Of a stretch of 64,000 nucleotides of DNA, positions 1 through 64,000 are shown piece by piece. The notes under the pieces were generated by a model. It did not search any database. It was not told the DNA's origin and saw only the letters and a program-made list of their open reading frames with translations. The number at the start of each line of letters is the position of its first letter. Within the stretch, counting starts at the first letter, position 1. The stretch covers positions 127,724-191,723 of the forward strand of contig PBFW01000007.1 in assembly GCA_002719955.1 (NCBI GenBank). The letters are read 5' to 3'. Made by a program: the position numbers and the translations under genes. The stretch comes from Deltaproteobacteria bacterium. GTDB taxonomy: Bacteria; Myxococcota_A; UBA9160; UBA4427.

Positions 1-681
1 GCGGAACTGTCCGTTGTCCGCGAGGCGCAGCTGGTCAAGATCGATCCCGACATCCCCCTCGACCTCGCTTGTCTGGCCGGCTGTGGCGTGACGACCGGAA
101 TCGGTGCAGCCCTGAATATCGCCAAGGTCGAGCCCGGCAGCGTCGCCGCGGTCGTCGGATGCGGTGGCGTCGGATTGAACGTGATCCAGGGAACGCGCAT
201 CGCCGGCGCCACGCGCATCATCGCCTGCGATACCCAACAGACGAAGCTCGACCTCGCTTCGGATCTCGGAGCGACCGATTGCGTGCGCGTCGAACCCGGC
301 GAGAGCATCAGCGAGAGGATCAAGGCGCTCGTGCCGGGCGGCGTCGACTACGCCTTCGAGGTCGTCGGGCACACACCGCTCGTCAGCGAGGCCTTCGACT
401 CGGCGCGAACCGGGGGGACGACGGTCATGGTCGGTGCGCCTCCGCCCGGCACCCAGGTCACGATCGACAGCCGGACCCTCTTCTCCGACCGCAAGCTCCT
501 CGGCTGTCTCGGAGGCGGAAATATCCCCGCCCGGGACATCCCGCGAATCATGCGTCACTACCAGCAGGGCACGCTCAACCTGGAGAAGCTCGTCGAGACC
601 CGAATCCCCCTCGAGCGCGTGAACGAAGCGTTCGACGCCCTTCGCAAAGGAGAGACCGTTCGAACGGTCGTGCAACCCTGA
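1..681 (+). CDS. Zn-type alcohol dehydrogenase, C-terminal part (5' end outside window)
   Basis: This is the C-terminal 226 residues of a medium-chain (MDR) alcohol dehydrogenase. The frame is open from base 1, so the N-terminal catalytic zinc domain lies outside the window. The Rossmann NAD(P)-binding motif GCGGVGLNV is clear. Just before it is the CGVTTGIGAAL helix typical of class III and NDMA-dependent alcohol dehydrogenases. An Asp about 20 residues after the glycine motif (IACDTQ) suggests NAD rather than NADP. The C-terminus has the usual NEAFDALRKGE segment. Substrate cannot be judged without the N-terminus. A convergent VOC gene follows after about 30 bases. Confidence 0.9.
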   Translation, partial: AELSVVREAQLVKIDPDIPLDLACLAGCGVTTGIGAALNIAKVEPGSVAAVVGCGGVGLNVIQGTRIAGATRIIACDTQQTKLDLASDLGATDCVRVEPGESISERIKALVPGGVDYAFEVVGHTPLVSEAFDSARTGGTTVMVGAPPPGTQVTIDSRTLFSDRKLLGCLGGGNIPARDIPRIMRHYQQGTLNLEKLVETRIPLERVNEAFDALRKGETVRTVVQP

Positions 682-712
682 GGGCGAAACTTCAGCGCGC
701 CCGATCGGGTCC

Positions 713-1186
713 TCAAGAAGCCTCTCCCGGTACCCACCCGGGAATCGTCTCCATCATCTCGATCCGCAAACCGACCTGGGCGAGGGCGTCCATCAGATAG
801 GCCCTCTGCCGCCCCTCCACGTCCAGGCCCCCACCCTGAAGCGTGACGTCGAATTCTGAAACCTGCCGGCAGCCCCGGGCAATCATGGCTTCCCGGGTCG
901 GCTCCAGACCCTCGACCAGGAGCGTGACGTTGTGGACACAGGGACCATTCGCGTCCAACGCCTGCTGCCAGGATTCCGCGCCGGGCCCTGGCTTCACGAA
1001 CTGGAAGACGACACCGCCCAGCTTCATATGGATGATGCGGGCGCCGGGAGAGACCGACTCGATATAGGAGGAAAGCTGCCCTTCGACCTGCTCCGCACCG
1101 AACACCGCCCGCAAGAAATCCGCCGCCGCATCGGGGTCCGGATGCACGACCTCCACGTGCCAGAAAGCGCTCCCATGACCAGCCAT
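713..1186 (-). CDS. VOC-family (glyoxalase/bleomycin-resistance fold) protein
   Basis: A 157-residue protein that begins FWHVEVVHPDPDAAADF, the usual first beta-alpha unit of the vicinal oxygen chelate fold. The second half (VHNVTLLVEGLEP) repeats the pattern. The ATG at 1186 was chosen because GGGGAGAG lies directly upstream and because the fold begins five residues later; longer in-frame starts add a low-complexity stretch. It is a single-module VOC protein, so probably a dimer. No substrate can be assigned. It is one of five VOC-fold proteins in the window. Confidence 0.8.
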   Translation of the reverse strand: MAGHGSAFWHVEVVHPDPDAAADFLRAVFGAEQVEGQLSSYIESVSPGARIIHMKLGGVVFQFVKPGPGAESWQQALDANGPCVHNVTLLVEGLEPTREAMIARGCRQVSEFDVTLQGGGLDVEGRQRAYLMDALAQVGLRIEMMETIPGWVPGEAS

Positions 1187-1241
1187 CTCTCTCCCCCTCT
1201 CACGATCGTGGTCGCCCAGTGATTCCGGGATTCCATCCGAC

Positions 1242-1270
1242 ACTATATGATCCTGTGACCACCATGTGGA
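1242..1270 (-). promoter_or_regulatory. Candidate sigma-70 promoter for the VOC gene
   Basis: On the minus strand a -35-like TCCACA (1265-1270, 4 of 6 to consensus) is followed after 17 bases by TATAGT (1242-1247, 5 of 6). It would give a leader of roughly 50 bases before the ATG at 1186. This is pattern matching only; short matches of this sort also occur by chance. Confidence 0.3.
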
Positions 1271-1362
1271 GGAATCCAGAAACGTGGCGCGCTCTTCGCC
1301 CTCACAGCGCCCCGCTTCGCGACACCCTCCCGCGCCCGAGCCCACAACGCATCGGAGATGCC

Positions 1363-2829
1363 ATGCCCGAGAAAGCGCCCCGCGGCGTCACCTACAGCGC
1401 CCCCGACGAGGCCTATTTCGAAGCGCGCGGACTGCGACGCTTCGCGGGGGTCTGGTCACTCTGGGCCCTCGGCGTCGGCGCCGTCATCTCCGGCGATTTC
1501 TTCGGCTGGAATTTTGGACTCCTCTCCGGTGGCTTCGGCGGCTTGCTCGTCGCAACGGTGATCGTCGCCCTCATGTATATCGGGCTGTGTTTCTCGATCG
1601 CCGAACTCTCCCCCGCCTTGCCCCATACCGGTGGTGCCTACTCCTTCGCCCGAACCGCTTTCGGACCCTGGGGTGGATTTCTGACAGGCCTCGCCGAGAG
1701 CATCGAATATGTCCTCACCCCCGCCGTCATCGTCGTCGGCATCGGCGGCTATGTCGGCACGATCCTCGAGAGCAGCTTCGGACTGGTCATTCCCGCTCCC
1801 CTCATGTGGGCCGCCTTCTATGCGCTCTTCGTCGGCGTGAATATCGCGGGCGTCGAGCTGACCTTTCGCCTGACGGTCGCGATCACGATTGTCGCGCTCC
1901 TCGTCCTCGTCGTATTCTGGATCGGAGCAATCCCGCATTTCCGTTGGGAGCACGCACTGTCCGTCGCCCCCGCGCCGGGCCAGAGCATATGGTTCCCGAA
2001 CGGGATCGCGGGCATCACCGCTTCCCTCCCCTTCGCCGTCTGGTTCTATCTGGCCATCGAACAGCTCCCCCTCGCCGCCGAAGAGAGCCACAACCCGAAA
2101 CGCGATATGCCCCGCGGCCTGCTCTGGGGAATCGCGACCCTGATCGTCGCCTCGTTCCTGACGCTCTTTCTGAACGCCGGGATCCCGCCCGGCGCCGCCC
2201 TCGTCGGAGCCTCGGAGGAACCGCTCTTTCTCGCGTTCCGCACGATCTTCGGCCCGGGTGCGGGCGCGACCACCCTCGCCCTCGCCGCGGTCGCAGGCCT
2301 CGTCGCGAGTTTCCACGCCATCATCTACGCCTACGGCCGGAACATCTACTCGCTCTCACGCGCGGGCTATTTCCCGACCTGGATGTCCCGCACGCACGCC
2401 ACGCGAAAGACGCCACACGTCGCCCTTCTGATCGGTGCGGTCGTCGGCTACGTCGTCGCACTCGCGATCGAGTACGGACAAGCGTTCTTCGGCGACGTAC
2501 CCGTCGGCGGCGTGCTTCTCAACATGGCGGTCTTCGGTGCTGTCATCGCGTATATCATGCAGATGGCGGCCTACTTGAGAATCAAGTCGATCGCGGGACT
2601 CGAACGTCCCTACGTGAGCCCCCTCGGACGAAGCGGAGCGGTCGTCGCCGGCGCCATCGCGGCGCTGACGCTCGTCTTCCTCTTCGTGAATCCCGACTAC
2701 CGTCCGGGAATCTACGGAGTCACGATCTGGTTCGCGGTATCGCTGGGCTATTTCGCCTTCTACGCGCGCCACCGCATGATCCTCTCGCCGGAAGAGGAGT
2801 TCGCCTTGCAGGCGGTCACCGACACCTGA
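1363..2829 (+). CDS. APC-family amino acid/amine permease, ethanolamine-permease type
   Basis: A 488-residue inner-membrane transporter with about 12 hydrophobic segments. The first transmembrane helix region carries ALGVGAVISGDFFGWNFGL, the G-x-G-x-I-x-G pattern used for substrate binding in APC carriers. The sequence SPALPHTGGAYSFAR is also characteristic of the family. The overall pattern (FYLAIEQLPLAAEES, GRNIYSLSRAGYFP) most resembles ethanolamine permeases. The ATG at 1363 has GGAG six bases upstream; an earlier in-frame ATG at 1219 lacks a ribosome site and adds non-conserved sequence. No ethanolamine ammonia-lyase genes lie nearby, so the real substrate may be another amine or amino acid. 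Confidence 0.85.
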   Translation: MPEKAPRGVTYSAPDEAYFEARGLRRFAGVWSLWALGVGAVISGDFFGWNFGLLSGGFGGLLVATVIVALMYIGLCFSIAELSPALPHTGGAYSFARTAFGPWGGFLTGLAESIEYVLTPAVIVVGIGGYVGTILESSFGLVIPAPLMWAAFYALFVGVNIAGVELTFRLTVAITIVALLVLVVFWIGAIPHFRWEHALSVAPAPGQSIWFPNGIAGITASLPFAVWFYLAIEQLPLAAEESHNPKRDMPRGLLWGIATLIVASFLTLFLNAGIPPGAALVGASEEPLFLAFRTIFGPGAGATTLALAAVAGLVASFHAIIYAYGRNIYSLSRAGYFPTWMSRTHATRKTPHVALLIGAVVGYVVALAIEYGQAFFGDVPVGGVLLNMAVFGAVIAYIMQMAAYLRIKSIAGLERPYVSPLGRSGAVVAGAIAALTLVFLFVNPDYRPGIYGVTIWFAVSLGYFAFYARHRMILSPEEEFALQAVTDT

Positions 2830-3013
2830 AAGAGCGCACGGGGTTCACGGGCCGGCGGGAACCGTGCCGACCTCCGCGATGGACCGGACGGCATGAATCC
2901 CAGTGTTCCACGATGCGCCCGGCGCGGACCCGATCTACCCTCGATCCGGTCGATGTGCGGAGCACGATCCATCCACGGCTTCCGGCGACGCGCTTCTATG
3001 GAGGAGCCGATCC

Positions 3014-4507
3014 ATGAATCGCGGACGAAACGCGCTCGCTTCCTGGCTTCTCACGGTCGGTTTTTCCTACCTCTACCTCGGCGAATTCCTCGGACATCGG
3101 GTCGAAGGTCAGATCGCCGCCTCGAGCGAACTCGGTGTCGCCAGCCTGGTCCTCCTCTCGAGCGGGATCAGTGTGATCATGACCGTCCGCTGGGCGAGAA
3201 GCTCCGGGAAAGCGGATGAGAACCTGGAAACGGCCTCTCCGCGACGACGCTTCCTGCTGGCCTTGCTGGGGTCGGCTGGGGGCCTGGTCGCGACCCTGGC
3301 CGCTGCCCTCTTTCCCAACCGCCGCTGGGGCAGCGTGACCGGCAGCAAGATCTTTCTGGTGCGACCGCCCTACAAGGCCGATCTCGCCCGCGACGAGTGG
3401 GGTGGCTCGAAGGTCACGGGCTATCGCCGCCTGGGCCGGACCGGGGCCTTCGTCTCCGACATCTCTCTGGGCTCGGGTTCGAGTACCGGCGGACGCCAAA
3501 CCCTCGAGGTCGCTCGCGAGGCGATCGACCGTGGCATCAACTATTTCGACACGGCCCCCGACTACAGCGAAGCGGGCTCGGAGAATCGTCTGGGTGAGGC
3601 CATGAAAGGCCGACGCGACAAGATGTTCGTTGCGACAAAATTCTGTCTGCCACACGGTCATCTCGGACCCGGCACGAGCGTCGAGGGCTATACGAATGCG
3701 GTCGAAGGAAGTCTCGAGCGGCTCCAGACCGATTGGGTCGATCTGATCCACGTCCATTCGTGCAATTCGGTCGAGCGACTCCTCGACGAGAACGTCCACG
3801 AGGCCTTCGATCGCCTCAAGGAGGCGGGCAAGGTACGCTTCCTGGGCGTCTCGACCCATACCCCGAATCTCGAAGAGGTCGCGAACGCGGCAATCGAAAG
3901 CGACCGCTTCGACGTGATGATGCTCGCCTATCATTTCGGCGCCTGGCCGGCGCTCTCCGACATCATCGATCGTGCCGCGGCAAGAGATATCGGCATCGTC
4001 GGCATGAAGGTACTGCGCGGCTCCCAGCATCATTTCCTCGACTGGAGCCCGGATGAGCGAGACTCCTTCACCCAGGCCTCGTTCAAATGGGTGCTCTCCA
4101 ATCCGGGTGTCTCCTGCCTCGTGATCTCGCTCTGGGAATCCGGCCAACTCGACGAATTTCTCTACGCCTCCGGCCAATCCCTGCGACCCCAGGACGTCGC
4201 CGTGCTCGAGCGGTATCAGGAATTGACCAGCGACTCCCATTGCCGCCCCCATTGTGGCCTGTGTCTCGACGGGTGCAGCGAAGGCCTCCCGATCCACGAC
4301 ATCCTGCGCCACCGCATGTATTTCGAGAATTTCGGTGCCCAGAAAGAAGCCATGCGGCTCTACGCTTCCCTCGATCAGGGTGCCGAGGTCTGCGGCAGCT
4401 GTGACGCGCCCTGTCGGTCATCGTGTCCCTCCGGCATCGCCATTCCCGAACGCATGCGCGACGCCCACGAAATGCTCTCGGCGAGCCCGGGAAGATCGCT
4501 TGGCTGA
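3014..4507 (+). CDS. Membrane-anchored aldo/keto reductase with C-terminal Fe-S cysteine motifs
   Basis: 497 residues in three parts. Residues 1-100 hold hydrophobic segments near 9-24, 40-58 and 80-100; the third is preceded by SPRRRFL, which resembles a twin-arginine export motif. Residues about 137-400 are an aldo/keto reductase TIM barrel with YRRLGRTG, the FDTAPDY catalytic Asp179 and Tyr184, Lys209 (ATKF) and His248 (IHVHS). The C-terminus has two cysteine groups, CRPHCGLCLDGC and CGSCDAPCRSSCP, eight Cys that could hold two [4Fe-4S] clusters. The start follows GGAGGAG by seven bases. Aldo/keto reductases with a short C-terminal Fe-S tail are known; the N-terminal membrane/export region is unusual. 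The next gene overlaps or follows immediately, so the two are probably co-transcribed. Confidence 0.85.
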   Translation: MNRGRNALASWLLTVGFSYLYLGEFLGHRVEGQIAASSELGVASLVLLSSGISVIMTVRWARSSGKADENLETASPRRRFLLALLGSAGGLVATLAAALFPNRRWGSVTGSKIFLVRPPYKADLARDEWGGSKVTGYRRLGRTGAFVSDISLGSGSSTGGRQTLEVAREAIDRGINYFDTAPDYSEAGSENRLGEAMKGRRDKMFVATKFCLPHGHLGPGTSVEGYTNAVEGSLERLQTDWVDLIHVHSCNSVERLLDENVHEAFDRLKEAGKVRFLGVSTHTPNLEEVANAAIESDRFDVMMLAYHFGAWPALSDIIDRAAARDIGIVGMKVLRGSQHHFLDWSPDERDSFTQASFKWVLSNPGVSCLVISLWESGQLDEFLYASGQSLRPQDVAVLERYQELTSDSHCRPHCGLCLDGCSEGLPIHDILRHRMYFENFGAQKEAMRLYASLDQGAEVCGSCDAPCRSSCPSGIAIPERMRDAHEMLSASPGRSLG

Positions 4508-4538
4508 TTCGCGACGAGAGCGGCTCGGACCACTGGGA

Positions 4539-5780
4539 ATGCGCCCCAGACGTTGGCTGGGCGGGTTGAAGCTCGCGCTGCGAACGGCGGGTTCCTTCTT
4601 TCGGATCGCCTCGGATGGGGTCGCAGAAAGACTGGGCGGAGCCCTTCCGCGCACGAAGGCGCAGATCGCGAAACCCGAGACCATCAACGAACTGATCCGG
4701 CGCCATGCGCCCAGGGACCAGATCCCTCTTCCGCCGGTTCAGGGGGTGAGACTCTCCGGGGTCGATTTCGAGAGCAGCAATTGCCTCAACTTCCTGATCG
4801 ACCTCGACTTCGAAACCACCGCTTCACACAAACCCCTGCCGAAGACAGCCTATGTGAAGCTCCCCTGTGAGGAGCTGTCGACGCGATCCTTTGCCAACAC
4901 GCTCGGCTTCTGGCCACTCGAAACCATTTTCTGCGAGCGCGTGGCACAGCATATGCCGATTCGCGTGCCTCGGGTCTATGCCGCGGTCCAGCGCGGCGCG
5001 CGCTTCGTTCTCCTACTCGAGAACCTGCACGAGATCCCCGGCGCGCGGCTCTTCATCAACCGCGACATGGCGGCGGGGACGACACCCGAGCGCGCCGCTC
5101 GGGTGCTTCGCAGCTTTGCCGAGATGCACGCCCATTTCTGGGACTGGCCCGAGGCAAAGCGCGAAGCATTCCTACCCAACGAGCTCAATACCTTCACTGC
5201 CCCCAAAATGCGCAACGTCACCCTCGCGCTCAACGCCTCGGCACTCGGACCGGCGCAGAAAGCCGCCCCCGATCTCGTGAGCGAGCGGCTGGTCGAGACC
5301 TGCCGGCTTGCCTTCGACCACTGGGACCTGATTCTCGAAGCCTGGTATCGAGGCCCGCTGACGTTGATCCACGGCGACAGCCATCTCGGCAACTGTTTCG
5401 AATATCCCACTGAAGCGGGCCCGCAGGTCGGCATGATCGATTTTCAGGCGACCCATTGGAGCAAGGGGATGCGCGACGTGCAATATTTCATGATCAACTC
5501 GATGGAGCCGGAGCTCCTCGAAGCGAGCGAGGAAGAACTGATTCGCGGCTATTGCGCAGAACTCGCCGGTCACGGCGTGACGCTCTCCTTCGAAGAGGCC
5601 TGGGAGCAATATCGGGCCTTTTCCTTCCAGACCCTGATGGTGGGCATCGTCCCGCTCGGACTCGGCTCCCTGACCGAACGAAACGAGACGGTGCTCGCGA
5701 TCACGCGTCGCAGCTCCGCGGCGGTTGAGCGGTTGAAATTTCGGGATTGGGTCGAAGGGCTTCGTTCGCAGGCTGAGTAG
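4539..5780 (+). CDS. CHK/aminoglycoside-phosphotransferase-like small-molecule kinase
   Basis: About 413 residues with the eukaryote-like kinase fold of the CHK/EcKinase and phosphotransferase families. The catalytic loop is LIHGDSHLGNCF (H-G-D-x4-N) and the metal-binding motif is GMIDFQ, followed by GMRDVQYF. The upstream part contains the expected lysine-bearing strand (AYVKLPC) and hinge (FVLLLENL). Such enzymes phosphorylate hydroxyl groups on small molecules; the substrate here is unknown. The ATG at 4539 is used, but a TTG at 4500 preceded by GGGAAG would overlap the end of the reductase gene by eight bases and is a real alternative (426 residues). Confidence 0.75.
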   Translation: MRPRRWLGGLKLALRTAGSFFRIASDGVAERLGGALPRTKAQIAKPETINELIRRHAPRDQIPLPPVQGVRLSGVDFESSNCLNFLIDLDFETTASHKPLPKTAYVKLPCEELSTRSFANTLGFWPLETIFCERVAQHMPIRVPRVYAAVQRGARFVLLLENLHEIPGARLFINRDMAAGTTPERAARVLRSFAEMHAHFWDWPEAKREAFLPNELNTFTAPKMRNVTLALNASALGPAQKAAPDLVSERLVETCRLAFDHWDLILEAWYRGPLTLIHGDSHLGNCFEYPTEAGPQVGMIDFQATHWSKGMRDVQYFMINSMEPELLEASEEELIRGYCAELAGHGVTLSFEEAWEQYRAFSFQTLMVGIVPLGLGSLTERNETVLAITRRSSAAVERLKFRDWVEGLRSQAE

Positions 5781-5818
5781 CGTACGCCCTTCGAGACCGT
5801 ACCCAACGTCATCCGGGC

Positions 5819-7024
5819 TCAGATGGCGCCCTTCCGCGCGAGCGACGCAACGGCCGCCGCGTCGAGTCCGATCCAATCGAAGAGGACCTCGGCGTTATGC
5901 GCGCCCAGCGCAGGACCCGTGTGACGATGACGCCCGGGTGTCGTGCCGAGTCGCGGGACGGGTGCCACGACAGAAAGCTCGCCCATGGTGGGGTCTAATA
6001 GCGTCGAGAGGCTCGCCCGCTCACGAAGTTGGGGGTCATCGAGGATCGCGGACAGATCGTTGACCGGGGCCACCGGGATCCGGATGGTGTGAAACGCTTC
6101 GATCGCCTCGTCGCGAGACCGATCGGCGATCCAGCTCGCCACGAGCCCATCGAGTTCGTCCGCCGCCGCGAGCCGGGCCTCGGAGGTCCCGAAGCGCGTG
6201 CGGAACTCGGGCGAATCGAGCCCGATCAGACCCAGAATCCGCCCGACCTGCGCATCCGTCGTCCCCGAGAGCGCCATCCAATCGCCATCGCTCGCGCGAT
6301 AGAGATTGCGGGGGACACCGCCCGCGACGCGACTCCCCATCCGTTTTGGCCCCGGCCCATGGCCGTCGTGGCTCACGAGGGGGAGCGCCAGGAGCTGAAG
6401 GATCGGTTCGACCATCGACACATCCACGTGTTGACCCCGTCCACCTCCTTCACCCCCTCGATCTCGCGCATAGAGCGCAATCATCGCTCCGATGACACCC
6501 GAGAGCCCGCAGAGCGTATCCCCGAGCGGAAGCGAGGGGACCATCGGAGGCCCCTCCGCCTCACCGTTCATGTGGGCGAACCCCGCGAAGGCTTCGGCGA
6601 GCGTGCCCGCTCCGGCGCGATCCGCGTAGGGGCCCGTCCGGCCATAACAGCTGACACTCACGACGACGAGCCGCGGATTGCGAGCCGCCAGCGTGTCGTA
6701 GGCGCAACGCCAACGCGCGAGCATCTTCGCCGGCAGGTTTTCAACGAGCACGTCCGCGGTATCGACGAGCTGCCCGAAGACCCGCTGACCCTCGGCGTGA
6801 TCGAGGTCGAGAGTAATCGCGCGTTTATTGCGCGAGACGAGGGCCCATTGCGGGGAAGCTCCTGCGCGCTGGACTCCGATCCGACGCAGCGGATCGCCCG
6901 CGCGGGGCTCGATCTTGACGACGTCCGCGCCGAAATCGGCGAGGGTGGTGGCGATCTGCGGCGCCGCCAGAAGATTGCTCAGATCGAGGACCTTGAGTCC
7001 CGCGAGGGCGGTCGATTCCGACAT
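5819..7024 (-). CDS. CaiB/BaiF family III CoA-transferase
   Basis: A 401-residue family III CoA-transferase, moving CoA between carboxylic acids. The N-terminus LKVLDLSNLLAAPQIATTLADFGADVVKIE is split here only in description; its hallmark GADVVKIEPR is present, as is RNKRAITLDLDH. The catalytic aspartate is in LPLGDTLCGLSG. Length is typical. It faces away from the amidohydrolase downstream and converges with the kinase-like gene. Family members act on carnitine, bile acids, formate, oxalate or 2-methylacyl-CoA (racemases are related), so the substrate is not fixed. Confidence 0.9.
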   Translation of the reverse strand: MSESTALAGLKVLDLSNLLAAPQIATTLADFGADVVKIEPRAGDPLRRIGVQRAGASPQWALVSRNKRAITLDLDHAEGQRVFGQLVDTADVLVENLPAKMLARWRCAYDTLAARNPRLVVVSVSCYGRTGPYADRAGAGTLAEAFAGFAHMNGEAEGPPMVPSLPLGDTLCGLSGVIGAMIALYARDRGGEGGGRGQHVDVSMVEPILQLLALPLVSHDGHGPGPKRMGSRVAGGVPRNLYRASDGDWMALSGTTDAQVGRILGLIGLDSPEFRTRFGTSEARLAAADELDGLVASWIADRSRDEAIEAFHTIRIPVAPVNDLSAILDDPQLRERASLSTLLDPTMGELSVVAPVPRLGTTPGRHRHTGPALGAHNAEVLFDWIGLDAAAVASLARKGAI

Positions 7025-7505
7025 GCCACGACACTACCACGACCTCCGCTCGTCCCGAACGGGACCGCTGATCCACCCGAGACTCCCTTGGAATCGGGCC
7101 CATGTGCCGATCCGGTCGCTCGAGGAGGCCCGGAAAGCGCTTTGGCGAGTCGCGTCCCGCCGGATCGACTTCTTTTCCGAACGCCCATGGCACCTGGACC
7201 GAGGAGCGGGGCCGCGTCGATGCGAGCGGAGTTGCACATCGGGTCGAAGACCTCGACCCGATCCCCGCGTGGGTCTGCGGTAGTCTCGGCCATCGTCACG
7301 CGATGGGCCCGCACCTTTTCCGACCGAGCGCGCCGTGACCCACGGAATCGCTGGTGCTGAATTCGCGGGGGGCGAGCGGGTGTCGGAATCGGCACGCAGG
7401 GGCTCAGATTCCCGCCCAAATCGGGACGAGCGTGAGTCCCCCAAGCGCCTATTCTCCGTACGCCCAACAAGGCGAGAACCTGCAAAAACTGAAAAGGGGT
7501 CGAGA
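7025..7505. other. About 480 bases without a convincing gene
   Basis: This gap separates two divergently oriented genes. Short open frames exist on both strands, but none has family-like sequence together with a ribosome site. It probably holds both promoters; I could not recognise clear -35/-10 pairs. Confidence 0.5.
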
Positions 7506-9164
7506 ATGGCAGCCGACATCGTAATTCGAGGAGGGGACGTCGTCGACGGATCCGGTGCTCCCCGCCGCCGGGCCGACGTCGCCATCAAGGACGGCCGCAT
7601 CAGTGAGATCGGCGAGAACCTCGCCGGCGCACGCACCCTCGATGCCACCGGCCAGATCGTCGCGCCCGGATTCATCGATATTCACACCCACTTCGACGCG
7701 CAGGTCTTCTGGGACCCGGCGCTCACGCCTTCCTGCTTCCATGGCGTCACCACCGTGATCGCCGGCAACTGCGGGTTCTCGATCGCCCCCACCCGCCCCG
7801 AACATCGCGAGGTGATCGCCAAGACCCTCGAGAATGTCGAGGACATGGATGTCGCTTCGCTCGCGGAGGGAATTCCCTGGGATTTCGAAACCTTCCCGGA
7901 ATACCTCGACTCGGTTGAGCGCCGGGGCACGATGCTCAATTATACCGGCTATGTCGGCCATACCGCGCTGCGCCTCTTCGTGATGGGCGATGCCGCCTAC
8001 GAACGCGGGGCGACCGAGCAGGAAATCCAGGCCATGTGCCAGACGCTCGAAGAGGGGATGCAAGCGGGGGCGGCGGGATTTGCGACGAGCCTCGCGCCGA
8101 CTCATATCGGGATGAACGGCAAGCCGATTCCGAGTCGTTGGGCGGATATCAACGAGATCGAAGCCCTCTCCCGGACCGTGGGTCGCTTCGGCAAGGGCGT
8201 CGTGGGCTTTACGCCGGGGGACATCGTGCCTCTCGAGCGGATCTACGATCTCCAACTCGAGGTCGGCCGTCCCTTCACCTGGACTGCACTTCTCTCCTTC
8301 CCGGGCGGCCTTCACGAGTCGTCTACCAAGACTCACACCGAGGGACGTGCGCGGGGGGCGGATGTCTGGCCCCAGGTCTCTCCGCGACCCCTGGTGATCC
8401 AATTCCTCATGAGCGATCCCTTCCTCTTCGGAGCAGCCCAGCCCTTCGCCGACCTGATCGGCCGGAGCCGGAAAGACCGAAAAGCCTGCTATGCGGATTC
8501 AGAGTGGCGCAAGAATGCGCTGGTCGAACTCGAAACGATCGCGATCAAGCCGCGCTGGGACGCCATGAGGATCGACGAATCCGACAATCCCAGCCTGATC
8601 GGGAGAATGATCGGCGAGCTCTCCCGAGAACGTGGTGAATCGCCACTCGACACGCTGTGCGCAATTTCCCTCGAGGAAGACCTCGGCGTGCGAGTCACTC
8701 AGCCGGTTGCGAACGACGACGAGGAGGTCGTCGGCGAATTGCTGAATCTCGAGGGGGCAGCGCTCGGCCTCTCGGATGCGGGTGCCCACGTCGGCCAGCT
8801 CTGTGATGCGCCGCAGGCGACCGATCTGCTCGGCAATTGGGTGCGTGATCGTGAGATCATGAGTCTCGAACGCGCGATCCAGAAGCTCTCCGGTGAGCCG
8901 GCATCGATCTTCGACCTCGAAGATCGCGGCACGCTCACGGAAGGCAATCACGCGGATGTCGTCGTATTCGATCCCGACACCGTCGCGCCGGGCCCGGTCA
9001 AGCGCGTATGGGATTTTCCAGCGGGTGCCGATCGTCTGACGGCCGATTCGCCCGAAGGCGTGACCCACGTGCTCGTCAACGGGACGCCCATCCGGGAGGA
9101 GGGTGTCGCGAAGCTCGACGACGCAGAGGCCAATAGAGCGGGCATGATTGCAGCGCTCCGATAG
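7506..9164 (+). CDS. N-acyl-D-amino-acid deacylase family amidohydrolase
   Basis: 552 residues of the amidohydrolase superfamily, D-aminoacylase group. It starts ADIVIRGGDVVDGSG and has the metal site HTHFDAQVFWDP, the NCGFSIAP segment, and late LGLSDAGAHVG carrying the catalytic aspartate. The C-terminus returns to the small beta domain (HADVVVFDPDTV). The ATG at 7506 follows AAAAGGGG; the frame is open further upstream but with non-conserved sequence. Proteins of this subgroup are abundant in uncultured soil and marine bacteria and mostly have no proven substrate; hydrolysis of an N-acyl or cyclic amide is likely. Confidence 0.85.
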   Translation: MAADIVIRGGDVVDGSGAPRRRADVAIKDGRISEIGENLAGARTLDATGQIVAPGFIDIHTHFDAQVFWDPALTPSCFHGVTTVIAGNCGFSIAPTRPEHREVIAKTLENVEDMDVASLAEGIPWDFETFPEYLDSVERRGTMLNYTGYVGHTALRLFVMGDAAYERGATEQEIQAMCQTLEEGMQAGAAGFATSLAPTHIGMNGKPIPSRWADINEIEALSRTVGRFGKGVVGFTPGDIVPLERIYDLQLEVGRPFTWTALLSFPGGLHESSTKTHTEGRARGADVWPQVSPRPLVIQFLMSDPFLFGAAQPFADLIGRSRKDRKACYADSEWRKNALVELETIAIKPRWDAMRIDESDNPSLIGRMIGELSRERGESPLDTLCAISLEEDLGVRVTQPVANDDEEVVGELLNLEGAALGLSDAGAHVGQLCDAPQATDLLGNWVRDREIMSLERAIQKLSGEPASIFDLEDRGTLTEGNHADVVVFDPDTVAPGPVKRVWDFPAGADRLTADSPEGVTHVLVNGTPIREEGVAKLDDAEANRAGMIAALR

Positions 9165-9195
9165 ATCGTCGAGCGACCGCAATCCCCCGTGCTCT

Positions 9196-9809
9196 TCAGG
9201 GCCGAGGCCTCTCCCCCGCGTCGCCTCGGCCCTCTCGTGCCCGGAAGACAGGTCGCCCGGATCGAATGGAATCCCGTACAAAGTCGTGAAGGGAGCACTC
9301 ACGACATTCGGCATTGAGGACCTCGAGGACGATCGCACCATCGAAGCCGACGCCCCCGACGAGCCCGATACACCGAGCCAGATCGAATTCTTCCTGCCCC
9401 GGTATGAGGCGACGATTCATCGTCGCTTCCACGGAATCCCCCTCGCCATGGGCCACCCCATCCGAGAGTTGGACATTCGCGAGCCGATCGATCGGGAGCG
9501 CCTTGAGCGCCGCCCAATCGGGGCCCTCGCATAAGGCAGATTCTTGGCGAGTTCACGCTCGGTCCCCTCTGCGGATCCGATCGCGATTCCCGAGATCTCC
9601 ATGCCAGCGAGCCCGCGATCCCGCATCCGGGACGCCAGGCGCTCTAAAAAAGCGCCCTCTTCCTCGAGTGTGCGAAGCCAGAAGATACCCGGCGCGAGCG
9701 CATCGAAACCCGCCGTGGCCGCGGCATCCGCGTGAGCCTCCCACTGCCTCGGCAGGCCGTGAAGCGAGGAGTGATTGAGCGTCACCAGTCCAAAGCGCGG
9801 CATCGCCAT
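9196..9809 (-). pseudogene. Sugar-phosphate isomerase/epimerase (TIM barrel) with the middle deleted
   Basis: The start at 9809 encodes a good N-terminus (RFGLVTLNHSSLHGLP, then WEAHADAAATAGFDALAP) for about 88 residues in one frame. From about 9537 the C-terminal barrel follows in a different frame: DWAALKALPIDRLANVQLSD, then MNRRLIPGQEEFDL and VGFDGAIVLEVL. Intact relatives have roughly 100 more residues between these parts, including the metal-binding E-F-x-P strand; compare the intact relative at 57638-58492. So an internal deletion of about 300 bases plus a frame change has destroyed the gene. An assembly fault at this point is the main alternative. Confidence 0.75.
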
Positions 9810-9905
9810 AGGCTATCCGGCACCCGAGGCGCGGTAGCCCCAGCCCTCCCCTGGTGTAACGTCGGAAATTCATAAGGAGCCCCCTGCGATCATGACCCCC
9901 TGCCG

Positions 9906-11132
9906 ATGAAGAACGCCCGCTACACGCTCGGCCTGTTGCTCATCATCTACGTCGTGAATCACATCGATCGTCAGGTGATGTCGATCCTGGCCGAATCCAT
10001 CCGGATCGATCTCGATCTCAGCGATACGCAGCTCGGTCTGCTCATGGGCGGCGGCTTCGCCATCTTCTACACCTTCGCGGGCATTCCGATCGCACGCTTT
10101 GCCGACAAGAATAATCGCAGCAATATCATCGCGACGGCACTCGTCCTCTGGAGCGCGATGACCGTCGCCTCGGGATTGGCGCGGAATTTTGCTCAGCTGA
10201 TGGCGGCGCGAATCGGTGTCGGTGTCGGCGAGGCAGGCTGCACGCCGCCTGCCCACTCGATCATTTCGGACACATTCCCTCCCGAGCGGCGCGCGACCGC
10301 ATTATCGACCTACCAACTCGGCGTTCCGATCGGCACACTCTTCGGCCTGATCGCGGGCGGCTATCTCGCGGAGGGCCTCGGTTGGCAGACGGCCTTCTTC
10401 GTCGTCGGCGTCCCGGGCATCCTGCTCGCGGTCATCGCAAAACTCACCCTCGTAGAGCCCGAGCGGGGGCATTTCGATCGAGACGTCACCGATGAAGTCG
10501 AGAGTCTCGGCGGCACGATCGCCTTCATGGCGCGATTGCCGTCGATGCGCCACGTGCTCATGGGTTCATCCGCGCAGACGGTCTTTCTCTTCGGTGTCGC
10601 CGCCTTTCACGCCGTCTTCCTTCAACGCATTCACGACCTCTCCATTTCCGAAGCGGGGCTTCGGCTCGGTCTGATCGCCGGGATCGCGGGTGGAGTCTCA
10701 GTCTTCGGCGCGGGTTGGCTCGCGGATCGAATGGGAACGCGGGACCTTCGCTGGATCTGGTGGATTCCGGCGATCGGGGCCCTGCTCTCGTTGCCCTTCT
10801 CCTTCGTTGCCTACTCGACCGAAAACACCTCTCTCGCCGTCGGAATGATCGCCGCCGCGACCTTCCTCAATCATTCCTATTCGGGCCTCACCCACGCCAT
10901 CATGCAGGGGCTCGTGAAGCCACGGATGCGCGCCACGATGTCGGCGATCGCACTCTTCGTCATGAATCTGCTGGGCGGCGGGTTGGGACCGATCGCGATC
11001 GGGCAGCTCTCGGATCGCTTCGGGCTCCGATCCGCAATGCTCCTCCTGAGCGTCTTCGTCGCCTGGGCGAGCCTCCACTATCTGCTCGGGGCAAGGACCT
11101 ACACGCGAGATCTCGAGGCGAAAAACGCCTGA
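9906..11132 (+). CDS. Major facilitator superfamily transporter
   Basis: 408 residues with 12 predicted membrane segments. The loop between segments 2 and 3 reads GIPIARFADKNNRSNIIA, the MFS signature 'A' in a common variant, and RIGVGVGEAGCTPPAHS is the fourth helix typical of the spinster-like/organic-anion MFS carriers of proteobacteria. The ATG at 9906 is used because an ATG at 9892 meets a stop after five codons. The substrate is unknown. It converges with the VOC gene at 11140, with only seven bases between. Confidence 0.9.
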   Translation: MKNARYTLGLLLIIYVVNHIDRQVMSILAESIRIDLDLSDTQLGLLMGGGFAIFYTFAGIPIARFADKNNRSNIIATALVLWSAMTVASGLARNFAQLMAARIGVGVGEAGCTPPAHSIISDTFPPERRATALSTYQLGVPIGTLFGLIAGGYLAEGLGWQTAFFVVGVPGILLAVIAKLTLVEPERGHFDRDVTDEVESLGGTIAFMARLPSMRHVLMGSSAQTVFLFGVAAFHAVFLQRIHDLSISEAGLRLGLIAGIAGGVSVFGAGWLADRMGTRDLRWIWWIPAIGALLSLPFSFVAYSTENTSLAVGMIAAATFLNHSYSGLTHAIMQGLVKPRMRATMSAIALFVMNLLGGGLGPIAIGQLSDRFGLRSAMLLLSVFVAWASLHYLLGARTYTRDLEAKNA

Positions 11133-11139
11133 CTCGTGA

Positions 11140-11574
11140 TCAGTTCCCGCTCAGGTTTCCCAACTCGTCGGCGCCCTTGATCTCCCCGAGGAACTGGACA
11201 CATTCCGCGTGGTTGCCTTCCGGGTCGACGACAAAGGCCACCCGAACCGGCGCGACATCGGATTGCTTGACCTCGACGTGGATCGATCCACCACTCTCGA
11301 CCACGCGATCGACGAGCGCGTCGAGATCGTCGGTCTGGAAACCCAGGATTACGGCGCCGGGCACCGGTGCCGGTTTGTCGACGAATTTGAGCAACATGAT
11401 CGAACCCGGACCAAAAGCCGAGTCTTTCCCGAGCATGATCTCATCGATCGGGTCGATCCCGATATCCGCCTGGACCCGGTCTAATGGCTTCAATCCGAAA
11501 ACCTGTTGGTAGTAGGCGGACATCTTCTCAAGATCGTCGACAACGAGCTTCGTAAAGGAAAAAGTCGCGTTCAT
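11140..11574 (-). CDS. VOC-family protein
   Basis: 144 residues, two VOC half-modules: FTKLVVDDLEKMSAYYQQVF at the start and PGAVILGFQTDDLDALVDRV in the second half. The C-terminus has the usual DPEGNHAECVQF, with the third metal-ligand position (E). This resembles glyoxalase-I-like and dioxygenase-like small proteins of unknown role. It lies upstream of nothing obvious on its own strand except the SDR at 11621, which is transcribed in the same direction 46 bases upstream, so both may share a message. Confidence 0.85.
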   Translation of the reverse strand: MNATFSFTKLVVDDLEKMSAYYQQVFGLKPLDRVQADIGIDPIDEIMLGKDSAFGPGSIMLLKFVDKPAPVPGAVILGFQTDDLDALVDRVVESGGSIHVEVKQSDVAPVRVAFVVDPEGNHAECVQFLGEIKGADELGNLSGN

Positions 11575-11620
11575 ATTCGTCTCCTGGGGGGTGATGAGGC
11601 CGAACTCTTTCGTTCTTCTG

Positions 11621-12493
11621 CTACTCGCCTCTCGGCCTGATGTCGGGATGGGAATACGCTGGGATCTGCGGCGGGGGGAGGATCTCGCCCGTCTCGAGAT
11701 CGAGCGCGTCGAGCCCGAGTTCGAGGGGATACTCGAGGCTGTAGGTGATCAGACCGGTCCGCTCCTTGGCCGGAAGGTGGCAGAGGGCAAGGGCCGCCTC
11801 CGCCAGATACTCGACCGGCTCCGTGGGATAGCCCTTCGGGATATAGCGATCGGCGCCCGGCGTGCTGATCGCGCTCGTCGGAGCGATCTGGTTTACCGCA
11901 ATTCCCTCGCTCTCGAGCTCAGCCGCCAATCCCTGGGTATATCGAGAGAGCGCGGCTTTCATCGCCGCATAGATCGTCGCCCCTCCGAAGCGCGCAAAGT
12001 CGTCATAGGGCCTGGCGGGGCGTTCCGCGGTCACGGAACCCACGTTGACGATCCAGCCCTCGCCCTGTCGGCGCATGATGGGGATGGCCGCCTGTGCGAG
12101 CTTGAAGGGCGCGCGCAGATAATGATCGACCGACGCTTCAAAGAAATCGTCGGGCATCGTCTCGACGGTCGCGTATTGCGCGAAGCCCGCGGCATTCACG
12201 AGGATATCGAGGCGCCCCGCCTCGGCGACCGTGCGATGGATGAGTGTGTCGCGTTCGGCGGGCTCTCCGAGATCCGCCTTGAGCGAGAAGGCCTTCCCCC
12301 CCGCTCGCTCGATCAGTTCGACGGTCTCGATGAGGGTCCCCGCATAGTCGTCGGCGAGGTCGAGGCTGCGCGCGGTCACGCCGACGCGCGCACCCGCCTT
12401 GGCCAGACGTCGCGCGATCGCGCGACCGATGCCACGACTCGCTCCAGTGACGAGGGCGACGCGCCCCGCGAGCGAAAGATCTTGAGAGCTCAT
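11621..12493 (-). CDS. Short-chain dehydrogenase/reductase
   Basis: A 290-residue classical SDR. The cofactor loop is TGASRGIGRAIARRL, the NAG-like motif is VNAAGFAQYA, the catalytic serine is in NVGSVTAERP and the Y-x3-K is YAAMK. An Arg after the second beta strand (VTARSLD) hints at NADP. The ATG at 12493 was chosen over one nine codons further upstream because the conserved N-terminus starts there. It sits between the P450 and the VOC gene, all on the minus strand, suggesting one catabolic or modifying operon. Confidence 0.9.
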   Translation of the reverse strand: MSSQDLSLAGRVALVTGASRGIGRAIARRLAKAGARVGVTARSLDLADDYAGTLIETVELIERAGGKAFSLKADLGEPAERDTLIHRTVAEAGRLDILVNAAGFAQYATVETMPDDFFEASVDHYLRAPFKLAQAAIPIMRRQGEGWIVNVGSVTAERPARPYDDFARFGGATIYAAMKAALSRYTQGLAAELESEGIAVNQIAPTSAISTPGADRYIPKGYPTEPVEYLAEAALALCHLPAKERTGLITYSLEYPLELGLDALDLETGEILPPPQIPAYSHPDIRPRGE

Positions 12494-12559
12494 GGCGAAA
12501 ACTCCATCGCGAATCGCCATCGTGGATGGAAGGATCGACGTCGACCCGGATCCGCGCGA

Positions 12560-13816
12560 TCAGGCAGCCGGCCGAATCTTGTAGCGAATGGGCAGCGTCT
12601 TGAGCCCGACGACAAAGCTCGAGTGGATCTGTGTCGGCGCCCCGGCCAGCTCCATCCTCTCGATTCGATTCGCGAGTTCCAGGAAGAGGGCACGCGCACT
12701 GAGCCGCGCCACATGCGCGCCCATACAGAAATGTTCGCCCGTCCCGAATCCCAGGTGACGATTCGGGTGACGCGTGATGTCGAAATCGAAGGGATTTTCG
12801 AAAACCGTGTCGTCGCGATTGGCCGAGGCATAGAACATGACGAGATGCTCGCCGGCCTTCATCGTCGTCCCATGGAGCTCGACGTCCTCGAGGAGATATC
12901 GCTTCATATAGTTCACGGGCGTGGCCCAGCGAACGATCTCCTCGACCGCACTCCTCGCGAGCGTTGGATCCGCGCAGAGTTTCGCGAGCTGATCCGGGTG
13001 TTCGAGAAGGGCGGCCATCCCACCGGAAATCGCGTTGCGCGTCGTATCGTGGCCGGCGGTGAAGACGATCAGGTAATAACCGAAAGTCTCGACGGGACCC
13101 ATCGGCGAGCCATCAGCCATCTTGGCGTTTGCGAGCAAGCTCGCCAGATCGTCGCCCGGATTCGCTCGACGGTTCTCGATCACGCGGGTGAAGAGTGCGC
13201 CGAAGTCCGCGATGAGCTGGTTGCTGGCTTCGCCCCGATCCTCGCCCTCACGCTGCAGATCCGGATCTTCCGATCCGAATAGTTGCTGGGTCAACTCGAG
13301 AATCAGATCCTCGTCCTCGGGTTCGATCCCCAGCAGCGTCGCGAGGACCCGGAGCGGGTGACGCTGGGCAATCGTCTCGATAAAATCCGCCTCGCCCTCT
13401 TCACCGAGCTTGTCGATCTGTGCTCGCGCGCACTCCTCGACGATCTCGTCGAGGCGATGGATGTTGCGAGGCGTGAAGAAGCCGCTGGCGACCCTTCGAA
13501 AATCCCGATGCTCGGGCGGATCCATCTCGATGACCGTCTTCATCGTCCCGAAGCTCGAGGGATCGTCCACCTGCCGCCGAAGCTGCTCGTGGTTGAGCAA
13601 CATCGGACCCTTGATATTGCTGAAGATCTCCGGCTGGCTCGAGATCGCCATGATGTCCGCATGGCGAGTGATGCAGTAGAAGGGCTCGAAATCATCCGAT
13701 TCGCATCGGTAGACCGGAGCCTCTCTGCGCAGCTGGTTCCAGATCTCGTGGGGTTGACCACTCACACCGTAATTATTCGGAATGATCAGGTCGTTGGGAT
13801 CGAAATCGAGCGCCAT
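12560..13816 (-). CDS. Cytochrome P450
   Basis: 418 residues, a full-length soluble bacterial P450. Residues 254-259 are the I-helix AGHDTT, 293-296 the E-x-x-R pair (EEIVR), and the heme loop is FGTGEHFCMGAH with Cys364 as the iron ligand. The general pattern (EMDPPEHRDFRRVASGFFTP) is close to the groups containing CYP125/CYP142 and related sterol or terpene hydroxylases, but the subfamily cannot be fixed by eye. It needs a ferredoxin and reductase, which are not in the window. Downstream on the same strand is the SDR, which could oxidise the alcohol formed. Confidence 0.92.
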   Translation of the reverse strand: MALDFDPNDLIIPNNYGVSGQPHEIWNQLRREAPVYRCESDDFEPFYCITRHADIMAISSQPEIFSNIKGPMLLNHEQLRRQVDDPSSFGTMKTVIEMDPPEHRDFRRVASGFFTPRNIHRLDEIVEECARAQIDKLGEEGEADFIETIAQRHPLRVLATLLGIEPEDEDLILELTQQLFGSEDPDLQREGEDRGEASNQLIADFGALFTRVIENRRANPGDDLASLLANAKMADGSPMGPVETFGYYLIVFTAGHDTTRNAISGGMAALLEHPDQLAKLCADPTLARSAVEEIVRWATPVNYMKRYLLEDVELHGTTMKAGEHLVMFYASANRDDTVFENPFDFDITRHPNRHLGFGTGEHFCMGAHVARLSARALFLELANRIERMELAGAPTQIHSSFVVGLKTLPIRYKIRPAA

Positions 13817-13922
13817 CAGCGGAAGTCCTCGGGCAGCGCGGTCGGATGAGCGCGCAGGGTTGATTCAGCGGGATCTCGAGATTCTAGCGCTAAAAGTCAC
13901 CCCACCGCATGTGCGACTTCGG

Positions 13923-14369
13923 TCAAGCGCGCGCTTCCGATCGATCCTGTTTGAGTTCGAAGACATTGCCGAAGGGGTCGCGACCATAAGCGCAGATCGA
14001 AGCTCCCAGCTCGACGGGTGGAGCGTTGAATACGACGCCGGCGCCCACGAGCCGCGCGTACTCGTCCTCAATCCCCGTCACGGCCAGACAGAAATGCGTG
14101 AGGCCGTGGTCGCAGACGCGAAACTCGAGATCCTGCGGGCGCGGCTCCGGGGATTCGTATTGGAAGATCTCGATTCGTGTCTCGCCCATGCGGAGCATCG
14201 CGACCTCAGAGGCCGATTCAGCGAGCCCCACCAGCGCGTCGAGTTCTGCGACGCCCTTAGGCCACCCCGATTCGCTCTCGAGTTCGAACCCGAGTACCCC
14301 ACAGTAGAAATCGATCGCCACCCGAAGGTCGGGCACCGAGATCGCCGTGTGTTCGACTCCGTGGATCAC
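13923..14369 (-). CDS. VOC-family protein, methylmalonyl-CoA-epimerase-like
   Basis: 148 residues starting at a GTG (14369) that follows GGAGG by ten bases. It begins HGVEHTAISVPDLRVAIDFY and has the second module at GLTHFCLAVTGIEDEYARL. The histidines in EHTAIS and THFCLA and the glutamate in PFGNVFELKQ sit at the usual metal-ligand positions of the epimerase/glyoxalase subgroup. It lies about 100 bases upstream of the P450 gene in the same direction and may belong to that operon. The reaction is unknown. Confidence 0.85.
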   Translation of the reverse strand: MIHGVEHTAISVPDLRVAIDFYCGVLGFELESESGWPKGVAELDALVGLAESASEVAMLRMGETRIEIFQYESPEPRPQDLEFRVCDHGLTHFCLAVTGIEDEYARLVGAGVVFNAPPVELGASICAYGRDPFGNVFELKQDRSEARA

Positions 14370-14606
14370 AGTGGAAGGTCCTCCGTCAATGGAATGGCCG
14401 CACCTCGACCCGGCATCCGGCACCGATCAGGACCACCCCACCCGCTGCCAAAGCACTCGATCATCCGAGCCTCGGCCCCGCACGACGATGTAACAGGGCG
14501 CACCGCGCGTCCACAGCGGACGAAACGGCGACTGGCCGGCGCGTTCGCATCGGATAGGATCGAGACAGGCTCGGAGGACCGAGCAACCCAAACGAACGGA
14601 GCCCCC

Positions 14607-15725
14607 ATGCCCCTTGGACCGATGGACGATTTTCTTGCTCACCAGACCCCGGACACCTTCGATCACGTCTACACCAGCGACCGCGCCTTCTACGATCGCT
14701 ACTACTTCAACTGCCATTCCTGCAGCGACGAGATCTTCCTCATCACGGGCATGGGCCAATACCCGAATCTCGGTGTTCTCGATGCATTCGTCACCATTTC
14801 GGTTGCAGAGAAACATTATTGCGTGCGCGCCTCGCGCGAACTCGGTCACGATCGACTCAACACCAGCGTCGGACCCTTCGGCGTCGAGGTCGTCAAGGGT
14901 CTCGAGACGCTCCGGGTCACCTGCACTCCGAACGAGTGGAATCTGGATTTCGACCTCACCTGGAATGGTTTCGTCCCGGCGCGCGAAGAACCCGTCACCT
15001 ATCGACGCCTGGGCAATCGACTCACGGAACACACCGTCCGCTTCGCACAGGTCGGCCACTGGCAGGGCGAGATCAACGTCGGTGGAAAGCGTTTCGAGGT
15101 CACGCCCGACAGATGGAAGGGCGCGAGGGATCACTCCTGGGGCGTGCGACCGAATACGGGGGAAGCGGAACCGCCGGGAGTCCTCGCCAACTACCGACCC
15201 GAGGGCGAATTCGGCCATTTCCACAACTGGATCCCGATGCAATTCGACGATTTCATGATCAAGGTCTATTTCGACGAGGATGCGAATGGTCATCGGCACA
15301 TGGAAGAAGCCGTCAAGGTTCCGAAGATCGGCGCAAACGAACCGACCATCCACCTCGGCAGCCCCAGACACGAGATCACCTTCAAGTCGGGCACGCGGGA
15401 AATCGCGCAAACGGTCCTGACCTTCGCGAATACGGACCTTCGGATCGTCGGCACACCGCTCCGCACGAATTACCTGCTAGGCGGGTCGGGCTATCGCGCC
15501 GATGACCACTGGGGACTCGGCCACCACCAGGGTGCACTCGCGGTCGAAGGGCTCGAATGGGATCTGAAGGACCCCGATCAATTCGCACAGATTCAGGGGC
15601 TGAACGAGATGCTCTGTCGCTGGGAACTCTCCACCGGCGAGATCGGCTACGGAATGCACGAAAACGTCTGTTTCGGGATCTACCATCCCTACGGATTCGA
15701 ATCGCTGGACGCGGTCGCGCCCTAG
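14607..15725 (+). CDS. Uncharacterised protein with lipocalin-like (DUF7064/7065-type) domains
   Basis: 372 residues. I do not recognise a proven function. The sequence VTPDRWKGARDHSWGVR, with the R-D-H-S-W-G core, is typical of a large uncharacterised bacterial family (described as DUF7064/DUF7065, distantly like CrtC-type lipocalin enzymes) often found near sterol- and lipid-related genes. There is no signal peptide or membrane segment. The start has GGAG seven bases upstream. The protein stands alone between the VOC gene (divergent) and the nitronate monooxygenase. The family assignment is from memory of the motif, so treat it as tentative. Confidence 0.7.
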   Translation: MPLGPMDDFLAHQTPDTFDHVYTSDRAFYDRYYFNCHSCSDEIFLITGMGQYPNLGVLDAFVTISVAEKHYCVRASRELGHDRLNTSVGPFGVEVVKGLETLRVTCTPNEWNLDFDLTWNGFVPAREEPVTYRRLGNRLTEHTVRFAQVGHWQGEINVGGKRFEVTPDRWKGARDHSWGVRPNTGEAEPPGVLANYRPEGEFGHFHNWIPMQFDDFMIKVYFDEDANGHRHMEEAVKVPKIGANEPTIHLGSPRHEITFKSGTREIAQTVLTFANTDLRIVGTPLRTNYLLGGSGYRADDHWGLGHHQGALAVEGLEWDLKDPDQFAQIQGLNEMLCRWELSTGEIGYGMHENVCFGIYHPYGFESLDAVAP

Positions 15726-15946
15726 AGAATCAACCCATGAGTCCTTCCAGATCCGCTGGGCGTTTGTACAGCTCACGACATCGCTGGCAGCGAGAATTCG
15801 AACGAGGCCGGCCGAAGGGGCTCCGAATTGGCAGCGGTCAGGGAGGTGGACGCAAGCGCCGGACACTATGCTTGAAACCAGTTTGATGCCCCAAGGAAGC
15901 TTTCGGCGGAACGGCCCCGCTCGAAATCGCAAAGGAATTGGATGCC

Positions 15947-17071
15947 ATGAATACACAGCTCGCTCGCGAACTCGGCCTCGAATTTCCGATCTTCGCCTTC
16001 ACGCATTGCCGCGACGTCGCCGCCGCGGTTTCGAAGGCCGGCGGAATGGGCGTGTATGGCGTCGCCGGAAATTCTGCCGCCGATATTCGAGCTGAACTCG
16101 AGTGGATCGAGAAGGAGGTGGACGGCAAGCCCTATGGCGTCGACGTGCTCCTGCCCACCCGCTTTGTCGGGAGCAACCACGAGGGCGGTTTCAGTGGTGA
16201 CCAACTCGATGAGCGTATCCCCGATGATCATCGACGATTCGTCGAGAGCCTCCTCGCACGATACGAAGTCCCGCCCCTCCAGGAGGACATCCCGATCCGC
16301 GAGGGGACGGGAGTCGGGCTCGAGAGCCAGCGCGAACTCATCGAAGTCCTCTTTGAGTACGACATCAAGTTGATCGCGAGCGCACTCGGTCCACCACCGC
16401 CCTGGATGATCGAGAAGGGCAAGGACAGGGGCGTCATGGTCGCCGCCCTCGCCGGCACCGTCGAACACGCCCAACGCAGTGCAGCCGCTGGGGCCGATCT
16501 CATCATTGCCCAGGGATACGAAGCCGGCGGCCACACCGGGCAGGTCTCGACGATGGTCCTCGTTCCCGAGGTCGTCGATGCTGTCGCCCCTCTCCCCGTA
16601 CTCGCCGCGGGTGGAATCGGCACGGGGCGCCAGGTCACGGCATCCCTCGCGCTCGGTGCCCAAGGCGTATGGATCGGCTCCCTCTGGCTGACGACGGAGG
16701 AAGCCGAGACCGCTCCCGTCGTGAAGGAGAAATTTCTCGCTGCCGGATCGAGCGACACACTTCGGAGTCGATCGCTCACGGGCAAGCCGGCTCGACAGCT
16801 GAGGAGCGCCTGGACCGAAGCCTGGGAAGATCCGTCCAATCCCGACCCGCTTCCGATGCCCCTCCAGCAAAGACTCGTGCGTGAGGCCCAGACACGCATC
16901 ACGCGCACGGCGCACAAGTCTCCCGGCGCAGCTGAGCTCTCCAACTATTTCGTGGGACAGATCGTCGGTACGATGAACCATGTCAAATCCGTCCGCGCAG
17001 TCATGGAAGAACTCGCGACCGGATACGCGGATACGATGGAACGCCTCGACGAGTGGGCGGCCGGGGAATAG
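15947..17071 (+). CDS. Nitronate monooxygenase (2-nitropropane dioxygenase) family flavoprotein
   Basis: 374 residues, FMN-dependent TIM barrel. It has AQGYEAGGHTGQVST with the catalytic His, then PVLAAGGIGTGRQVTASLAL and GAQGVWIGSLW, which bind the FMN phosphate. The ATG at 15947 is preceded by AAAGGA; a TTG three codons earlier is possible. Unlike the smallest family members it has an insertion around residues 70-130 (GVDVLLPTRFVG). Members oxidise alkyl nitronates or act as enoyl reductases; the substrate is not known here. Confidence 0.88.
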   Translation: MNTQLARELGLEFPIFAFTHCRDVAAAVSKAGGMGVYGVAGNSAADIRAELEWIEKEVDGKPYGVDVLLPTRFVGSNHEGGFSGDQLDERIPDDHRRFVESLLARYEVPPLQEDIPIREGTGVGLESQRELIEVLFEYDIKLIASALGPPPPWMIEKGKDRGVMVAALAGTVEHAQRSAAAGADLIIAQGYEAGGHTGQVSTMVLVPEVVDAVAPLPVLAAGGIGTGRQVTASLALGAQGVWIGSLWLTTEEAETAPVVKEKFLAAGSSDTLRSRSLTGKPARQLRSAWTEAWEDPSNPDPLPMPLQQRLVREAQTRITRTAHKSPGAAELSNYFVGQIVGTMNHVKSVRAVMEELATGYADTMERLDEWAAGE

Positions 17072-17269
17072 CCGGGCGCAACATCAGCGACTGTCCACCG
17101 CTCTCGGGGCCCAGGAGCCGCTCGAGGACTCAGGCGATCCCCACGCCCTCGGCACGGCCCGGATCGCGGCCAGTGGCGCCCGAACCAGGCCCGATCGATC
17201 CTCCCCGAGCGCGCGCTCGAGCGGGAGATCGCCTAGTTTCGATCCCCAACCACTCACTCGAGGACGCGC

Positions 17270-18145
17270 ATGCGTTTCTGGCACGGAATGGGATATACGC
17301 CGCTCGACGAGCTCACCCCGCTCGCCCAACACGCCGAAGCCCTTGGCTTCTACGGAATGACTCTCGGCGATCATTGGGTGACGGCCGAAGAGCAGGTCGA
17401 CCGCTACGAGATCGCCGCCGATGGCACCACGCCCTGGGAGCAGACCGTCCCCTGGCCGGACCCCTGGGTTCAGTTTGCGGCCCTCTCGAAGGACACGACG
17501 CGACTCCGGTTCCTGACCACCGTCTATATCCTGCCCCTGCGAGACGCATTCACCGCCGCAAAGGGAATCAGTACGGCCTCGGTTATCTCCGGCGGGCGCA
17601 TCCATCTCGGTCTCGGAGTCGGATGGCAGAAACTGGAATTCGGGCTGAGCGGCCAGCCCTTTCACAAACGGGGACGCCACGCCGACGAACAGATCGACGT
17701 CCTGAAAAAGCTGTGGACCGGTGAAATGGTCGAGCACCAGGGCGATTTCTATTCCTTCCCCCGCATCCGGATGCTCCCGGCGCCACCGAGCCCGATTCCG
17801 ATCTACGTGGGCGGGACCTCCGAGGCGGCCTTTCGTCGCGCGGCCCGATACGACGGCTGGGAGGGAGCGGTCTACCCGTGGAACGAAATCGAGGCCTATG
17901 TGAAAGGCGCGCGCGCGGCGCGACTCGAGGAAAAGGGGACGCTCGACGGCTTTCGAATGATCGTCGGCTGTACGGAACCGACCCCCGAACGAATGGACCA
18001 GCTCCGTGAGTGGGGCGTGACCGACTACCTGAAGCCGCCCTGGACCGATGGCCTGAATTCGACGCAGACACCCCTCGATTATAAACTCGAGGAGATGGCC
18101 CGGTTCTCGGAAACCTATCGCGTGGGGGCAAGCGATCGCGATTGA
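17270..18145 (+). CDS. Luciferase-like (LLM) flavin/F420-dependent oxidoreductase
   Basis: 291 residues with the bacterial-luciferase TIM barrel. Markers are GFYGMTLGDHWV, the ISGGRIHLGLGVGWQKLEF phosphate-binding segment, and the later PIPIYVGGTSEAAFRRAARY. This is the TIGR03619-like group often annotated as F420-dependent, but no F420 synthesis genes are in view and the cofactor may be FMN. It is followed by the BKACE/DUF1214/sulfotransferase run after 140 bases and may be expressed with it. Confidence 0.88.
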   Translation: MRFWHGMGYTPLDELTPLAQHAEALGFYGMTLGDHWVTAEEQVDRYEIAADGTTPWEQTVPWPDPWVQFAALSKDTTRLRFLTTVYILPLRDAFTAAKGISTASVISGGRIHLGLGVGWQKLEFGLSGQPFHKRGRHADEQIDVLKKLWTGEMVEHQGDFYSFPRIRMLPAPPSPIPIYVGGTSEAAFRRAARYDGWEGAVYPWNEIEAYVKGARAARLEEKGTLDGFRMIVGCTEPTPERMDQLREWGVTDYLKPPWTDGLNSTQTPLDYKLEEMARFSETYRVGASDRD

Positions 18146-18284
18146 TCGTCTGGGCGAGGGACGACGCGGTCGGCGATCACCAGCGACCGGCGTCGAGGCC
18201 CCTACGTTCTTCGCCGACTCTTCTCTCTGAATATTCCTGCCGACTTGACCACCGACCCCAACTTGTCGCTCCGGAGACCCGCCC

Positions 18285-19175
18285 ATGAGTTCGACCACCC
18301 CCGTCATCATCGAAGCGGCCATCAACGGCGTCACCCCCCGCGACCGCAATCCGAATGTCCCCCGCACACCCGCAGAGATCGCCGAAGAATCGATCCGGTG
18401 CATCGAGGCCGGCGCCTCGATCATTCACAACCACAACGACGATCCCGTGCTCGACATGGTCACCGTCGCCCATGAAGCGGCGCCTTACATCGAGGCGTGG
18501 AGGCCCGTGCTCGAACGCCACCCCGACGCCTTCCTCTATCCGACCATGACGGGAGGGGGTGCGCATACGACGGTCGAGCAACGCTACGGACATATCCCGC
18601 AGATTGCAGAGGCCGATCTCCTGCGGATGGGCATCGTCGACCCGGGCTCCGTCAATATCGGGGCCTTCGAGGCGGATGGCGCGCCCGCCGCGGGCGACAT
18701 CGTCTATCTCAACTCGAACGCCGATATCCGCTACATGGTCGACACCTGTACGGGACTCGGTGTCCCGATCAATTTCTCGATCTTCGACGGCAGCTTCATG
18801 CAGACCGCCCTCGCCTATATCCGTTCGGGAAGGATCGTACACGGCGGCCTGGTCAAGATCTTCTTTGGCTCGGACTACGCACCCATCGGCCTCCCGGCGA
18901 CCGCAGCCGGCCTGGCCGCCTACCTCGACCTCCTGCGCGATTGCCCGCTTCCGTGGTCGGTGGCGCTGCCCGGCGGTGATATCCTCGTGAGCGAAGTCGG
19001 CCGACTCGCCCTCGAGCGCGGCGGACACCTGCGCGTCGGTCTCGAAGACTACGCCGGACCGGATCAGCCAACCAACCTCGAGATCCTGGAGAGAACGGCC
19101 AAGCTCTGTGAGGAAGTCGGCCGGCCGATCGCAACCCCCGCCCAGACCGCCGAATTGATGCGCGGCGGACTCTAG
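18285..19175 (+). CDS. BKACE-family beta-keto acid cleavage enzyme (DUF849)
   Basis: 296 residues of the family that cleaves beta-keto acids with acetyl-CoA to give acetoacetate (or an analogue) and a CoA ester. It opens PVIIEAAINGVTP, has the zinc-binding His-x-His in SIIHNHNDDP and ends with the usual VGLEDYAGPDQPTNLEI. The last residues (QTAELM) also match. The start has GGAG about ten bases upstream. It is the first gene of a tight three-gene set with a DUF1214 protein (15 bases later) and a sulfotransferase. The keto acid used cannot be read from sequence. Confidence 0.9.
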   Translation: MSSTTPVIIEAAINGVTPRDRNPNVPRTPAEIAEESIRCIEAGASIIHNHNDDPVLDMVTVAHEAAPYIEAWRPVLERHPDAFLYPTMTGGGAHTTVEQRYGHIPQIAEADLLRMGIVDPGSVNIGAFEADGAPAAGDIVYLNSNADIRYMVDTCTGLGVPINFSIFDGSFMQTALAYIRSGRIVHGGLVKIFFGSDYAPIGLPATAAGLAAYLDLLRDCPLPWSVALPGGDILVSEVGRLALERGGHLRVGLEDYAGPDQPTNLEILERTAKLCEEVGRPIATPAQTAELMRGGL

Positions 19176-19190
19176 GCCGAGGAGAACGAG

Positions 19191-20330
19191 ATGACCGCAA
19201 ACGATTCATCCGAACACCCGAAACTCAACTATTCCAAGGACGACCCGGGCCAGCTCTGGGAAGAGTTCTGTGACTCGCTCAAGCGAGCGGGCAATATCCT
19301 TCGCCGCCCCGAGACGCCGCAGGACGAAAGGACGATCGCCGAGGGCTATCGCCACCTGCTTCGAATGGTGCGGATCGGCTTCGAGAACACCTTCGAGCTC
19401 GCGGATCTCGCGGCTCCACAGCTCACCCCGATGGTCGGTCGAATGGTTCAATACGAGGGCATCACCTCCGACGCCCGCTATCTGCATGCCTTCATCGATG
19501 GCTCGGCGGCCCACGTGATTCGTGGGACGCGCGGTGAGGCACCGCTCATCGAGTTCGGCACCTACAACGGCAAGATGGGGATCCACGATCCCAGCCATCT
19601 TCTCGGATCGATCACGGAGGAAAAGCTCCAGGTCGGCTCGGATGGACGGATCGAAGTCGTTCTTTCCCCAGAAGAGCACTCGGGCAACTGGATTCGCACC
19701 GATGCCGAGACGCGTTATGTCATGATCCGCCAATACGCATCCGAGTGGGACCGGCTCACACCCGGCCGCTTCGAGATCGCGCGCACGGACGGCGCGACCC
19801 CCGCCCCACCCTTCGATCTCGAAGAGATCCGCGACGGTCTCGAACGAACGGCCGCCTTCTCGAACGGCAATCCGCTCATCTGGGCCGGGATCTCCGATTA
19901 TTGGGCCAATTTTGCGGTGAACCGTTTCGTCCCCGAGGTCGATGCCGACGCGCTGACCGACATCGCGCCGCCCTCCGGCCATCATTTCTGTTGTGGCTAT
20001 TTCGATCTGGGCGAGGACGAAGCGTTGGTCATCACGTTCCAACCCGGCGAGGCCGGATTCTGGAGCCTCGGCCTGGCCAGTTACTGGTACGAAACCATCG
20101 GCTACGGGCGCAAGGAGTCCCACCTGAATAGCGGGACCGTGAACGCCGATCCCAACGGACGGGTGCGTGTCGTCATCTCCCAGTCCCCACCTCCGGAATC
20201 CGCCGGCATCCAGAATTGGCTCGATCCCAAGGGCCACCAGAAAGGCACGATGGTCTTCCGCTGGTCACGACCGAAATCGCCGATGCCCGACTTCGAATGC
20301 GAGCGCGTCGCACAGGAATCGCTCTCGTGA
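19191..20330 (+). CDS. DUF1214-type protein (first of three paralogues)
   Basis: 379 residues, no signal peptide. The pattern is an N-terminal helical part (LWEEFCDSLKRAGNILRRP, then EGYRHLLRMVRIGFENTFEL) followed by beta-rich sequence ending in the DUF1214 domain (EALVITFQPGEAGFWSLGLA, later GRVRVVISQSPP). Same architecture as 33958-35067 and 40598-41911. No enzyme activity is established for the family. Its stop codon overlaps the GTG start of the sulfotransferase by four bases, so the two are translationally coupled, which argues for a shared job. Confidence 0.85.
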   Translation: MTANDSSEHPKLNYSKDDPGQLWEEFCDSLKRAGNILRRPETPQDERTIAEGYRHLLRMVRIGFENTFELADLAAPQLTPMVGRMVQYEGITSDARYLHAFIDGSAAHVIRGTRGEAPLIEFGTYNGKMGIHDPSHLLGSITEEKLQVGSDGRIEVVLSPEEHSGNWIRTDAETRYVMIRQYASEWDRLTPGRFEIARTDGATPAPPFDLEEIRDGLERTAAFSNGNPLIWAGISDYWANFAVNRFVPEVDADALTDIAPPSGHHFCCGYFDLGEDEALVITFQPGEAGFWSLGLASYWYETIGYGRKESHLNSGTVNADPNGRVRVVISQSPPPESAGIQNWLDPKGHQKGTMVFRWSRPKSPMPDFECERVAQESLS

Positions 20331-21343
20331 GCACCCGAAAGAGCGCGCCCGCCCGCTTCGTCGTGGGGACGGGCCGCTGCGGTTCGACTCTTCTTTCGCG
20401 CATGCTCTCGATGAACGAGCGGGTGCTCAACGTATTCGAACTCTTCTCGGGCATCGATCCACCCTTCCGCTTCGAGCACCGCGAGGTGACGGGCAAAGAA
20501 CTCGCCGAACAACTTCGACTCGATCACCCGATGTTGACGATGGTCATGAAGCGGGGCGGTGAAGTCCCCGAAGTCGTCTATCCCTTCGACGATCCAAACT
20601 CGCGTTATGTGCTCGGCGATCCCGTCCCCTGGGCCCTCGCCATCGCGATCCCCCGCATCAGCGATGACCCCGATGCGCTCTACGACGAGATGATCGAGCG
20701 GGTCGAGGCCGCTCCGACCCGAACACTCCCGCTGCATTATCGGGCGATTTTCGACTGGCTGACGGATCGATCGGGCAAGCCCGCCTGGATCGAACGTTCC
20801 GGCGGATCGATCGACTTCCTTCCGGATCTGGTCGAGTTCTTTCCCGACGCACGCTTCGTTCACATCCATCGCGACGGGCACGAATCGGCGCTCTCCATGC
20901 GCGAATATGCACCACTTCGAGTCTCGGTCGCCGTCATGAACGGCCTGGCGGGTGAGATCGAATATACCCACGAGGGGCTCGAGCGCCTCGAGCGCGAGGA
21001 AGGCGACGCGATCGACCGGCTTCTCGCCACCGAGTCTCCCATCGAGCTCTACGGGAAATATTGGAGCGAGCAGATTACGAACGGCGATCGAGCACGCCAA
21101 ACGCTGCCCACTGAAAAATTCCTCGACGTGAGATTCGAAGAATTGGTGGTGAACCCCCGTGAAGTTCTGACCGGAATCAGTGATTTCCTAGAGCTGCCGA
21201 ACAACGACGGAAGCGGCTGGATCGAACACGCTGCAGCGCTTTCGCGGGGCATGCCGCGGTTACGCGCGCCCTCGCTCTCGAGCGGAGAACGAGACCGGCT
21301 CGCGCAGGCCTGTGCCGATGCGATGAAGACGCTCGGACGATAA
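20327..21343 (+). CDS. Sulfotransferase-family protein (first of three)
   Basis: 338 residues, starting at a GTG that overlaps the upstream stop (GTGA). The N-terminus VVGTGRCGSTLLSRML is the 5'-phosphosulfate (PAPS) binding loop in the variant with Cys. Later FVHIHRDGHESALSMREYA gives the 3'-phosphate-binding Arg/Ser region. These proteins transfer sulfate from PAPS to hydroxyl groups, though many bacterial members are unproven. No PAPS-synthesis genes are in the window. Coupling to the DUF1214 gene is the main context clue. Confidence 0.85.
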   Translation: MSTRKSAPARFVVGTGRCGSTLLSRMLSMNERVLNVFELFSGIDPPFRFEHREVTGKELAEQLRLDHPMLTMVMKRGGEVPEVVYPFDDPNSRYVLGDPVPWALAIAIPRISDDPDALYDEMIERVEAAPTRTLPLHYRAIFDWLTDRSGKPAWIERSGGSIDFLPDLVEFFPDARFVHIHRDGHESALSMREYAPLRVSVAVMNGLAGEIEYTHEGLERLEREEGDAIDRLLATESPIELYGKYWSEQITNGDRARQTLPTEKFLDVRFEELVVNPREVLTGISDFLELPNNDGSGWIEHAAALSRGMPRLRAPSLSSGERDRLAQACADAMKTLGR

Positions 21344-21482
21344 CCCGCGATCGCGCCTCGGATCGAGGGGGGCCACTCCGGCACCGAGACGTTCTCCGCG
21401 GGCCGGCCCTCCCTGAATCGTCTTGTCTTGGCTCGCAGCGATCATGCGTGCGGATGGGCGTGGCGGATTCACCGTCGAATCT

Positions 21483-21785
21483 TCAGGCCAACGAGATCTG
21501 GATTTCCTGTCGCTGCCGACGTGTAGGGCTCCACAGATCCTCACTCTCGACGGCGGCGACGATTCCGACGCCCACCAAGGCCCGGTGATCGCTCGGTGCA
21601 CCCACCTCGTCCCCAGGCTCGAGTCTTGGAACCCAGCAGCGAAACTCCGCACTCGCCTTGAAGGCTTCGAGCCCGTCGATCGTTTCGATCTTTCCCGGTC
21701 GATCCGCGAACACAGCGAACCACGCTGCGGACCGAGGCTGCACGCTCGGGGATTCACATCGGCCGACCCGGGCGAGCCGCTCGCA
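21483..21785 (-). pseudogene. ATP-grasp ligase, C-terminal fragment (leftward)
   Basis: On the minus strand the frame ending at 21483 reads ERLARVGRCESP, WFAVFADRPGKIETIDGLEA, EFRCWVPRLEPGDEVGAPSD and stops normally after HRALVGVGIVAA and IQISLA. This resembles the C-terminal subdomain of biotin-carboxylase-like/ATP-grasp proteins (V-F-A-D-R-P-G-x-I, then P-G-D-x-V-x-x-x-S-D-H). About 300 residues that should precede it, with the ATP-binding site, are missing. Family assignment is by pattern memory and moderately sure. Confidence 0.55.
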
Positions 21786-21813
21786 AGCGGCCGGCGCCAG
21801 ACCAGCGGCTCGC
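21772..21813. repeat. 10-bp inverted repeat at the junction of two ATP-grasp fragments
   Basis: GCGAGCCGCT at 21772-21781 is the exact reverse complement of AGCGGCTCGC at 21804-21813. In each fragment these bases encode the equivalent residues R-L-A, so the repeat marks the point at which both coding remnants begin. Confidence 0.8.
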
Positions 21814-22108
21814 GATCGGAGAGGTACCGGACTTCGCCGAGTTTGCCCCCTCTCGGGACCGCTGCATCGCCAACCGCCATTTCTTCGCAGAGAACCGGCG
21901 GCTCACGGGGATCGAAGGCGCCGATGAGATCAGGAGACAGCCCTGGATCGCAAAATTTGGACTCTGGCACGCGAAGGGTGACAAAATCCCGCCCACAACG
22001 AGTCACGCGGAGCGCTTTGGTGTCTTCGTGGTCGTCGGCGATGATCGCGAGGAAGTCCAGTCTCGGGTGGACCGGGTCTACCGGACGCTCCAAATCTCGG
22101 TGGGCTAG
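21803..22108 (+). pseudogene. ATP-grasp ligase, C-terminal fragment (rightward)
   Basis: The plus-strand frame ending in TAG at 22106-22108 reads QRLAIGEVPDFAEFAP, DRCIANRHFFAENRRL, IAKFGLWHAKGDKIPPTTSH and AERFGVFVVVGDDREEV. This also looks like an ATP-grasp C-terminal subdomain (I-P-P-T-T-S-H-A-E-R, then a G-D-D-R-E-E-V helix). Its upstream part is lost and replaced by the oppositely directed fragment at 21483-21785. There is no start codon with a ribosome site, so it is unlikely to be translated. Confidence 0.55.
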
Positions 22109-22208
22109 CGACCGCGAAAGAGAAATTCAGACCGTCGGCACCCTCCATTGAGGCGCTACCCTTTGCAGACTCGCGAACGCATCTCAGAAATGAAGAGGGG
22201 GTTATCCG

Positions 22209-22607
22209 GTGGGCGCCAAGATGGCCAAGGCAGCACTCGACGTCGGACTCGTCACCGCCAATGCGAAGCCGCTGCTCGAATTCTATGCTGGCGTCGCCGG
22301 TTTCGAGATCCTCGATCCGATCGAACTTCCAAATATCGGAACGATCCACAAACTCGGATGCGGCGAGAGCATCCTGCGGGTGATGGTGCCGGTCGACGCG
22401 CCGGAGCCCGATGACGGGGCCTCGTTCTCCTCGATCGCGGGGATCCGCTACCTCACCCTCGAGGTCGATGATATCGACGCGGCGGCGGCAGCGGTCGAAG
22501 CGCTCGGCGGGTCGATCACCCTCGCGCCCTTCGAACTTCGACCGGGACGTCGAGTTGCGCAGGTCGCCGACCCCGATGGCAATATGATCGAACTCGGCCA
22601 GGAATGA
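22209..22607 (+). CDS. VOC-family protein
   Basis: 132 residues with the two VOC half-modules: AALDVGLVTANAKPLLEFYA and IRYLTLEVDDIDAAAAAVEA, ending VADPDGNMIELGQ. The GTG at 22209 is preferred because GAGGGGG lies about nine bases upstream; an ATG four codons later is too far from it. Small single proteins of this type include glyoxalases, epimerases and resistance proteins; no function can be assigned. It converges with the extradiol dioxygenase 26 bases downstream. Confidence 0.85.
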   Translation: MGAKMAKAALDVGLVTANAKPLLEFYAGVAGFEILDPIELPNIGTIHKLGCGESILRVMVPVDAPEPDDGASFSSIAGIRYLTLEVDDIDAAAAAVEALGGSITLAPFELRPGRRVAQVADPDGNMIELGQE

Positions 22608-22632
22608 CCCGGGCCGGTCGCCCGGGAACCCA

Positions 22633-23625
22633 TCATTCGTCGGGGAGCAGCGCCGAGGGATCCAGACCGTGATGACCCCAGTCATCGCCGCCGCCCGCGA
22701 ACTCGTGCTCGACCCAATCTTCGTCGACGAGCAGACCGCCCCAGCCGATCTCAATATCGAACCCACTCGGACCCTTCATATAGAACGACACGGTCTTGTC
22801 GTTTCGGTGGCGGCCCAGACTGGATGTGATCGTCACACCCGCGTCGATTGCGCGGTCGAGGGTCTTGCCCACTCCGTCGAGAGAGGTCGCCTCGAACATC
22901 AGGTGCTGGAGGCCCGAGGGCGGACCCAGTTGAACGAGCGCCATCGAATGGTGGCGCCTCGTGCATCGCAGGAAGTGGATGCCCATACCGTCCGGGCCGA
23001 ATCGCATATAATCCGAGCGGAGGAAGCCGAGCACACCCCGATAGAATTCGAGTGCGGGTTCGATCTCGGGGACGAACAACACGGCGTGCCCCATGCCGAG
23101 GGACCCGGTCAGAAACTCGATATCGCTCGTCGAGTTCATCGGCTGATCGATGATCGGTCGGCAGAAGAGTTCGATGCGATGGCCGGCAGGATCCTCCATG
23201 ACGGCCAGGTCGCCCACACCGCGGGCTTCGAGTTCCTGGCTCGTTCCAGCACGGATCGAGACGCCGCTCTTCGAGATGCTCTCCATCGCGGCGTCGAGAT
23301 CACCCTCGAGAGGCAGCTCGAAACCGAGATAGGCGAGGCCCGGCGTCTCCGCGGGATGGACGGCGAGGCGCCATTGACGCCGGTCCATCTTGAGAAAAAC
23401 ACTGCCGTCCGGCGCCACACCGGCCTCGTCCGGTCCACCCCCACCCAAGACGGGCATACCCGCCTCACGTGGGCCCGGCGGAATCAGTGCGGGTTCGAGT
23501 CCACAGACCTCGATCGCAAATCGACGCCAACCGATCGGATCCGGGGCGTCGATCCCGACATAACCCAGGCCTCCCAGGCCTCCGGGTGCGTGGGGGAATT
23601 TGTCGGAAAACTGATTGCTCTGCAT
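22633..23625 (-). CDS. Type I extradiol ring-cleavage dioxygenase (BphC/HsaC type)
   Basis: 330 residues, two VOC domains as in 2,3-dihydroxybiphenyl 1,2-dioxygenase. The C-terminal, catalytic half keeps the iron ligands His180 (MGHAVLF), His241 (LQHLMFE) and Glu292 (FDIEIGW). Catalytic His226 and Tyr282 are also present, with spacing close to that in BphC (146/210/260). The N-terminal half lacks these, as usual. The start at 23625 follows AAGGAG. It cleaves a catechol beside the two hydroxyls; BphC, HsaC (steroid ring) and other substrates are all possible. No hydrolase or monooxygenase partner of a known meta-cleavage operon is adjacent. Confidence 0.93.
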   Translation of the reverse strand: MQSNQFSDKFPHAPGGLGGLGYVGIDAPDPIGWRRFAIEVCGLEPALIPPGPREAGMPVLGGGGPDEAGVAPDGSVFLKMDRRQWRLAVHPAETPGLAYLGFELPLEGDLDAAMESISKSGVSIRAGTSQELEARGVGDLAVMEDPAGHRIELFCRPIIDQPMNSTSDIEFLTGSLGMGHAVLFVPEIEPALEFYRGVLGFLRSDYMRFGPDGMGIHFLRCTRRHHSMALVQLGPPSGLQHLMFEATSLDGVGKTLDRAIDAGVTITSSLGRHRNDKTVSFYMKGPSGFDIEIGWGGLLVDEDWVEHEFAGGGDDWGHHGLDPSALLPDE

Positions 23626-23716
23626 GGCGTTTACTCTCCTTGACCCGAAAGCGTAGGCCATTCAGAGGCGAATATTCTCGAATCTCACCGGCGTGACCAA
23701 CGCGTGGCGGACCGCG

Positions 23717-24010
23717 TCAGGAGATTCCATCCACGAGCACGGCGAAATGGCTCGACGTGGCCTCCTGACGGATCGGGATCAACTTCTGGTATTCACCGGA
23801 TTCATAGATTTCCTTGGCCTTTTCCATCGAATCGAAACGCATAACGATCGTCTGATGGCCGGGTGTCCCCTCGAGTTTCTCGGTCTTCGGATCGAAGACG
23901 ACGATCTGAGCGATTTCGCCAATCTTCATGATCGGACCCGCCGCGGCGGAATACTCGCCATAACGTTCGGGATTCTCGACGTTGTAGTTTACGATCAGAT
24001 AGGCAGGCAT
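23717..24010 (-). CDS. DUF1330 family small protein
   Basis: 97 residues, the ferredoxin-like dimeric alpha/beta-barrel fold of DUF1330. Motifs are AYLIVNYNVENPERYGEYSA at the start and VMRFDSMEKAKEIYESGEY in the second half. A GAGG sequence precedes the ATG at 24010. It is likely cytoplasmic. Function is unknown. It lies upstream of the extradiol dioxygenase on the same strand, 92 bases away, and may be co-expressed. Confidence 0.9.
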   Translation of the reverse strand: MPAYLIVNYNVENPERYGEYSAAAGPIMKIGEIAQIVVFDPKTEKLEGTPGHQTIVMRFDSMEKAKEIYESGEYQKLIPIRQEATSSHFAVLVDGIS

Positions 24011-24192
24011 GCGAATTCCTCTTCGGGTTCACGGGTCTCGTTGCGAGCGTATGAGGCGCGCAGTCTACCTCGCGCGAAAAATCGACGCCCTCACACCAAA
24101 AGCGATCTCCGAGGCTGACCGCACGATCCCGAGTGGGCGCCAGAAGGGGCCATGCGACCAGAAGCTGCGGGAGGTGATTTCGCCTCCAGGCC

Positions 24193-24657
24193 TCAGCTCG
24201 GATCGTCGCGCCCGGGACGAAAGCGAAGCGAGAGCACGAGCATCACCAACCCCAGGACGGGAAAAACGACATTGGCGGTCTCGCCCGGTGGTGTTTCAAC
24301 GGTCACGATGTTCTTCCATCGACCGATCAGGAATCGCCCCCCATACTCGACGGTGAAAAGGAGATACATCAAGGGCAACAACGCCCGATAGCGGATGAGC
24401 ACCGCGACGTAGAGAAGACCCAGAAGAAGCTGAGACAGGCCCCAGAGCGCAAAGAGGAGAACGATCCCCTCGGCACCGCCGGAGGTCATCCGATCGAGGG
24501 GAATCGTCGCGATCGATTGGGCGCCACCGTCCGGCACAAAGATATGAACGAGGCTGCGACCGACCGTGAGCAGCGTGATCGGTGCGAAGAACCAGAGGGC
24601 AATCGGATGTCCCTGGTAGTCGTTGTCGATTCGTGTGGGAAGGAGTCGGTTGGACAT
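24193..24657 (-). CDS. Four-helix inner-membrane protein of unknown function
   Basis: 154 residues with hydrophobic segments near 21-38, 62-80, 84-108 and 129-146, separated by short charged loops (LIRYRALLPLMY, FLIGRWKNIV). No family is recognised. The coding frame is supported by its consistent membrane pattern and plausible length. It is divergent from the RND efflux genes with about 160 bases between the starts, so the gap should contain both promoters. Confidence 0.65.
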   Translation of the reverse strand: MSNRLLPTRIDNDYQGHPIALWFFAPITLLTVGRSLVHIFVPDGGAQSIATIPLDRMTSGGAEGIVLLFALWGLSQLLLGLLYVAVLIRYRALLPLMYLLFTVEYGGRFLIGRWKNIVTVETPPGETANVVFPVLGLVMLVLSLRFRPGRDDPS

Positions 24658-24818
24658 TTCGCGATGGGGTTCCCCTGGTCCCGAAGTCTACCCCCTCGTC
24701 CGGGCTATTGGACCTCGGGCTGCGCGGATCAAAACGAGTTGAGAGAAATCGGCTTCTGGGTGACACTCGCGATCGGAAGCGGGTGTTGCCCAGCGCTCGG
24801 TCGGACAGGCTCCAAACG

Positions 24819-25928
24819 ATGAACTGCTTGAAGATCCAACGCGTTCCCACCCTCGTCCTGATGATCGCGCTGCTGATTGCGATGACATCGGCCTGGGCCT
24901 TCTATACCTCCGATGGGGCCGCGAAGGCCCGCGAACGAGAGGCCAGGCTGGAAAAGGCCATGACGGGCGGCAGGGGCGAACCCGCCCCGACACTCGAGGT
25001 CTCGACGGTCGTTGCGAGCACCTCGGCGTCGGTGGAGATCGTGGAACTCGCCGGTGTCCTCGAACCCATTCGTTCCACGTGGGTCGCCGCAGAGATCGCC
25101 GGAAGGATCCTCGAAATCCCAGCCGAAGAACATTCCTCGATCGGCCGCGGCGATCTGCTCGTCGAGCTCGACGCGTCGCTTCCTCAAGCGGAGCTGATTC
25201 GCGCACAGGCGAACCACCTGCTCGCCAAATCCGAACTCTCGCGCCAGGAGCAACTCGGGAGCCGATCCGTCGCGAGCGAAGCGGAGCTCGACCAGGCAAA
25301 GGCCGAGGAACGCCGCAGCTTCGCCGCCCTCCTCGAAGCCCGAACCCGACTCGACCACACGCGCATCAGCGCACCCTTCGACGGCCTCGTCAACTCGCTC
25401 GACCTCGACCCGGGTGCCTACGTCCAACCGGGGACACCAATCGCCGAGATCCTCGACCTCTCTCGGATCGAAATCACCGTGCTCGTTGGAGATCGACAGG
25501 TGAGCGATCTTCGACAGGACATGGACGCCGCCATTCGCATCGATGCCCTCGGAAGCGAACATTTAACGGGGCGCATCACACACGTCGCGGGTGCGCCCCG
25601 CGACGGCGGTCAGCGCTATCCGGTCGTCGTTCTCCTCGACAACTCGGCCCGACGCCTACGCCCCGGGATGCTCGCCCATGTTCTCCTCGAAGTCGGGTCG
25701 ACGTCAGCGATCCGAGTGCCCACTCACGCCGTGCAGCACGAGTTCGAACTCGATTACGTCTTCGTACTCGATGAGAACGACGCCGCGCATCGAGTCCGCG
25801 TCACGACTCGACCCGTCCCCTTCCGACCCGATCGAATCGAGATTCGTGAGGGCCTGGCAGAAGGCGACCGCGTCGCCGTGACGGCGATCGAGCAACTCCG
25901 AAACGGCATGCGCGTAATCGCACGATGA
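24819..25928 (+). CDS. RND efflux periplasmic adaptor (membrane fusion protein)
   Basis: 369 residues, HlyD/AcrA-type. Residues about 8-28 form a membrane anchor or signal. The first half of the lipoyl domain is VAAEIAGRILEIPAEEHSSI, followed by a short helical hairpin (LLAKSELSRQEQL, AEAELDQAKAEE region) and the second lipoyl half RISAPFDGLVNSLDLDPGAY. The beta-barrel follows with LRPGMLAHVLLEV. It brings the inner-membrane pump to an outer-membrane channel; no TolC-type gene is in the window. Its stop overlaps the pump start by four bases (ATGA), as usual for these pairs. Confidence 0.9.
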   Translation: MNCLKIQRVPTLVLMIALLIAMTSAWAFYTSDGAAKAREREARLEKAMTGGRGEPAPTLEVSTVVASTSASVEIVELAGVLEPIRSTWVAAEIAGRILEIPAEEHSSIGRGDLLVELDASLPQAELIRAQANHLLAKSELSRQEQLGSRSVASEAELDQAKAEERRSFAALLEARTRLDHTRISAPFDGLVNSLDLDPGAYVQPGTPIAEILDLSRIEITVLVGDRQVSDLRQDMDAAIRIDALGSEHLTGRITHVAGAPRDGGQRYPVVVLLDNSARRLRPGMLAHVLLEVGSTSAIRVPTHAVQHEFELDYVFVLDENDAAHRVRVTTRPVPFRPDRIEIREGLAEGDRVAVTAIEQLRNGMRVIAR

Positions 25929-28900
25929 CTCTTCCCGAGTTCAGCGTTCGCCAGACCGTGGCAGTCAACGTCCTTTTCGTCGTCTGTATAGTCGGTGGCT
26001 GGAATGCGCTGCAGCTGACCGAGGTCGAGTATTTTCACGACGTCACGCTCAACAAAGTCGTCATCGCGACTCGCTGGGCCGGCGCATCCGCGGACGAAAT
26101 CGAACGGCTCGTCACGGCCAAGCTCGAAGAGGAGCTGCTGACCGTCAGCAATATCGACGAGATGCGCTCGGCCTCGCAATCCAATATGTCGATGATCACC
26201 CTCGACATCGACGAGAATCTCGACACGATCGGGTACGAATCCGCGGTCAACGATCTCCGCGGGGCGCTCGATCAGGTCGAAGATCTTCCCCTCGATGCCG
26301 ACGAGCCCCAGCTTCGAGAGATTATCACCGCCGAGGTCAGCCCGGTCGTGTTCATCGCGGTCACCGACACCGGCGGTGTTGGGCCACTCGCCATTCGCGA
26401 TATCGCCCAGGAGATCGAGTCCCGCGTTCGGGAACTCCAGGGCGTTTCGACGGTCGAAATCCGAGGTTTCCAGGATCGAGAGGTCCGGGTCATCATCGAT
26501 CGTGCCCGTACCGCCCTCTATGGCCTAACGGTACAAGACGTCGCCGATCGCGTGCGGCGCCAAAACCAGAACCTGCCCGCCGGCACCTTCCAGGACGAAT
26601 TCGGCGAGGCCACACTGCGTGCGACCGGCGACTATGCCTCGGTCGAGGAAATCCTCGACACCGTCGTCCTCGAGGACGGACCGGGCACGCGCATTCGTGT
26701 CCGCGACGTCGGCCGGGTCGAGCGCGGCCTGGAAAAATCCGTCTTCATCACCCGCTACAACGGACAACCCGCCTCCCTCGTCTCCATCGGCAAGAAGGAC
26801 AAGACGGATGTCCGGGACCTCGTCGCGGCGGTCGACGCCTTCCTCGAAGAGTTCACCCCGCTCGTGCCCGAAGGCATTCAGGTCAACACGACACTGGATA
26901 ACTCGAACTTCGTGACCCCCCGAATCGGCGTCCTGCTCGACAACCTGGCCGCCGGGATGGTCCTCGTTGCAGCGCTGCTCTGGTTCACGATCGGCTTTCG
27001 CAACGCGATGCTCACGATCATCGCAATCCCTTTCAGCTTCCTCACGGCGATCATCTTCTTCCCCCTGCTCGATATCAGCATCAATTCGAACACCCTGATC
27101 GGGATGCTGCTCGTATCGGGCATGCTCGTCGACGATGCAATCATCGTACTCGAGAATATCTACCGGAAGATCGAAGAAGGCATGGAGCTGCGCAGCGCGA
27201 TCATCGCCGGGGCGAACGAAGTCCTGTGGCCTGTCGCAGTCGCTGTCTCGACGACGATCGCGGCCTTCGCTCCGCTGCTGCTCGTCGGAGGAACTGCAGG
27301 TAAATTCGTTTCGGTGATGCCCAAATGTGTCGTCGTCTGCCTCATTGCATCGCTCTTCGAATGCCTGCTCATCCTGCCGGCGCACTACCTCGACTTTGGC
27401 AGTCGCAGCGGCACTGGCAGTCGCAGCGGCACTGGCAGCCGCAGCGGCACTGGCAACATGACCGAGCAGAGATCATTGTGGCGGCGAGGGGTCGGATTCT
27501 TCGAGGGAATCCGCTTCGCGATGGATGGCGCATTCGACCGCCTGCGCACCCACTACGCCCAAGTGCTGCAGCCGGTGATCATCCATCGCCTCGCGTTTGG
27601 CATGCTCTTCGCGGCGGTTCTGATGGCGACGGTAGCGGGCAGCACGCGCCTGCAATTCGATCTCTTCCCGGGCGAATTTTCTAAATTCAATATCAGCCTC
27701 GAGGCGCCGCCCGACTACAGCCTCGAACAGACCTCCGCCATCACGCGACGAATCGAACAACGCCTGCTCGCCATGTCCGCGGACGACGTCGAAGATTTCA
27801 ACACGGTCGTCGGACTCTCGATCGACCTGAACTACGATCGAATCTTCGCACCCAACCTCTCGCTCACCTCGGTCGCGATTCCCCAGAACGAACAGAATCA
27901 GCTGCGACCGGAGGATGTCAAGAGACGCGTCGAGGAGAATATGGCAGCGTTCGCACGAGAGAACGCAAGGGACGTCGTCGCCCTGCGTGTCGAATCCGAA
28001 CCCTACGGCCCTCCCGTTGGCCGTCCGGTCGAAGTGCGTATCCAAAGCGAGGATTTCGCCGTCAACAAGCGAATCGCCGACGAGATCAAGGTCTATCTCG
28101 AGACGATCCCCGGGGTTTCAGGCATCGACGACAACCTGAAGGAAGGGCCGCGCGAGATCCGACTCGAGATCGACGATGAACGCGCGGGGCAATATGGTCT
28201 GACCTTCGAAGACCTCGCGCGCGCGCTCCGCTCCGCGAACGACGGCGTCGTGAGTTCGAGCTTTCGTTCCCCCTCCGCCGTCGAGGACGACGATATCCGT
28301 GTCCTGCTCGAACCGCGGCAACGCGACAGGATCCTCGACCTTTTGGAGGTCGAGGTGCGCGGCTCCGAGGGTCGGCTGGTCCGCCTCGCGGATGTCGCCG
28401 ATCTCGACGTCACTCGCGGCTACCTTGCCTATCGCCGAGTCGACGCGAAGCGGGCGGTCACGGTATTCGCGGACGTCGACGATGATCTGGCGACCAGCAT
28501 CTCGGTCAATCGCGATCTCGAAGCCAAATTCGTCGATCTCGTGGAACGTTACCCCGCGGTCGACCTGGTCTACGGCGGGGAGTACCAGGAGTCGAACGAA
28601 TCGATCGCGAACACCCTGGCTGCATTTCCGGTCGCCTTGCTGGCCATCTACATGCTGCTCGCAACGCTCTTCCGGAGCTATTCGCAGCCCTTCATCGTCC
28701 TTACCTCGGTTCCTCTCGGCTTTGCCGGGATCGTCTTCGGTGTCGGTGTGATGGACTACAAGATCAGCTTCAATCTCCTCTACGCCGCTGTCGGACTCGC
28801 CGGTGTCGTCGTGAATGACGCACTCGTCCTCGTCGATTTCATCAACCGCGCGCGGCGAGACGGGGTGCCCATGCTCGAGGCGGTCACACAAGCGGGCGTC

Positions 28901-29128
28901 CAGCGACTTCGACCGGTAATCCTGACGACGATGACGACGGTGGTCGCGCTGCTTCCGATGGCCTTCGGCCTGCAGGGATCCTCGAAGAGTTATGGACCCT
29001 TCGCGGCCTCGATCGCCTTTGGTCTGCTCTTCGCCATGATCGGCACGCTCTTCGTGATTCCGCTCAGCTACTCTACGTTCGCGACAGCGGAGGAGCGTAT
29101 GAAGCGGCTCTGGGGACGATTGAGGTGA
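25925..29128 (+). CDS. RND multidrug/efflux pump, AcrB-like
   Basis: 1067 residues, a full-length hydrophobe/amphiphile-efflux type pump with 12 membrane segments and two large periplasmic loops. Segment 4 contains GMLVDDAIIVLENIY with the proton-relay Asp pair. Segment 10 contains VVVNDALVLVDFINRAR. The upstream adaptor overlaps by four bases. The central cytoplasmic loop carries three copies of the hexapeptide GSRSGT (residues 492-509), encoded by an 18-base tandem repeat that is not normal for the family. Substrates cannot be predicted. Confidence 0.93.
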   Translation: MTLPEFSVRQTVAVNVLFVVCIVGGWNALQLTEVEYFHDVTLNKVVIATRWAGASADEIERLVTAKLEEELLTVSNIDEMRSASQSNMSMITLDIDENLDTIGYESAVNDLRGALDQVEDLPLDADEPQLREIITAEVSPVVFIAVTDTGGVGPLAIRDIAQEIESRVRELQGVSTVEIRGFQDREVRVIIDRARTALYGLTVQDVADRVRRQNQNLPAGTFQDEFGEATLRATGDYASVEEILDTVVLEDGPGTRIRVRDVGRVERGLEKSVFITRYNGQPASLVSIGKKDKTDVRDLVAAVDAFLEEFTPLVPEGIQVNTTLDNSNFVTPRIGVLLDNLAAGMVLVAALLWFTIGFRNAMLTIIAIPFSFLTAIIFFPLLDISINSNTLIGMLLVSGMLVDDAIIVLENIYRKIEEGMELRSAIIAGANEVLWPVAVAVSTTIAAFAPLLLVGGTAGKFVSVMPKCVVVCLIASLFECLLILPAHYLDFGSRSGTGSRSGTGSRSGTGNMTEQRSLWRRGVGFFEGIRFAMDGAFDRLRTHYAQVLQPVIIHRLAFGMLFAAVLMATVAGSTRLQFDLFPGEFSKFNISLEAPPDYSLEQTSAITRRIEQRLLAMSADDVEDFNTVVGLSIDLNYDRIFAPNLSLTSVAIPQNEQNQLRPEDVKRRVEENMAAFARENARDVVALRVESEPYGPPVGRPVEVRIQSEDFAVNKRIADEIKVYLETIPGVSGIDDNLKEGPREIRLEIDDERAGQYGLTFEDLARALRSANDGVVSSSFRSPSAVEDDDIRVLLEPRQRDRILDLLEVEVRGSEGRLVRLADVADLDVTRGYLAYRRVDAKRAVTVFADVDDDLATSISVNRDLEAKFVDLVERYPAVDLVYGGEYQESNESIANTLAAFPVALLAIYMLLATLFRSYSQPFIVLTSVPLGFAGIVFGVGVMDYKISFNLLYAAVGLAGVVVNDALVLVDFINRARRDGVPMLEAVTQAGVQRLRPVILTTMTTVVALLPMAFGLQGSSKSYGPFAASIAFGLLFAMIGTLFVIPLSYSTFATAEERMKRLWGRLR
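27398..27451 (+). repeat. Three tandem 18-base repeats inside the RND pump gene
   Basis: The unit GGCAGTCGCAGCGGCACT occurs three times in a row, the third copy differing by one silent base (AGC for AGT context). It stays in frame and encodes GSRSGT three times in a cytoplasmic loop. Such a repeat can change copy number by slippage without breaking the frame. Confidence 0.95.
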
Positions 29129-29211
29129 GGCCGGAGAGGCTGCCCGTCGAATCAGGGATGACGGGCGCGGACCCAGGGGCCTGACGAACACGAAGGTGAG
29201 GAGGAGATCAG

Positions 29212-30900
29212 CTGTCCGGACTCGATCTCGCGATCATCCTTGCCTATCTCGTGGCGGCCCTCGGCTGGGGGGCCTGGCATGCACGCCGCGCATCCGCGAA
29301 CACCGAGGCCTTCTTCGCAGCGGATCGCTCGCTCCCCTGGTGGATGGCGGGTACATCGATCGTCGCGACGACCTTCGCAGCGGATACGCCGCTCGCGATC
29401 GCTGGCCTCGTCGCCACTGATGGCATCGTCGGCAACTGGTTCTGGTGGGCCGATGTCCTGCCGGTCGTGATCGGTGCCTTCATCGTCAGCCACCTCTGGA
29501 AGCGCAGTGGTGTCCTCACCGATAACGAAATCACGGAGCTTCGTTATGGAGGCCGTCCGGCCGCCGGCCTACGCCTCTTCCGCGCGCTCTATTTCGGTGT
29601 TCTGCGCAACGCGATCGTGATGGGCTGGGTGAACCTCGCCATGGTCAAGATCCTCTCACGTGTTCTCGACCTCGACGAAGGCGCGAGCCTTTTCGTTCTG
29701 GCCGGCCTCTTCGTCCTGACCGTAGCGTATACGCTCCTCGCCGGGCTGATCGGTGTCGTCTTCACGGATTTCCTCCAATTCGGCCTGGCGCTCGCGGGAT
29801 CGATTCTGCTTGCGACCCTGGCACTCGATGATTTCGGCGGTCTGGCACCGCTGCTCGCTGAACTCGGCAGTGAACGCGACCTGCTCTCGATCTTTCCGTC
29901 ACCGGACGAAGGGGAGGTCTTCTGGGCTTTCGTCGCCTATGTCGGAGTCAAGAGCTGGTCGAGCGGCAACACCGAAGGCAACGGCTATACCGCTCAACGC
30001 ATCCTGGCCACACGAAGCGAACGCGACGCGCGACTCGCCTCACTCTGGTACGCGATCGCGCATTTTGCGATTCGACCCTGGCCCTGGATCATCGTGGGCC
30101 TCGTCGCCTTCGCGAGATTCCCGGGTCTCGAGGATCCGGAGTCTGGCTACGTTCTCGTCATGCTCGACGTACTGCCGGTAGGCCTGCTGGGACTGCTCCT
30201 CGCTGCGATGTTCGCGGCATTCATGTCGACGATCGACACGCAGTTGAATTGGGGCGCGTCCTACCTGACACATGACGTCTATGAACGCTTCATCGAGCCC
30301 GACGCGACACAGGCACGACTGGTCGTCGTCGCACGTTGGAGCATCGTCGTGCTGGCAGCGATCGGTGCCGCCACAACCCTGATGATGGATTCCGTCGCGG
30401 ACGCCTGGAAACTGCTCGCGACCATCACCGCAGGCACCGGACTGATCCTGCTCCTGCGCTGGCTCTGGTGGCGGATCAATGCCTGGAGCGAAATCGCGGT
30501 GATGACGGCATCATTGCTCGGTGCCAACGTGGTCGACACTTGGACCGAGATCGCGTTCCCCTTCTCGCTGTTGATCGTGGTTGCCTTCGCTCTTCCGGTC
30601 GCGTTCATCGTGACCTGGCTCACGCCGCCGGAGGACCCGGAGGTACTTCGACGTTTTTACGAGCGTGTTCGGCCAGCAGGGGCCTGGGCACCGGTCGCGG
30701 AGGCTGCGGGGCTGAGCCTGCAACCCCTCGGCTGGCGCCCGTGGGTCGACGTGACCGCAGCGACGCTCGGAATCTACGCAGCGATCGCCGGAACCGGCTG
30801 GATGCTATTCGGATCTCCGATCGAGGGACTGGCGAGCTGGCTTCTCGCTGCGACCCTCCTCGGTTTCGCGATTCGAAGCGCGAACACATCCCCCGCCTGA
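29212..30900 (+). CDS. Sodium:solute symporter family protein, probable CTG start
   Basis: About 562 residues with 13-14 membrane segments, SSS type. Segment 1 is SGLDLAIILAYLVAALGWGA, and RSLPWWMAGTSIVATTFAAD with TPLAIAG gives the sodium/substrate region. The C-terminus has a typical added helix. The first membrane helix begins right after a CTG at 29212, which sits six bases from a strong AGGAGG (29199-29206); an in-frame stop just upstream excludes earlier starts. A GTG at 29251 would cut the first helix in half. It follows the RND pump by 80 bases. Solute unknown. Confidence 0.85.
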   Translation: MSGLDLAIILAYLVAALGWGAWHARRASANTEAFFAADRSLPWWMAGTSIVATTFAADTPLAIAGLVATDGIVGNWFWWADVLPVVIGAFIVSHLWKRSGVLTDNEITELRYGGRPAAGLRLFRALYFGVLRNAIVMGWVNLAMVKILSRVLDLDEGASLFVLAGLFVLTVAYTLLAGLIGVVFTDFLQFGLALAGSILLATLALDDFGGLAPLLAELGSERDLLSIFPSPDEGEVFWAFVAYVGVKSWSSGNTEGNGYTAQRILATRSERDARLASLWYAIAHFAIRPWPWIIVGLVAFARFPGLEDPESGYVLVMLDVLPVGLLGLLLAAMFAAFMSTIDTQLNWGASYLTHDVYERFIEPDATQARLVVVARWSIVVLAAIGAATTLMMDSVADAWKLLATITAGTGLILLLRWLWWRINAWSEIAVMTASLLGANVVDTWTEIAFPFSLLIVVAFALPVAFIVTWLTPPEDPEVLRRFYERVRPAGAWAPVAEAAGLSLQPLGWRPWVDVTAATLGIYAAIAGTGWMLFGSPIEGLASWLLAATLLGFAIRSANTSPA

Positions 30901-31632
30901 TTGCCCGCGCTCGCCAGAGGGAGAGCATCACCACCGCCGCCGTCTCCATCGTTCCCTCCACCAGGCCGATCTCGAGGCAGTCCCCGATCGCATGAATCCG
31001 TACACCCCGCGCACGCAGCGCCTCCGCAAACGAAGCGTCGGGGACGGCGCCACCGCTGATGAAAATTTGATCGGCCGAAGAAATCTGCTCGACCCCCTTA
31101 CGATCGATCCAGCGAACTCCGTCCTCTTCGATCGCCTGCACCCGCGCGCCACCCTGCAGCCGTATTCCGGACTCCTGCGCGTCGTGGACATAGCGCCATC
31201 GCCCCACCAACCCGATCGACGCCGCGAAGACCTCGACCGACTGGAGTACCTCGACATCCGCGCCCCGTGAGCGGGCTACGCACGCGAGCGCAACGCCCGC
31301 GCCATCTCCCCCTCGAACCAGGCCAGCAATTCCGCGTTCGGCTCGGCGGTCGCGGCCGCCAGAACGAAGCGCCCTCCGAGCCATGAACGCGCTTCGGCGA
31401 GCACCATTCGATGTCCTCGGAGCGCCCCGAGTCGAGCCGCTTCCATCCCGGCGGGGCCTCGATGGTTTCGCCCTCGACCAGGAAACGCGCGCGCTTAAAA
31501 ATACTCGATCTGTTGTTCGGTGACGTAGCCACCGGATGTCGTCTGATCATCACCCATTGGACACATCAGGATCCGATTGCGCAGGCTCGTCGATCCGATC
31601 CGCCCGGGAGCGAGGAGCTTCGCGTGATCCAT
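30901..31632 (-). pseudogene. Old Yellow Enzyme/2,4-dienoyl-CoA-reductase-type gene with several deletions
   Basis: The start at 31632 has AGGAGGG upstream and encodes HAKLLAPGRIGSTSLRNRIL then MCPMGDDQTTSGGYVTEQQ, a normal N-terminus of the NADH:flavin oxidoreductase family, but it stops after 45 residues. Further on, in other frames, come pieces of the FAD/NAD domain: WLGGRFVLAAATAEPNAELL (near 31400-31290) and ADVEVLQSVEVFAASIGLVG, then ISGGAVPDASFAEALRARGV and IHAIGDCLEIGLVEGTMETA (to about 30930). Most of the TIM barrel is missing. At least two deletions and frame changes are needed, so it is not functional. Confidence 0.75.
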
Positions 31633-31702
31633 ATTCCCTCCTATGTCACAAGGCGTCACGCGTTCGACGAACTGACGATGACCTTCGTGGTCGACTCGCC
31701 AC

Positions 31703-32050
31703 CTAACTCTTACGAAACTCGACCAGAATCGCGCGATAGGCCCGGTCTCCGGTATTGAGAGCATCCTCGACGGAGCCCTCGGGCAGGACAGCTGCCGTCT
31801 GCGAGGGGACATCGGCAGACAGGCGTTCTTCACCATAGAGCGTCGGATATCCCGGGACGGGCACCACGTCGAGACTCGATCCCTCGACGGTCACGAGCGC
31901 GTAGGGCAACTCGTGTCTGTGGGGACCGATCGAGCCGCCCGGCTCGATCACTTGCTCCCACACACGAACGCGCGCGTCCTCGTAGAGGACACGCGTCGCG
32001 ATCGGCCCCAACTCGACGGGCTGATCCGCTTCTTTGGACTCATCGCTCAC
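31703..32050 (-). CDS. Cupin-fold protein
   Basis: About 115 residues with a single cupin barrel. RVWEQVIEPGGSIGPHRHEL is the first cupin motif (G-x5-H-x-H), and the second half includes AAVLPEGSVEDALNTGDRAY. The start is uncertain: a GTG at 32050 gives the compact form, another GTG at 32068 is in frame, and neither has a good ribosome site. Function unknown. It lies between the decayed flavin-oxidoreductase gene and the divergent sulfotransferase. Confidence 0.65.
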   Translation of the reverse strand: MSDESKEADQPVELGPIATRVLYEDARVRVWEQVIEPGGSIGPHRHELPYALVTVEGSSLDVVPVPGYPTLYGEERLSADVPSQTAAVLPEGSVEDALNTGDRAYRAILVEFRKS

Positions 32051-32214
32051 GGAGATCGACTCGATCACACGGGTCCGACCGAAGAGGGGACTCGCGCCCG
32101 CACGTCTGGGATAGACCCGCCGCGGACGTTTCAGTCCTCTATAGTCATCAGATCGACCCACAGCTGATCGAGCGGTCGAGGAATGGACCGTTCGCACTAG
32201 ACCAGGAGACCGGA

Positions 32215-33480
32215 ATGGCCAAGATCGACCGCAAGGCAATCGTCTACCGACCCAAGCCCCGCCCCGATTGGGCCCTCGAATTCATCGACGTGGGACGCCA
32301 GATCGACGCGCGCAGCGTCATTCCCCTGGACGAGGACTCGCTACTGCGCTGCGCGACGCAGAATACCGGGCTCTCGGATTTCGGCGACGACGATTGGTGC
32401 GAACCCTTCCGGATTCTGCTCTCGGACCTCGAAGAAACGGCAGATCTCAATTTCTTCGGCCGCGTCATGACCCGCTCCGACCTGCTCATCCACCTCGAGG
32501 GCCGGCTTCAGGTCGTCGACTGGTTCAAGCGGCATCCGGAGGTCGAGGACGAAGTGATCGAGGAGCCGGTCTTCATCGTCGGCCTGCCGCGTTCGGGCAC
32601 GACGATCATGCAGGAGATCCTCGGCGCCGATCCCGACGCCCGAACGGTCAAGATGTGGGAGGCGAAATTCCCCTGCCCGCCGCCCGCACCGGGGGATCCC
32701 GTTCCCGACCCACGACTCGCGAAAGCCCAGAGCGTCGTCGGCCTGCAAGACCGGATCACCCCCGAATGGGCGACCATGCACAAAGTGGGCGCACACCTCC
32801 CGGTGGAGTGCATCGAGTGGACCTACTCCTCCTTCGTCTCCTATGCGTTCTCGGCTTCCTTCTACGTTCCGAACTACACGAAATACGTCGCGGGGAACGA
32901 CCATGCCTCGGCGTTCGAGTGGCACAAGAAGATCTTGAAACTTCTCCAGTCCACGGGGCGACCGCATCACTGGCTACTCAAGGGTCCGACGCATCTCCCC
33001 GTCCTCCCTACGCTCTTCGATATCTACCCCGACGCCAAGCTCGCGTTGATGCTACGTGACCCCGTGAAGGCGGCGGCATCGGTGGTCGACGTGAGCGGAG
33101 TGATCTTCTACATGCGCAGCGACAACACGAATCTGGCCAAGGGATTCGGGAAGTCGATCGATGGCAAGGACACCTACCAGACGCTTCAGGACGTGATCGA
33201 CTGGATGGAGAGCGACACGATTCCGCGCGACCAGATCTTTCCGATCGACTATCTCGAGTTCTTCGGCAACCCGGATGCGGCACTCGACAAGCTCTACGGG
33301 GCGATGGGATTTCCGCTCTCACCAGAATCAAAACAAGCGATGCTCGACTATATTTCGAAGAAGCCCAAGGATAAATTCGGCAAGCACGAATACGATACCG
33401 GCGATGAAGACACGATCGCGACCGCTCGTGAGGCCTTCCGGCCCTTCCAGGAATATTTCGGTGTGCGCAGCGAGGTCTAG
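32215..33480 (+). CDS. Sulfotransferase-family protein (second of three)
   Basis: 421 residues. The PAPS-binding loop is FIVGLPRSGTTIMQEIL at about 117-133, and the 3'-phosphate region is LALMLRDPVKAAASVVDVSG. The layout, with about 100 helical residues before the loop, is that of the Stf0/aryl-sulfotransferase-like family common in mycobacteria and marine proteobacteria; the protein at 38227-39405 is built the same way. The start is preceded by AGGAG. The stop codon TAG directly borders the inserted mobile element at 33481. The convergent DUF1214 gene lies beyond that element. Confidence 0.9.
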   Translation: MAKIDRKAIVYRPKPRPDWALEFIDVGRQIDARSVIPLDEDSLLRCATQNTGLSDFGDDDWCEPFRILLSDLEETADLNFFGRVMTRSDLLIHLEGRLQVVDWFKRHPEVEDEVIEEPVFIVGLPRSGTTIMQEILGADPDARTVKMWEAKFPCPPPAPGDPVPDPRLAKAQSVVGLQDRITPEWATMHKVGAHLPVECIEWTYSSFVSYAFSASFYVPNYTKYVAGNDHASAFEWHKKILKLLQSTGRPHHWLLKGPTHLPVLPTLFDIYPDAKLALMLRDPVKAAASVVDVSGVIFYMRSDNTNLAKGFGKSIDGKDTYQTLQDVIDWMESDTIPRDQIFPIDYLEFFGNPDAALDKLYGAMGFPLSPESKQAMLDYISKKPKDKFGKHEYDTGDEDTIATAREAFRPFQEYFGVRSEV

Positions 33481-33933
33481 CAGGCCGCAGAAAAACGCCG
33501 ATATCTGCCTTGCCAGGCGATCCGGCCGTGCGCCGTGTCGTGCTCTGGTTCAGCTCGGCGCGCTGACAGTTCCGCTGGTTGCATCGGCGGCCCAGCCGTG
33601 CGCACCAAGCATCTCATATGCGCGCGACACGACACCCGGCCGGATCGCACGAAACGGATGAGGTTCGCGTGTGGCTGTGGCCTGCCATGAGTGAGGTGGG
33701 GGCGGCCGCCAGGCCCCACGGTCGCACGAGGCTGTACGCCGCCGCCGTGAACGTGAACACCCAGTCGACCTTCCTCGGAATCCGTGTCGAAGCGTGCGTG
33801 TCATTCATCAGCTGACGTTCGCTCCGGACTGAGAGCAGGATCTGCACGAGAAGGGCGTAAAGCCGCCGCTCCGGTGGAAATGCACCCCCCGCCTCATCTT
33901 CTAGCATGAACCGGAGGGGTTTTTCTCAGCCTG
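33481..33933. mobile_element. Internally deleted IS5-like element with terminal inverted repeats
   Basis: The left end CAGGCCGCAGAAAAACGCC (33481-33499) matches the reverse complement of the right end, CAGGCTGAGAAAAACCCCTC (33914-33933), with one gap and two or three mismatches. Between them is a transposase remnant on the minus strand. The element is about 450 bases, far shorter than an intact IS5-group member. Flanking bases are CTAG on the left (which includes the sulfotransferase stop) and ATAG on the right, compatible with a short, imperfect target duplication. Confidence 0.65.
33614..33907 (-). pseudogene. IS5-type transposase, both ends joined and centre lost
   Basis: The frame reads RRLYALLVQILLSVRSERQL (the N-terminal R-S-E-R-x-L-M of these transposases) and then, within about 12 residues, RKVDWVFTFTAAAYSLVRPW, the C-terminal F-T-x-A-A-A-Y-x-L-V-R motif. 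In intact proteins these lie more than 200 residues apart. The whole DDE catalytic centre is therefore missing, and the element cannot move itself, though an active relative elsewhere in the genome could act on its ends. Confidence 0.7.
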
Positions 33934-33957
33934 ATAGCGCGCCACACCCCACGAGAC

Positions 33958-35067
33958 TCATATTTCTCGCAATTCCTCGAGGGGGACTCGACGAACGTCG
34001 GGGCGGCAATCTTCTTTCGTTTCCATCCAACGAAGGGTCCAGACGCCGCGATCGTGCCCGGCGGTATCGAGCCAGTTGGTATCCGCCAGGCCGGGATTGC
34101 GGTGGGCGATGATGATGCGAACACTGCCGTCGGGACGAACGCAGACGGTATGGTTGTTGACGTTGATCTTCCAATATCGGTAATCGAACGAACCACCCCA
34201 ATAGTCACAGAGCGCGAGGCTCCAGTAGCGGCATTCGGGCGGCTTCATGTCGAGGACGAGCGCCTCGTCTTCGCCGCATTCCCACCAGCCACTGTTGTAG
34301 AGCTGATCTGGAATCCCGAGGGTCGATGCGGCTTGCTCGCGATTGCCCTCGTGAAAGATATTGGGCGTCGGAATCCAAGCATCCACGATATCGAAGAAGG
34401 ATCTGGCGCTCCCGCGCATGAAACGGATCGATCGGCGGAAGGCATTGACCACGAAGTCCGGCGTCAGTTCGGGCGGTTCCTCCTCGGAGAGGCACTCGAT
34501 GTGAAGCACCGACCGATCCTGTTTCAGCTTGTGCGAAAAAATTTCTCGAACCATCAACGTCGTCGCGTCCGCGTCGAGCGGGATCCAATTCCCCGGCTTC
34601 TCGGTCTGGCTGAGGATGATCTCGAAAGAACCGTCCTCACCGATTTCGAGATCCTCGATCTTCTTGTAGGCCACCGTCCGGCGCCCACCCTCGCGACCGA
34701 GGGAGCCGCCGTAGACCGCAAAGCTCATGTAATGGCAATCACCCTTCCGACCCGAGACGCGGTATTCGAAAGCGCCGCTGATATAGGCGTTCGTGTGGTG
34801 ATTATCCGGATTGTCCCATCCGCTCTTCTGGACTTCGCACAGGCTCGGGAAGAACACGGGAAGGCGTGGGTCACCGGCTTCCATGATGTGTTCGAGACCA
34901 AAGCGCACCATCCGGGCGAGATAGCGGTGGCCCTCGGCGAGATCGATCGGTGATTTGGGGGCGAGTTCACGGAAGATATCCTGCCCCCCCTCCTTGATCC
35001 CCTCGCAGTAGTCGGCCCAGGCATCCCCGGATTCGAGATATTCAACAGGGTTTCGGCTCATATCCAT
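33958..35067 (-). CDS. DUF1214-type protein (second of three paralogues)
   Basis: 369 residues, no signal peptide. N-terminal helical part (WADYCEGIKEGGQDIFRELA, EGHRYLARMVRFGLEHIMEA) and C-terminal DUF1214 domain with ECRYWSLALCDYWGGSFDYR and SVRIIIAHRNPGLADTNWLD, ending in GVWTLRW. The start at 35067 has AGGAGGAG six bases upstream. It converges on the second sulfotransferase across the mobile-element remnant, and is divergent from the LLM gene at 35222. Same architecture as the proteins at 19191 and 40598. Role unknown. Confidence 0.87.
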   Translation of the reverse strand: MDMSRNPVEYLESGDAWADYCEGIKEGGQDIFRELAPKSPIDLAEGHRYLARMVRFGLEHIMEAGDPRLPVFFPSLCEVQKSGWDNPDNHHTNAYISGAFEYRVSGRKGDCHYMSFAVYGGSLGREGGRRTVAYKKIEDLEIGEDGSFEIILSQTEKPGNWIPLDADATTLMVREIFSHKLKQDRSVLHIECLSEEEPPELTPDFVVNAFRRSIRFMRGSARSFFDIVDAWIPTPNIFHEGNREQAASTLGIPDQLYNSGWWECGEDEALVLDMKPPECRYWSLALCDYWGGSFDYRYWKINVNNHTVCVRPDGSVRIIIAHRNPGLADTNWLDTAGHDRGVWTLRWMETKEDCRPDVRRVPLEELREI

Positions 35068-35221
35068 CTCAGACTCCTCCTCGCTTTTCTCCGATCGAGT
35101 ATGACATCCGTCGACCCTCACCGCAGAGTCCGACCCTCGCCGGACGGGCTAATGTTTCGATTCGCCTCCGGCGCCCGTTTTCCACCCTGGCCGGTCAAGG
35201 ACTCTCGACGAAGGGAACCCG

Positions 35222-36208
35222 ATGGAATTCGTGATCAGCTACGACATGCGCGCACCCGGCTTCGGCACCCCCACGCGCGAGATCTACCGAACCGCCCTCG
35301 ACCAATGCGAGTGGGCGGATGAGATCGGATTCGATGTCATCGGGCTCGGTGAACATCATGCCTCGGAGGATGGCTACCTCCCCTCGCCAATCCCGATGGC
35401 CGGCGCGATCGGGGGCCGAACCAGGCGCATCACGATTCGCCCCAATGTGCTGCTCGCCCCGCTCTATGAGCCCATCAAGCTCGCCGAGGACCTCGCAGTT
35501 CTTCAGTATATCTGTGGCGGTCGGCTCGAGGTCGTCATCGGAGCCGGCTACGTGCCCTACGAGTTCCAGATGTTCGGCAAGCGCAGAGAAGACCGGAAGG
35601 CGCTCTATATGAACACCTTCGAGGTCCTGCGGCGCGCCTGGACCGGTGAAACCTTCGACTACGAGGGGCGCAGCATCACCATTCGGCCGATCCCGGATCC
35701 TCCGCCGAGACTTCTGCTCGGCGGGACTCACAAGGCGGTGGCCCGTCGCGCGGCCAGGATCGCTGACGGATTCTACCCTCCGGGCGGCGAGAATTGGCAT
35801 GTCTACCGCAAGGCGTGTCTCGAACTCGGCAAGCCCGACCCGGGAGAGAACTTCAAGGCGCTCGGCCCGATCTACACCCATGTCACGAACGATCCCGATG
35901 GCGATTGGGCAAGGATCGCCCCCCACGCGAAGCATGTCGTGGAGTCCTACGCGAAGTGGACGGTCGAGGCCTACGGCAAGGCGGTGGGCCCTTTCGCGGG
36001 CGGAGTCGATGCTGACGACCTGCGTTCGAGTGGAAGTTACCTCTGCCTTCGACCCGAGGAAGCGGTCGAGATGATCCAGGGACTGGGTCGCGAGCGAACC
36101 TTCATCCTGACACCGCTGCTCGGGGGACTCGACCCCGCGCTCTCGTGGGCCGGTTTGAGACTCTTCGAAAAGGAGGTCTGGCCCCACGTGAAAGAGATGC
36201 GCGACTGA
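35222..36208 (+). CDS. Luciferase-like (LLM) flavin-dependent oxidoreductase
   Basis: 328 residues with the luciferase TIM barrel: EIGFDVIGLGEHHASEDGYL, TRRITIRPNVLLAPLYEP, and the phosphate-binding RLEVVIGAGYVPYEFQMF. The E-H-H motif near residue 40 is the substrate/flavin region found in alkanal- and F420-dependent members. The segment FDYEGRSITIRPIPDPPPR is also typical. It is different in detail from the LLM proteins at 17270 and 63688. A ribosome site (AAGGGA) precedes it. Substrate unknown. Confidence 0.9.
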   Translation: MEFVISYDMRAPGFGTPTREIYRTALDQCEWADEIGFDVIGLGEHHASEDGYLPSPIPMAGAIGGRTRRITIRPNVLLAPLYEPIKLAEDLAVLQYICGGRLEVVIGAGYVPYEFQMFGKRREDRKALYMNTFEVLRRAWTGETFDYEGRSITIRPIPDPPPRLLLGGTHKAVARRAARIADGFYPPGGENWHVYRKACLELGKPDPGENFKALGPIYTHVTNDPDGDWARIAPHAKHVVESYAKWTVEAYGKAVGPFAGGVDADDLRSSGSYLCLRPEEAVEMIQGLGRERTFILTPLLGGLDPALSWAGLRLFEKEVWPHVKEMRD

Positions 36209-36240
36209 TTCTCTTCGAGGACCCGAGAACAAGGCAGGGA

Positions 36241-36444
36241 GTGTCCAGTTTCGAGTCATCTGAGAAGGTCGCGATCGTGACCGACGCGGGCCAACACGGC
36301 GGACTGGCCCTCGCATCCGCGCTCGCCGAACGAGATGCCACCACCGCGGTCGACGATCTCGTCGGAGAGCGCGCACAAAGAGCCGCCGCAGAGGCCGCGT
36401 CCAGTGGTGGCGTTTACCGAAACGTCCGAAGGAGAAAACCGTGA
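36241..36444 (+). pseudogene. SDR N-terminal remnant, start-stop overlapping the next gene
   Basis: 67 codons from a GTG at 36241. SSEKVAIVTDAGQHGGLALA, SALAERDATTAVDDLVGERA and EAASSGGV match the first two beta-alpha units of a short-chain dehydrogenase, but the glycine motif is damaged (T-D instead of T-G, H-G-G in place of G-x-G) and the remaining 180 or so residues with the catalytic Tyr-Lys are absent. Its stop overlaps the hydrolase start (GTGA). It may still be translated and set the rate for the next gene, but it cannot be an SDR enzyme. Confidence 0.65.
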
Positions 36445-37115
36445 CCGAAGCACTCGTCCTCGCCCATGGCGCATTCCACGGTCCGTGGTGCTGGGATCGC
36501 ACCGTTGCTCGACTCCAGGAGCAAGGAATCCGTTGTATCGCGGTCGATTTAAATCGGGGAGGTCTGCATGCGGACCGCGAGGCGCTGCAGGGCGCTGTCG
36601 ATGCCGCCCGAGACGAAGGCTGCCGCGTGCATGCGATCGGTCATTCGCTCGGATGCCCTCCGGTTGCGTTGATCGATCCGAAAACGATCGCGACGGCGGT
36701 CCTGCTTGCCGGGCCCGTCGAAGGCCCGGGAATGCCGGGGATGGCCGATTGCACCTTCGAAGACTTCGGGTCGAAGCTGCTTCCCCAGGAGGATGGCCGC
36801 GCCTTCATGTCCCGCGCAAATGCTCGCGAGACGTTCTATCACCGCTGCACCGACGAAGAAGCCGAGTGGGCACTCGACCGACTTCGACCGACTTTCGTCT
36901 ACGGCGCCGAAGTCGCGGACACACCGATCTGGCAAGCGATCCCGGTCACCTATATCGCCTGCACGGACGATCGAGCCGTCCGGCCCGATTATCAAGCCGC
37001 GATCGCCCGTCAGATCCCCTTCTCTACCAGGATCGAGACCGATCACTCCCCGATGCTGGGCCGCTCAGAGGAATTGACCGAGATCATCATCACCGCGATG
37101 GGACGCGCTGGCTGA
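36441..37115 (+). CDS. Alpha/beta hydrolase of the esterase/hydroxynitrile-lyase type
   Basis: 224 residues, short alpha/beta hydrolase. LVLAHGAFHGPWCWDRTVAR is the oxyanion region seen in plant-type methyl-salicylate esterases and hydroxynitrile lyases. The nucleophile elbow is AIGHSLGC (Ser), the acid is in IACTDDRAV and the His in ETDHSPML. The GTG start at 36441 is preceded by AAGGAG. It probably hydrolyses small esters. It overlaps the SDR remnant upstream and is followed by a damaged gene tail. Confidence 0.88.
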   Translation: MTEALVLAHGAFHGPWCWDRTVARLQEQGIRCIAVDLNRGGLHADREALQGAVDAARDEGCRVHAIGHSLGCPPVALIDPKTIATAVLLAGPVEGPGMPGMADCTFEDFGSKLLPQEDGRAFMSRANARETFYHRCTDEEAEWALDRLRPTFVYGAEVADTPIWQAIPVTYIACTDDRAVRPDYQAAIARQIPFSTRIETDHSPMLGRSEELTEIIITAMGRAG

Positions 37116-37205
37116 ACGCGACTCCGCACAGCACCGACTCGATCCCGCGCCGTCTGCTGCACCTGCTGAGCGCCGCCTCATCGAAGGCCCAGACATGCCC
37201 CCCCT

Positions 37206-37340
37206 CCGAGCATCGAGCCCGTCGACGACGCCGAATGCGGCCGCGGCAAGGTGGACACTCTGCTCAATCAGATCGGGATCGACCCCGGCATGACGGATTT
37301 TCTGATCACGGCGATCATGCCGCTGCCTGAACTCGACTGA
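37206..37340 (+). pseudogene. Unidentified gene tail
   Basis: The frame ending in TGA at 37338-37340 reads SIEPVDDAECGRGKVDTLLN and QIGIDPGMTDFLITAIMPLP before the stop. This has the even composition of real protein, unlike the proline/arginine-rich sequence before it in the same frame. No start codon or ribosome site precedes it. I take it as the C-terminal 40 or so residues of a lost gene. The family is not recognised. Confidence 0.4.
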
Positions 37341-37430
37341 TGATCGCGAATCGAAGACACCGAAAATTCAGGTTGGGAACATGCGCCCGCTGCGACTACC
37401 CTGGGGATCCACGCGAATCCGGGAGCGCAT

Positions 37431-38216
37431 ATGAGCAGACTCGAAGGCAAGGTGGCATGGGTATCCGGCGGAAGCGGAGGCATCGGCTCCGCGACACTGC
37501 GACGATTCGTCCAGGAGGGCGCCGCCGTCGTCTGTTCCGATATCAATGACGAGGGGGGACAGAAACTCGTCGACGAATTGAAGGCTGCGGGCGGTCGCGC
37601 GACCTACTCGCATTGCGATGTCACGAGCCTCGAAGAGATCAGAGCGAGTATCGATGCCACTGTCGAAGAATTCGGCCGCATCGACATCCTCTTCAATAAT
37701 GCCGCGACGAGTACCGGCGGTTATGTCGCCGATCTCGATCCCGAGGGTTGGGATCAGAGCCTTCGCGTGATGTTGACCGCCGCAATGTACGGCATGAAGG
37801 CTGCGATTCCCTATATGCTCGAACAGGGCGGCGGCTCGATCATCTCCACCTCTTCGATCTACGGTCTCGTTTCGAGTTCGGGCAATGCGCCCTACGCGAC
37901 CGCAAAGGCCGGCCTGATCAACCTGACCCGCTCCGCCGCCCTCGAATACGGCCGCAAGGGCATCCGCGCAAATTGCATCTGCCCCGGCGCAGTCGAAACG
38001 CCGATGTTGGATGCCGTCGTCTCCCTTGGGCTCAAGAGCCGGGAAGCCATCGCGGAGATGCACGCCACCGGCCGAACCATCCAGCCCGAAGAAGTCGCGA
38101 ATCTCGTTCTCTTCCTGGCGAGCGACGAGTCCTCGGGAATCACGGCGCAGGCGATCGCGATCGACGGCGGTCTGCTCGCCGGCTGTGACCTCACCGGCAT
38201 CCCGCCGCTCGGCTGA
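37431..38216 (+). CDS. Short-chain dehydrogenase/reductase
   Basis: A 261-residue classical SDR. Cofactor loop VSGGSGGIGSATLRRF, with the first residue Ser instead of Thr; Asp in CSDINDEGG favours NAD. NNAATSTGG replaces the NAG motif, the catalytic Ser is in STSSIYGLVSS and the Y-x3-K is YATAK. Length and ending (ITAQAIAIDGGLL) are typical. It is ten bases upstream of the third sulfotransferase and so very likely co-expressed; it may make or remove the hydroxyl group that is sulfated. Confidence 0.92.
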   Translation: MSRLEGKVAWVSGGSGGIGSATLRRFVQEGAAVVCSDINDEGGQKLVDELKAAGGRATYSHCDVTSLEEIRASIDATVEEFGRIDILFNNAATSTGGYVADLDPEGWDQSLRVMLTAAMYGMKAAIPYMLEQGGGSIISTSSIYGLVSSSGNAPYATAKAGLINLTRSAALEYGRKGIRANCICPGAVETPMLDAVVSLGLKSREAIAEMHATGRTIQPEEVANLVLFLASDESSGITAQAIAIDGGLLAGCDLTGIPPLG

Positions 38217-38226
38217 ACAGAAACGA

Positions 38227-39405
38227 ATGAGTGATGAAATCTCGGATCTCTCCACCGAGTCGATCCTCGCAGAGGCGAGCCGGCGCGCAGGAGGGCGGAC
38301 GAACACCGGTGAGGGCCAATTTCTGGAAGGCCTGCAGCGGCTCTGCGATTCGCTCGAGAGCGAAGCCAGGCTGACACCGCTCGGCCGGATGATCGCGCGA
38401 GAGCGAGTCATCCTCTCCACCGCCAATCGTCTGAACTACCTGGCGGACCGGCAGCGGAATCCTTCGATCGCCCAGGAAAAAATCGTCGCACCCGTGGTGG
38501 TCGTGGGCATGCCTCGAACGGGTTCGACGATCCTGCACGATATCCTGGCGCAGGACCCGGATAGCCGCGCACCGCTCACCTGGGAGACTATGTTTCCGTC
38601 GCCTCCCCCAGAACCGGAGACCTTCGAGACCGATTCTCGCATCGAGGCGTGCGATGCGACCTTCCCGGGTGTGGACGCGCAGATTCCAGCGTTCAAGGCG
38701 ATGCACCCGATGGGCGCTCGGCTGTCGCAGGAATGTGTGACGAGCATGGCAGACACGATGGTTTCGCCGCTCTTCCACAACCAGTTCCGGGTCCATCGCT
38801 ACCAGGACTGGGTCGATCACGAGGCGGATTGGTCCCGCGTCTACGAATTCCACGAATGGCAGCTCCAGCATCTCGGCTGGAAGGTCAAGCGCGATCGCTG
38901 GGTGCTCAAGACCGGCGCGCATATGTGGGGCCTGGAATATCTGCTCGCGCGCTACCCGGATGCGCGGATCGTCTTCACGCACCGTGACCCGGTGAAATCG
39001 ATGACCTCCTACGCGAGCTTGACCTCCCTCGTGCGCTCGATGGGCAGCGACGAGGTCGACCCGACCGAGATTGCCGAGGACTGGACGGCGCGCATCAAAC
39101 GCGTCCTCGAACATTCGATCTCGGTTCGCACGAACGACCACCCTCGGGCCCGATTCTATGAGATGCATTTCCAGGATTTCGTCGCGGATCAGTTCGCGGT
39201 CGTCGAGCAGATCTACGATGCCTTCGACCTGCCCATGACAGGGGAGGCCGCCGATCGCATGAAGGCCTTCATCGCGGATAATCCCAAGGGCAAGCACGGC
39301 ATTCATCGGTATTCACCGGAAGAATATGGCATCGATCCCGAGCGGATCCGCGAGTCCTTCCGCCCCTACATGGAGCGATTCGGGCTCGAGCCCGAGACGC
39401 TCTAA
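38227..39405 (+). CDS. Sulfotransferase-family protein (third of three)
   Basis: 392 residues. PAPS loop VVVVGMPRTGSTILHDILAQ near residues 88-107 and 3'-phosphate region RIVFTHRDPVKSMTSYASL. A helical N-terminal part of about 90 residues precedes it, as in the protein at 32215. The C-terminus (GIHRYSPEEYGIDPERIRES) is also shared with that protein in character. It follows an SDR by ten bases and precedes an MDR reductase by 13 bases, then a DUF1214 gene, forming a four-gene set. Confidence 0.9.
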   Translation: MSDEISDLSTESILAEASRRAGGRTNTGEGQFLEGLQRLCDSLESEARLTPLGRMIARERVILSTANRLNYLADRQRNPSIAQEKIVAPVVVVGMPRTGSTILHDILAQDPDSRAPLTWETMFPSPPPEPETFETDSRIEACDATFPGVDAQIPAFKAMHPMGARLSQECVTSMADTMVSPLFHNQFRVHRYQDWVDHEADWSRVYEFHEWQLQHLGWKVKRDRWVLKTGAHMWGLEYLLARYPDARIVFTHRDPVKSMTSYASLTSLVRSMGSDEVDPTEIAEDWTARIKRVLEHSISVRTNDHPRARFYEMHFQDFVADQFAVVEQIYDAFDLPMTGEAADRMKAFIADNPKGKHGIHRYSPEEYGIDPERIRESFRPYMERFGLEPETL

Positions 39406-39418
39406 CGAGAGGTTCCCC

Positions 39419-40492
39419 ATGCCAGACCCGACCGATCTCCCAGGCGAAATGCGCGCCTGGCGCGTCCACGAATGGGGGCCCGAGCCCAAGGACGCGCTCC
39501 AGCTCGACACGGTCCCCCTTCCCGTACCCGAGGCGGAGGAGCTGCTCGTCCGCGCCCTGGCAATCCCGCTCAATCTGAATGACATCGAGCGGATCAACGG
39601 TCAGAACATGATGGTGCGACCGGAGCTCCCGGTGACGCCCGGCATGGAGGTGATGGGCATCGTGGCCGCGGCCGGGAATGGCGTCGAGGATTGGGTCGGT
39701 CGGCGGGTCGTCGCGATGCCCAAGCAGGCTACGGGCGGGTTCGCTGAGTATTCGATCTGCCCGGTCGTCTCGGCCTTCGACATGCCGGAGGAGATTCCGC
39801 TCCCCGATGCGGCGGCCCTCTTTTTCCCCTACCACCTAGCGTGGCTGGGGCTGATCGACCGAGCCGGCTTGTCCGCGGGCGAGAGCGTCCTGATCCACGC
39901 AGGCGCCGGGGGATCGGGATCCGCCTCGATCCAGCTCGCCAAGAGCCTCGGCGCAAAGGTCTTCGCGACCGCCGGAAGCCCCGAGAAAGTCGCCCTCTGT
40001 CGCGAGCTCGGCGCCGACGTCGCGATCGACTACGAGCGCGAGGACTTCCAAGCGGTCATCCTCGAAGCGACGGACAAAAAGGGGGTCGACGTCGTCTTCG
40101 ACAACGTGGGGGAAGGCGTGATGGAGAAATCCATGAACAGCCTCGCATACAACGGTCGCTACCTGATGATGGGCTTCGCCTCGGACAAGCGCTTCGCCGA
40201 CGAAAAGCTGATCGTGCCGCGCCGGATCTCGGCGGGGAATTTCAAGCTATGTGGCGTGCTGCTCGCCTACGCGAAAGAGGGTGTCGCGTCGATGATGAAG
40301 CAGGCGATGGGATGGAATTTCTGTTCCGACGCCCTCGGCGCGGAGATCATGGCGGGAATCGTCGATCTCGTGCGCGAGAAGAAGGTGAGACCCGTGATCG
40401 GCGAGATCACGAGCTTCGAGCTGCTGCCGGCCGCGATCACGCGCATGCGGGACCGGAAAACGACGGGGCGCGTGGTCGTGATGCTCGACTGA
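39419..40492 (+). CDS. Quinone-oxidoreductase-type (MDR) NADPH dehydrogenase
   Basis: 357 residues of the medium-chain family without the zinc ligands, so of the quinone-reductase/enoyl-reductase kind. ELPVTPGMEVMGIVAAAGNG opens the catalytic domain and HAGAGGSGSASIQLAKSLGA is the nucleotide-binding loop. GVDVVFDNVGEGVMEKSMN matches the family. The ATG at 39419 has GAGAGG upstream. It lies in the same direction as the SDR, sulfotransferase and DUF1214 gene. Reaction probably reduction of a C=C or C=O bond with NADPH. Confidence 0.9.
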   Translation: MPDPTDLPGEMRAWRVHEWGPEPKDALQLDTVPLPVPEAEELLVRALAIPLNLNDIERINGQNMMVRPELPVTPGMEVMGIVAAAGNGVEDWVGRRVVAMPKQATGGFAEYSICPVVSAFDMPEEIPLPDAAALFFPYHLAWLGLIDRAGLSAGESVLIHAGAGGSGSASIQLAKSLGAKVFATAGSPEKVALCRELGADVAIDYEREDFQAVILEATDKKGVDVVFDNVGEGVMEKSMNSLAYNGRYLMMGFASDKRFADEKLIVPRRISAGNFKLCGVLLAYAKEGVASMMKQAMGWNFCSDALGAEIMAGIVDLVREKKVRPVIGEITSFELLPAAITRMRDRKTTGRVVVMLD

Positions 40493-40597
40493 TCGATCGC
40501 CGCCGCGCGCCCGAACGCCCATTCATACGTGCATGGAGGCTGGAGACGTCTCCATACCCGCCCGGACGCGAATTTCTAGCGCGAAGGAACCCGGCCA

Positions 40598-41911
40598 ATG
40601 ACGACAAATCGAACCCAGCCTGCCATCACCCGCCGACAGCTCCTCGCGAGCTCGACCGGTCTCGCACTCGCCACCGGCACGAGCGCAACGCTTTCCGGCT
40701 GCGCCTCCATCGCGACCCGGGTCGCAGCGACGAGCGCACCCGAAGCCGTCCGCCCTCTGATCCACCAGATGGCGGATCCCGCCGCGGCCGTTTCGAGCGG
40801 GGAGGCCTGGGTGGCCTTCTGTGACGCGCTGAAGCCGTTGGCACGCCACGTGACGGGGCCCGAGTCCCTCGGCGATCTCCAGATCCAAACCGAAGGCATC
40901 CGATGTCTCAGCCGGCTGGTCTCGCTCGGGCTCGACCGTTTCCTCGAGCACGGCGATCCCCGACACCCCGCCTTCTACGATCTACAGACCGCGACCCGCA
41001 AATACCTGGGCGACAACCCGGACCAGACCTATCGCGGGGTCGCGATCGAGGGCTCGGGAACGTACCGGATCCGCGCGAACGCGGCCGGCGCCGCTGGGGT
41101 CGAGATCGGGCTCTACGCCGGCAGCTTTCGGAGCGACGAAGCCGACGAGAGCGGGGGACGGCGCCTCGTCGATTCCCTCGACGAGACGGCGCTCTCGATC
41201 GAAGACGACGGCTCCTTCGAGGTTCGCGTGGGTCGTGACCCGGTTGGGAGCCACGACGATGACGGCGCGCGCCCGGGGAATTTCCTGCGCCTCGAAGACG
41301 ACGCGAACGCACTTCTCATCCGGACCTATTTCTGGGAGCAGGAACTTCGCGAGAACCACTCGATGCCCCTGATCGAAAGGCTCGACGTCGAAGAGCCGGC
41401 GCCACCGGTCGATCCGGCGACCGTTCTACGCGGCTTCATCGCAACGGCAATGTTTATCGACGGTAGCCTCGACTGGTGGAACCACTTCGAGGGGATCAAG
41501 ACCGGGCGCAACGAGTTGATCGTGATGCCCGACGACGGCGCGGTGCAGACGCCGACCCTCGTCCAATACGTGAACGGCCAGGTCGAGCTCGAACGCGACG
41601 AGGCCCTCCTGCTCGAGTTTCATCCCGGCGAAGAACCCGGCTACTGGAGCTGGGTCCTGCAGAACATGTGGGGCGAGACGCCGGACTGGCGCGACCGCCC
41701 CGTCGTGTTGAACAACCAAGAGCTCGAGCGAGCGGCGGACGGCACCATCCGGATCGTGATCGCCCACGCGGATCCGGGCCTACCGAATTGGATGGACATG
41801 TCGGGGCATCCCCGACTGCTGCTCAGCCTGCGGTGGCGCGGCGAGACAGCGCTGCCCGAGATCTCGACGCGGACAGTCGGCGCGTCCGGGCTCGCCGCGC
41901 TGCGCGTCTGA
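40598..41911 (+). CDS. DUF1214-type protein with export signal (third of three paralogues)
   Basis: 437 residues. The start ITRRQLLASSTGLALATGTS has a twin-arginine-like R-R-x-L-L followed by a hydrophobic stretch and LSGC, so it may be a Tat-exported lipoprotein. The rest has the same plan as the other two paralogues: VAFCDALKPLARHVTGPESL and EGIRCLSRLVSLGLDRFLEH, then YWSWVLQNMWGETPDWRDRP and TIRIVIAHADPGLPNWMDMS. The other two lack a signal, so the family members work in different compartments here. It meets the next gene tail to tail with no gap. Confidence 0.87.
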   Translation: MTTNRTQPAITRRQLLASSTGLALATGTSATLSGCASIATRVAATSAPEAVRPLIHQMADPAAAVSSGEAWVAFCDALKPLARHVTGPESLGDLQIQTEGIRCLSRLVSLGLDRFLEHGDPRHPAFYDLQTATRKYLGDNPDQTYRGVAIEGSGTYRIRANAAGAAGVEIGLYAGSFRSDEADESGGRRLVDSLDETALSIEDDGSFEVRVGRDPVGSHDDDGARPGNFLRLEDDANALLIRTYFWEQELRENHSMPLIERLDVEEPAPPVDPATVLRGFIATAMFIDGSLDWWNHFEGIKTGRNELIVMPDDGAVQTPTLVQYVNGQVELERDEALLLEFHPGEEPGYWSWVLQNMWGETPDWRDRPVVLNNQELERAADGTIRIVIAHADPGLPNWMDMSGHPRLLLSLRWRGETALPEISTRTVGASGLAALRV

Positions 41912-42592
41912 TCAGGCCCAGCGGAACTCGCTCATACCACCGGTGATCGCCGTCTCGAAATCGTAGAAGCTCGGGACATGGGCGAACATCTCCTTGACGA
42001 CCTCGGGCGGGCCGAAGTAGATCGACTCATCGGTGAAGTCGTCGAGGCTCGGGAAGCGTTCGAGGACGATCCCCAGGTAGACGGGCGCCGCGGGGGTGAG
42101 TCGCCGCGCGACCGCATTCCTTATATAGGAGTCGCGGGTCGGGTGGAGATCGAAGGAGAGCTTCGAGTGCGCGGTCCAATCGCGGTAGAAGTCGTCCAGT
42201 TCGACCGCGGCGGGCTTGTCGTTGATCCCCCATTGGGTGACACCGGGGACGCGTCCGCCCTCTTCGACCGAGTGCGGGCAGGTTGCCAGTACCGATTCGG
42301 TGACGAGATAGCCCCAGAGCGCACCACAATGATTCGACAGCACCTCTTCGATCGCAGGTCGTGAATCGAGCGTCGGGAGCCAGCACTCGAAGACGGCAGA
42401 GAGCGAGGCGAAGTCGCCCCCGATCCGCGCCGCACAGCGCCTGCGAATCTCCTCCGCCTGATCCGGAACCAGCAGGGCGATCCGCTCGCCCCCGATTGCC
42501 TTCGCCCGCGGGACGATGGCATCGGCGATCCGATCGACCCGACCCTCGAGCCCGTCCGCGGGATCGTTCAACACGTAGATCAACTTTTCCAT
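41912..42592 (-). CDS. EthD-like dimeric alpha/beta-barrel protein
   Basis: 226 residues starting MEKLIYVLNDPADGLE. The layout suggests two ferredoxin-like units: IYVLNDPADGLEGRVDRIAD and later APVYLGIVLERFPSLDDFTD, as in EthD-type and similar proteins. Such proteins often assist P450 or polyketide-type chemistry, but no role is proven here. No signal peptide. It is divergent from the SDR at 42832. The family assignment is tentative. Confidence 0.6.
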   Translation of the reverse strand: MEKLIYVLNDPADGLEGRVDRIADAIVPRAKAIGGERIALLVPDQAEEIRRRCAARIGGDFASLSAVFECWLPTLDSRPAIEEVLSNHCGALWGYLVTESVLATCPHSVEEGGRVPGVTQWGINDKPAAVELDDFYRDWTAHSKLSFDLHPTRDSYIRNAVARRLTPAAPVYLGIVLERFPSLDDFTDESIYFGPPEVVKEMFAHVPSFYDFETAITGGMSEFRWA

Positions 42593-42831
42593 GGCTTGAG
42601 TCCTCTCCTGGGCCTTGCTCGTCTCGGGGCAAGCGACCGCCGACAGTCCGGACGACGCCCCCGCCGACCGAAAGGGCCGCCCCAGGCTAACCGAGATGAT
42701 CCGACCCGACCCCGGCTTTCGCCTCGCTTGCTATCGTCCGCGCCTTCACGCGACCCCTCAGGCCGCATGCCCATTGCAGACAACCGCGGCCCCCCCACCG
42801 AGGGGAGAGCCCTATCCGGAGCTTCGTCACC

Positions 42832-43650
42832 ATGACCCAATCCCACCCCTTCGACTATTCGAGCAAGCGCGTCGTCATCACCGGAGCGTTCTCGGGTGTC
42901 GGGGCCGCCCTCCTGGACGTCCTCGTCGAGCTCGGTGGCCCGGAGGTGATCGCCCTCGACATCAAGAAGCCCGAGGGTCCGATCAGCACCTTCATCGAGA
43001 CGAATATGGGGAGCGTTTCCTCCGTCGCCGCCGCGATCGATGCGATCGACGGCCCGATCGATGTCCTCTTCAATAATGCCGGCATCGCCGCGACCCACCC
43101 CGTCGAGGACGTGATGGCCGTGAACTGGCTCGGCCTGCGCCAACTCTCCGAAGGACTGCTGCCGCAGATCGAGGCGGGGGGCGCAATCGCGAACACCGCG
43201 TCCATCGCCGGCGGGCAGTGGCCCGGACATCTCCAGGAAGTCCTCGAGTGCATCTCGATCGAAAGTCCCGAAGAGCTCTTCGGCTGGTGCGGCGAGCACG
43301 CGGAACTCGTGGGCGACGGCTACGCCTTCTCCAAAGAATGTGTCCAGGTCTACACGATGAAGAGTGCGAAGGACACGCTGGCCAAGCGGGTCCGCACCAA
43401 TAGCGTCTGCCCTGCGCCGATCGATACTCCACTCCTGCCCGACTTCAACAAGACGATGACCGAGAAGACGATCGACTGGACAATCGATCAGGCGGGCGGA
43501 ACGATCGCGACGCCGCGTGACATCGCGATGACCCTCTCGTTCATCGGCTCCGACGCATCTCGCTACGTGAATGGCGTGAACCTCGATGTCGACATGGGCT
43601 TCAACGCGTTCATGACAACCGGACAGCTCGACTTCTCGGGCCTGGCCTGA
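42832..43650 (+). CDS. SDR, 3-alpha-hydroxysteroid dehydrogenase/carbonyl reductase type
   Basis: 272 residues. The cofactor loop VVITGAFSGVGAALLDVL and the early DIKKPEG (Asp, NAD) are followed by the short first half and the insertion before the active site seen in 3-alpha-hydroxysteroid dehydrogenase/carbonyl reductase and coniferyl-alcohol dehydrogenase relatives. The catalytic residues are in NTASIAGGQW (Ser) and GYAFSKECV (Tyr-x3-Lys). After the lysine, RVRTNSVCPAPIDTPLLPDF is typical. The substrate is an alcohol or ketone, possibly steroid-like. Confidence 0.87.
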   Translation: MTQSHPFDYSSKRVVITGAFSGVGAALLDVLVELGGPEVIALDIKKPEGPISTFIETNMGSVSSVAAAIDAIDGPIDVLFNNAGIAATHPVEDVMAVNWLGLRQLSEGLLPQIEAGGAIANTASIAGGQWPGHLQEVLECISIESPEELFGWCGEHAELVGDGYAFSKECVQVYTMKSAKDTLAKRVRTNSVCPAPIDTPLLPDFNKTMTEKTIDWTIDQAGGTIATPRDIAMTLSFIGSDASRYVNGVNLDVDMGFNAFMTTGQLDFSGLA

Positions 43651-44390
43651 GATCTCATTGAACTCGAATCGGACCCGGCAGCACGATGGGTGCCGACCGG
43701 ACCCGGATCGATCTAGTCCTCGTCCCCGACGCCCGTCACGCATCCATCGCTCACCCAGAGGCGCGACAATATCGCCGGCCTTGGCATCGCGGGTATAAGC
43801 GATATTCGGCGGGCGCTTGGGGTCGTGGCGAGGAGCGGAATCAAGGAACGGATGAGCGCGGGGCACAGGAGGGCGAATCCTTTCGGCGGATGGAGGCGAA
43901 CACCGGGGCGCTCGAAGTTCGCGGCACGACGAATCTGGTTCGGAGCAGACAGGAAAGAGCCAGTCGTTTGCTTTCGCCACCTTGGCGAACACATTTGCCC
44001 ACGCGTAGGCCAGCAAGCCCCGTTCCCTCGCGAAGGGGCGGCGAGACGCGTGGCGCGTGACTCGAAGCGACCCCTGTTGCCCGACGTCGCAGGTTCAGAA
44101 CGAACTTGTGTTCTAGAGAAAGATCATTCCCAGGAGGATGAAAAAAGTTTCCCACCGAAACGACCAGCGGGGATTGGCACGTCCGGATCTCGCCGGAGAT
44201 TCGTCGTTCGGAGCGGAAGGAAAATGCGTCGAGCGCGACCGCTGAGCTCGGGTCATCCGCAGCCGGTCCGCTTTGCTTGACTCGCGCCGGCGTCCGTAGC
44301 CAATTGGCTGTGGCGGGCGCTGCGATGGAGGAGATGCCCGGCGTTCCTTCTACGAGGGCCGCTCGCTCGCCACCTTCGTCTCTTGCCGCG
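43651..44390. other. About 740 bases with no gene I can support
   Basis: Open frames exist on both strands but are rich in arginine, proline and serine and have no family-like pattern. The section around 44100-44230 is visibly less G+C-rich than its surroundings. Given the remnants elsewhere it may hold further decayed coding sequence, but I cannot name any. Confidence 0.5.
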
Positions 44391-45770
44391 CTAGCGCGTC
44401 GACTGTTTCGCCGAGGTCCCCGAGAGCAGCGCACGCGAAGCCCGCAGATCGGCCTCGAGCAATCCGATCTCGCTGTAATTGGCGAGCCCGGACTTCGACG
44501 CCGAGATCAGCTTCTCGACGGCCTGAATGCGCGCTTCGAGCACGGCCCTCGTCTCGTGCCCCGCGGCGATGTCGAGCAATCGGATCGCTTCGAGCGATTG
44601 CCCCTGCGACAGATAGACCCGGGCCCGCGCGGCGAGGGCGTCCGCCCCGCCGGCGAGTTCGATGAGATCGCCGTTGATCGCCGAAGGGGGCACGTGATAC
44701 ATATTCGCGATCGTGTCGTAATAGTACCAGCCGGTGATGATGTCGTGGGTCGCACGCACGGACCAGGACACCTTCCCGTGTCCCTGGCTCACCTCGAGAT
44801 GCTTCGGAAGCCGGATATCCCGCATCATCTCCCAGACGGTCTTGCCCGCGTTCATGCCCTCGACCGTTTCGTCCCACATGTACTGAACGGCATCACGCAT
44901 CGTGCGCACGCTGGCCTGGATATAGTCGCGTCCCTCGATGACTCGGAAATGGGTATGCGCGATGACCTCGGGATTCAGGTCGAGGACGAGATCGAGCGCA
45001 TCGATATAGTCGAGGGGATCGCGGTATTTCTCGCCGCGAATCGTGTAGAGGTTCGGAAACATCGGATAGAGCGGTCCGAAGAGATCTCCCGTGAAAAGGA
45101 TCTTCGACTCGGGCAGCCAAAGCAGCACGCCGTCTTCGCCCTCGCCTCCGTTCTCCGGAGCGATCACGACGAATTTCACGCCGCCGAGCTCGAACTCGTA
45201 ATCACTCCCGGGAAAGACGGGCCGGGTGGGCTCCATCTTCCAATGGATTGCGGGCGGGCGATTCGGATCGAGGGAGACGCGGGTCGGATAGAGTGGGTGA
45301 TAGCGACGCAGGAAGAAGGGGGTCAGCTCGTCCTGGATACGTGACATGTAGCCGTAGCGGTGGTGGCCCACGAATTCGATCTCGCCCGAGTCGATCTCCT
45401 TCTTCCATTTCGGGAGCCCCCCCGAATGATCGCCGTGGAAATGCGTGACGATGATCTTCTTGATCGGCCCGGTCGCGTGCTCTCGGATCGCCCTTCGCTG
45501 TTCCTCGTTCTGGGCGTAGGGCGTCCCGGTGTCGACGAGAACCGACCCTTCGCTCGTGTTGATCAGGAAGATCGCCCCCTCCCCCTCGATCTTGAAGACG
45601 AAATCGTTGATCGACTGAACCGAGACCTCGAGGAATTGAAGGTCGTCGACGCGCACAGCGACGTCAGCCTCGACCGCCTGGGCAAAGGCCGAGTCGGACA
45701 GAGCCGCGAGACCGAGCAGAGAGTTCGCGATAAAGAGAAACAGGATCGAGGGGGCGCGACGGACGGGCAT
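44391..45770 (-). CDS. Alkyl-sulfatase-type metallo-beta-lactamase hydrolase, exported
   Basis: 459 residues. Residues about 1-30 are a signal peptide (SILFLFIANSLLGLAALSDS, Ala-x-Ala cut near AFAQA). The metallo-beta-lactamase motif is IVTHFHGDHSGGLP, with later metal ligands in LFTGDLFG and VIAHTHFR. The second half contains the alkyl-sulfatase dimerisation pattern: GKVSWSVRATHDIITGWYYY and later IELAGGADALAARARVYLSQ. The C-terminal SCP2-like domain of SdsA1-type enzymes is absent. The likely reaction is hydrolysis of an alkyl sulfate ester in the periplasm. It is the only sulfatase-like gene beside three sulfotransferases. Confidence 0.82.
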   Translation of the reverse strand: MPVRRAPSILFLFIANSLLGLAALSDSAFAQAVEADVAVRVDDLQFLEVSVQSINDFVFKIEGEGAIFLINTSEGSVLVDTGTPYAQNEEQRRAIREHATGPIKKIIVTHFHGDHSGGLPKWKKEIDSGEIEFVGHHRYGYMSRIQDELTPFFLRRYHPLYPTRVSLDPNRPPAIHWKMEPTRPVFPGSDYEFELGGVKFVVIAPENGGEGEDGVLLWLPESKILFTGDLFGPLYPMFPNLYTIRGEKYRDPLDYIDALDLVLDLNPEVIAHTHFRVIEGRDYIQASVRTMRDAVQYMWDETVEGMNAGKTVWEMMRDIRLPKHLEVSQGHGKVSWSVRATHDIITGWYYYDTIANMYHVPPSAINGDLIELAGGADALAARARVYLSQGQSLEAIRLLDIAAGHETRAVLEARIQAVEKLISASKSGLANYSEIGLLEADLRASRALLSGTSAKQSTR

Positions 45771-45884
45771 GGGATTCCTCCAGGCGAATCGTGGCTGAGG
45801 GGAGCGTAGCGCCGGATCGAGAACCTATGATCCCGATTCGCGTCCATTCCGCCCGGTCACGAGCCGGGCGTCCGGGGAGAACCA

Positions 45885-47240
45885 ATGCAGAAACGGGATC
45901 GGCTGAGCACCCGCGCACTCTTCGGATATGGCTTGTCCGCAACGCCGGCGATCTACAGCTATATGCTGATCCTGACCATGTACATGAAATATGCCGCGGT
46001 CGAACTTGGCGCCTCGACCGCCGTCATTGGAACGATCTTCTTCGTCGCCAAATTCTGGGACGCGCTCACCGATCCGATGGTCGGCAATCTGAGTGATCGC
46101 ACGACCCACAGGAGTGGGCGGCGACGCCCTTGGCTTCTGGCGGGCGCTCCCCTGCTCGCGATCTTCAGCCTCATGGCCTGGGTCCCGCCGAAGGGCCTCG
46201 ACGAGACGGGCCTCACCCTCTGGATCAGCATCGCCATCCTCGGCTTCTATACCGCCTATACGATCTTCGACGTCCCCCATATGGCGCTCGGGGCCGAGAT
46301 CACCCTCGACGCGGGCGAACGCAATCGTGTTTTCGGTGTCCGCCAATTCCTCAAGGCGCTCGGGATGCTCGCAGCCGGTGTCGCGGGCAGCTACTTCGTG
46401 GAACAGGGAATCGAAGCCACACGCGCCATGGCGGTTGTCGTGGCGGCCCTCACGGTCGGCTTGATCGCGGGCGGCGTTTCGATGCTCCCGAAGGAGCGCC
46501 AGGAATTCCGGGGGCGGGGGGGCGAAAATCCCTTCCGGGCCGTGCGCGATGTAGTCCGCAATCGACACGCACGGTTGCTGCTTCTCGTCATCTTCATAGA
46601 CGCGATCGGCGCGGGCGGAATCGGCGTATTGGCCCCCTTCGTCCTCGATTACGTGGTCGGCCTGCCAGAACTCATTCCCGTCCTCTTCGGCGTCAACATC
46701 GGCTCCACCCTGCTGGCGGTTCCCCTCTGGGTTCGACTCGCCCGACGATTCGAAAAGCGACACCTCATGCTCTTCGCGATGTTCGGGAGCGGCATCGGCT
46801 ATGGCATGATCCTCATGGTCGGCCCAGGCAGCTGGCTCGTCATCGTCGTCTCCGCGGTCATCGCCGGCACCTCCACCTGCTGCTCGAACGTCCTCGGCTT
46901 CACGCTGAAATCCGAGATCATCGACTGCGACGAGTACCAAACAGGTGAACGCAAGGAGGGCGCCTATTTCGCAGGCTGGAGCTTTGTGAGCAAGCTCGCC
47001 GCGGGTATCATGATCGGCCTCGTTGGATGGTCCCTCGAGTGGTCTGGATTCGACGCCGACGCACCGATACAGAGCGAACTCGCCCAGAGCACGATGGTGA
47101 TCTTGATGGGAGGCTTCCCGCTCATCTGCTATGTGATCGGCGCTTTCGCATTCAGCCGCTTTACCCTGACCGAGACCGAGCACGCGCGAATCCGGATAGA
47201 GCTCGATGCGCGCGCCACCGCCACCCAGACGACCGTCTGA
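45885..47240 (+). CDS. GPH/MelB-type sodium symporter (MFS)
   Basis: 451 residues with 12 membrane segments. KFWDALTDPMVGNLSDRT holds the paired aspartates that bind the coupling cation in MelB-type carriers, followed by the basic loop HRSGRRRPWLL. The family moves sugars, glycosides or similar solutes with sodium or protons. The solute is unknown. It is directly upstream of the acyl-CoA synthetase (28 bases apart), which suggests the imported compound is an organic acid that is then activated. Confidence 0.88.
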   Translation: MQKRDRLSTRALFGYGLSATPAIYSYMLILTMYMKYAAVELGASTAVIGTIFFVAKFWDALTDPMVGNLSDRTTHRSGRRRPWLLAGAPLLAIFSLMAWVPPKGLDETGLTLWISIAILGFYTAYTIFDVPHMALGAEITLDAGERNRVFGVRQFLKALGMLAAGVAGSYFVEQGIEATRAMAVVVAALTVGLIAGGVSMLPKERQEFRGRGGENPFRAVRDVVRNRHARLLLLVIFIDAIGAGGIGVLAPFVLDYVVGLPELIPVLFGVNIGSTLLAVPLWVRLARRFEKRHLMLFAMFGSGIGYGMILMVGPGSWLVIVVSAVIAGTSTCCSNVLGFTLKSEIIDCDEYQTGERKEGAYFAGWSFVSKLAAGIMIGLVGWSLEWSGFDADAPIQSELAQSTMVILMGGFPLICYVIGAFAFSRFTLTETEHARIRIELDARATATQTTV

Positions 47241-47268
47241 GCGCCCGACGCGAGAGGAGCGAACGCCT

Positions 47269-48846
47269 ATGACCGACCCGAAGGAACTGCCCCCGCAGAG
47301 CTGGCATCCGGGGACCTGGGCCGCACGAACACCGAACAAGCCAGCGGTGATCATGGCCGAAAGCGGCGAGATGATCACGTATCGAGAGCTCGAGGACACA
47401 GCGAATCGGCTCTCCCAACTCTTCCACACCGCAGGTCTCCGCCCGGGTGACCACGTCGCCTTCTGCCTGGAGAATCGAGTCGAGTTCCTCCCCATCCTTT
47501 GGGGGGCGCACTACGCCGGTCTCTACTACACGGCCATCAGCTCTCGCCTCACGACCGAGGAACTCGGCTATATCCTCGAGGACAGCGGCAGCCGCGCCTT
47601 CCTTTCCAGCCCCTACCTGTCACCAGCCATCGCGGGGCTCACGGACGAGCTTTCGGCGCTCGAACTCAAGCTGAGTGTGGGCGGCGATCTTCCCGGATTC
47701 GATGCCTTCGAGGAGTCGATCGCGGCCCATCCGGCCGAACCGCTCGCCGACCGCGTCGAAGCCCTCCCCATGCTCTACTCGTCGGGAACCACCGGACGGC
47801 CGAAGGGCGTGAAACCGGCGTTGACCGGTGAACCGCTCGGTGCGGGCGAGGGACTGACGGGATTGATCCGCCTCCTCTTCGGCGGGTCAGACGACTCCGT
47901 CTATCTTTCGCCGGCGCCCCTCTATCACAGCGCTCCGCTTCGCTACTGCACCCAATTCCATCGCATCGGCGCCACCATCGTCGTGATGGAGCGATTCGAC
48001 GCCGAAGCCGCACTGGCCGCGATCGACACGTATCGTGTGACCCATAGCCAATGGGTGCCCACGATGTTCGTCCGCATGCTCAAGCTGCAGGACGAGACCC
48101 GTACACGCTACGACACGAGCAGCCTCGTCTTTGCCATCCACGCGTCGGCGCCCTGTCCGATCGGGATCAAGGAGCAGATGCTCGACTGGTGGGGACCGAT
48201 CATCCACGAGTATTATGCTGGAACCGAGGGAAATGGTTTCTGTTATGCATCACCCCAGGATTGGCTCGATCACAAGGGAACGGTGGGAAAGGCCGTGAGC
48301 GGTGAGCTCCATATCGTCGATGATGGGGGAAGCGAAGTCTCGCCAGGAGAGGAAGGCGGCGTCTATTTCGCGAACGGTCTTCAGGAATTCGAATACCACA
48401 ACGATCCCACGAAGACCGCGGAGGGTCGCCTTGCGAACGGCTGGAGCACCCTCGGCGATATCGGACGTGTCGACGAGGACGGTTTTCTCTACCTGACCGA
48501 TCGCAAGGCGAACATGATCATCAGTGGGGGCGTCAATATCTACCCGCAAGAGGCGGAGAACATCTTGACCGTCCACCCAAAAGTTCACGATGTCGCCGTT
48601 TTCGGTGTCCCCAACCCGGATTTTGGCGAAGAGGTGAAAGCGGTCGTTCAGCCCGTGGAGCCGAACGAGGCCAGCGAGGCACTCGCTCGGGAACTGATCG
48701 CCTATTGCCGCGAACATCTCGCGGACGTGAAATGTCCCCGCTCGATCGACTTTCGCGCAGAGCTTCCGCGTCATCCGACGGGCAAGCTCTACAAGCGCCT
48801 GCTCAAGGACGAGTATTGGAAGGGCCACGACACGCGCCTGCTCTAG
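47269..48846 (+). CDS. Acyl-CoA synthetase (AMP-binding family)
   Basis: 525 residues of the ANL superfamily. The ATP-binding loop is LYSSGTTGRPKGVK, the adenine region is EYYAGTEGNG and the hinge is YLTDRKANMIISGGVNIYPQ. The C-terminal lysine is in PTGKLYKRLL. It activates a carboxylic acid to its CoA thioester. The ATG at 47269 follows GAGAGGAG; an upstream extension in frame is not family-like. The general look is that of FadD3/FadD17-like ligases for bulky acids, but that is impression only. Confidence 0.92.
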   Translation: MTDPKELPPQSWHPGTWAARTPNKPAVIMAESGEMITYRELEDTANRLSQLFHTAGLRPGDHVAFCLENRVEFLPILWGAHYAGLYYTAISSRLTTEELGYILEDSGSRAFLSSPYLSPAIAGLTDELSALELKLSVGGDLPGFDAFEESIAAHPAEPLADRVEALPMLYSSGTTGRPKGVKPALTGEPLGAGEGLTGLIRLLFGGSDDSVYLSPAPLYHSAPLRYCTQFHRIGATIVVMERFDAEAALAAIDTYRVTHSQWVPTMFVRMLKLQDETRTRYDTSSLVFAIHASAPCPIGIKEQMLDWWGPIIHEYYAGTEGNGFCYASPQDWLDHKGTVGKAVSGELHIVDDGGSEVSPGEEGGVYFANGLQEFEYHNDPTKTAEGRLANGWSTLGDIGRVDEDGFLYLTDRKANMIISGGVNIYPQEAENILTVHPKVHDVAVFGVPNPDFGEEVKAVVQPVEPNEASEALARELIAYCREHLADVKCPRSIDFRAELPRHPTGKLYKRLLKDEYWKGHDTRLL

Positions 48847-48888
48847 GTGCGGTTCTCGGCTCGATCGCTCACACCGACTCCCCAGATT

Positions 48889-49383
48889 CTACGGCGCGAA
48901 ACTCGACCGGCCCTTGATACCCCATCGCCCGGCCTCGAGCGTCATCACATAGAGCGAATCGAAAGACCTGATCTCGCTCCCATCGGCCCGCATCCGAACG
49001 AAGCGAGTCACGACGTGGACCTTCTCCCGATCACCCTGGACGATGTCCCGGTGCGTCCACTCGCTGCGATGCCAATCCGGTTCGAGGATCGCGCGCAGGG
49101 CGGTGCGCCGCTCTTCCGCGGGCAGGTCGAGATCTGGAATCGCCTCGCGCACCGATTGCCAGACGACGATCTTCCCGCTGGCGTGGCGATAGTGGGGGAA
49201 ATGGTAGGTAGCGACGTGTCCCTCGAGATCCAGATCGTTCAGCGCATTCATATAGCGATCGAGCACGCGCATGATTTCGGCGTCCCTCGCTTCGAAGGAA
49301 TCCCCGGCGACCGCGCCGCCCGTCGCGAAAACGCCGACCATCACCCCCATCCAGAAAACCAGGAAACGGCCTCGGCAATCCAT
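48889..49383 (-). CDS. Exported SnoaL/NTF2-like protein
   Basis: 164 residues with a signal peptide (FLVFWMGVMVGVFATGGAVA) and then a cystatin-like fold of the SnoaL/NTF2 type: AEIMRVLDRYMNALNDLDLE, VATYHFPHYRHASGKIVVW. The ATG at 49383 follows GGGAGGAC. Cleavage is likely after Ala-x-Ala before GDSFEA. Proteins of this fold include ketosteroid isomerases, but the exported form has no known activity. It is downstream of and in the same direction as the DUF35/thiolase pair, 140 bases away. Confidence 0.8.
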   Translation of the reverse strand: MDCRGRFLVFWMGVMVGVFATGGAVAGDSFEARDAEIMRVLDRYMNALNDLDLEGHVATYHFPHYRHASGKIVVWQSVREAIPDLDLPAEERRTALRAILEPDWHRSEWTHRDIVQGDREKVHVVTRFVRMRADGSEIRSFDSLYVMTLEAGRWGIKGRSSFAP

Positions 49384-49523
49384 TCCCGTCCTCCCCCGTT
49401 TCGCGACCGAAGCCTCAGGATGACCGACCCACAGAGCCGACGAGTCCGATCGAATTCCGGCGCCTCCCCACCGATCCGAACACTCGGATGAAGGAATAAT
49501 TGCGAACTGGGCGTCGCAGCCGG

Positions 49524-49931
49524 TCAGTCCGTGCGGACCCGGAAGAAGGGCAACGTGATCTCTTCGGATTGTTCCTCGAAAACGACCTCGAGGGGGGTCC
49601 CGATCTTCACGTCTTCGGGCTCGACACCCTTGAGATTCGAGAGCATGTAATAACCCTCTTCCAGTTCGACGACGACGACGGTATAGGGGACCTCGAAGAC
49701 GGGCTGTTGCGGCCGATAGACCGTCGTAAAGCTGTAGAGGGTCCCGCGTCCCGAAGACTCGACCCACTCGAGATCCCCGCTCATGCAATTTCCACAACAC
49801 GGCTGCGGAATGAAGGTCAGGCTCTCGCAATCCTTGCATCGCTGAACCGTCAGCTTGCCCGCACGACAGGCTTCCCAATAGGGTTTCGAGAGTGCGGTCG
49901 GCCGCGGCAGCGGGATCGACGGGGTGCTCAT
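49524..49931 (-). CDS. DUF35 zinc-ribbon/OB-fold partner of the thiolase
   Basis: 135 residues. The rubredoxin-like zinc ribbon is RCKDCESLTFIPQPCCGNC (four Cys), followed by an OB-fold with GRGTLYSFTTVYRPQQPVFE. Such proteins pair with thiolase-fold enzymes, for example in acetoacetyl-CoA systems and with the steroid side-chain aldolase Ltp2 and its relatives. Its start overlaps the thiolase stop by four bases, so the two proteins are coupled. Confidence 0.93.
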   Translation of the reverse strand: MSTPSIPLPRPTALSKPYWEACRAGKLTVQRCKDCESLTFIPQPCCGNCMSGDLEWVESSGRGTLYSFTTVYRPQQPVFEVPYTVVVVELEEGYYMLSNLKGVEPEDVKIGTPLEVVFEEQSEEITLPFFRVRTD

Positions 49932-51082
49932 ACGGGCTCCTTTCCGAGGGCCATGACATCGCAGAAGAGCGCGCCGGAACCGCCGTTGGTCGCGAGGGCG
50001 ACATTCGGCTCATGCAGCGTGAGTTCCGGAACCAATCGCCCCTGGAGTTGCAACACAGCGTTGAGCGGTTTCTGTAGAAGCTGGACGACGCCGGCGTGTG
50101 AAAAGGAGAGGATGCCGCCATTGGTGGCGACGGGCAGATCACCATCGATCCGGATCCGCCCTTCGAGCACGAAATCCGCGCCCTCCCCCTCCTTGCAGAA
50201 TCCGAAGGCCTCGAGTTGTCGAATGATCTCGAAGGAGAAGGGGTCATAGAACTCCGCGAAGTCGACGTCCTTGGTCCCGAGACCGCATTGTTCGAAGGTC
50301 ATCTCGAGGGCGCGCCGACCGACCCAGCCGTAACGCTCCCAGACGGGTGCGGTCACGTAGGCGTTGCCCTGGCGATCGAGCGCACCGCCGAGCACGTGAA
50401 TCGGCGTGACGTCGAGATCCTTGGCCCGCTCGGCAGACGTGAGGATCATGCAGGCACCGCCCTCTGAGGTGATGCAGCAATCGAGCAACCGAAAAGGATT
50501 CGCAACCATACGCGAAGCCTCGACCTCCGCAGGGGAACATTCGCGCCCGTAGAAGACGGCCTCGGGATTGACGGCGCCATTGCTACGAATCGCCGCCGCC
50601 ACTTCGGACAAAGCCTCACGCGGCGTTCCGTAGATATGCATATGCCGCTGGGCCATCAACGCAAATTCGGCGGCCGTATAGAGCCCCCAGCATTCCACGA
50701 ACTCATTCTGTGGCCGCGTCCACGAAACCGTCGATTTGCGGTCGGTATATTCACCGCATTGAGCGGTCGCGATCAACACCGTGTGGCATTGACCCGAGTG
50801 GATCGCCGCAGCCGCCTCGAGAACCCCATCGATCCCTGGAGTGGACGAGCCGGTCCAGATGGGGCGACCGCCGAACCACTGGGCTGCCGTGCGCGAATCG
50901 ACTCGCGAGACCCAGCTCGAGATATTGAGCCCGTCGATATCCTCTGGGCGAAGGCCGGCATCGTCGAGCGCGCCGTTGATCGCATCAAGAATCAGTTCGG
51001 ATTCCGTCATGCCCGGGAGTTGTTTGGCCTGAACTGTATTGTAGGCGCCGACGATGGCGACACCCTCGTAGGGACTTTTCAT
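49928..51082 (-). CDS. SCP2/Ltp2-type thiolase-fold enzyme
   Basis: 384 residues with the thiolase fold: GVAIVGAYNTVQAKQLPGMT, LDAINGALDDAGLRPEDIDG, and the C-terminal ATNGGILSFSHAGVVQLLQK. As in SCP2-type and Ltp2-type proteins the canonical thiolase nucleophile region is altered (ATAQCGEY in place of the usual C-x-S motif), and the DFAEFYDPFSFEI segment carries a Tyr where aldolase members have one. Together with the DUF35 protein it could be a retro-aldolase or a thiolase acting on a bulky CoA ester. The two genes form an operon. Confidence 0.85.
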   Translation of the reverse strand: MKSPYEGVAIVGAYNTVQAKQLPGMTESELILDAINGALDDAGLRPEDIDGLNISSWVSRVDSRTAAQWFGGRPIWTGSSTPGIDGVLEAAAAIHSGQCHTVLIATAQCGEYTDRKSTVSWTRPQNEFVECWGLYTAAEFALMAQRHMHIYGTPREALSEVAAAIRSNGAVNPEAVFYGRECSPAEVEASRMVANPFRLLDCCITSEGGACMILTSAERAKDLDVTPIHVLGGALDRQGNAYVTAPVWERYGWVGRRALEMTFEQCGLGTKDVDFAEFYDPFSFEIIRQLEAFGFCKEGEGADFVLEGRIRIDGDLPVATNGGILSFSHAGVVQLLQKPLNAVLQLQGRLVPELTLHEPNVALATNGGSGALFCDVMALGKEPV

Positions 51083-51207
51083 GAATGCGATGTTGCCACA
51101 TCGGCGCCACGCTCGTCTGCCCTTTTTCCGAACGCTGGATTCCGCTGGGGGGCGGCTGTGTGCTCCCTCGGTCGCGATCTTCTGGAAGACGAAACGAAAC
51201 GACGGGC

Positions 51208-51785
51208 CTATTCCGGGCGAGTGCTCGGGCGGCTCGCCTGGAGACCGCCTACCGGTAGGAGGGGCTCGAGATCATCGGGGAGCAACCACCCGGCCACGCC
51301 CGCGAGCGAAGTCACGCCCGACGTCAAGACCGTCCCGAGACTGTTCAGGATCGTGCCATCCGCAAGCACGGCCGTGATCCCGGTCGAATCATCATCGAGT
51401 TCCACGACATCGCGCAATCCCACACCCGTCTTCGCATCGACCGCCACGAGGGAGGAGCGAAGGGGTCAGGGAATCCTTCGCCCCCCGAAATCGCTCTGGT
51501 CGCCGTAGACCACGGGCACGAGAACGATGTCATTCAACACCGTCGGATTGCTATTCCCGATCGCCGAGGGCGCTCCAAAGGTCCAGCTCTTCGCAAGCGC
51601 CGCCGGCGCAAGTGCCTGCAGGTCGCTCTCCCAACGAACGGCTCCGTCCTCGCCGATCGCGATCGGGGCGGGGCCATACGCCTGGAGCGCAAAAATATCA
51701 CCGTTCGCCCCGACCGCCGCCGAGGCGGCGCGCGACTCGCGCCTGCCAGCGAATCACACCGGGCCGCGCATCCCCTCTGGTTCGC
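51208..51785 (-). pseudogene. PQQ/BamB-like beta-propeller, fragments in several frames
   Basis: On the minus strand the pieces in order are GVIRWQA, then in a second frame SAAVGANGDIFALQAYGPAP, GEDGAVRWESDLQALAPAAL and NPTVLNDIVLVPVVYGDQSD up to a stop, and in a third frame VAVDAKTGVGLRDVVELDDD, TAVLADGTILNSLGTVLTSG and a final stop at 51208. The G-x-V-R-W and V-D-A-x-T-G units are those of PQQ-type propeller repeats. At least two frame changes are needed. It joins directly to the broken chemoreceptor upstream. Confidence 0.6.
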
Positions 51786-53153
51786 GAGTTCGAGAAGTTT
51801 CTTCGCCTCGCGATGGGTTCCCGCCGCGACCTCCTCGTTCGATCCCGCGACCTGGGAAAGCTCTTCGATGCTGGTCGCGATCACCGAAGACCTCGGACGC
51901 ATCTGCTCGACGAGCCGTTGGACATCGTCGGTCGCGACCTAGTCCATCGGCGAATCACCGATGAGCCCGACCCGGTGTATCAGGTCGCCGTCCGAGACGG
52001 CAACGACCACTTCGGAGATCCGATCCGCCTTGAGTCTCATCTCCGTCGCGATCAAGCCACCGGCATCCGCACGCTGGCGTTCACGCTCGGCCGCTTCCCG
52101 CAGACGATCGGCACTCTCCCGCTCGGTCTCCATCGCTTCTTTCAGAAGGACGGCGTTTTGCTCTGCTTCGGTGACTCGGGCGAAGGTGACGAGGGTCCCG
52201 GAACGCTGCCCCTCGAGGTCCCGGGCGATGTCCACGAAAACATCCAGGAATTCTTCGCCGAGGGGGCTCACCCGGTGGAAGGGCAGGCCCCCGTCGGAAT
52301 CGAGGACCTGCCGCATCGCCCCATCCCCCCCGAAGAGGAAGGCGACACTCTCTCCTTCGGCCTGCTCGACGTCGATCCCCGCCGCCCGCTCGACTTGCGC
52401 CAGAATCTCGAGACTCTTCGGATTGGCATAGGTCACGATGTGTGCCATGTCGCAATGGAGGAGACCGACCGGTGCGGACTCCAGCACCATCTCGCTCCGG
52501 TGAAGTGACTCCAGGCTCGCGCGCATATTTCGGATCGCGATCTCGAGGACCGATTCCATCGTCCCGAGTTCGTCCGGCTGGGTCTCAGAGTCTGGAATGG
52601 CCAGGTCGCCCGCCGCAACGCGATCCAGGATCTTGACCGTCTCGGCCAGGCGAGCACGGATCCGGCGCGTCCCGAAGCGCACGAGGGGGACGAGGGCCAG
52701 GCTGATCAGCCCACCCGCAAACAGTCATCTTGCCTGCAGCGCCCAGCTGCCGCCGATGCGTCCTCCGCATGCAGGTCGACCTCGAGAACCTCCCGCACGT
52801 CTCCCAGCGCCAGCCCTTCCTGGGCGTATTGGGATGGGTGTTATGACACTCGACGCAGGTATCACTGATCATCACATCGGCGATGGCCACGCGTACCCAT
52901 CGCTCACCGCCGATCTCGCTCAATTCGTGCACGACACCATTCCGATCCCGATTGAATCTCGCGATCGCGGACAACGCGAAGGCATCGAGGGTGCGTGCGC
53001 TTCTTTAGGGAAAGGGATACGCGCTGTAGAGATCGAACCGGGAGCCGCCCGCCATAGAGCACCAGGGCGCTCATCCCGACGAGCGCGACGAGCCCAGACC
53101 TTTGTCTCAGAGGGGGAGCGTAGATCTCCAGGATCCCCCCCGAGCCGAGGCAT
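51786..53153 (-). pseudogene. Methyl-accepting-chemotaxis-like receptor, broken
   Basis: Recognisable parts in order: a start at 53153 that touches the stop of the PEP-synthase-like gene (TGATG), a membrane helix (SGLVALVGMSALVLYGG), the Tll0287/DUF3365-type sensor with the heme-like CVECHNTHP and GDVREVLEVDL, a second membrane helix plus HAMP (LISLALVPLVRFGTRRIRAR), a PAS-like part (SEMVLESAPVGLLHCDMAH), and a short signalling piece (IATSIEELSQVAGSNEEVAA). These lie in at least four different frames; a G7 run at 53134-53140 accounts for the first change. The long signalling helix is missing. Confidence 0.7.
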
Positions 53154-55552
53154 CAGCCGAGTCGCTCGATCGTCCCGCGATCGCCGTCGAGCACGACACG
53201 CTCTCCAGTCTTGAGGATCCGCGTGGCATCGTGCGTATTGAGGACCGCCGGAAGCCCGTATTCACGCGCCACGACCGCACCATGGGAGACGGCGCTGCCG
53301 ACATCGGTCACGAGGCCCGCGATGATCGTGAAATAGGGGGTCCAGCCGACGTCCGTGATCGGGGCGACGAGAATTTCGCCGGGTGCGAGCGCCTCCGCCT
53401 CAGCGAGGCTCTCGACCACGCGAACGGGCCCCTCGACCCGGCCACGACTCACCGGTTTGCCGACGATGATGCGTTCGCCTCCGGCCACCACGCGCCAGGA
53501 CACGGGCTGTGGCAGGCCGACCGCGACCTCGGGAAAGCGCAGGGTTTCTTGATAGGCGAGAACATCACGGCGCGCGATCGCGTCGTCCACGAGGCTATCC
53601 CCCGGTTCGGCTCGGGCGAGCGTTTCGAGTTCCTCGTGGAGCAAGAAATAGACTGCATCCGCGTCGGGCAGACGTCCCTCCTCGACGAGTTGACGTCCGA
53701 GGGCACGATAGGCCTGCTTGAAGAGGACCGTCAGTTCGACGAGCAATGACTTACATCGTTCGCGGTTCCGAACCGCGGCGTGAGCGATCCCCCGAGCGCG
53801 ATCGAAGCGTTCTGCGCCCGCAGGACGGTCGAGACATGCGACGGGCATAAGGGAGAGCGGCGCATCACCCGCGAGTCGCCCGCGAAGCTGGGTCTGGAGG
53901 GATCGAAGCAGGGGCGTCGGATCGTGTGCCCATTCCGGCTGGCGGATATCGAGTTCGCGCAGACTCCGATGTCCATGACGCGTGAGGTAGGCACGGAAGA
54001 CGCGGCCCGCCTCGCCGGAGGCGTCCCCTCGTAGCCACCTGAGGGCTAGATCCGGCTCGAGATCCACGAAGGCGCTCGACCGGTCGGAGGCGGCCAATAG
54101 GGCATCGAGGATCCGCTCCGCACCTTCGGCGATATCGGCACTCTCCACCCCCTCCGCACCGGAGAGGACCGACGCCACGATCGCGTGATGTTCATCGGTC
54201 GGTTCTTCGCCCCCGGCGAGGCGCGCCAACATGATCGGGGCGAGCGCCCCCGCGCTCGATGAGACGACGAGATGGAGCTGGTAGCCCTCGTGCAGGTCGG
54301 GCAGGCGCGCATCGATCTCTCGCCAGGTCTCGAGACTCGTGGCGCCGACCGCGATCGGCCCCCGAGCGGTGAGCGCCTGCAGGCGGCGAATCCGACGCCG
54401 GGGCCGCAACATCGCACCCACCTGCCTCAGCAGCCGAGGGATCCGAACCCAGATCGGAGGAGGCGCGTCCGCGACGACCTCGGGAACCAGCCGCCCGCAG
54501 AGCGCAAGGCTCTGCTGGTCCGGATGCGCCCCCGAGACCGATGACGAGAAGCGCGCGCCCTCGCTCATGTTGATGAAGAGATGTCCGTGGGACATCGACA
54601 GATAGCGACTCGGCGCCGACCCTCCGCTCGGCACCCCGACCGCATCCTTGATGCGCTGCCAACCCGCGTCGATTCCCTGGGCGCAGGTCGAATAGGTCAG
54701 CGGCGAGACCGCGCCCGGCATCATCTCACCGACATTGCAGCGCGTGTGGACGTCGGTCCGATCCTCCGCCACGACGTCCAGGCATTGTGGGTCGAGACCG
54801 AGCGTCGTAATCGGACGCGCCTGCAACCAGTGGAGCGTACCCTCGCGATCGATCGCCCATTCGAGATCGACGGGCGATCCCGTTCGATGCTCGGCTTCGA
54901 GTGCTTCGCGCGCGAGGGTGGCCCGTTCGACGGGCAATAGCAGCGCATTCTCACCCGCGAGCCGGGTCGTTTCCCATCTCTGCTCCCGGCGAAGGAACTC
55001 GTCGTGATCGGGACTCGCGTGACCGGAGACAAGCGCCTCCCCCAACCCCGCGACCGAGTCCAACACGAGTCGGTTGCGACGGCTCGTCACCGGATCGACG
55101 CTGAAACAGACACCCGACACACGGGCATCGACCATTCGCTGGACGACCACCGCCATCTCGACCACGCCCCTCCCCTCGGAGGCCGCATCGCGCAGATCGC
55201 GATAGAAACGCGCCCGCACATTCTCGGCCGAGCGCAGGCAGGTCTCGATCGCCTCTCGAATCGCCTCTGCCCCCTCGACCTCCAGAACCGACTCGTATTG
55301 CCCGGCAAAGGAGGCCTCGGCACCGTCCTCGCCGATGGCCGACGAGCGGATGGCCAGTCGCCCCGGCCCGAATCGCCCCTCGAGCGCGGCCACGAGTGCG
55401 TCGAACTCCGCCGCCGTCGTGTGCAGCGTCGCCTCGACGATCACGACGGCCTCGGGGACACGCAGTCCCATCGCGCGCAGTCGAGCCAACCCCGCCGCCT
55501 TGCCGCCGACCGGTTCTCCCTCGATTTCATCCAGCGTCAAGATTCGCGGCAT
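53153..55552 (-). CDS. PEP-synthase/rifampin-phosphotransferase-like enzyme
   Basis: 799 residues. The N-terminal ATP-grasp domain includes GPGRLAIRSSAIGEDGAEAS, FAGQYESVLEV and GVCFSVDPVTSRRNRLVL, up to DLEWAIDREGTLHWLQARPI. A helical middle domain follows. The C-terminal swivelling domain has VTDVGSAVSHGAVVAREYGL with the phosphorylated His, then PAVLNTHDA. There is no PEP-binding barrel, so the plan is that of rifampin phosphotransferase (ATP domain, substrate domain, His domain) rather than true PEP synthase. The substrate is unknown. The ATG at 55552 is used because the conserved part begins there. Confidence 0.85.
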   Translation of the reverse strand: MPRILTLDEIEGEPVGGKAAGLARLRAMGLRVPEAVVIVEATLHTTAAEFDALVAALEGRFGPGRLAIRSSAIGEDGAEASFAGQYESVLEVEGAEAIREAIETCLRSAENVRARFYRDLRDAASEGRGVVEMAVVVQRMVDARVSGVCFSVDPVTSRRNRLVLDSVAGLGEALVSGHASPDHDEFLRREQRWETTRLAGENALLLPVERATLAREALEAEHRTGSPVDLEWAIDREGTLHWLQARPITTLGLDPQCLDVVAEDRTDVHTRCNVGEMMPGAVSPLTYSTCAQGIDAGWQRIKDAVGVPSGGSAPSRYLSMSHGHLFINMSEGARFSSSVSGAHPDQQSLALCGRLVPEVVADAPPPIWVRIPRLLRQVGAMLRPRRRIRRLQALTARGPIAVGATSLETWREIDARLPDLHEGYQLHLVVSSSAGALAPIMLARLAGGEEPTDEHHAIVASVLSGAEGVESADIAEGAERILDALLAASDRSSAFVDLEPDLALRWLRGDASGEAGRVFRAYLTRHGHRSLRELDIRQPEWAHDPTPLLRSLQTQLRGRLAGDAPLSLMPVACLDRPAGAERFDRARGIAHAAVRNRERCKSLLVELTVLFKQAYRALGRQLVEEGRLPDADAVYFLLHEELETLARAEPGDSLVDDAIARRDVLAYQETLRFPEVAVGLPQPVSWRVVAGGERIIVGKPVSRGRVEGPVRVVESLAEAEALAPGEILVAPITDVGWTPYFTIIAGLVTDVGSAVSHGAVVAREYGLPAVLNTHDATRILKTGERVVLDGDRGTIERLG

Positions 55553-55771
55553 CGACCTCGGCCCGTCTCTCGAGAGACTCTCGCTCCGGAGCCCCACAGG
55601 CTCTCGAGCGCGCCGATAGTAGGAATTCGTGCGCCTCGGGGCTCGTCGTCCGAAAGAACCCGACCGGGTGCGCGAAACGAAGGCACCGCATGTCCGACGG
55701 TGAGCCCGATCACCGGCCGTCTCGACGACCACACCGCATCAGGAGATTCCTATCGGATTAGGAGTCGAAAA

Positions 55772-56164
55772 GTGGCCCCCCCTACGTCCCGTGCGCGCGC
55801 GCGAATACCAACTTCTGACCGACGCCCATCGAGCCCGAAACAAGGGCCGTACGCGTGCCGCCATTGGGCTCTACCGGCGCATTCTCATCGAAAACCCAGA
55901 GAATCTCGAAGTCGCGACGCGCCCATGCTCGCCTATTCGGGGCAGGGCTTCGAAGCCTGGCGCTTATGCGCCGAGCTCCAGCTGAAACTGAAAAAACCCG
56001 AAGGCGCCTTCGAAACCCTGACCGAAGGGCGAGTGCATTTCGGTCAGAACCGGACCCATGCCCAGGCGATCGCGCTGCTCACACGCGCTCGCGAAATCGA
56101 AGCCTGGGACGACGACCTCCTCTTCGCCCTCAGCGACTTCTCGACCAACGATTCCAATAGGTGA
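55772..56164 (+). pseudogene. TPR protein, frameshifted and truncated
   Basis: A GTG at 55772 follows AGGAG. If one base were removed from the C7 run (55776-55782), the frame would run into AREYQLLTDAHRARNKGRTR and AAIGLYRRILIENPENLEVA, a TPR unit. A second shift near 55918 leads to PMLAYSGQGFEAWRLCAELQ, LKLKKPEGAFETLTEGRVHF and TRAREIEAWDDDLLFALSDF. The end runs into the antisense of the nitroreductase gene, so the true C-terminus is also lost. Confidence 0.65.
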
Positions 56165-56807
56165 CCTCGCTGGCGCCCATCCGCGTAGCGGGCTTGAGAA
56201 CCGCCCCTTTCGTATAGGCGACGGGCAGAAGGATCGTCTGCGTGACGTCCGCCGGAATCCCCAACGCATCTGCGACGCGATCCTCCTCGGTCACCAACAG
56301 CGTCGTCCAGGTCGTCCCGAGCCCCGAGGCCCGCAGCGCGAGCATCAGTGACCAGGCCGCCGGCAAGACCGAGCCATAGAAGGCCACCTGCATCGCCGCG
56401 TTGTCCGGATCCGGCCGACCCTCGGAGCAGACCAGGATCAACGCGGGCATCCGATGCAGATTCTCGGCGAGCCCGACATAGGTCGGCCGCTCGTTCGGCA
56501 GCTCCTGGTCGCGCCTCTCGGACGGAAGCTGATTTCGAAATCGCGTCGCGAGCCCGTCGAAGCCCGAGCGATAGAGTTCCGCGACCCGCGCCTTCGGCTC
56601 GCTCTCGGTCAGCACGAGGAATCGCCAGGCCTCCCGGTTCATCCCGGTCGGCGCCTGCACGGCGGCGTCGATACAGCGCTCGATCAACTCGGGCGCGACG
56701 GCTCGATCGAAGTCGAGGCGGCGCCGAACGGAGCGGGTCGTCGAAACGACCTCAAAAAAATCGTTGCTCTCCGTTCCGTAATCAGCCCCACCCGACCCAC
56801 CGCTCAT
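56130..56807 (-). CDS. Nitroreductase-family flavoprotein
   Basis: 225 residues. DFFEVVSTTRSVRRRLDFDR is the FMN phosphate-binding R-S-x-R, AAVQAPTGMNREAWRFLVL the next flavin contact, and GLGTTWTTLLVTEED the late loop. Reduces nitro groups or quinones, or removes groups oxidatively in related enzymes, with NAD(P)H. The start at 56807 overlaps the zinc-ribbon gene stop (ATGA), which settles it over an in-frame ATG 11 codons upstream. The two genes are probably one operon. Confidence 0.9.
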   Translation of the reverse strand: MSGGSGGADYGTESNDFFEVVSTTRSVRRRLDFDRAVAPELIERCIDAAVQAPTGMNREAWRFLVLTESEPKARVAELYRSGFDGLATRFRNQLPSERRDQELPNERPTYVGLAENLHRMPALILVCSEGRPDPDNAAMQVAFYGSVLPAAWSLMLALRASGLGTTWTTLLVTEEDRVADALGIPADVTQTILLPVAYTKGAVLKPATRMGASEVTYWNRWSRSR

Positions 56808-57526
56808 CCGCGAACCAGGACCCGACGACATTGGGGGCATTGGATCAGTGCCTCCTCGGGCTCCGCGAGCATGCGCTTCTTCTCGAGGGAAGGGAGCTTG
56901 ATCCGGCAGCCCGTACAGCGTCCCTCCTTCAGACTCGTCGCGCCTCGCCCGCCGCTACGCGGCTGGGAACGCACGCGCTCGTAGGCGGCGAGAACATCGT
57001 CGGGAATCCCCGGCGCGATGGCCGCGCGCGATTCGCTGAGACGAGCGACCTTTGTCGCGACCTCCGACTGCACGTTTCGAATCACCTCGGCCAGATTCTC
57101 CGACTCCATTCGATGGGAAGCGATCGTTGACTCGAACTCTGCGATTCGGCCCTCGACAATCTCGATCGATTCGAGCAGCCCCATCTCCTGCTCTTCCAGG
57201 CCCGTCTGTTTGTCGCGCAGCGCCTGCTGAGAAACATCGTGCGCAACCGCTTCATCGCGGTCTTTGCGCTTGCCCGAATAGCGCTCGACCTCAGCGGACT
57301 CGATGTCCAAAGCGATCTGGGAGACAGCGCGGGCGAGTTCGTCCTCCGAACGCTCCATCTCGGCGCGCTCCTCGCGCGCCACGGCCAGCTCGGCCTCAAC
57401 GCGTACGATCCCCTCCGCAAGCACCGGCAGCGCGCCACGCTCCGGGAGTTCGGCGGCGCGCTTGTTCGCAGCGTCGACGGCGAGGTCGAGATCCTGGGCC
57501 TCGAGAAGCGGGGCGAGAAAGGACAT
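56804..57526 (-). CDS. Coiled-coil protein with C-terminal C4 zinc ribbon
   Basis: 240 residues. From residue 12 to about 180 it is charged heptad-like helix (AELAVAREERAEMERSEDEL, GLEEQEMGLLESIEIVEGRI), followed by a zinc ribbon CTGCR ... CPQCRR near the end. This is the C4-type zinc-ribbon protein family seen across bacteria, of unclear role (some members bind nucleic acid or act in envelope processes). Its stop overlaps the start of the nitroreductase gene. Confidence 0.88.
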   Translation of the reverse strand: MSFLAPLLEAQDLDLAVDAANKRAAELPERGALPVLAEGIVRVEAELAVAREERAEMERSEDELARAVSQIALDIESAEVERYSGKRKDRDEAVAHDVSQQALRDKQTGLEEQEMGLLESIEIVEGRIAEFESTIASHRMESENLAEVIRNVQSEVATKVARLSESRAAIAPGIPDDVLAAYERVRSQPRSGGRGATSLKEGRCTGCRIKLPSLEKKRMLAEPEEALIQCPQCRRVLVRG

Positions 57527-57637
57527 GTTCAGCGGTGCTCCCGAAAAGAAGAGTATCCCAGAATCGGCGACCGCATCCGACCTTCCGAATCGGCTGCCGA
57601 CTGGCAGATCCATGCCCACGCCCTCTAGACTTCCGGG

Positions 57638-58492
57638 ATGCCCGAACTCGGACCCGACCACCTCGTCTTCAACACGACCAATATCGTCGGCGGCGGCGTC
57701 CGCGAAATCGTCGCGGCCGCGGTCGCGGGAGAGTACGACGCGATCTCGATCTGGCCCCACGACGTCGATCGCGCCCGCAGCGAGGGCCTCGACCTCCCGG
57801 ATATCCGACTCCTGCTCGAGGATAATGGGCTCGTCGTCTCAGATGTCGACCCCTTGCTCGGATGGTCGGATCTGGTTCTCCCCGAACCCGGCGAATCGAT
57901 GTTCGACCTCGCACCCGAGGATGCCTTCTTCGAAATCGGGGAGGCGCTGGAGGCCCGATCGATCAATGTCGTTCAGGGCTTCGGAGCCCACCTCGATCTC
58001 GATCGCGCAGCCGTCGACCTCGCGCGCATCTGTCGACGCGCCAGAGAACACGGGCTCCTCGTCACCTTCGAGTTCCTCCCCTGGAGCGGCGTACCGAATG
58101 TCACGGTCTGTCTCGACCTCCTCGAGCGCAGCGGCTGCGACAACGCGACGATCATGTTCGATAGCTGGCATTGGTTCCGCGGCGCGCGGGATCTCGATGC
58201 CTTGCAAGCGATTCCCGGCGAGCGAATCGGGAGCACCCAATTCAATGATGCCCCCGAGCAGCCATCGGAGAACCTTCCGGTCGAGGCGATGGAGGCGCGG
58301 CTCAGCGCGGGCGAAGGCGTGATCCCCCTCGTCGACCTCGTGCGCACCCTCGACGAGATCGGGTCGCGCGCTCCGATCGGCGTGGAGGTGATCCACAAGC
58401 GCCACGAAGAAATGGATCCAGCAGAAGTCGGGCGATATACCGCGGCTGACATGCGGCGGGTCCTCAGCGAAGCACGGGGGCATTCATCCTGA
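57638..58492 (+). CDS. Sugar-phosphate isomerase/epimerase-like TIM barrel
   Basis: 284 residues of the AP-endonuclease-2/xylose-isomerase-like superfamily. VVQGFGAHLDLDRAAVDLAR, then LLVTFEFLPWSGVPNVTVC with the metal Glu, MFDSWHWFRGARDLDALQAI with Asp/His ligands, and a late IGVEVIHKRHEE Glu. It is an intact relative of the broken gene at 9196-9809 and shows what that one has lost. It overlaps the MaoC gene by one base (TGATG). The role is unknown; family members isomerise sugars or process cyclic acids. Confidence 0.88.
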   Translation: MPELGPDHLVFNTTNIVGGGVREIVAAAVAGEYDAISIWPHDVDRARSEGLDLPDIRLLLEDNGLVVSDVDPLLGWSDLVLPEPGESMFDLAPEDAFFEIGEALEARSINVVQGFGAHLDLDRAAVDLARICRRAREHGLLVTFEFLPWSGVPNVTVCLDLLERSGCDNATIMFDSWHWFRGARDLDALQAIPGERIGSTQFNDAPEQPSENLPVEAMEARLSAGEGVIPLVDLVRTLDEIGSRAPIGVEVIHKRHEEMDPAEVGRYTAADMRRVLSEARGHSS

Positions 58493-58977
58493 TGTCGGAA
58501 TCAAACGCCCCGGCCCAAAACCCAGATCCGCTCTACTTCGAGGATTACACCCCCGACTTCGAGATGGCGGGCGGCCAGTATCGCGTCACCGAAGAGGAGA
58601 TCCTCGAGTTCGGTCGCCGCTTCGACCCCCAACCGTTGCACACGGACCCCGAAGCAGCCGCGGCGGGCCCCTTCGGCGGTCTGATCGCACCCGGATGTTT
58701 GACCTTTGCGATTCGGAACGCGCTCTATAACCAGCTTCCAGCGCGTCCCGTGTTGATTGCCGGACTCGGACTCGAAGGGATGGAGCTACCGAAACCGGTG
58801 CGCCCAGGCGATCTGCTCTCGCTCCGAGTCTCGGTCGTCTCGGCTCGGCGATCCGACTCGAAACCCGACCGGGGGATCATCACCATGAAGCAGGCCATCG
58901 AGAACCAGAAAGGGGAGCTCGTGCTCTCGATGATCTCGAAGATGATCGTCCGGACGCTGACCCCTTCGGACTCATAA
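58492..58977 (+). CDS. MaoC-like hydratase/dehydratase
   Basis: 161 residues, single hot-dog fold. RVTEEEILEFGRRFDPQPLH has the catalytic Asp and His (D-P-Q-P-x-H), and GGLIAPGCLTFAIRNALYNQ follows. These enzymes add water to or remove it from enoyl-CoA or similar compounds. It is translationally coupled to the isomerase-like gene before it. The single domain makes it a likely dimer. Confidence 0.9.
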   Translation: MSESNAPAQNPDPLYFEDYTPDFEMAGGQYRVTEEEILEFGRRFDPQPLHTDPEAAAAGPFGGLIAPGCLTFAIRNALYNQLPARPVLIAGLGLEGMELPKPVRPGDLLSLRVSVVSARRSDSKPDRGIITMKQAIENQKGELVLSMISKMIVRTLTPSDS

Positions 58978-59009
58978 GAGAACGCCGCTGCCCGAAACCC
59001 TCGCCTCGA

Positions 59010-59532
59010 TCAATCGGCCATCTCGAAATCGTCGAAGTCAAAGCCAGGTGCCACGACGCACCCGACGAGCGCATAACCCGCAGGGCCGGCCAGGGCCTCC
59101 GCTCTCTGCCATTCGCCTGCGGGCACGATCGCCTGCAGCGCCGCCGCCTCGCCCTGACCCAGCCGGATCGCGCGACCGGGGTCTGCAGCCTCGGCCGGTG
59201 TCACCCCGACCCCCAACGCGAGATCGTCACCCTGATGATGCATCCAAAGTTCTTCGGAGCGCACACGGTGGAGTGCCGAGCCCCCCCCCCGTCGGCAGCA
59301 GATAGTAGATCGACGTCATGAGGGCACGCTTTGCGGGATAGCCCGGCGGAAGCGCCCCGGAAGCGAGTTCGATCGGAGAACGCCAGAACTCCCGGTACCA
59401 GCCGCCCTCCGGATGCGGGACGAGTTCGAGCCGATCGATCAAGGCCTGTACACGTGACGCGACCCCGCTCCCCGCGAGCGCATTCGCGGGGTCGCCCGGT
59501 ATCGATTCTACATCGCTCCGGTCGGCCGGCAT
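59010..59532 (-). pseudogene. DUF985 cupin gene, frameshifted at a G10 tract
   Basis: The first part (59532 to about 59290) reads LIDRLELVPHPEGGWYREFW and ALMTSIYYLLPTGGG; the second, in another frame, HRVRSEELWMHHQGDDLALG, GEAAALQAIVPAGEWQRAEA and GCVVAPGFDFDDFEMAD. Joined, they make a complete DUF985-type cupin of about 170 residues. The only fault is the run of ten C on the plus strand (59281-59290): nine would restore the frame. This may be a slippage switch, a real mutation or a sequencing error. Confidence 0.75.
59281..59290. repeat. C10/G10 mononucleotide tract in the cupin gene
   Basis: Ten identical bases in the coding sequence, one more than fits the reading frame. It is the longest mononucleotide run I noticed in the window. 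Confidence 0.95.
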
Positions 59533-59588
59533 CGCGGGAGACTACCAGCAGTAATCGGTGTGCGCGATGCCGAGACCGGCTCGGGCCG

Positions 59589-59594
59589 TATACT
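59589..59594 (+). promoter_or_regulatory. Possible -10 element (TATACT) for a leaderless message
   Basis: TATACT lies six bases before the GTG at 59601, close to the spacing expected if transcription begins at the start codon. No good -35 partner was seen 16-18 bases upstream, and there is no ribosome site before the GTG. Weak evidence. Confidence 0.25.
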
Positions 59595-59600
59595 GACAGC

Positions 59601-61319
59601 GTGGACGCGCCTGAACACGAAAGAGCGAGCCCCGCCCAAGCCGAACAGCCCGCTTGGGGCTGGGCGCGAGATCGAAATGTCGCAGCCCTGCTCTTTTTCG
59701 CGGCGCTCCTCCTTCGCCTCCTCCACTTGCGCGAAATCCAGATTCACGACCCCTTCTTCACGATCGCGAGCGTCGATGGTGCGATCTATGAAGAGTGGGC
59801 GAAGGAGATCCTCGCCGGTGATTGGCTCGGCGAAGGCGTCCTCTTTCTCGGCCCCCTCTATCCGACCTTCATCGCCGCGGTCTACGCCCTGCTCGGGGCG
59901 AGCCTACCAGCCCTCAAGGCCGTCCAGGCCGTGATCGGTGCCCTCGCTTGCGTGCTCGTGTGGGGCCTTGCGCGCGAGCTCTTCGATCGACGCGTCGCCG
60001 CACTCGCCGGCACGATCGCTGCCGCCTACGGGATGCACGTTTTCTACGGCGGCACCGTCATGATCGTGAATCTGCAGGTTCCACTGGTCGTCGGGCTCGT
60101 CTGGGCGACGCTTCGCGCACTCCGCCGTCCCAGCCTCCCCGCATGGGCATTCTGCGGGTTATTGCTGGGGCTATCGGCGCTCGCCCGTCAGACCGTCCTC
60201 CTGCTCGCCCCGATTGTCGCGCTCTGGATTCTCTTCGGAATGGCCGGCCCCTGCTCCTTTGCGCGGCGCTTCGCATTCGGAACCCTCTTCGGCCTCGCCA
60301 TTCTCGCATTGATCCTGCCTTTCACGGTCCGGAACTACGTCGCGGGCGATGATCTGGTACTGCTCAACTCGACCGGTGGCGCCAATTTCTACATGGGCAA
60401 CCAGCGAGCTGCGGACGGAACATGGCAGCTCCCCTCGATCGGTGCCCGCCATCGGGTCGACAATCCGCGAGCGATGCGCGACGCCTTCGAGAAGGCGGCG
60501 GAAGAAGCCACCGGGCGAACGCTCAAGCCCTCCGAGGTCTCCTCCTATTGGCTCGCTCGCGGGTGGGAGGAGATCCGCGCGAATCCGACACGCTGGTTGG
60601 GGCTCGAAGCGCGCAAATTCGGCCTCTTCTGGAACGCCTACGAGGTCTGGAACAATCGCTCCTTCGAGGTCTCGAAGGACTTCTCCTGGGTTCTCCGAAT
60701 GCCGCTGGTGAGCTTTGGTATCCTGGCTCCCCTGGGCCTGCTCGGCCTCGCACTGACCGCGGGGCGCTGGCGTGAATTCGTTCCGATCCATGGCGCGATC
60801 GCCAGTTATCTTCTGAGCGCGCTTCTCTTCTTCGTGCTCTCACGCTATCGACTGCCGGCTGTCGTGCTCCTGATTCCCTTCGCGGCGTTCGCGGTCATCG
60901 ACCTCGTAGATCGCTTTCGGGGTCGCGATTTCCGCAGGGTCGCCCTTCTCGGCCCGGGGATCGTCGCACTCGCGTTCCTCACCCATCTGCCACTGGCGAA
61001 CGAGAACCGCATGCACATGGCCTACTACAACCTGGGCAACAAATATCGAGAACTCGAGCGTTGGGATGAAGCCGTAGGCGCCTACCACGCATCCCTCGCC
61101 GAGAACCCTCGAGCCATCTCGACCCGAAACAACCTGGCGCTCACCCTCGAGTTGGCAGGTCGAAAGGACGCGGCCATCGAAGCCTGGAGGACCGTGGGCG
61201 AGATGGCCGCACGCCTCGGCGACCGAAGTCGAATGGAGCGCGCCGCACGACATCTGACAGCGCTCACGGGCAGTCCCGGACAAGACGAACCGGCCTCAGG
61301 GCCCATCCGCAAACCCTGA
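59601..61319 (+). CDS. GT39/ArnT-like membrane glycosyltransferase with C-terminal TPR
   Basis: 572 residues. About ten membrane helices begin at residue 28 (ALLFFAALLLRLLHLREIQI). The first loop has DGAIYEEWAKEILAGDWLGE, the acidic region that in GT39/GT83-type transferases binds the polyprenyl-phosphate sugar. From about residue 475 there is a soluble tail with a TPR unit: MAYYNLGNKYRELERWDEAV, GAYHASLAENPRAISTRNNL. The GTG at 59601 is the likely start. It would glycosylate a protein or lipid on the outer side of the inner membrane. Confidence 0.8.
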   Translation: MDAPEHERASPAQAEQPAWGWARDRNVAALLFFAALLLRLLHLREIQIHDPFFTIASVDGAIYEEWAKEILAGDWLGEGVLFLGPLYPTFIAAVYALLGASLPALKAVQAVIGALACVLVWGLARELFDRRVAALAGTIAAAYGMHVFYGGTVMIVNLQVPLVVGLVWATLRALRRPSLPAWAFCGLLLGLSALARQTVLLLAPIVALWILFGMAGPCSFARRFAFGTLFGLAILALILPFTVRNYVAGDDLVLLNSTGGANFYMGNQRAADGTWQLPSIGARHRVDNPRAMRDAFEKAAEEATGRTLKPSEVSSYWLARGWEEIRANPTRWLGLEARKFGLFWNAYEVWNNRSFEVSKDFSWVLRMPLVSFGILAPLGLLGLALTAGRWREFVPIHGAIASYLLSALLFFVLSRYRLPAVVLLIPFAAFAVIDLVDRFRGRDFRRVALLGPGIVALAFLTHLPLANENRMHMAYYNLGNKYRELERWDEAVGAYHASLAENPRAISTRNNLALTLELAGRKDAAIEAWRTVGEMAARLGDRSRMERAARHLTALTGSPGQDEPASGPIRKP

Positions 61320-61519
61320 GCGAGGCATTGGGGGCCTGCTTTGTGCCCGGGCACGCAGTGAAATCGGCCCCGATCGCTGGGGAGCGCACGCCGGGCCGCT
61401 CGAGACCGGCCGGGTGGAAAATGTCCAGCCCAACAGGCAACTCACGCCGAAAATCCAAAGGCTTCTTGGGCTAGCATTCGATCAGCCCTCGTACGGCTCA
61501 ATTCGTGGAGCGTATGTCC

Positions 61520-62512
61520 ATGGCTCGACTCTTCCCCCATCCGCAGGACAAATATCCGGATGTCCATCTCGAGGACACGGATCTCGACTTGCCGGACCAC
61601 GTCCGCAATGTGGATATGCGGTACACCCAGTTCAAGACCATCGCGAAGGGCGGAAAATGTCTGATCCAGTCCTGTCAGGACTACCATCTGAGCCGTGTCG
61701 TCGCCTACAAGAGCCTTCATAAAGAGATCGCGGACGACCCCTTCGAACAGAAGCGCTTCCTACGCGAAGCACGCGTGACGGCGATGCTCCAGCATCCCAA
61801 CACGATCCCGATCTACGAACTCTCCCGCGATAATCGCGGCCACTATTTCTTCACGATGAAGCTCGTCGAGGGCTACACGCTGCGCGAAGTCCTGGATATG
61901 GCAGAAGAGGAGGGGACACAGGCGGTCGATGGCTACGGCTTCCACCGCATGGTCACGATCCTCATCCAGGTCGCAAATGCCCTCGATTACGCCCACAGCC
62001 ACGGCGTAGTCCATCGCGACATCAAACCCGCCAATATCCTGATGGGGCCCTTCGGCGAGGTCCTGCTTCTCGACTGGGGACTCGCGAAGGTCTGGAGCGA
62101 GAAACCCGAAGAAATCCCCGAGATGCCGCTGCTCACGAATAGCGACCCCTCGCTGACCGCCCAGGGCAAACTTCAAGGAACAGCGCATTACATGTCGCCG
62201 GAGCAGGTGGAGGGCGCGGATTCCCTCGATCATCGTTCCGATGTCTACAGCATGGGCGCCGTGCTCTACGAGACCCTCACCGGCCGCACGACCTTCCCCG
62301 GAGACAAGCTGAACGAAATTCTTCATCAGGTCAAAAACGTGGATCCGCCGAGTCCGTCGGAGCTCTCTACGGGTCATGACATCCCGGCCCAGCTCGAAGA
62401 AATCTGCATGCGATGTATCAAGAAGGATCCGGACCGGCGCATCCAATCCGCACGTCAGCTCGTTTCAGCGCTTCGCTCCTGGCGTCTGCGCTGGGCGGCG
62501 GAGACGGGCTGA
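61520..62512 (+). CDS. Serine/threonine protein kinase
   Basis: 330 residues, Hanks-type kinase without a membrane segment or extra sensor domain. The ATP lysine is in RVVAYKSLHKE, the alpha-C Glu in RFLREARVTAML, the catalytic loop is VVHRDIKPANILM, the metal loop is DWGLAK (Trp for Phe in D-F-G) and the activation-segment end is LQGTAHYMSPEQ. The glycine-rich loop is poor (AKGGKCLIQS). An insert of 20 or so residues (EKPEEIPEMPLLTNSDPSL) precedes the activation segment. Three in-frame starts (GTG 61505, ATG 61514, ATG 61520) are possible; GGAG is nine bases before the last. Confidence 0.87.
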   Translation: MARLFPHPQDKYPDVHLEDTDLDLPDHVRNVDMRYTQFKTIAKGGKCLIQSCQDYHLSRVVAYKSLHKEIADDPFEQKRFLREARVTAMLQHPNTIPIYELSRDNRGHYFFTMKLVEGYTLREVLDMAEEEGTQAVDGYGFHRMVTILIQVANALDYAHSHGVVHRDIKPANILMGPFGEVLLLDWGLAKVWSEKPEEIPEMPLLTNSDPSLTAQGKLQGTAHYMSPEQVEGADSLDHRSDVYSMGAVLYETLTGRTTFPGDKLNEILHQVKNVDPPSPSELSTGHDIPAQLEEICMRCIKKDPDRRIQSARQLVSALRSWRLRWAAETG

Positions 62513-62626
62513 GGCCCGATCTCGACGCGGGCGGCGCGGCGAAGAGCGCATCATTCTCTACTCTCCTCCTCCGCCTTCGCGTCGGGACATCACCGGGATG
62601 ATCCCATCCACTCGACAGGAGCCCCA

Positions 62627-63601
62627 ATGCCCGCATTCGTAGAGACCGTGACCGGCCCCCTCTCCGTCGACGACCTCGGCGCCACACTGATCCACGAGCA
62701 TGTGGTCACCGGTATGCCGGGCTGGGACACGGACGCCAACGTGCCGCGCTGGAAACGGCACGACATGATGCAGATCGCGAAGGACAAAATCGCCGAGATG
62801 CAGGATGCGGGGATCCACTCCATGGTGGACCCGTGCCCATCGGATCTCGCACGCGATATCGAGTTCTCCGCCGAGGTCTCCCAGGCGACCGGCTTTCGGA
62901 TCGTTGCGGCGGCCGGTCTCTACAATGAGTTTCTCGGCCTCAACGCCTACTGGAAGATGCGCGGCACGATGGGTGCCGACGTCGTACAAGAGATGGCGGA
63001 TGCCTTCATCACAGAAATCACGGAGGGCGTGAACGGCTCCGGCGTGAAGCCCGGCATCATCAAGGTCGCGACCGGAAGCGGGTCGGTCACGGATTACGAA
63101 GGGCAGGTCTTCGCGGCCGCCACGAAGGCCGCCATCGCGACCGACGTTCCGATCATCACCCATACCGACGACGGTGTGTTGGGTGAGGATCAGCAGACGA
63201 TGTTCGCGGAGGGCAACCTGCCCTCGCATCGTGCCATGGTCGGCCATTGCTGCGGGAGCAACGACCACGACTACCATTGGCGCTTGGTCGAAGGAGGCAC
63301 CTACGTGGGCTTCGACCGCTTCGGCCTCGAAGTGATCAACTCGGATGTGAACCGCGTAAAGTCGATACTGAAACTCATCGAGCGCGGGGCGAGCACGCGG
63401 CTGATGGTGGCCCACGACACGGTCTGGTGCTGGCTCGGCAAGAGCTTCCCGGTCAACCCTCTCTGGCGCCCGAGCCGCTTCAGCCAGGACATCATCCCGA
63501 TGCTCAGAGCGGGCGGTGCAACCGACCAGCATATCGACGATATCCTGGTGCAGAACCCCAGGCGCTATTTCGCGGGAGAACCGCTTCCACCACTCGACTA
63601 A
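62627..63601 (+). CDS. Phosphotriesterase-family hydrolase/lactonase
   Basis: 324 residues of the amidohydrolase superfamily. The first metal pair is LIHEHVV (His-x-His), the bridging carboxylated lysine is in GIIKVATGSG, and further ligands are in PIITHTDDG, MVGHCCGSND and LMVAHDTVWCW (Asp). Such proteins are mainly lactonases or carboxylesterases. The ATG at 62627 has AGGAG upstream. The LLM gene at the window end follows 86 bases later in the same direction. Confidence 0.9.
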   Translation: MPAFVETVTGPLSVDDLGATLIHEHVVTGMPGWDTDANVPRWKRHDMMQIAKDKIAEMQDAGIHSMVDPCPSDLARDIEFSAEVSQATGFRIVAAAGLYNEFLGLNAYWKMRGTMGADVVQEMADAFITEITEGVNGSGVKPGIIKVATGSGSVTDYEGQVFAAATKAAIATDVPIITHTDDGVLGEDQQTMFAEGNLPSHRAMVGHCCGSNDHDYHWRLVEGGTYVGFDRFGLEVINSDVNRVKSILKLIERGASTRLMVAHDTVWCWLGKSFPVNPLWRPSRFSQDIIPMLRAGGATDQHIDDILVQNPRRYFAGEPLPPLD

Positions 63602-63687
63602 TGGCGACACGAGGTCGCGGATTCCGCACCCAGATCGATCACCGACACACCGAGGTCTGACCTATCGCTCAATGGAAGGAGTTCACC

Positions 63688-64000
63688 ATGAGAATCGGCC
63701 TTCAGCTACCCGATTTCAGTTCCACCGCAGGACCGAAGGAGATCGCCTCGCGCCTCTGCGAGATCGCCCAGGCAGCGGAGGCCGGGGGGTTTTCGAGCCT
63801 CTGGGTGATGGACCACTATTTCCAGATTCCCGGGGTGGGCGCTGCCGAGGAGGAGATGCTCGAGGGCTATGCGACGCTTTCATACCTCGCCGCCCTGACG
63901 TCGCGAATCAAGCTCGGCACACTCGTCACGGGCGTGACCTATCGCGAACCGGGGGTGCTGGTGAAGACCGCCACGACGCTCGACATCCTCTCCGGCGGCC
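63688..64000 (+). CDS. Luciferase-like (LLM) oxidoreductase, N-terminal part (3' end outside window)
   Basis: The first 104 residues, starting RIGLQLPDFSSTAG with AAGGAG seven bases upstream. GGFSSLWVMDHYFQIPGVGA has the M-D-H-Y/F motif of F420-dependent-type LLM proteins, and ALTSRIKLGTLVTGVTYREP is the third strand. The frame is open to the last base. Different from the LLM proteins at 17270 and 35222. Confidence 0.88.
   Translation, partial: MRIGLQLPDFSSTAGPKEIASRLCEIAQAAEAGGFSSLWVMDHYFQIPGVGAAEEEMLEGYATLSYLAALTSRIKLGTLVTGVTYREPGVLVKTATTLDILSGG

Follow-up and report, generated by a model that had tools for sequence, protein, structure and literature searches.

A central question raised by this locus is how two truncated ATP-grasp genes came to lie back to back on opposite strands, each running to its own stop codon and each without its catalytic domain. 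The window, which here denotes the whole 64-kb stretch of DNA that was analyzed (G000:C7:127724-191723), lies on a contig of 427,728 bases in a 5.85-Mb draft genome (G000; 77 contigs, 94% complete, 8.6% contamination). The left piece, L, occupies about 21483 to 21809 on the minus strand and holds the C-terminal ~107 codons of an ATP-grasp/L-amino-acid-ligase-like gene, with its stop at 21483-21485. The right piece, R, occupies about 21803 to 22108 on the plus strand and holds the C-terminal 101 codons of a second such gene, with its stop at 22106-22108. The initial annotation had recognized two C-terminal ATP-grasp pieces on opposite strands from the sequence alone and proposed alignment to ATP-grasp families as a check. 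That alignment bears the assignment out, since both translations match the Pfam domain LAL_C2 (PF18603) above its curated cut-off of 29.4 bits, L with 39.5 bits (E 7e-10) and R with 52.5 bits (E 6.2e-14). The two pieces are paralogous, with 27% identity over 55 residues, and LAL_C2 is the only domain that Pfam finds in them, the ATP-grasp catalytic domain being missing from both. Could they nevertheless be functional proteins consisting of LAL_C2 alone? Both frames are open for ~100 codons each, and an in-frame GTG at 21743 gives L an ORF of 86 aa, but R lacks a start codon (the window ORF list holds no ATG-, GTG- or TTG-started ORF of at least 50 aa in its frame), and the intact homologues that were found carry an ATP-grasp domain in front of the domain retained here. 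L-amino-acid-ligase-like ATP-grasp proteins combine ATP-grasp_3 or ATP-grasp_4 with the same LAL_C2 domain; the window pieces differ from them in keeping the C-terminal domain alone and would not be functional ligases. For this reason, a stand-alone function is extremely unlikely.

The extent of the truncation can be measured against G007, a genome of the same genus in which full-length R (444 aa) and full-length L (397 aa) lie in one block, each with both an ATP-grasp domain and LAL_C2 as judged by Pfam. The L piece is 48% identical to residues 290-396 of its G007 homologue and lacks about residues 1-288 of 397 (~73%); the R piece is 49% identical to residues 310-406 and lacks residues 1-309 of 444 (~70%). 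The earlier estimate that the N-terminal two thirds of both proteins are missing therefore holds, and the pieces are truncated relative to intact homologues, as is expected of pseudogenes that arose by deletion. A search of 80 genomes of the order with full-length L gave no matches beyond G007, the window piece and a distant one of 31% identity, and G007 (HyVt-433) was the only match when GTDB contigs were searched with L. When G000 was queried with the third ATP-grasp protein of the G007 block and with L and R in full length, the missing N-terminal halves did not turn up elsewhere, the sole extra match being a weak one of 25% identity on C13.

The G007 block runs in the order Maf-like gene, DXS-like gene, R, methyltransferase, third ATP-grasp-like gene and L, with all genes on one strand save the DXS-like gene, which lies on the opposite strand. 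L and R are thus arranged there in tandem, co-oriented and with two genes between them, and are not divergent. The block spans 4239-13219 of L020 (G007:C369:14000-33900) and holds three ATP-grasp or ATP-grasp-like genes; its Maf-like gene carries an MptE-like domain (5.8e-31), with Maf_flag10_N falling below cut-off. Flanking the block are orthologues of two genes of the window, the nitronate-monooxygenase-like gene (15946-17066) and the DUF1330-like gene (23732-24027). The BKACE-like, sulfotransferase and VOC genes that the window holds are missing around the G007 block.

What does the same interval look like in other members of the genus? In the window, the two pieces lie between an intact sulfotransferase-family gene on the left (20216-21343, plus strand; Pfam Sulfotransfer_3, 1.8e-21) and an intact glyoxalase/VOC-family gene on the right (22209-22607, plus strand; Pfam Glyoxalase, 8.7e-12). 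Both are conserved in G001, the closest congener sampled, at 84% and 86% protein identity, respectively, and the sequence to either side of the interval is colinear between G001 and the window, with 80-85% DNA identity. The sulfotransferase-VOC interval of G001 contains neither L nor R and has instead, on C89, the truncated C-terminal portion of a DXS-like transketolase (L061:9764-10588). This piece comprises the last ~245 residues, is cut within the pyrimidine-binding domain, and matches residues 347-590 of the DXS-like protein of the G007 block at 52% identity; it constitutes a separate, independent remnant of such a block. From these alignments, the two sister genomes look as if they carry different truncated members of one block. 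In G033, a genome of the same order, R has a DXS-like gene ahead of it in the same orientation, and this arrangement is consistent with DXS and R having once been neighbors on the VOC side. In two further congeners (G003 and G004), the BKACE-like gene adjoins the VOC gene, with no sulfotransferase gene and no remnants, and the interval from the BKACE-like gene to the VOC gene (19191-22208 in the window) is variable in the genus.

The intact homologues in G007, the absence of the missing halves and the different remnant in G001 together provide good support for loss of the N-terminal parts, and we consider it likely, with good confidence, that the locus is the deletion scar of a decaying accessory biosynthesis gene block. 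An accessory block that contained L, R, probably the DXS-like transketolase and others would once have stood between the sulfotransferase and VOC genes. The DNA from a point inside L to a point inside R, including everything between, would then have been lost, such that each gene lost its N-terminal two thirds and two outward-facing, non-functional 3' stumps stayed behind. The simplest path would be one deletion between two outward-pointing genes, and an inversion plus a deletion from a tandem order like that of G007 would also be possible; we infer from these comparisons the former presence of an intact block at this site, its ancestral gene order and the origin of the join in a single deletion. 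Whenever a block has outward-pointing end genes, an internal deletion is expected to leave two outward 3' stumps. Deletions in variable gene blocks are known to leave pseudogene remnants, and this locus resembles such remnants in its truncated outward 3' ends and in the different contents or remnants of sister genomes; no difference in kind is apparent, and the near-equivalent breakpoints of the two paralogues look like coincidence. Some observations count against a deletion scar. In no genome were intact L and R found to diverge, and the join is seen in one genome of the species only. The G007 block lies near but not at the same gene boundary and may be an independent insertion, and both stumps are free of stops over ~100 codons, so the decay must be recent. 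The initial annotation had proposed that two divergent paralogues lost everything between them, and had suggested a comparison with related genomes for two intact divergent genes. The loss stands; the divergent ancestor was not seen in that comparison, as the sole genome with both genes intact has them in tandem.

A further question is how the join was made, and whether the inverted repeat that lies there had any part in it. The repeat is exact, as first described: a 10-bp arm at 21772-21781, GCGAGCCGCT, is matched in inverted orientation by an arm at 21804-21813, AGCGGCTCGC. The first arm is part of the L codons for Glu-Arg-Leu-Ala (ERLA) and the second is part of the R codons for Gln-Arg-Leu-Ala (QRLA), and the family alignment places both motifs at one homologous protein position. 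Because the arms are codons at a homologous position, the repeat is largely what oppositely oriented paralogues would show there, and judged from these codons it would largely be a by-product of two paralogues with common Arg-Leu-Ala codons. The claim that both pieces begin at the equivalent place is correct insofar as ERLA and QRLA align. However, the homology of L does not stop at ERLA. It extends upstream through AAGLAPAAC (AAGRPPAAL in G007), across the apparent spacer and into the second arm, where the Ala-Ala-Gly of the L homology falls at 21804-21809; for R, the homology is secure from 21812 onward, at the Ala of QRLA. L is therefore 10-12 codons longer than the joint first proposed would make it, in the protein frame 10-12 codons separate the L and R breakpoints, and the join lies at about 21804-21812, inside the second arm only, the other arm being internal L sequence. 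No direct or gapped repeats of at least 12 bp were found at the join; a short direct microhomology, AGCGGC, is possible there. The join sequence was not found in viral contigs, and an Rfam scan of the window gave no matches.

These measurements bear directly on the proposal that adjacent divergent paralogues lost all between equivalent sites under the guidance of a hairpin or inverted microhomology at the repeat. The homology of ERLA and QRLA, the exactness of the repeat and the position of the join inside an arm are what such a proposal has in its favor. Nonetheless, the window contains 13 distinct inverted repeats with arms of 10 bp or longer and spacers of up to 60, as compared with about 9.5 expected from first-order Markov sequences, and the probability of at least one such repeat per 626 bp is ~0.07, so that the repeat is near chance level and already explained by the common codons. 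The breakpoints do not coincide, and L and R of G007 are co-oriented and not adjacent. Moreover, inverted-repeat pairing alone does not predict the joining of L to R, and fold-back copying would repeat L beyond the second arm, where R is found instead. With a repeat near chance level and a join in one arm only, the hairpin mechanism was rejected, and guidance by the repeat is very improbable. Similarly doubtful is a process directed at homologous sites of inverted paralogues, such as template switching between head-to-head ATP-grasp genes, which would make the near-equivalence of the breakpoints more than coincidence.

Two other histories of the join must be considered alongside the deletion scar. 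An inversion could have turned L and R from a tandem like that of G007 into a head-to-head pair, with a deletion taking the remainder, and the order R, methyltransferase, third ATP-grasp-like gene and L on one strand in G007 would provide the starting point. Gene order in the block is also fluid in the order, with Maf and the methyltransferase on the strand opposite to R in some genomes. However, this history needs more steps, and inversion alone is insufficient because the N-terminal halves are not present elsewhere in the G000 assembly; it is possible, though we regard it as somewhat unlikely. Alternatively, the join could be an assembly or binning artefact, produced by a false join of contig ends or by collapse of an intact block. 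The genome is a contaminated draft in many contigs, and as it is the only one found for the species, the join is seen in one genome only. Against this, the flanks are colinear with G001 over a long contig, a block remnant lies at the same place in that sister genome, and searches of the other contigs did not turn up the missing interior, which together make an assembly join unlikely. A 10-bp repeat is also shorter than the k-mers usually used in assembly, and we hold an artefact to be improbable. That both the halves and the Maf gene are missing from G000 points to loss, and not to a plain inversion or to assembly collapse of an intact block.

What might the block have done? Neither G000 nor G001 has a Maf gene, but five of the seven other congeners do (G002, G003, G004, G007 and G008). 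Six other genomes of the order have R-like genes no more than 20 kb from Maf-like ones. In Shewanella oneidensis, a Maf gene adjoins a flagellin-modification cluster (PMC3765264). The G007 block resembles such Maf-containing flagellin glycosylation blocks in its Maf-like gene, and the window genome differs from them in that Maf is absent. On the basis of gene content, this suggests that a block of the G007 type may serve a flagellin or surface glycan modification pathway. All five congeners with Maf also match flagellin strongly (E 2e-40 or better). The sole Flagellin_N match of G000 (C33:6116-6493), in a genome that is 94% complete, looks FlgL-like and not like a filament flagellin. G000 might have lost its flagellin along with the block.

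As a deletion scar, the locus would represent ordinary accessory-gene decay that is well documented by comparison with a relative in which the genes are intact, a sister that decayed differently and other relatives without the block, and it has little import alone. If the breakpoints were truly homology-guided, the join would bear on how inverted paralogues get lost. The block itself may concern flagellin or surface glycan modification, and this capacity may have been lost in two sister species.
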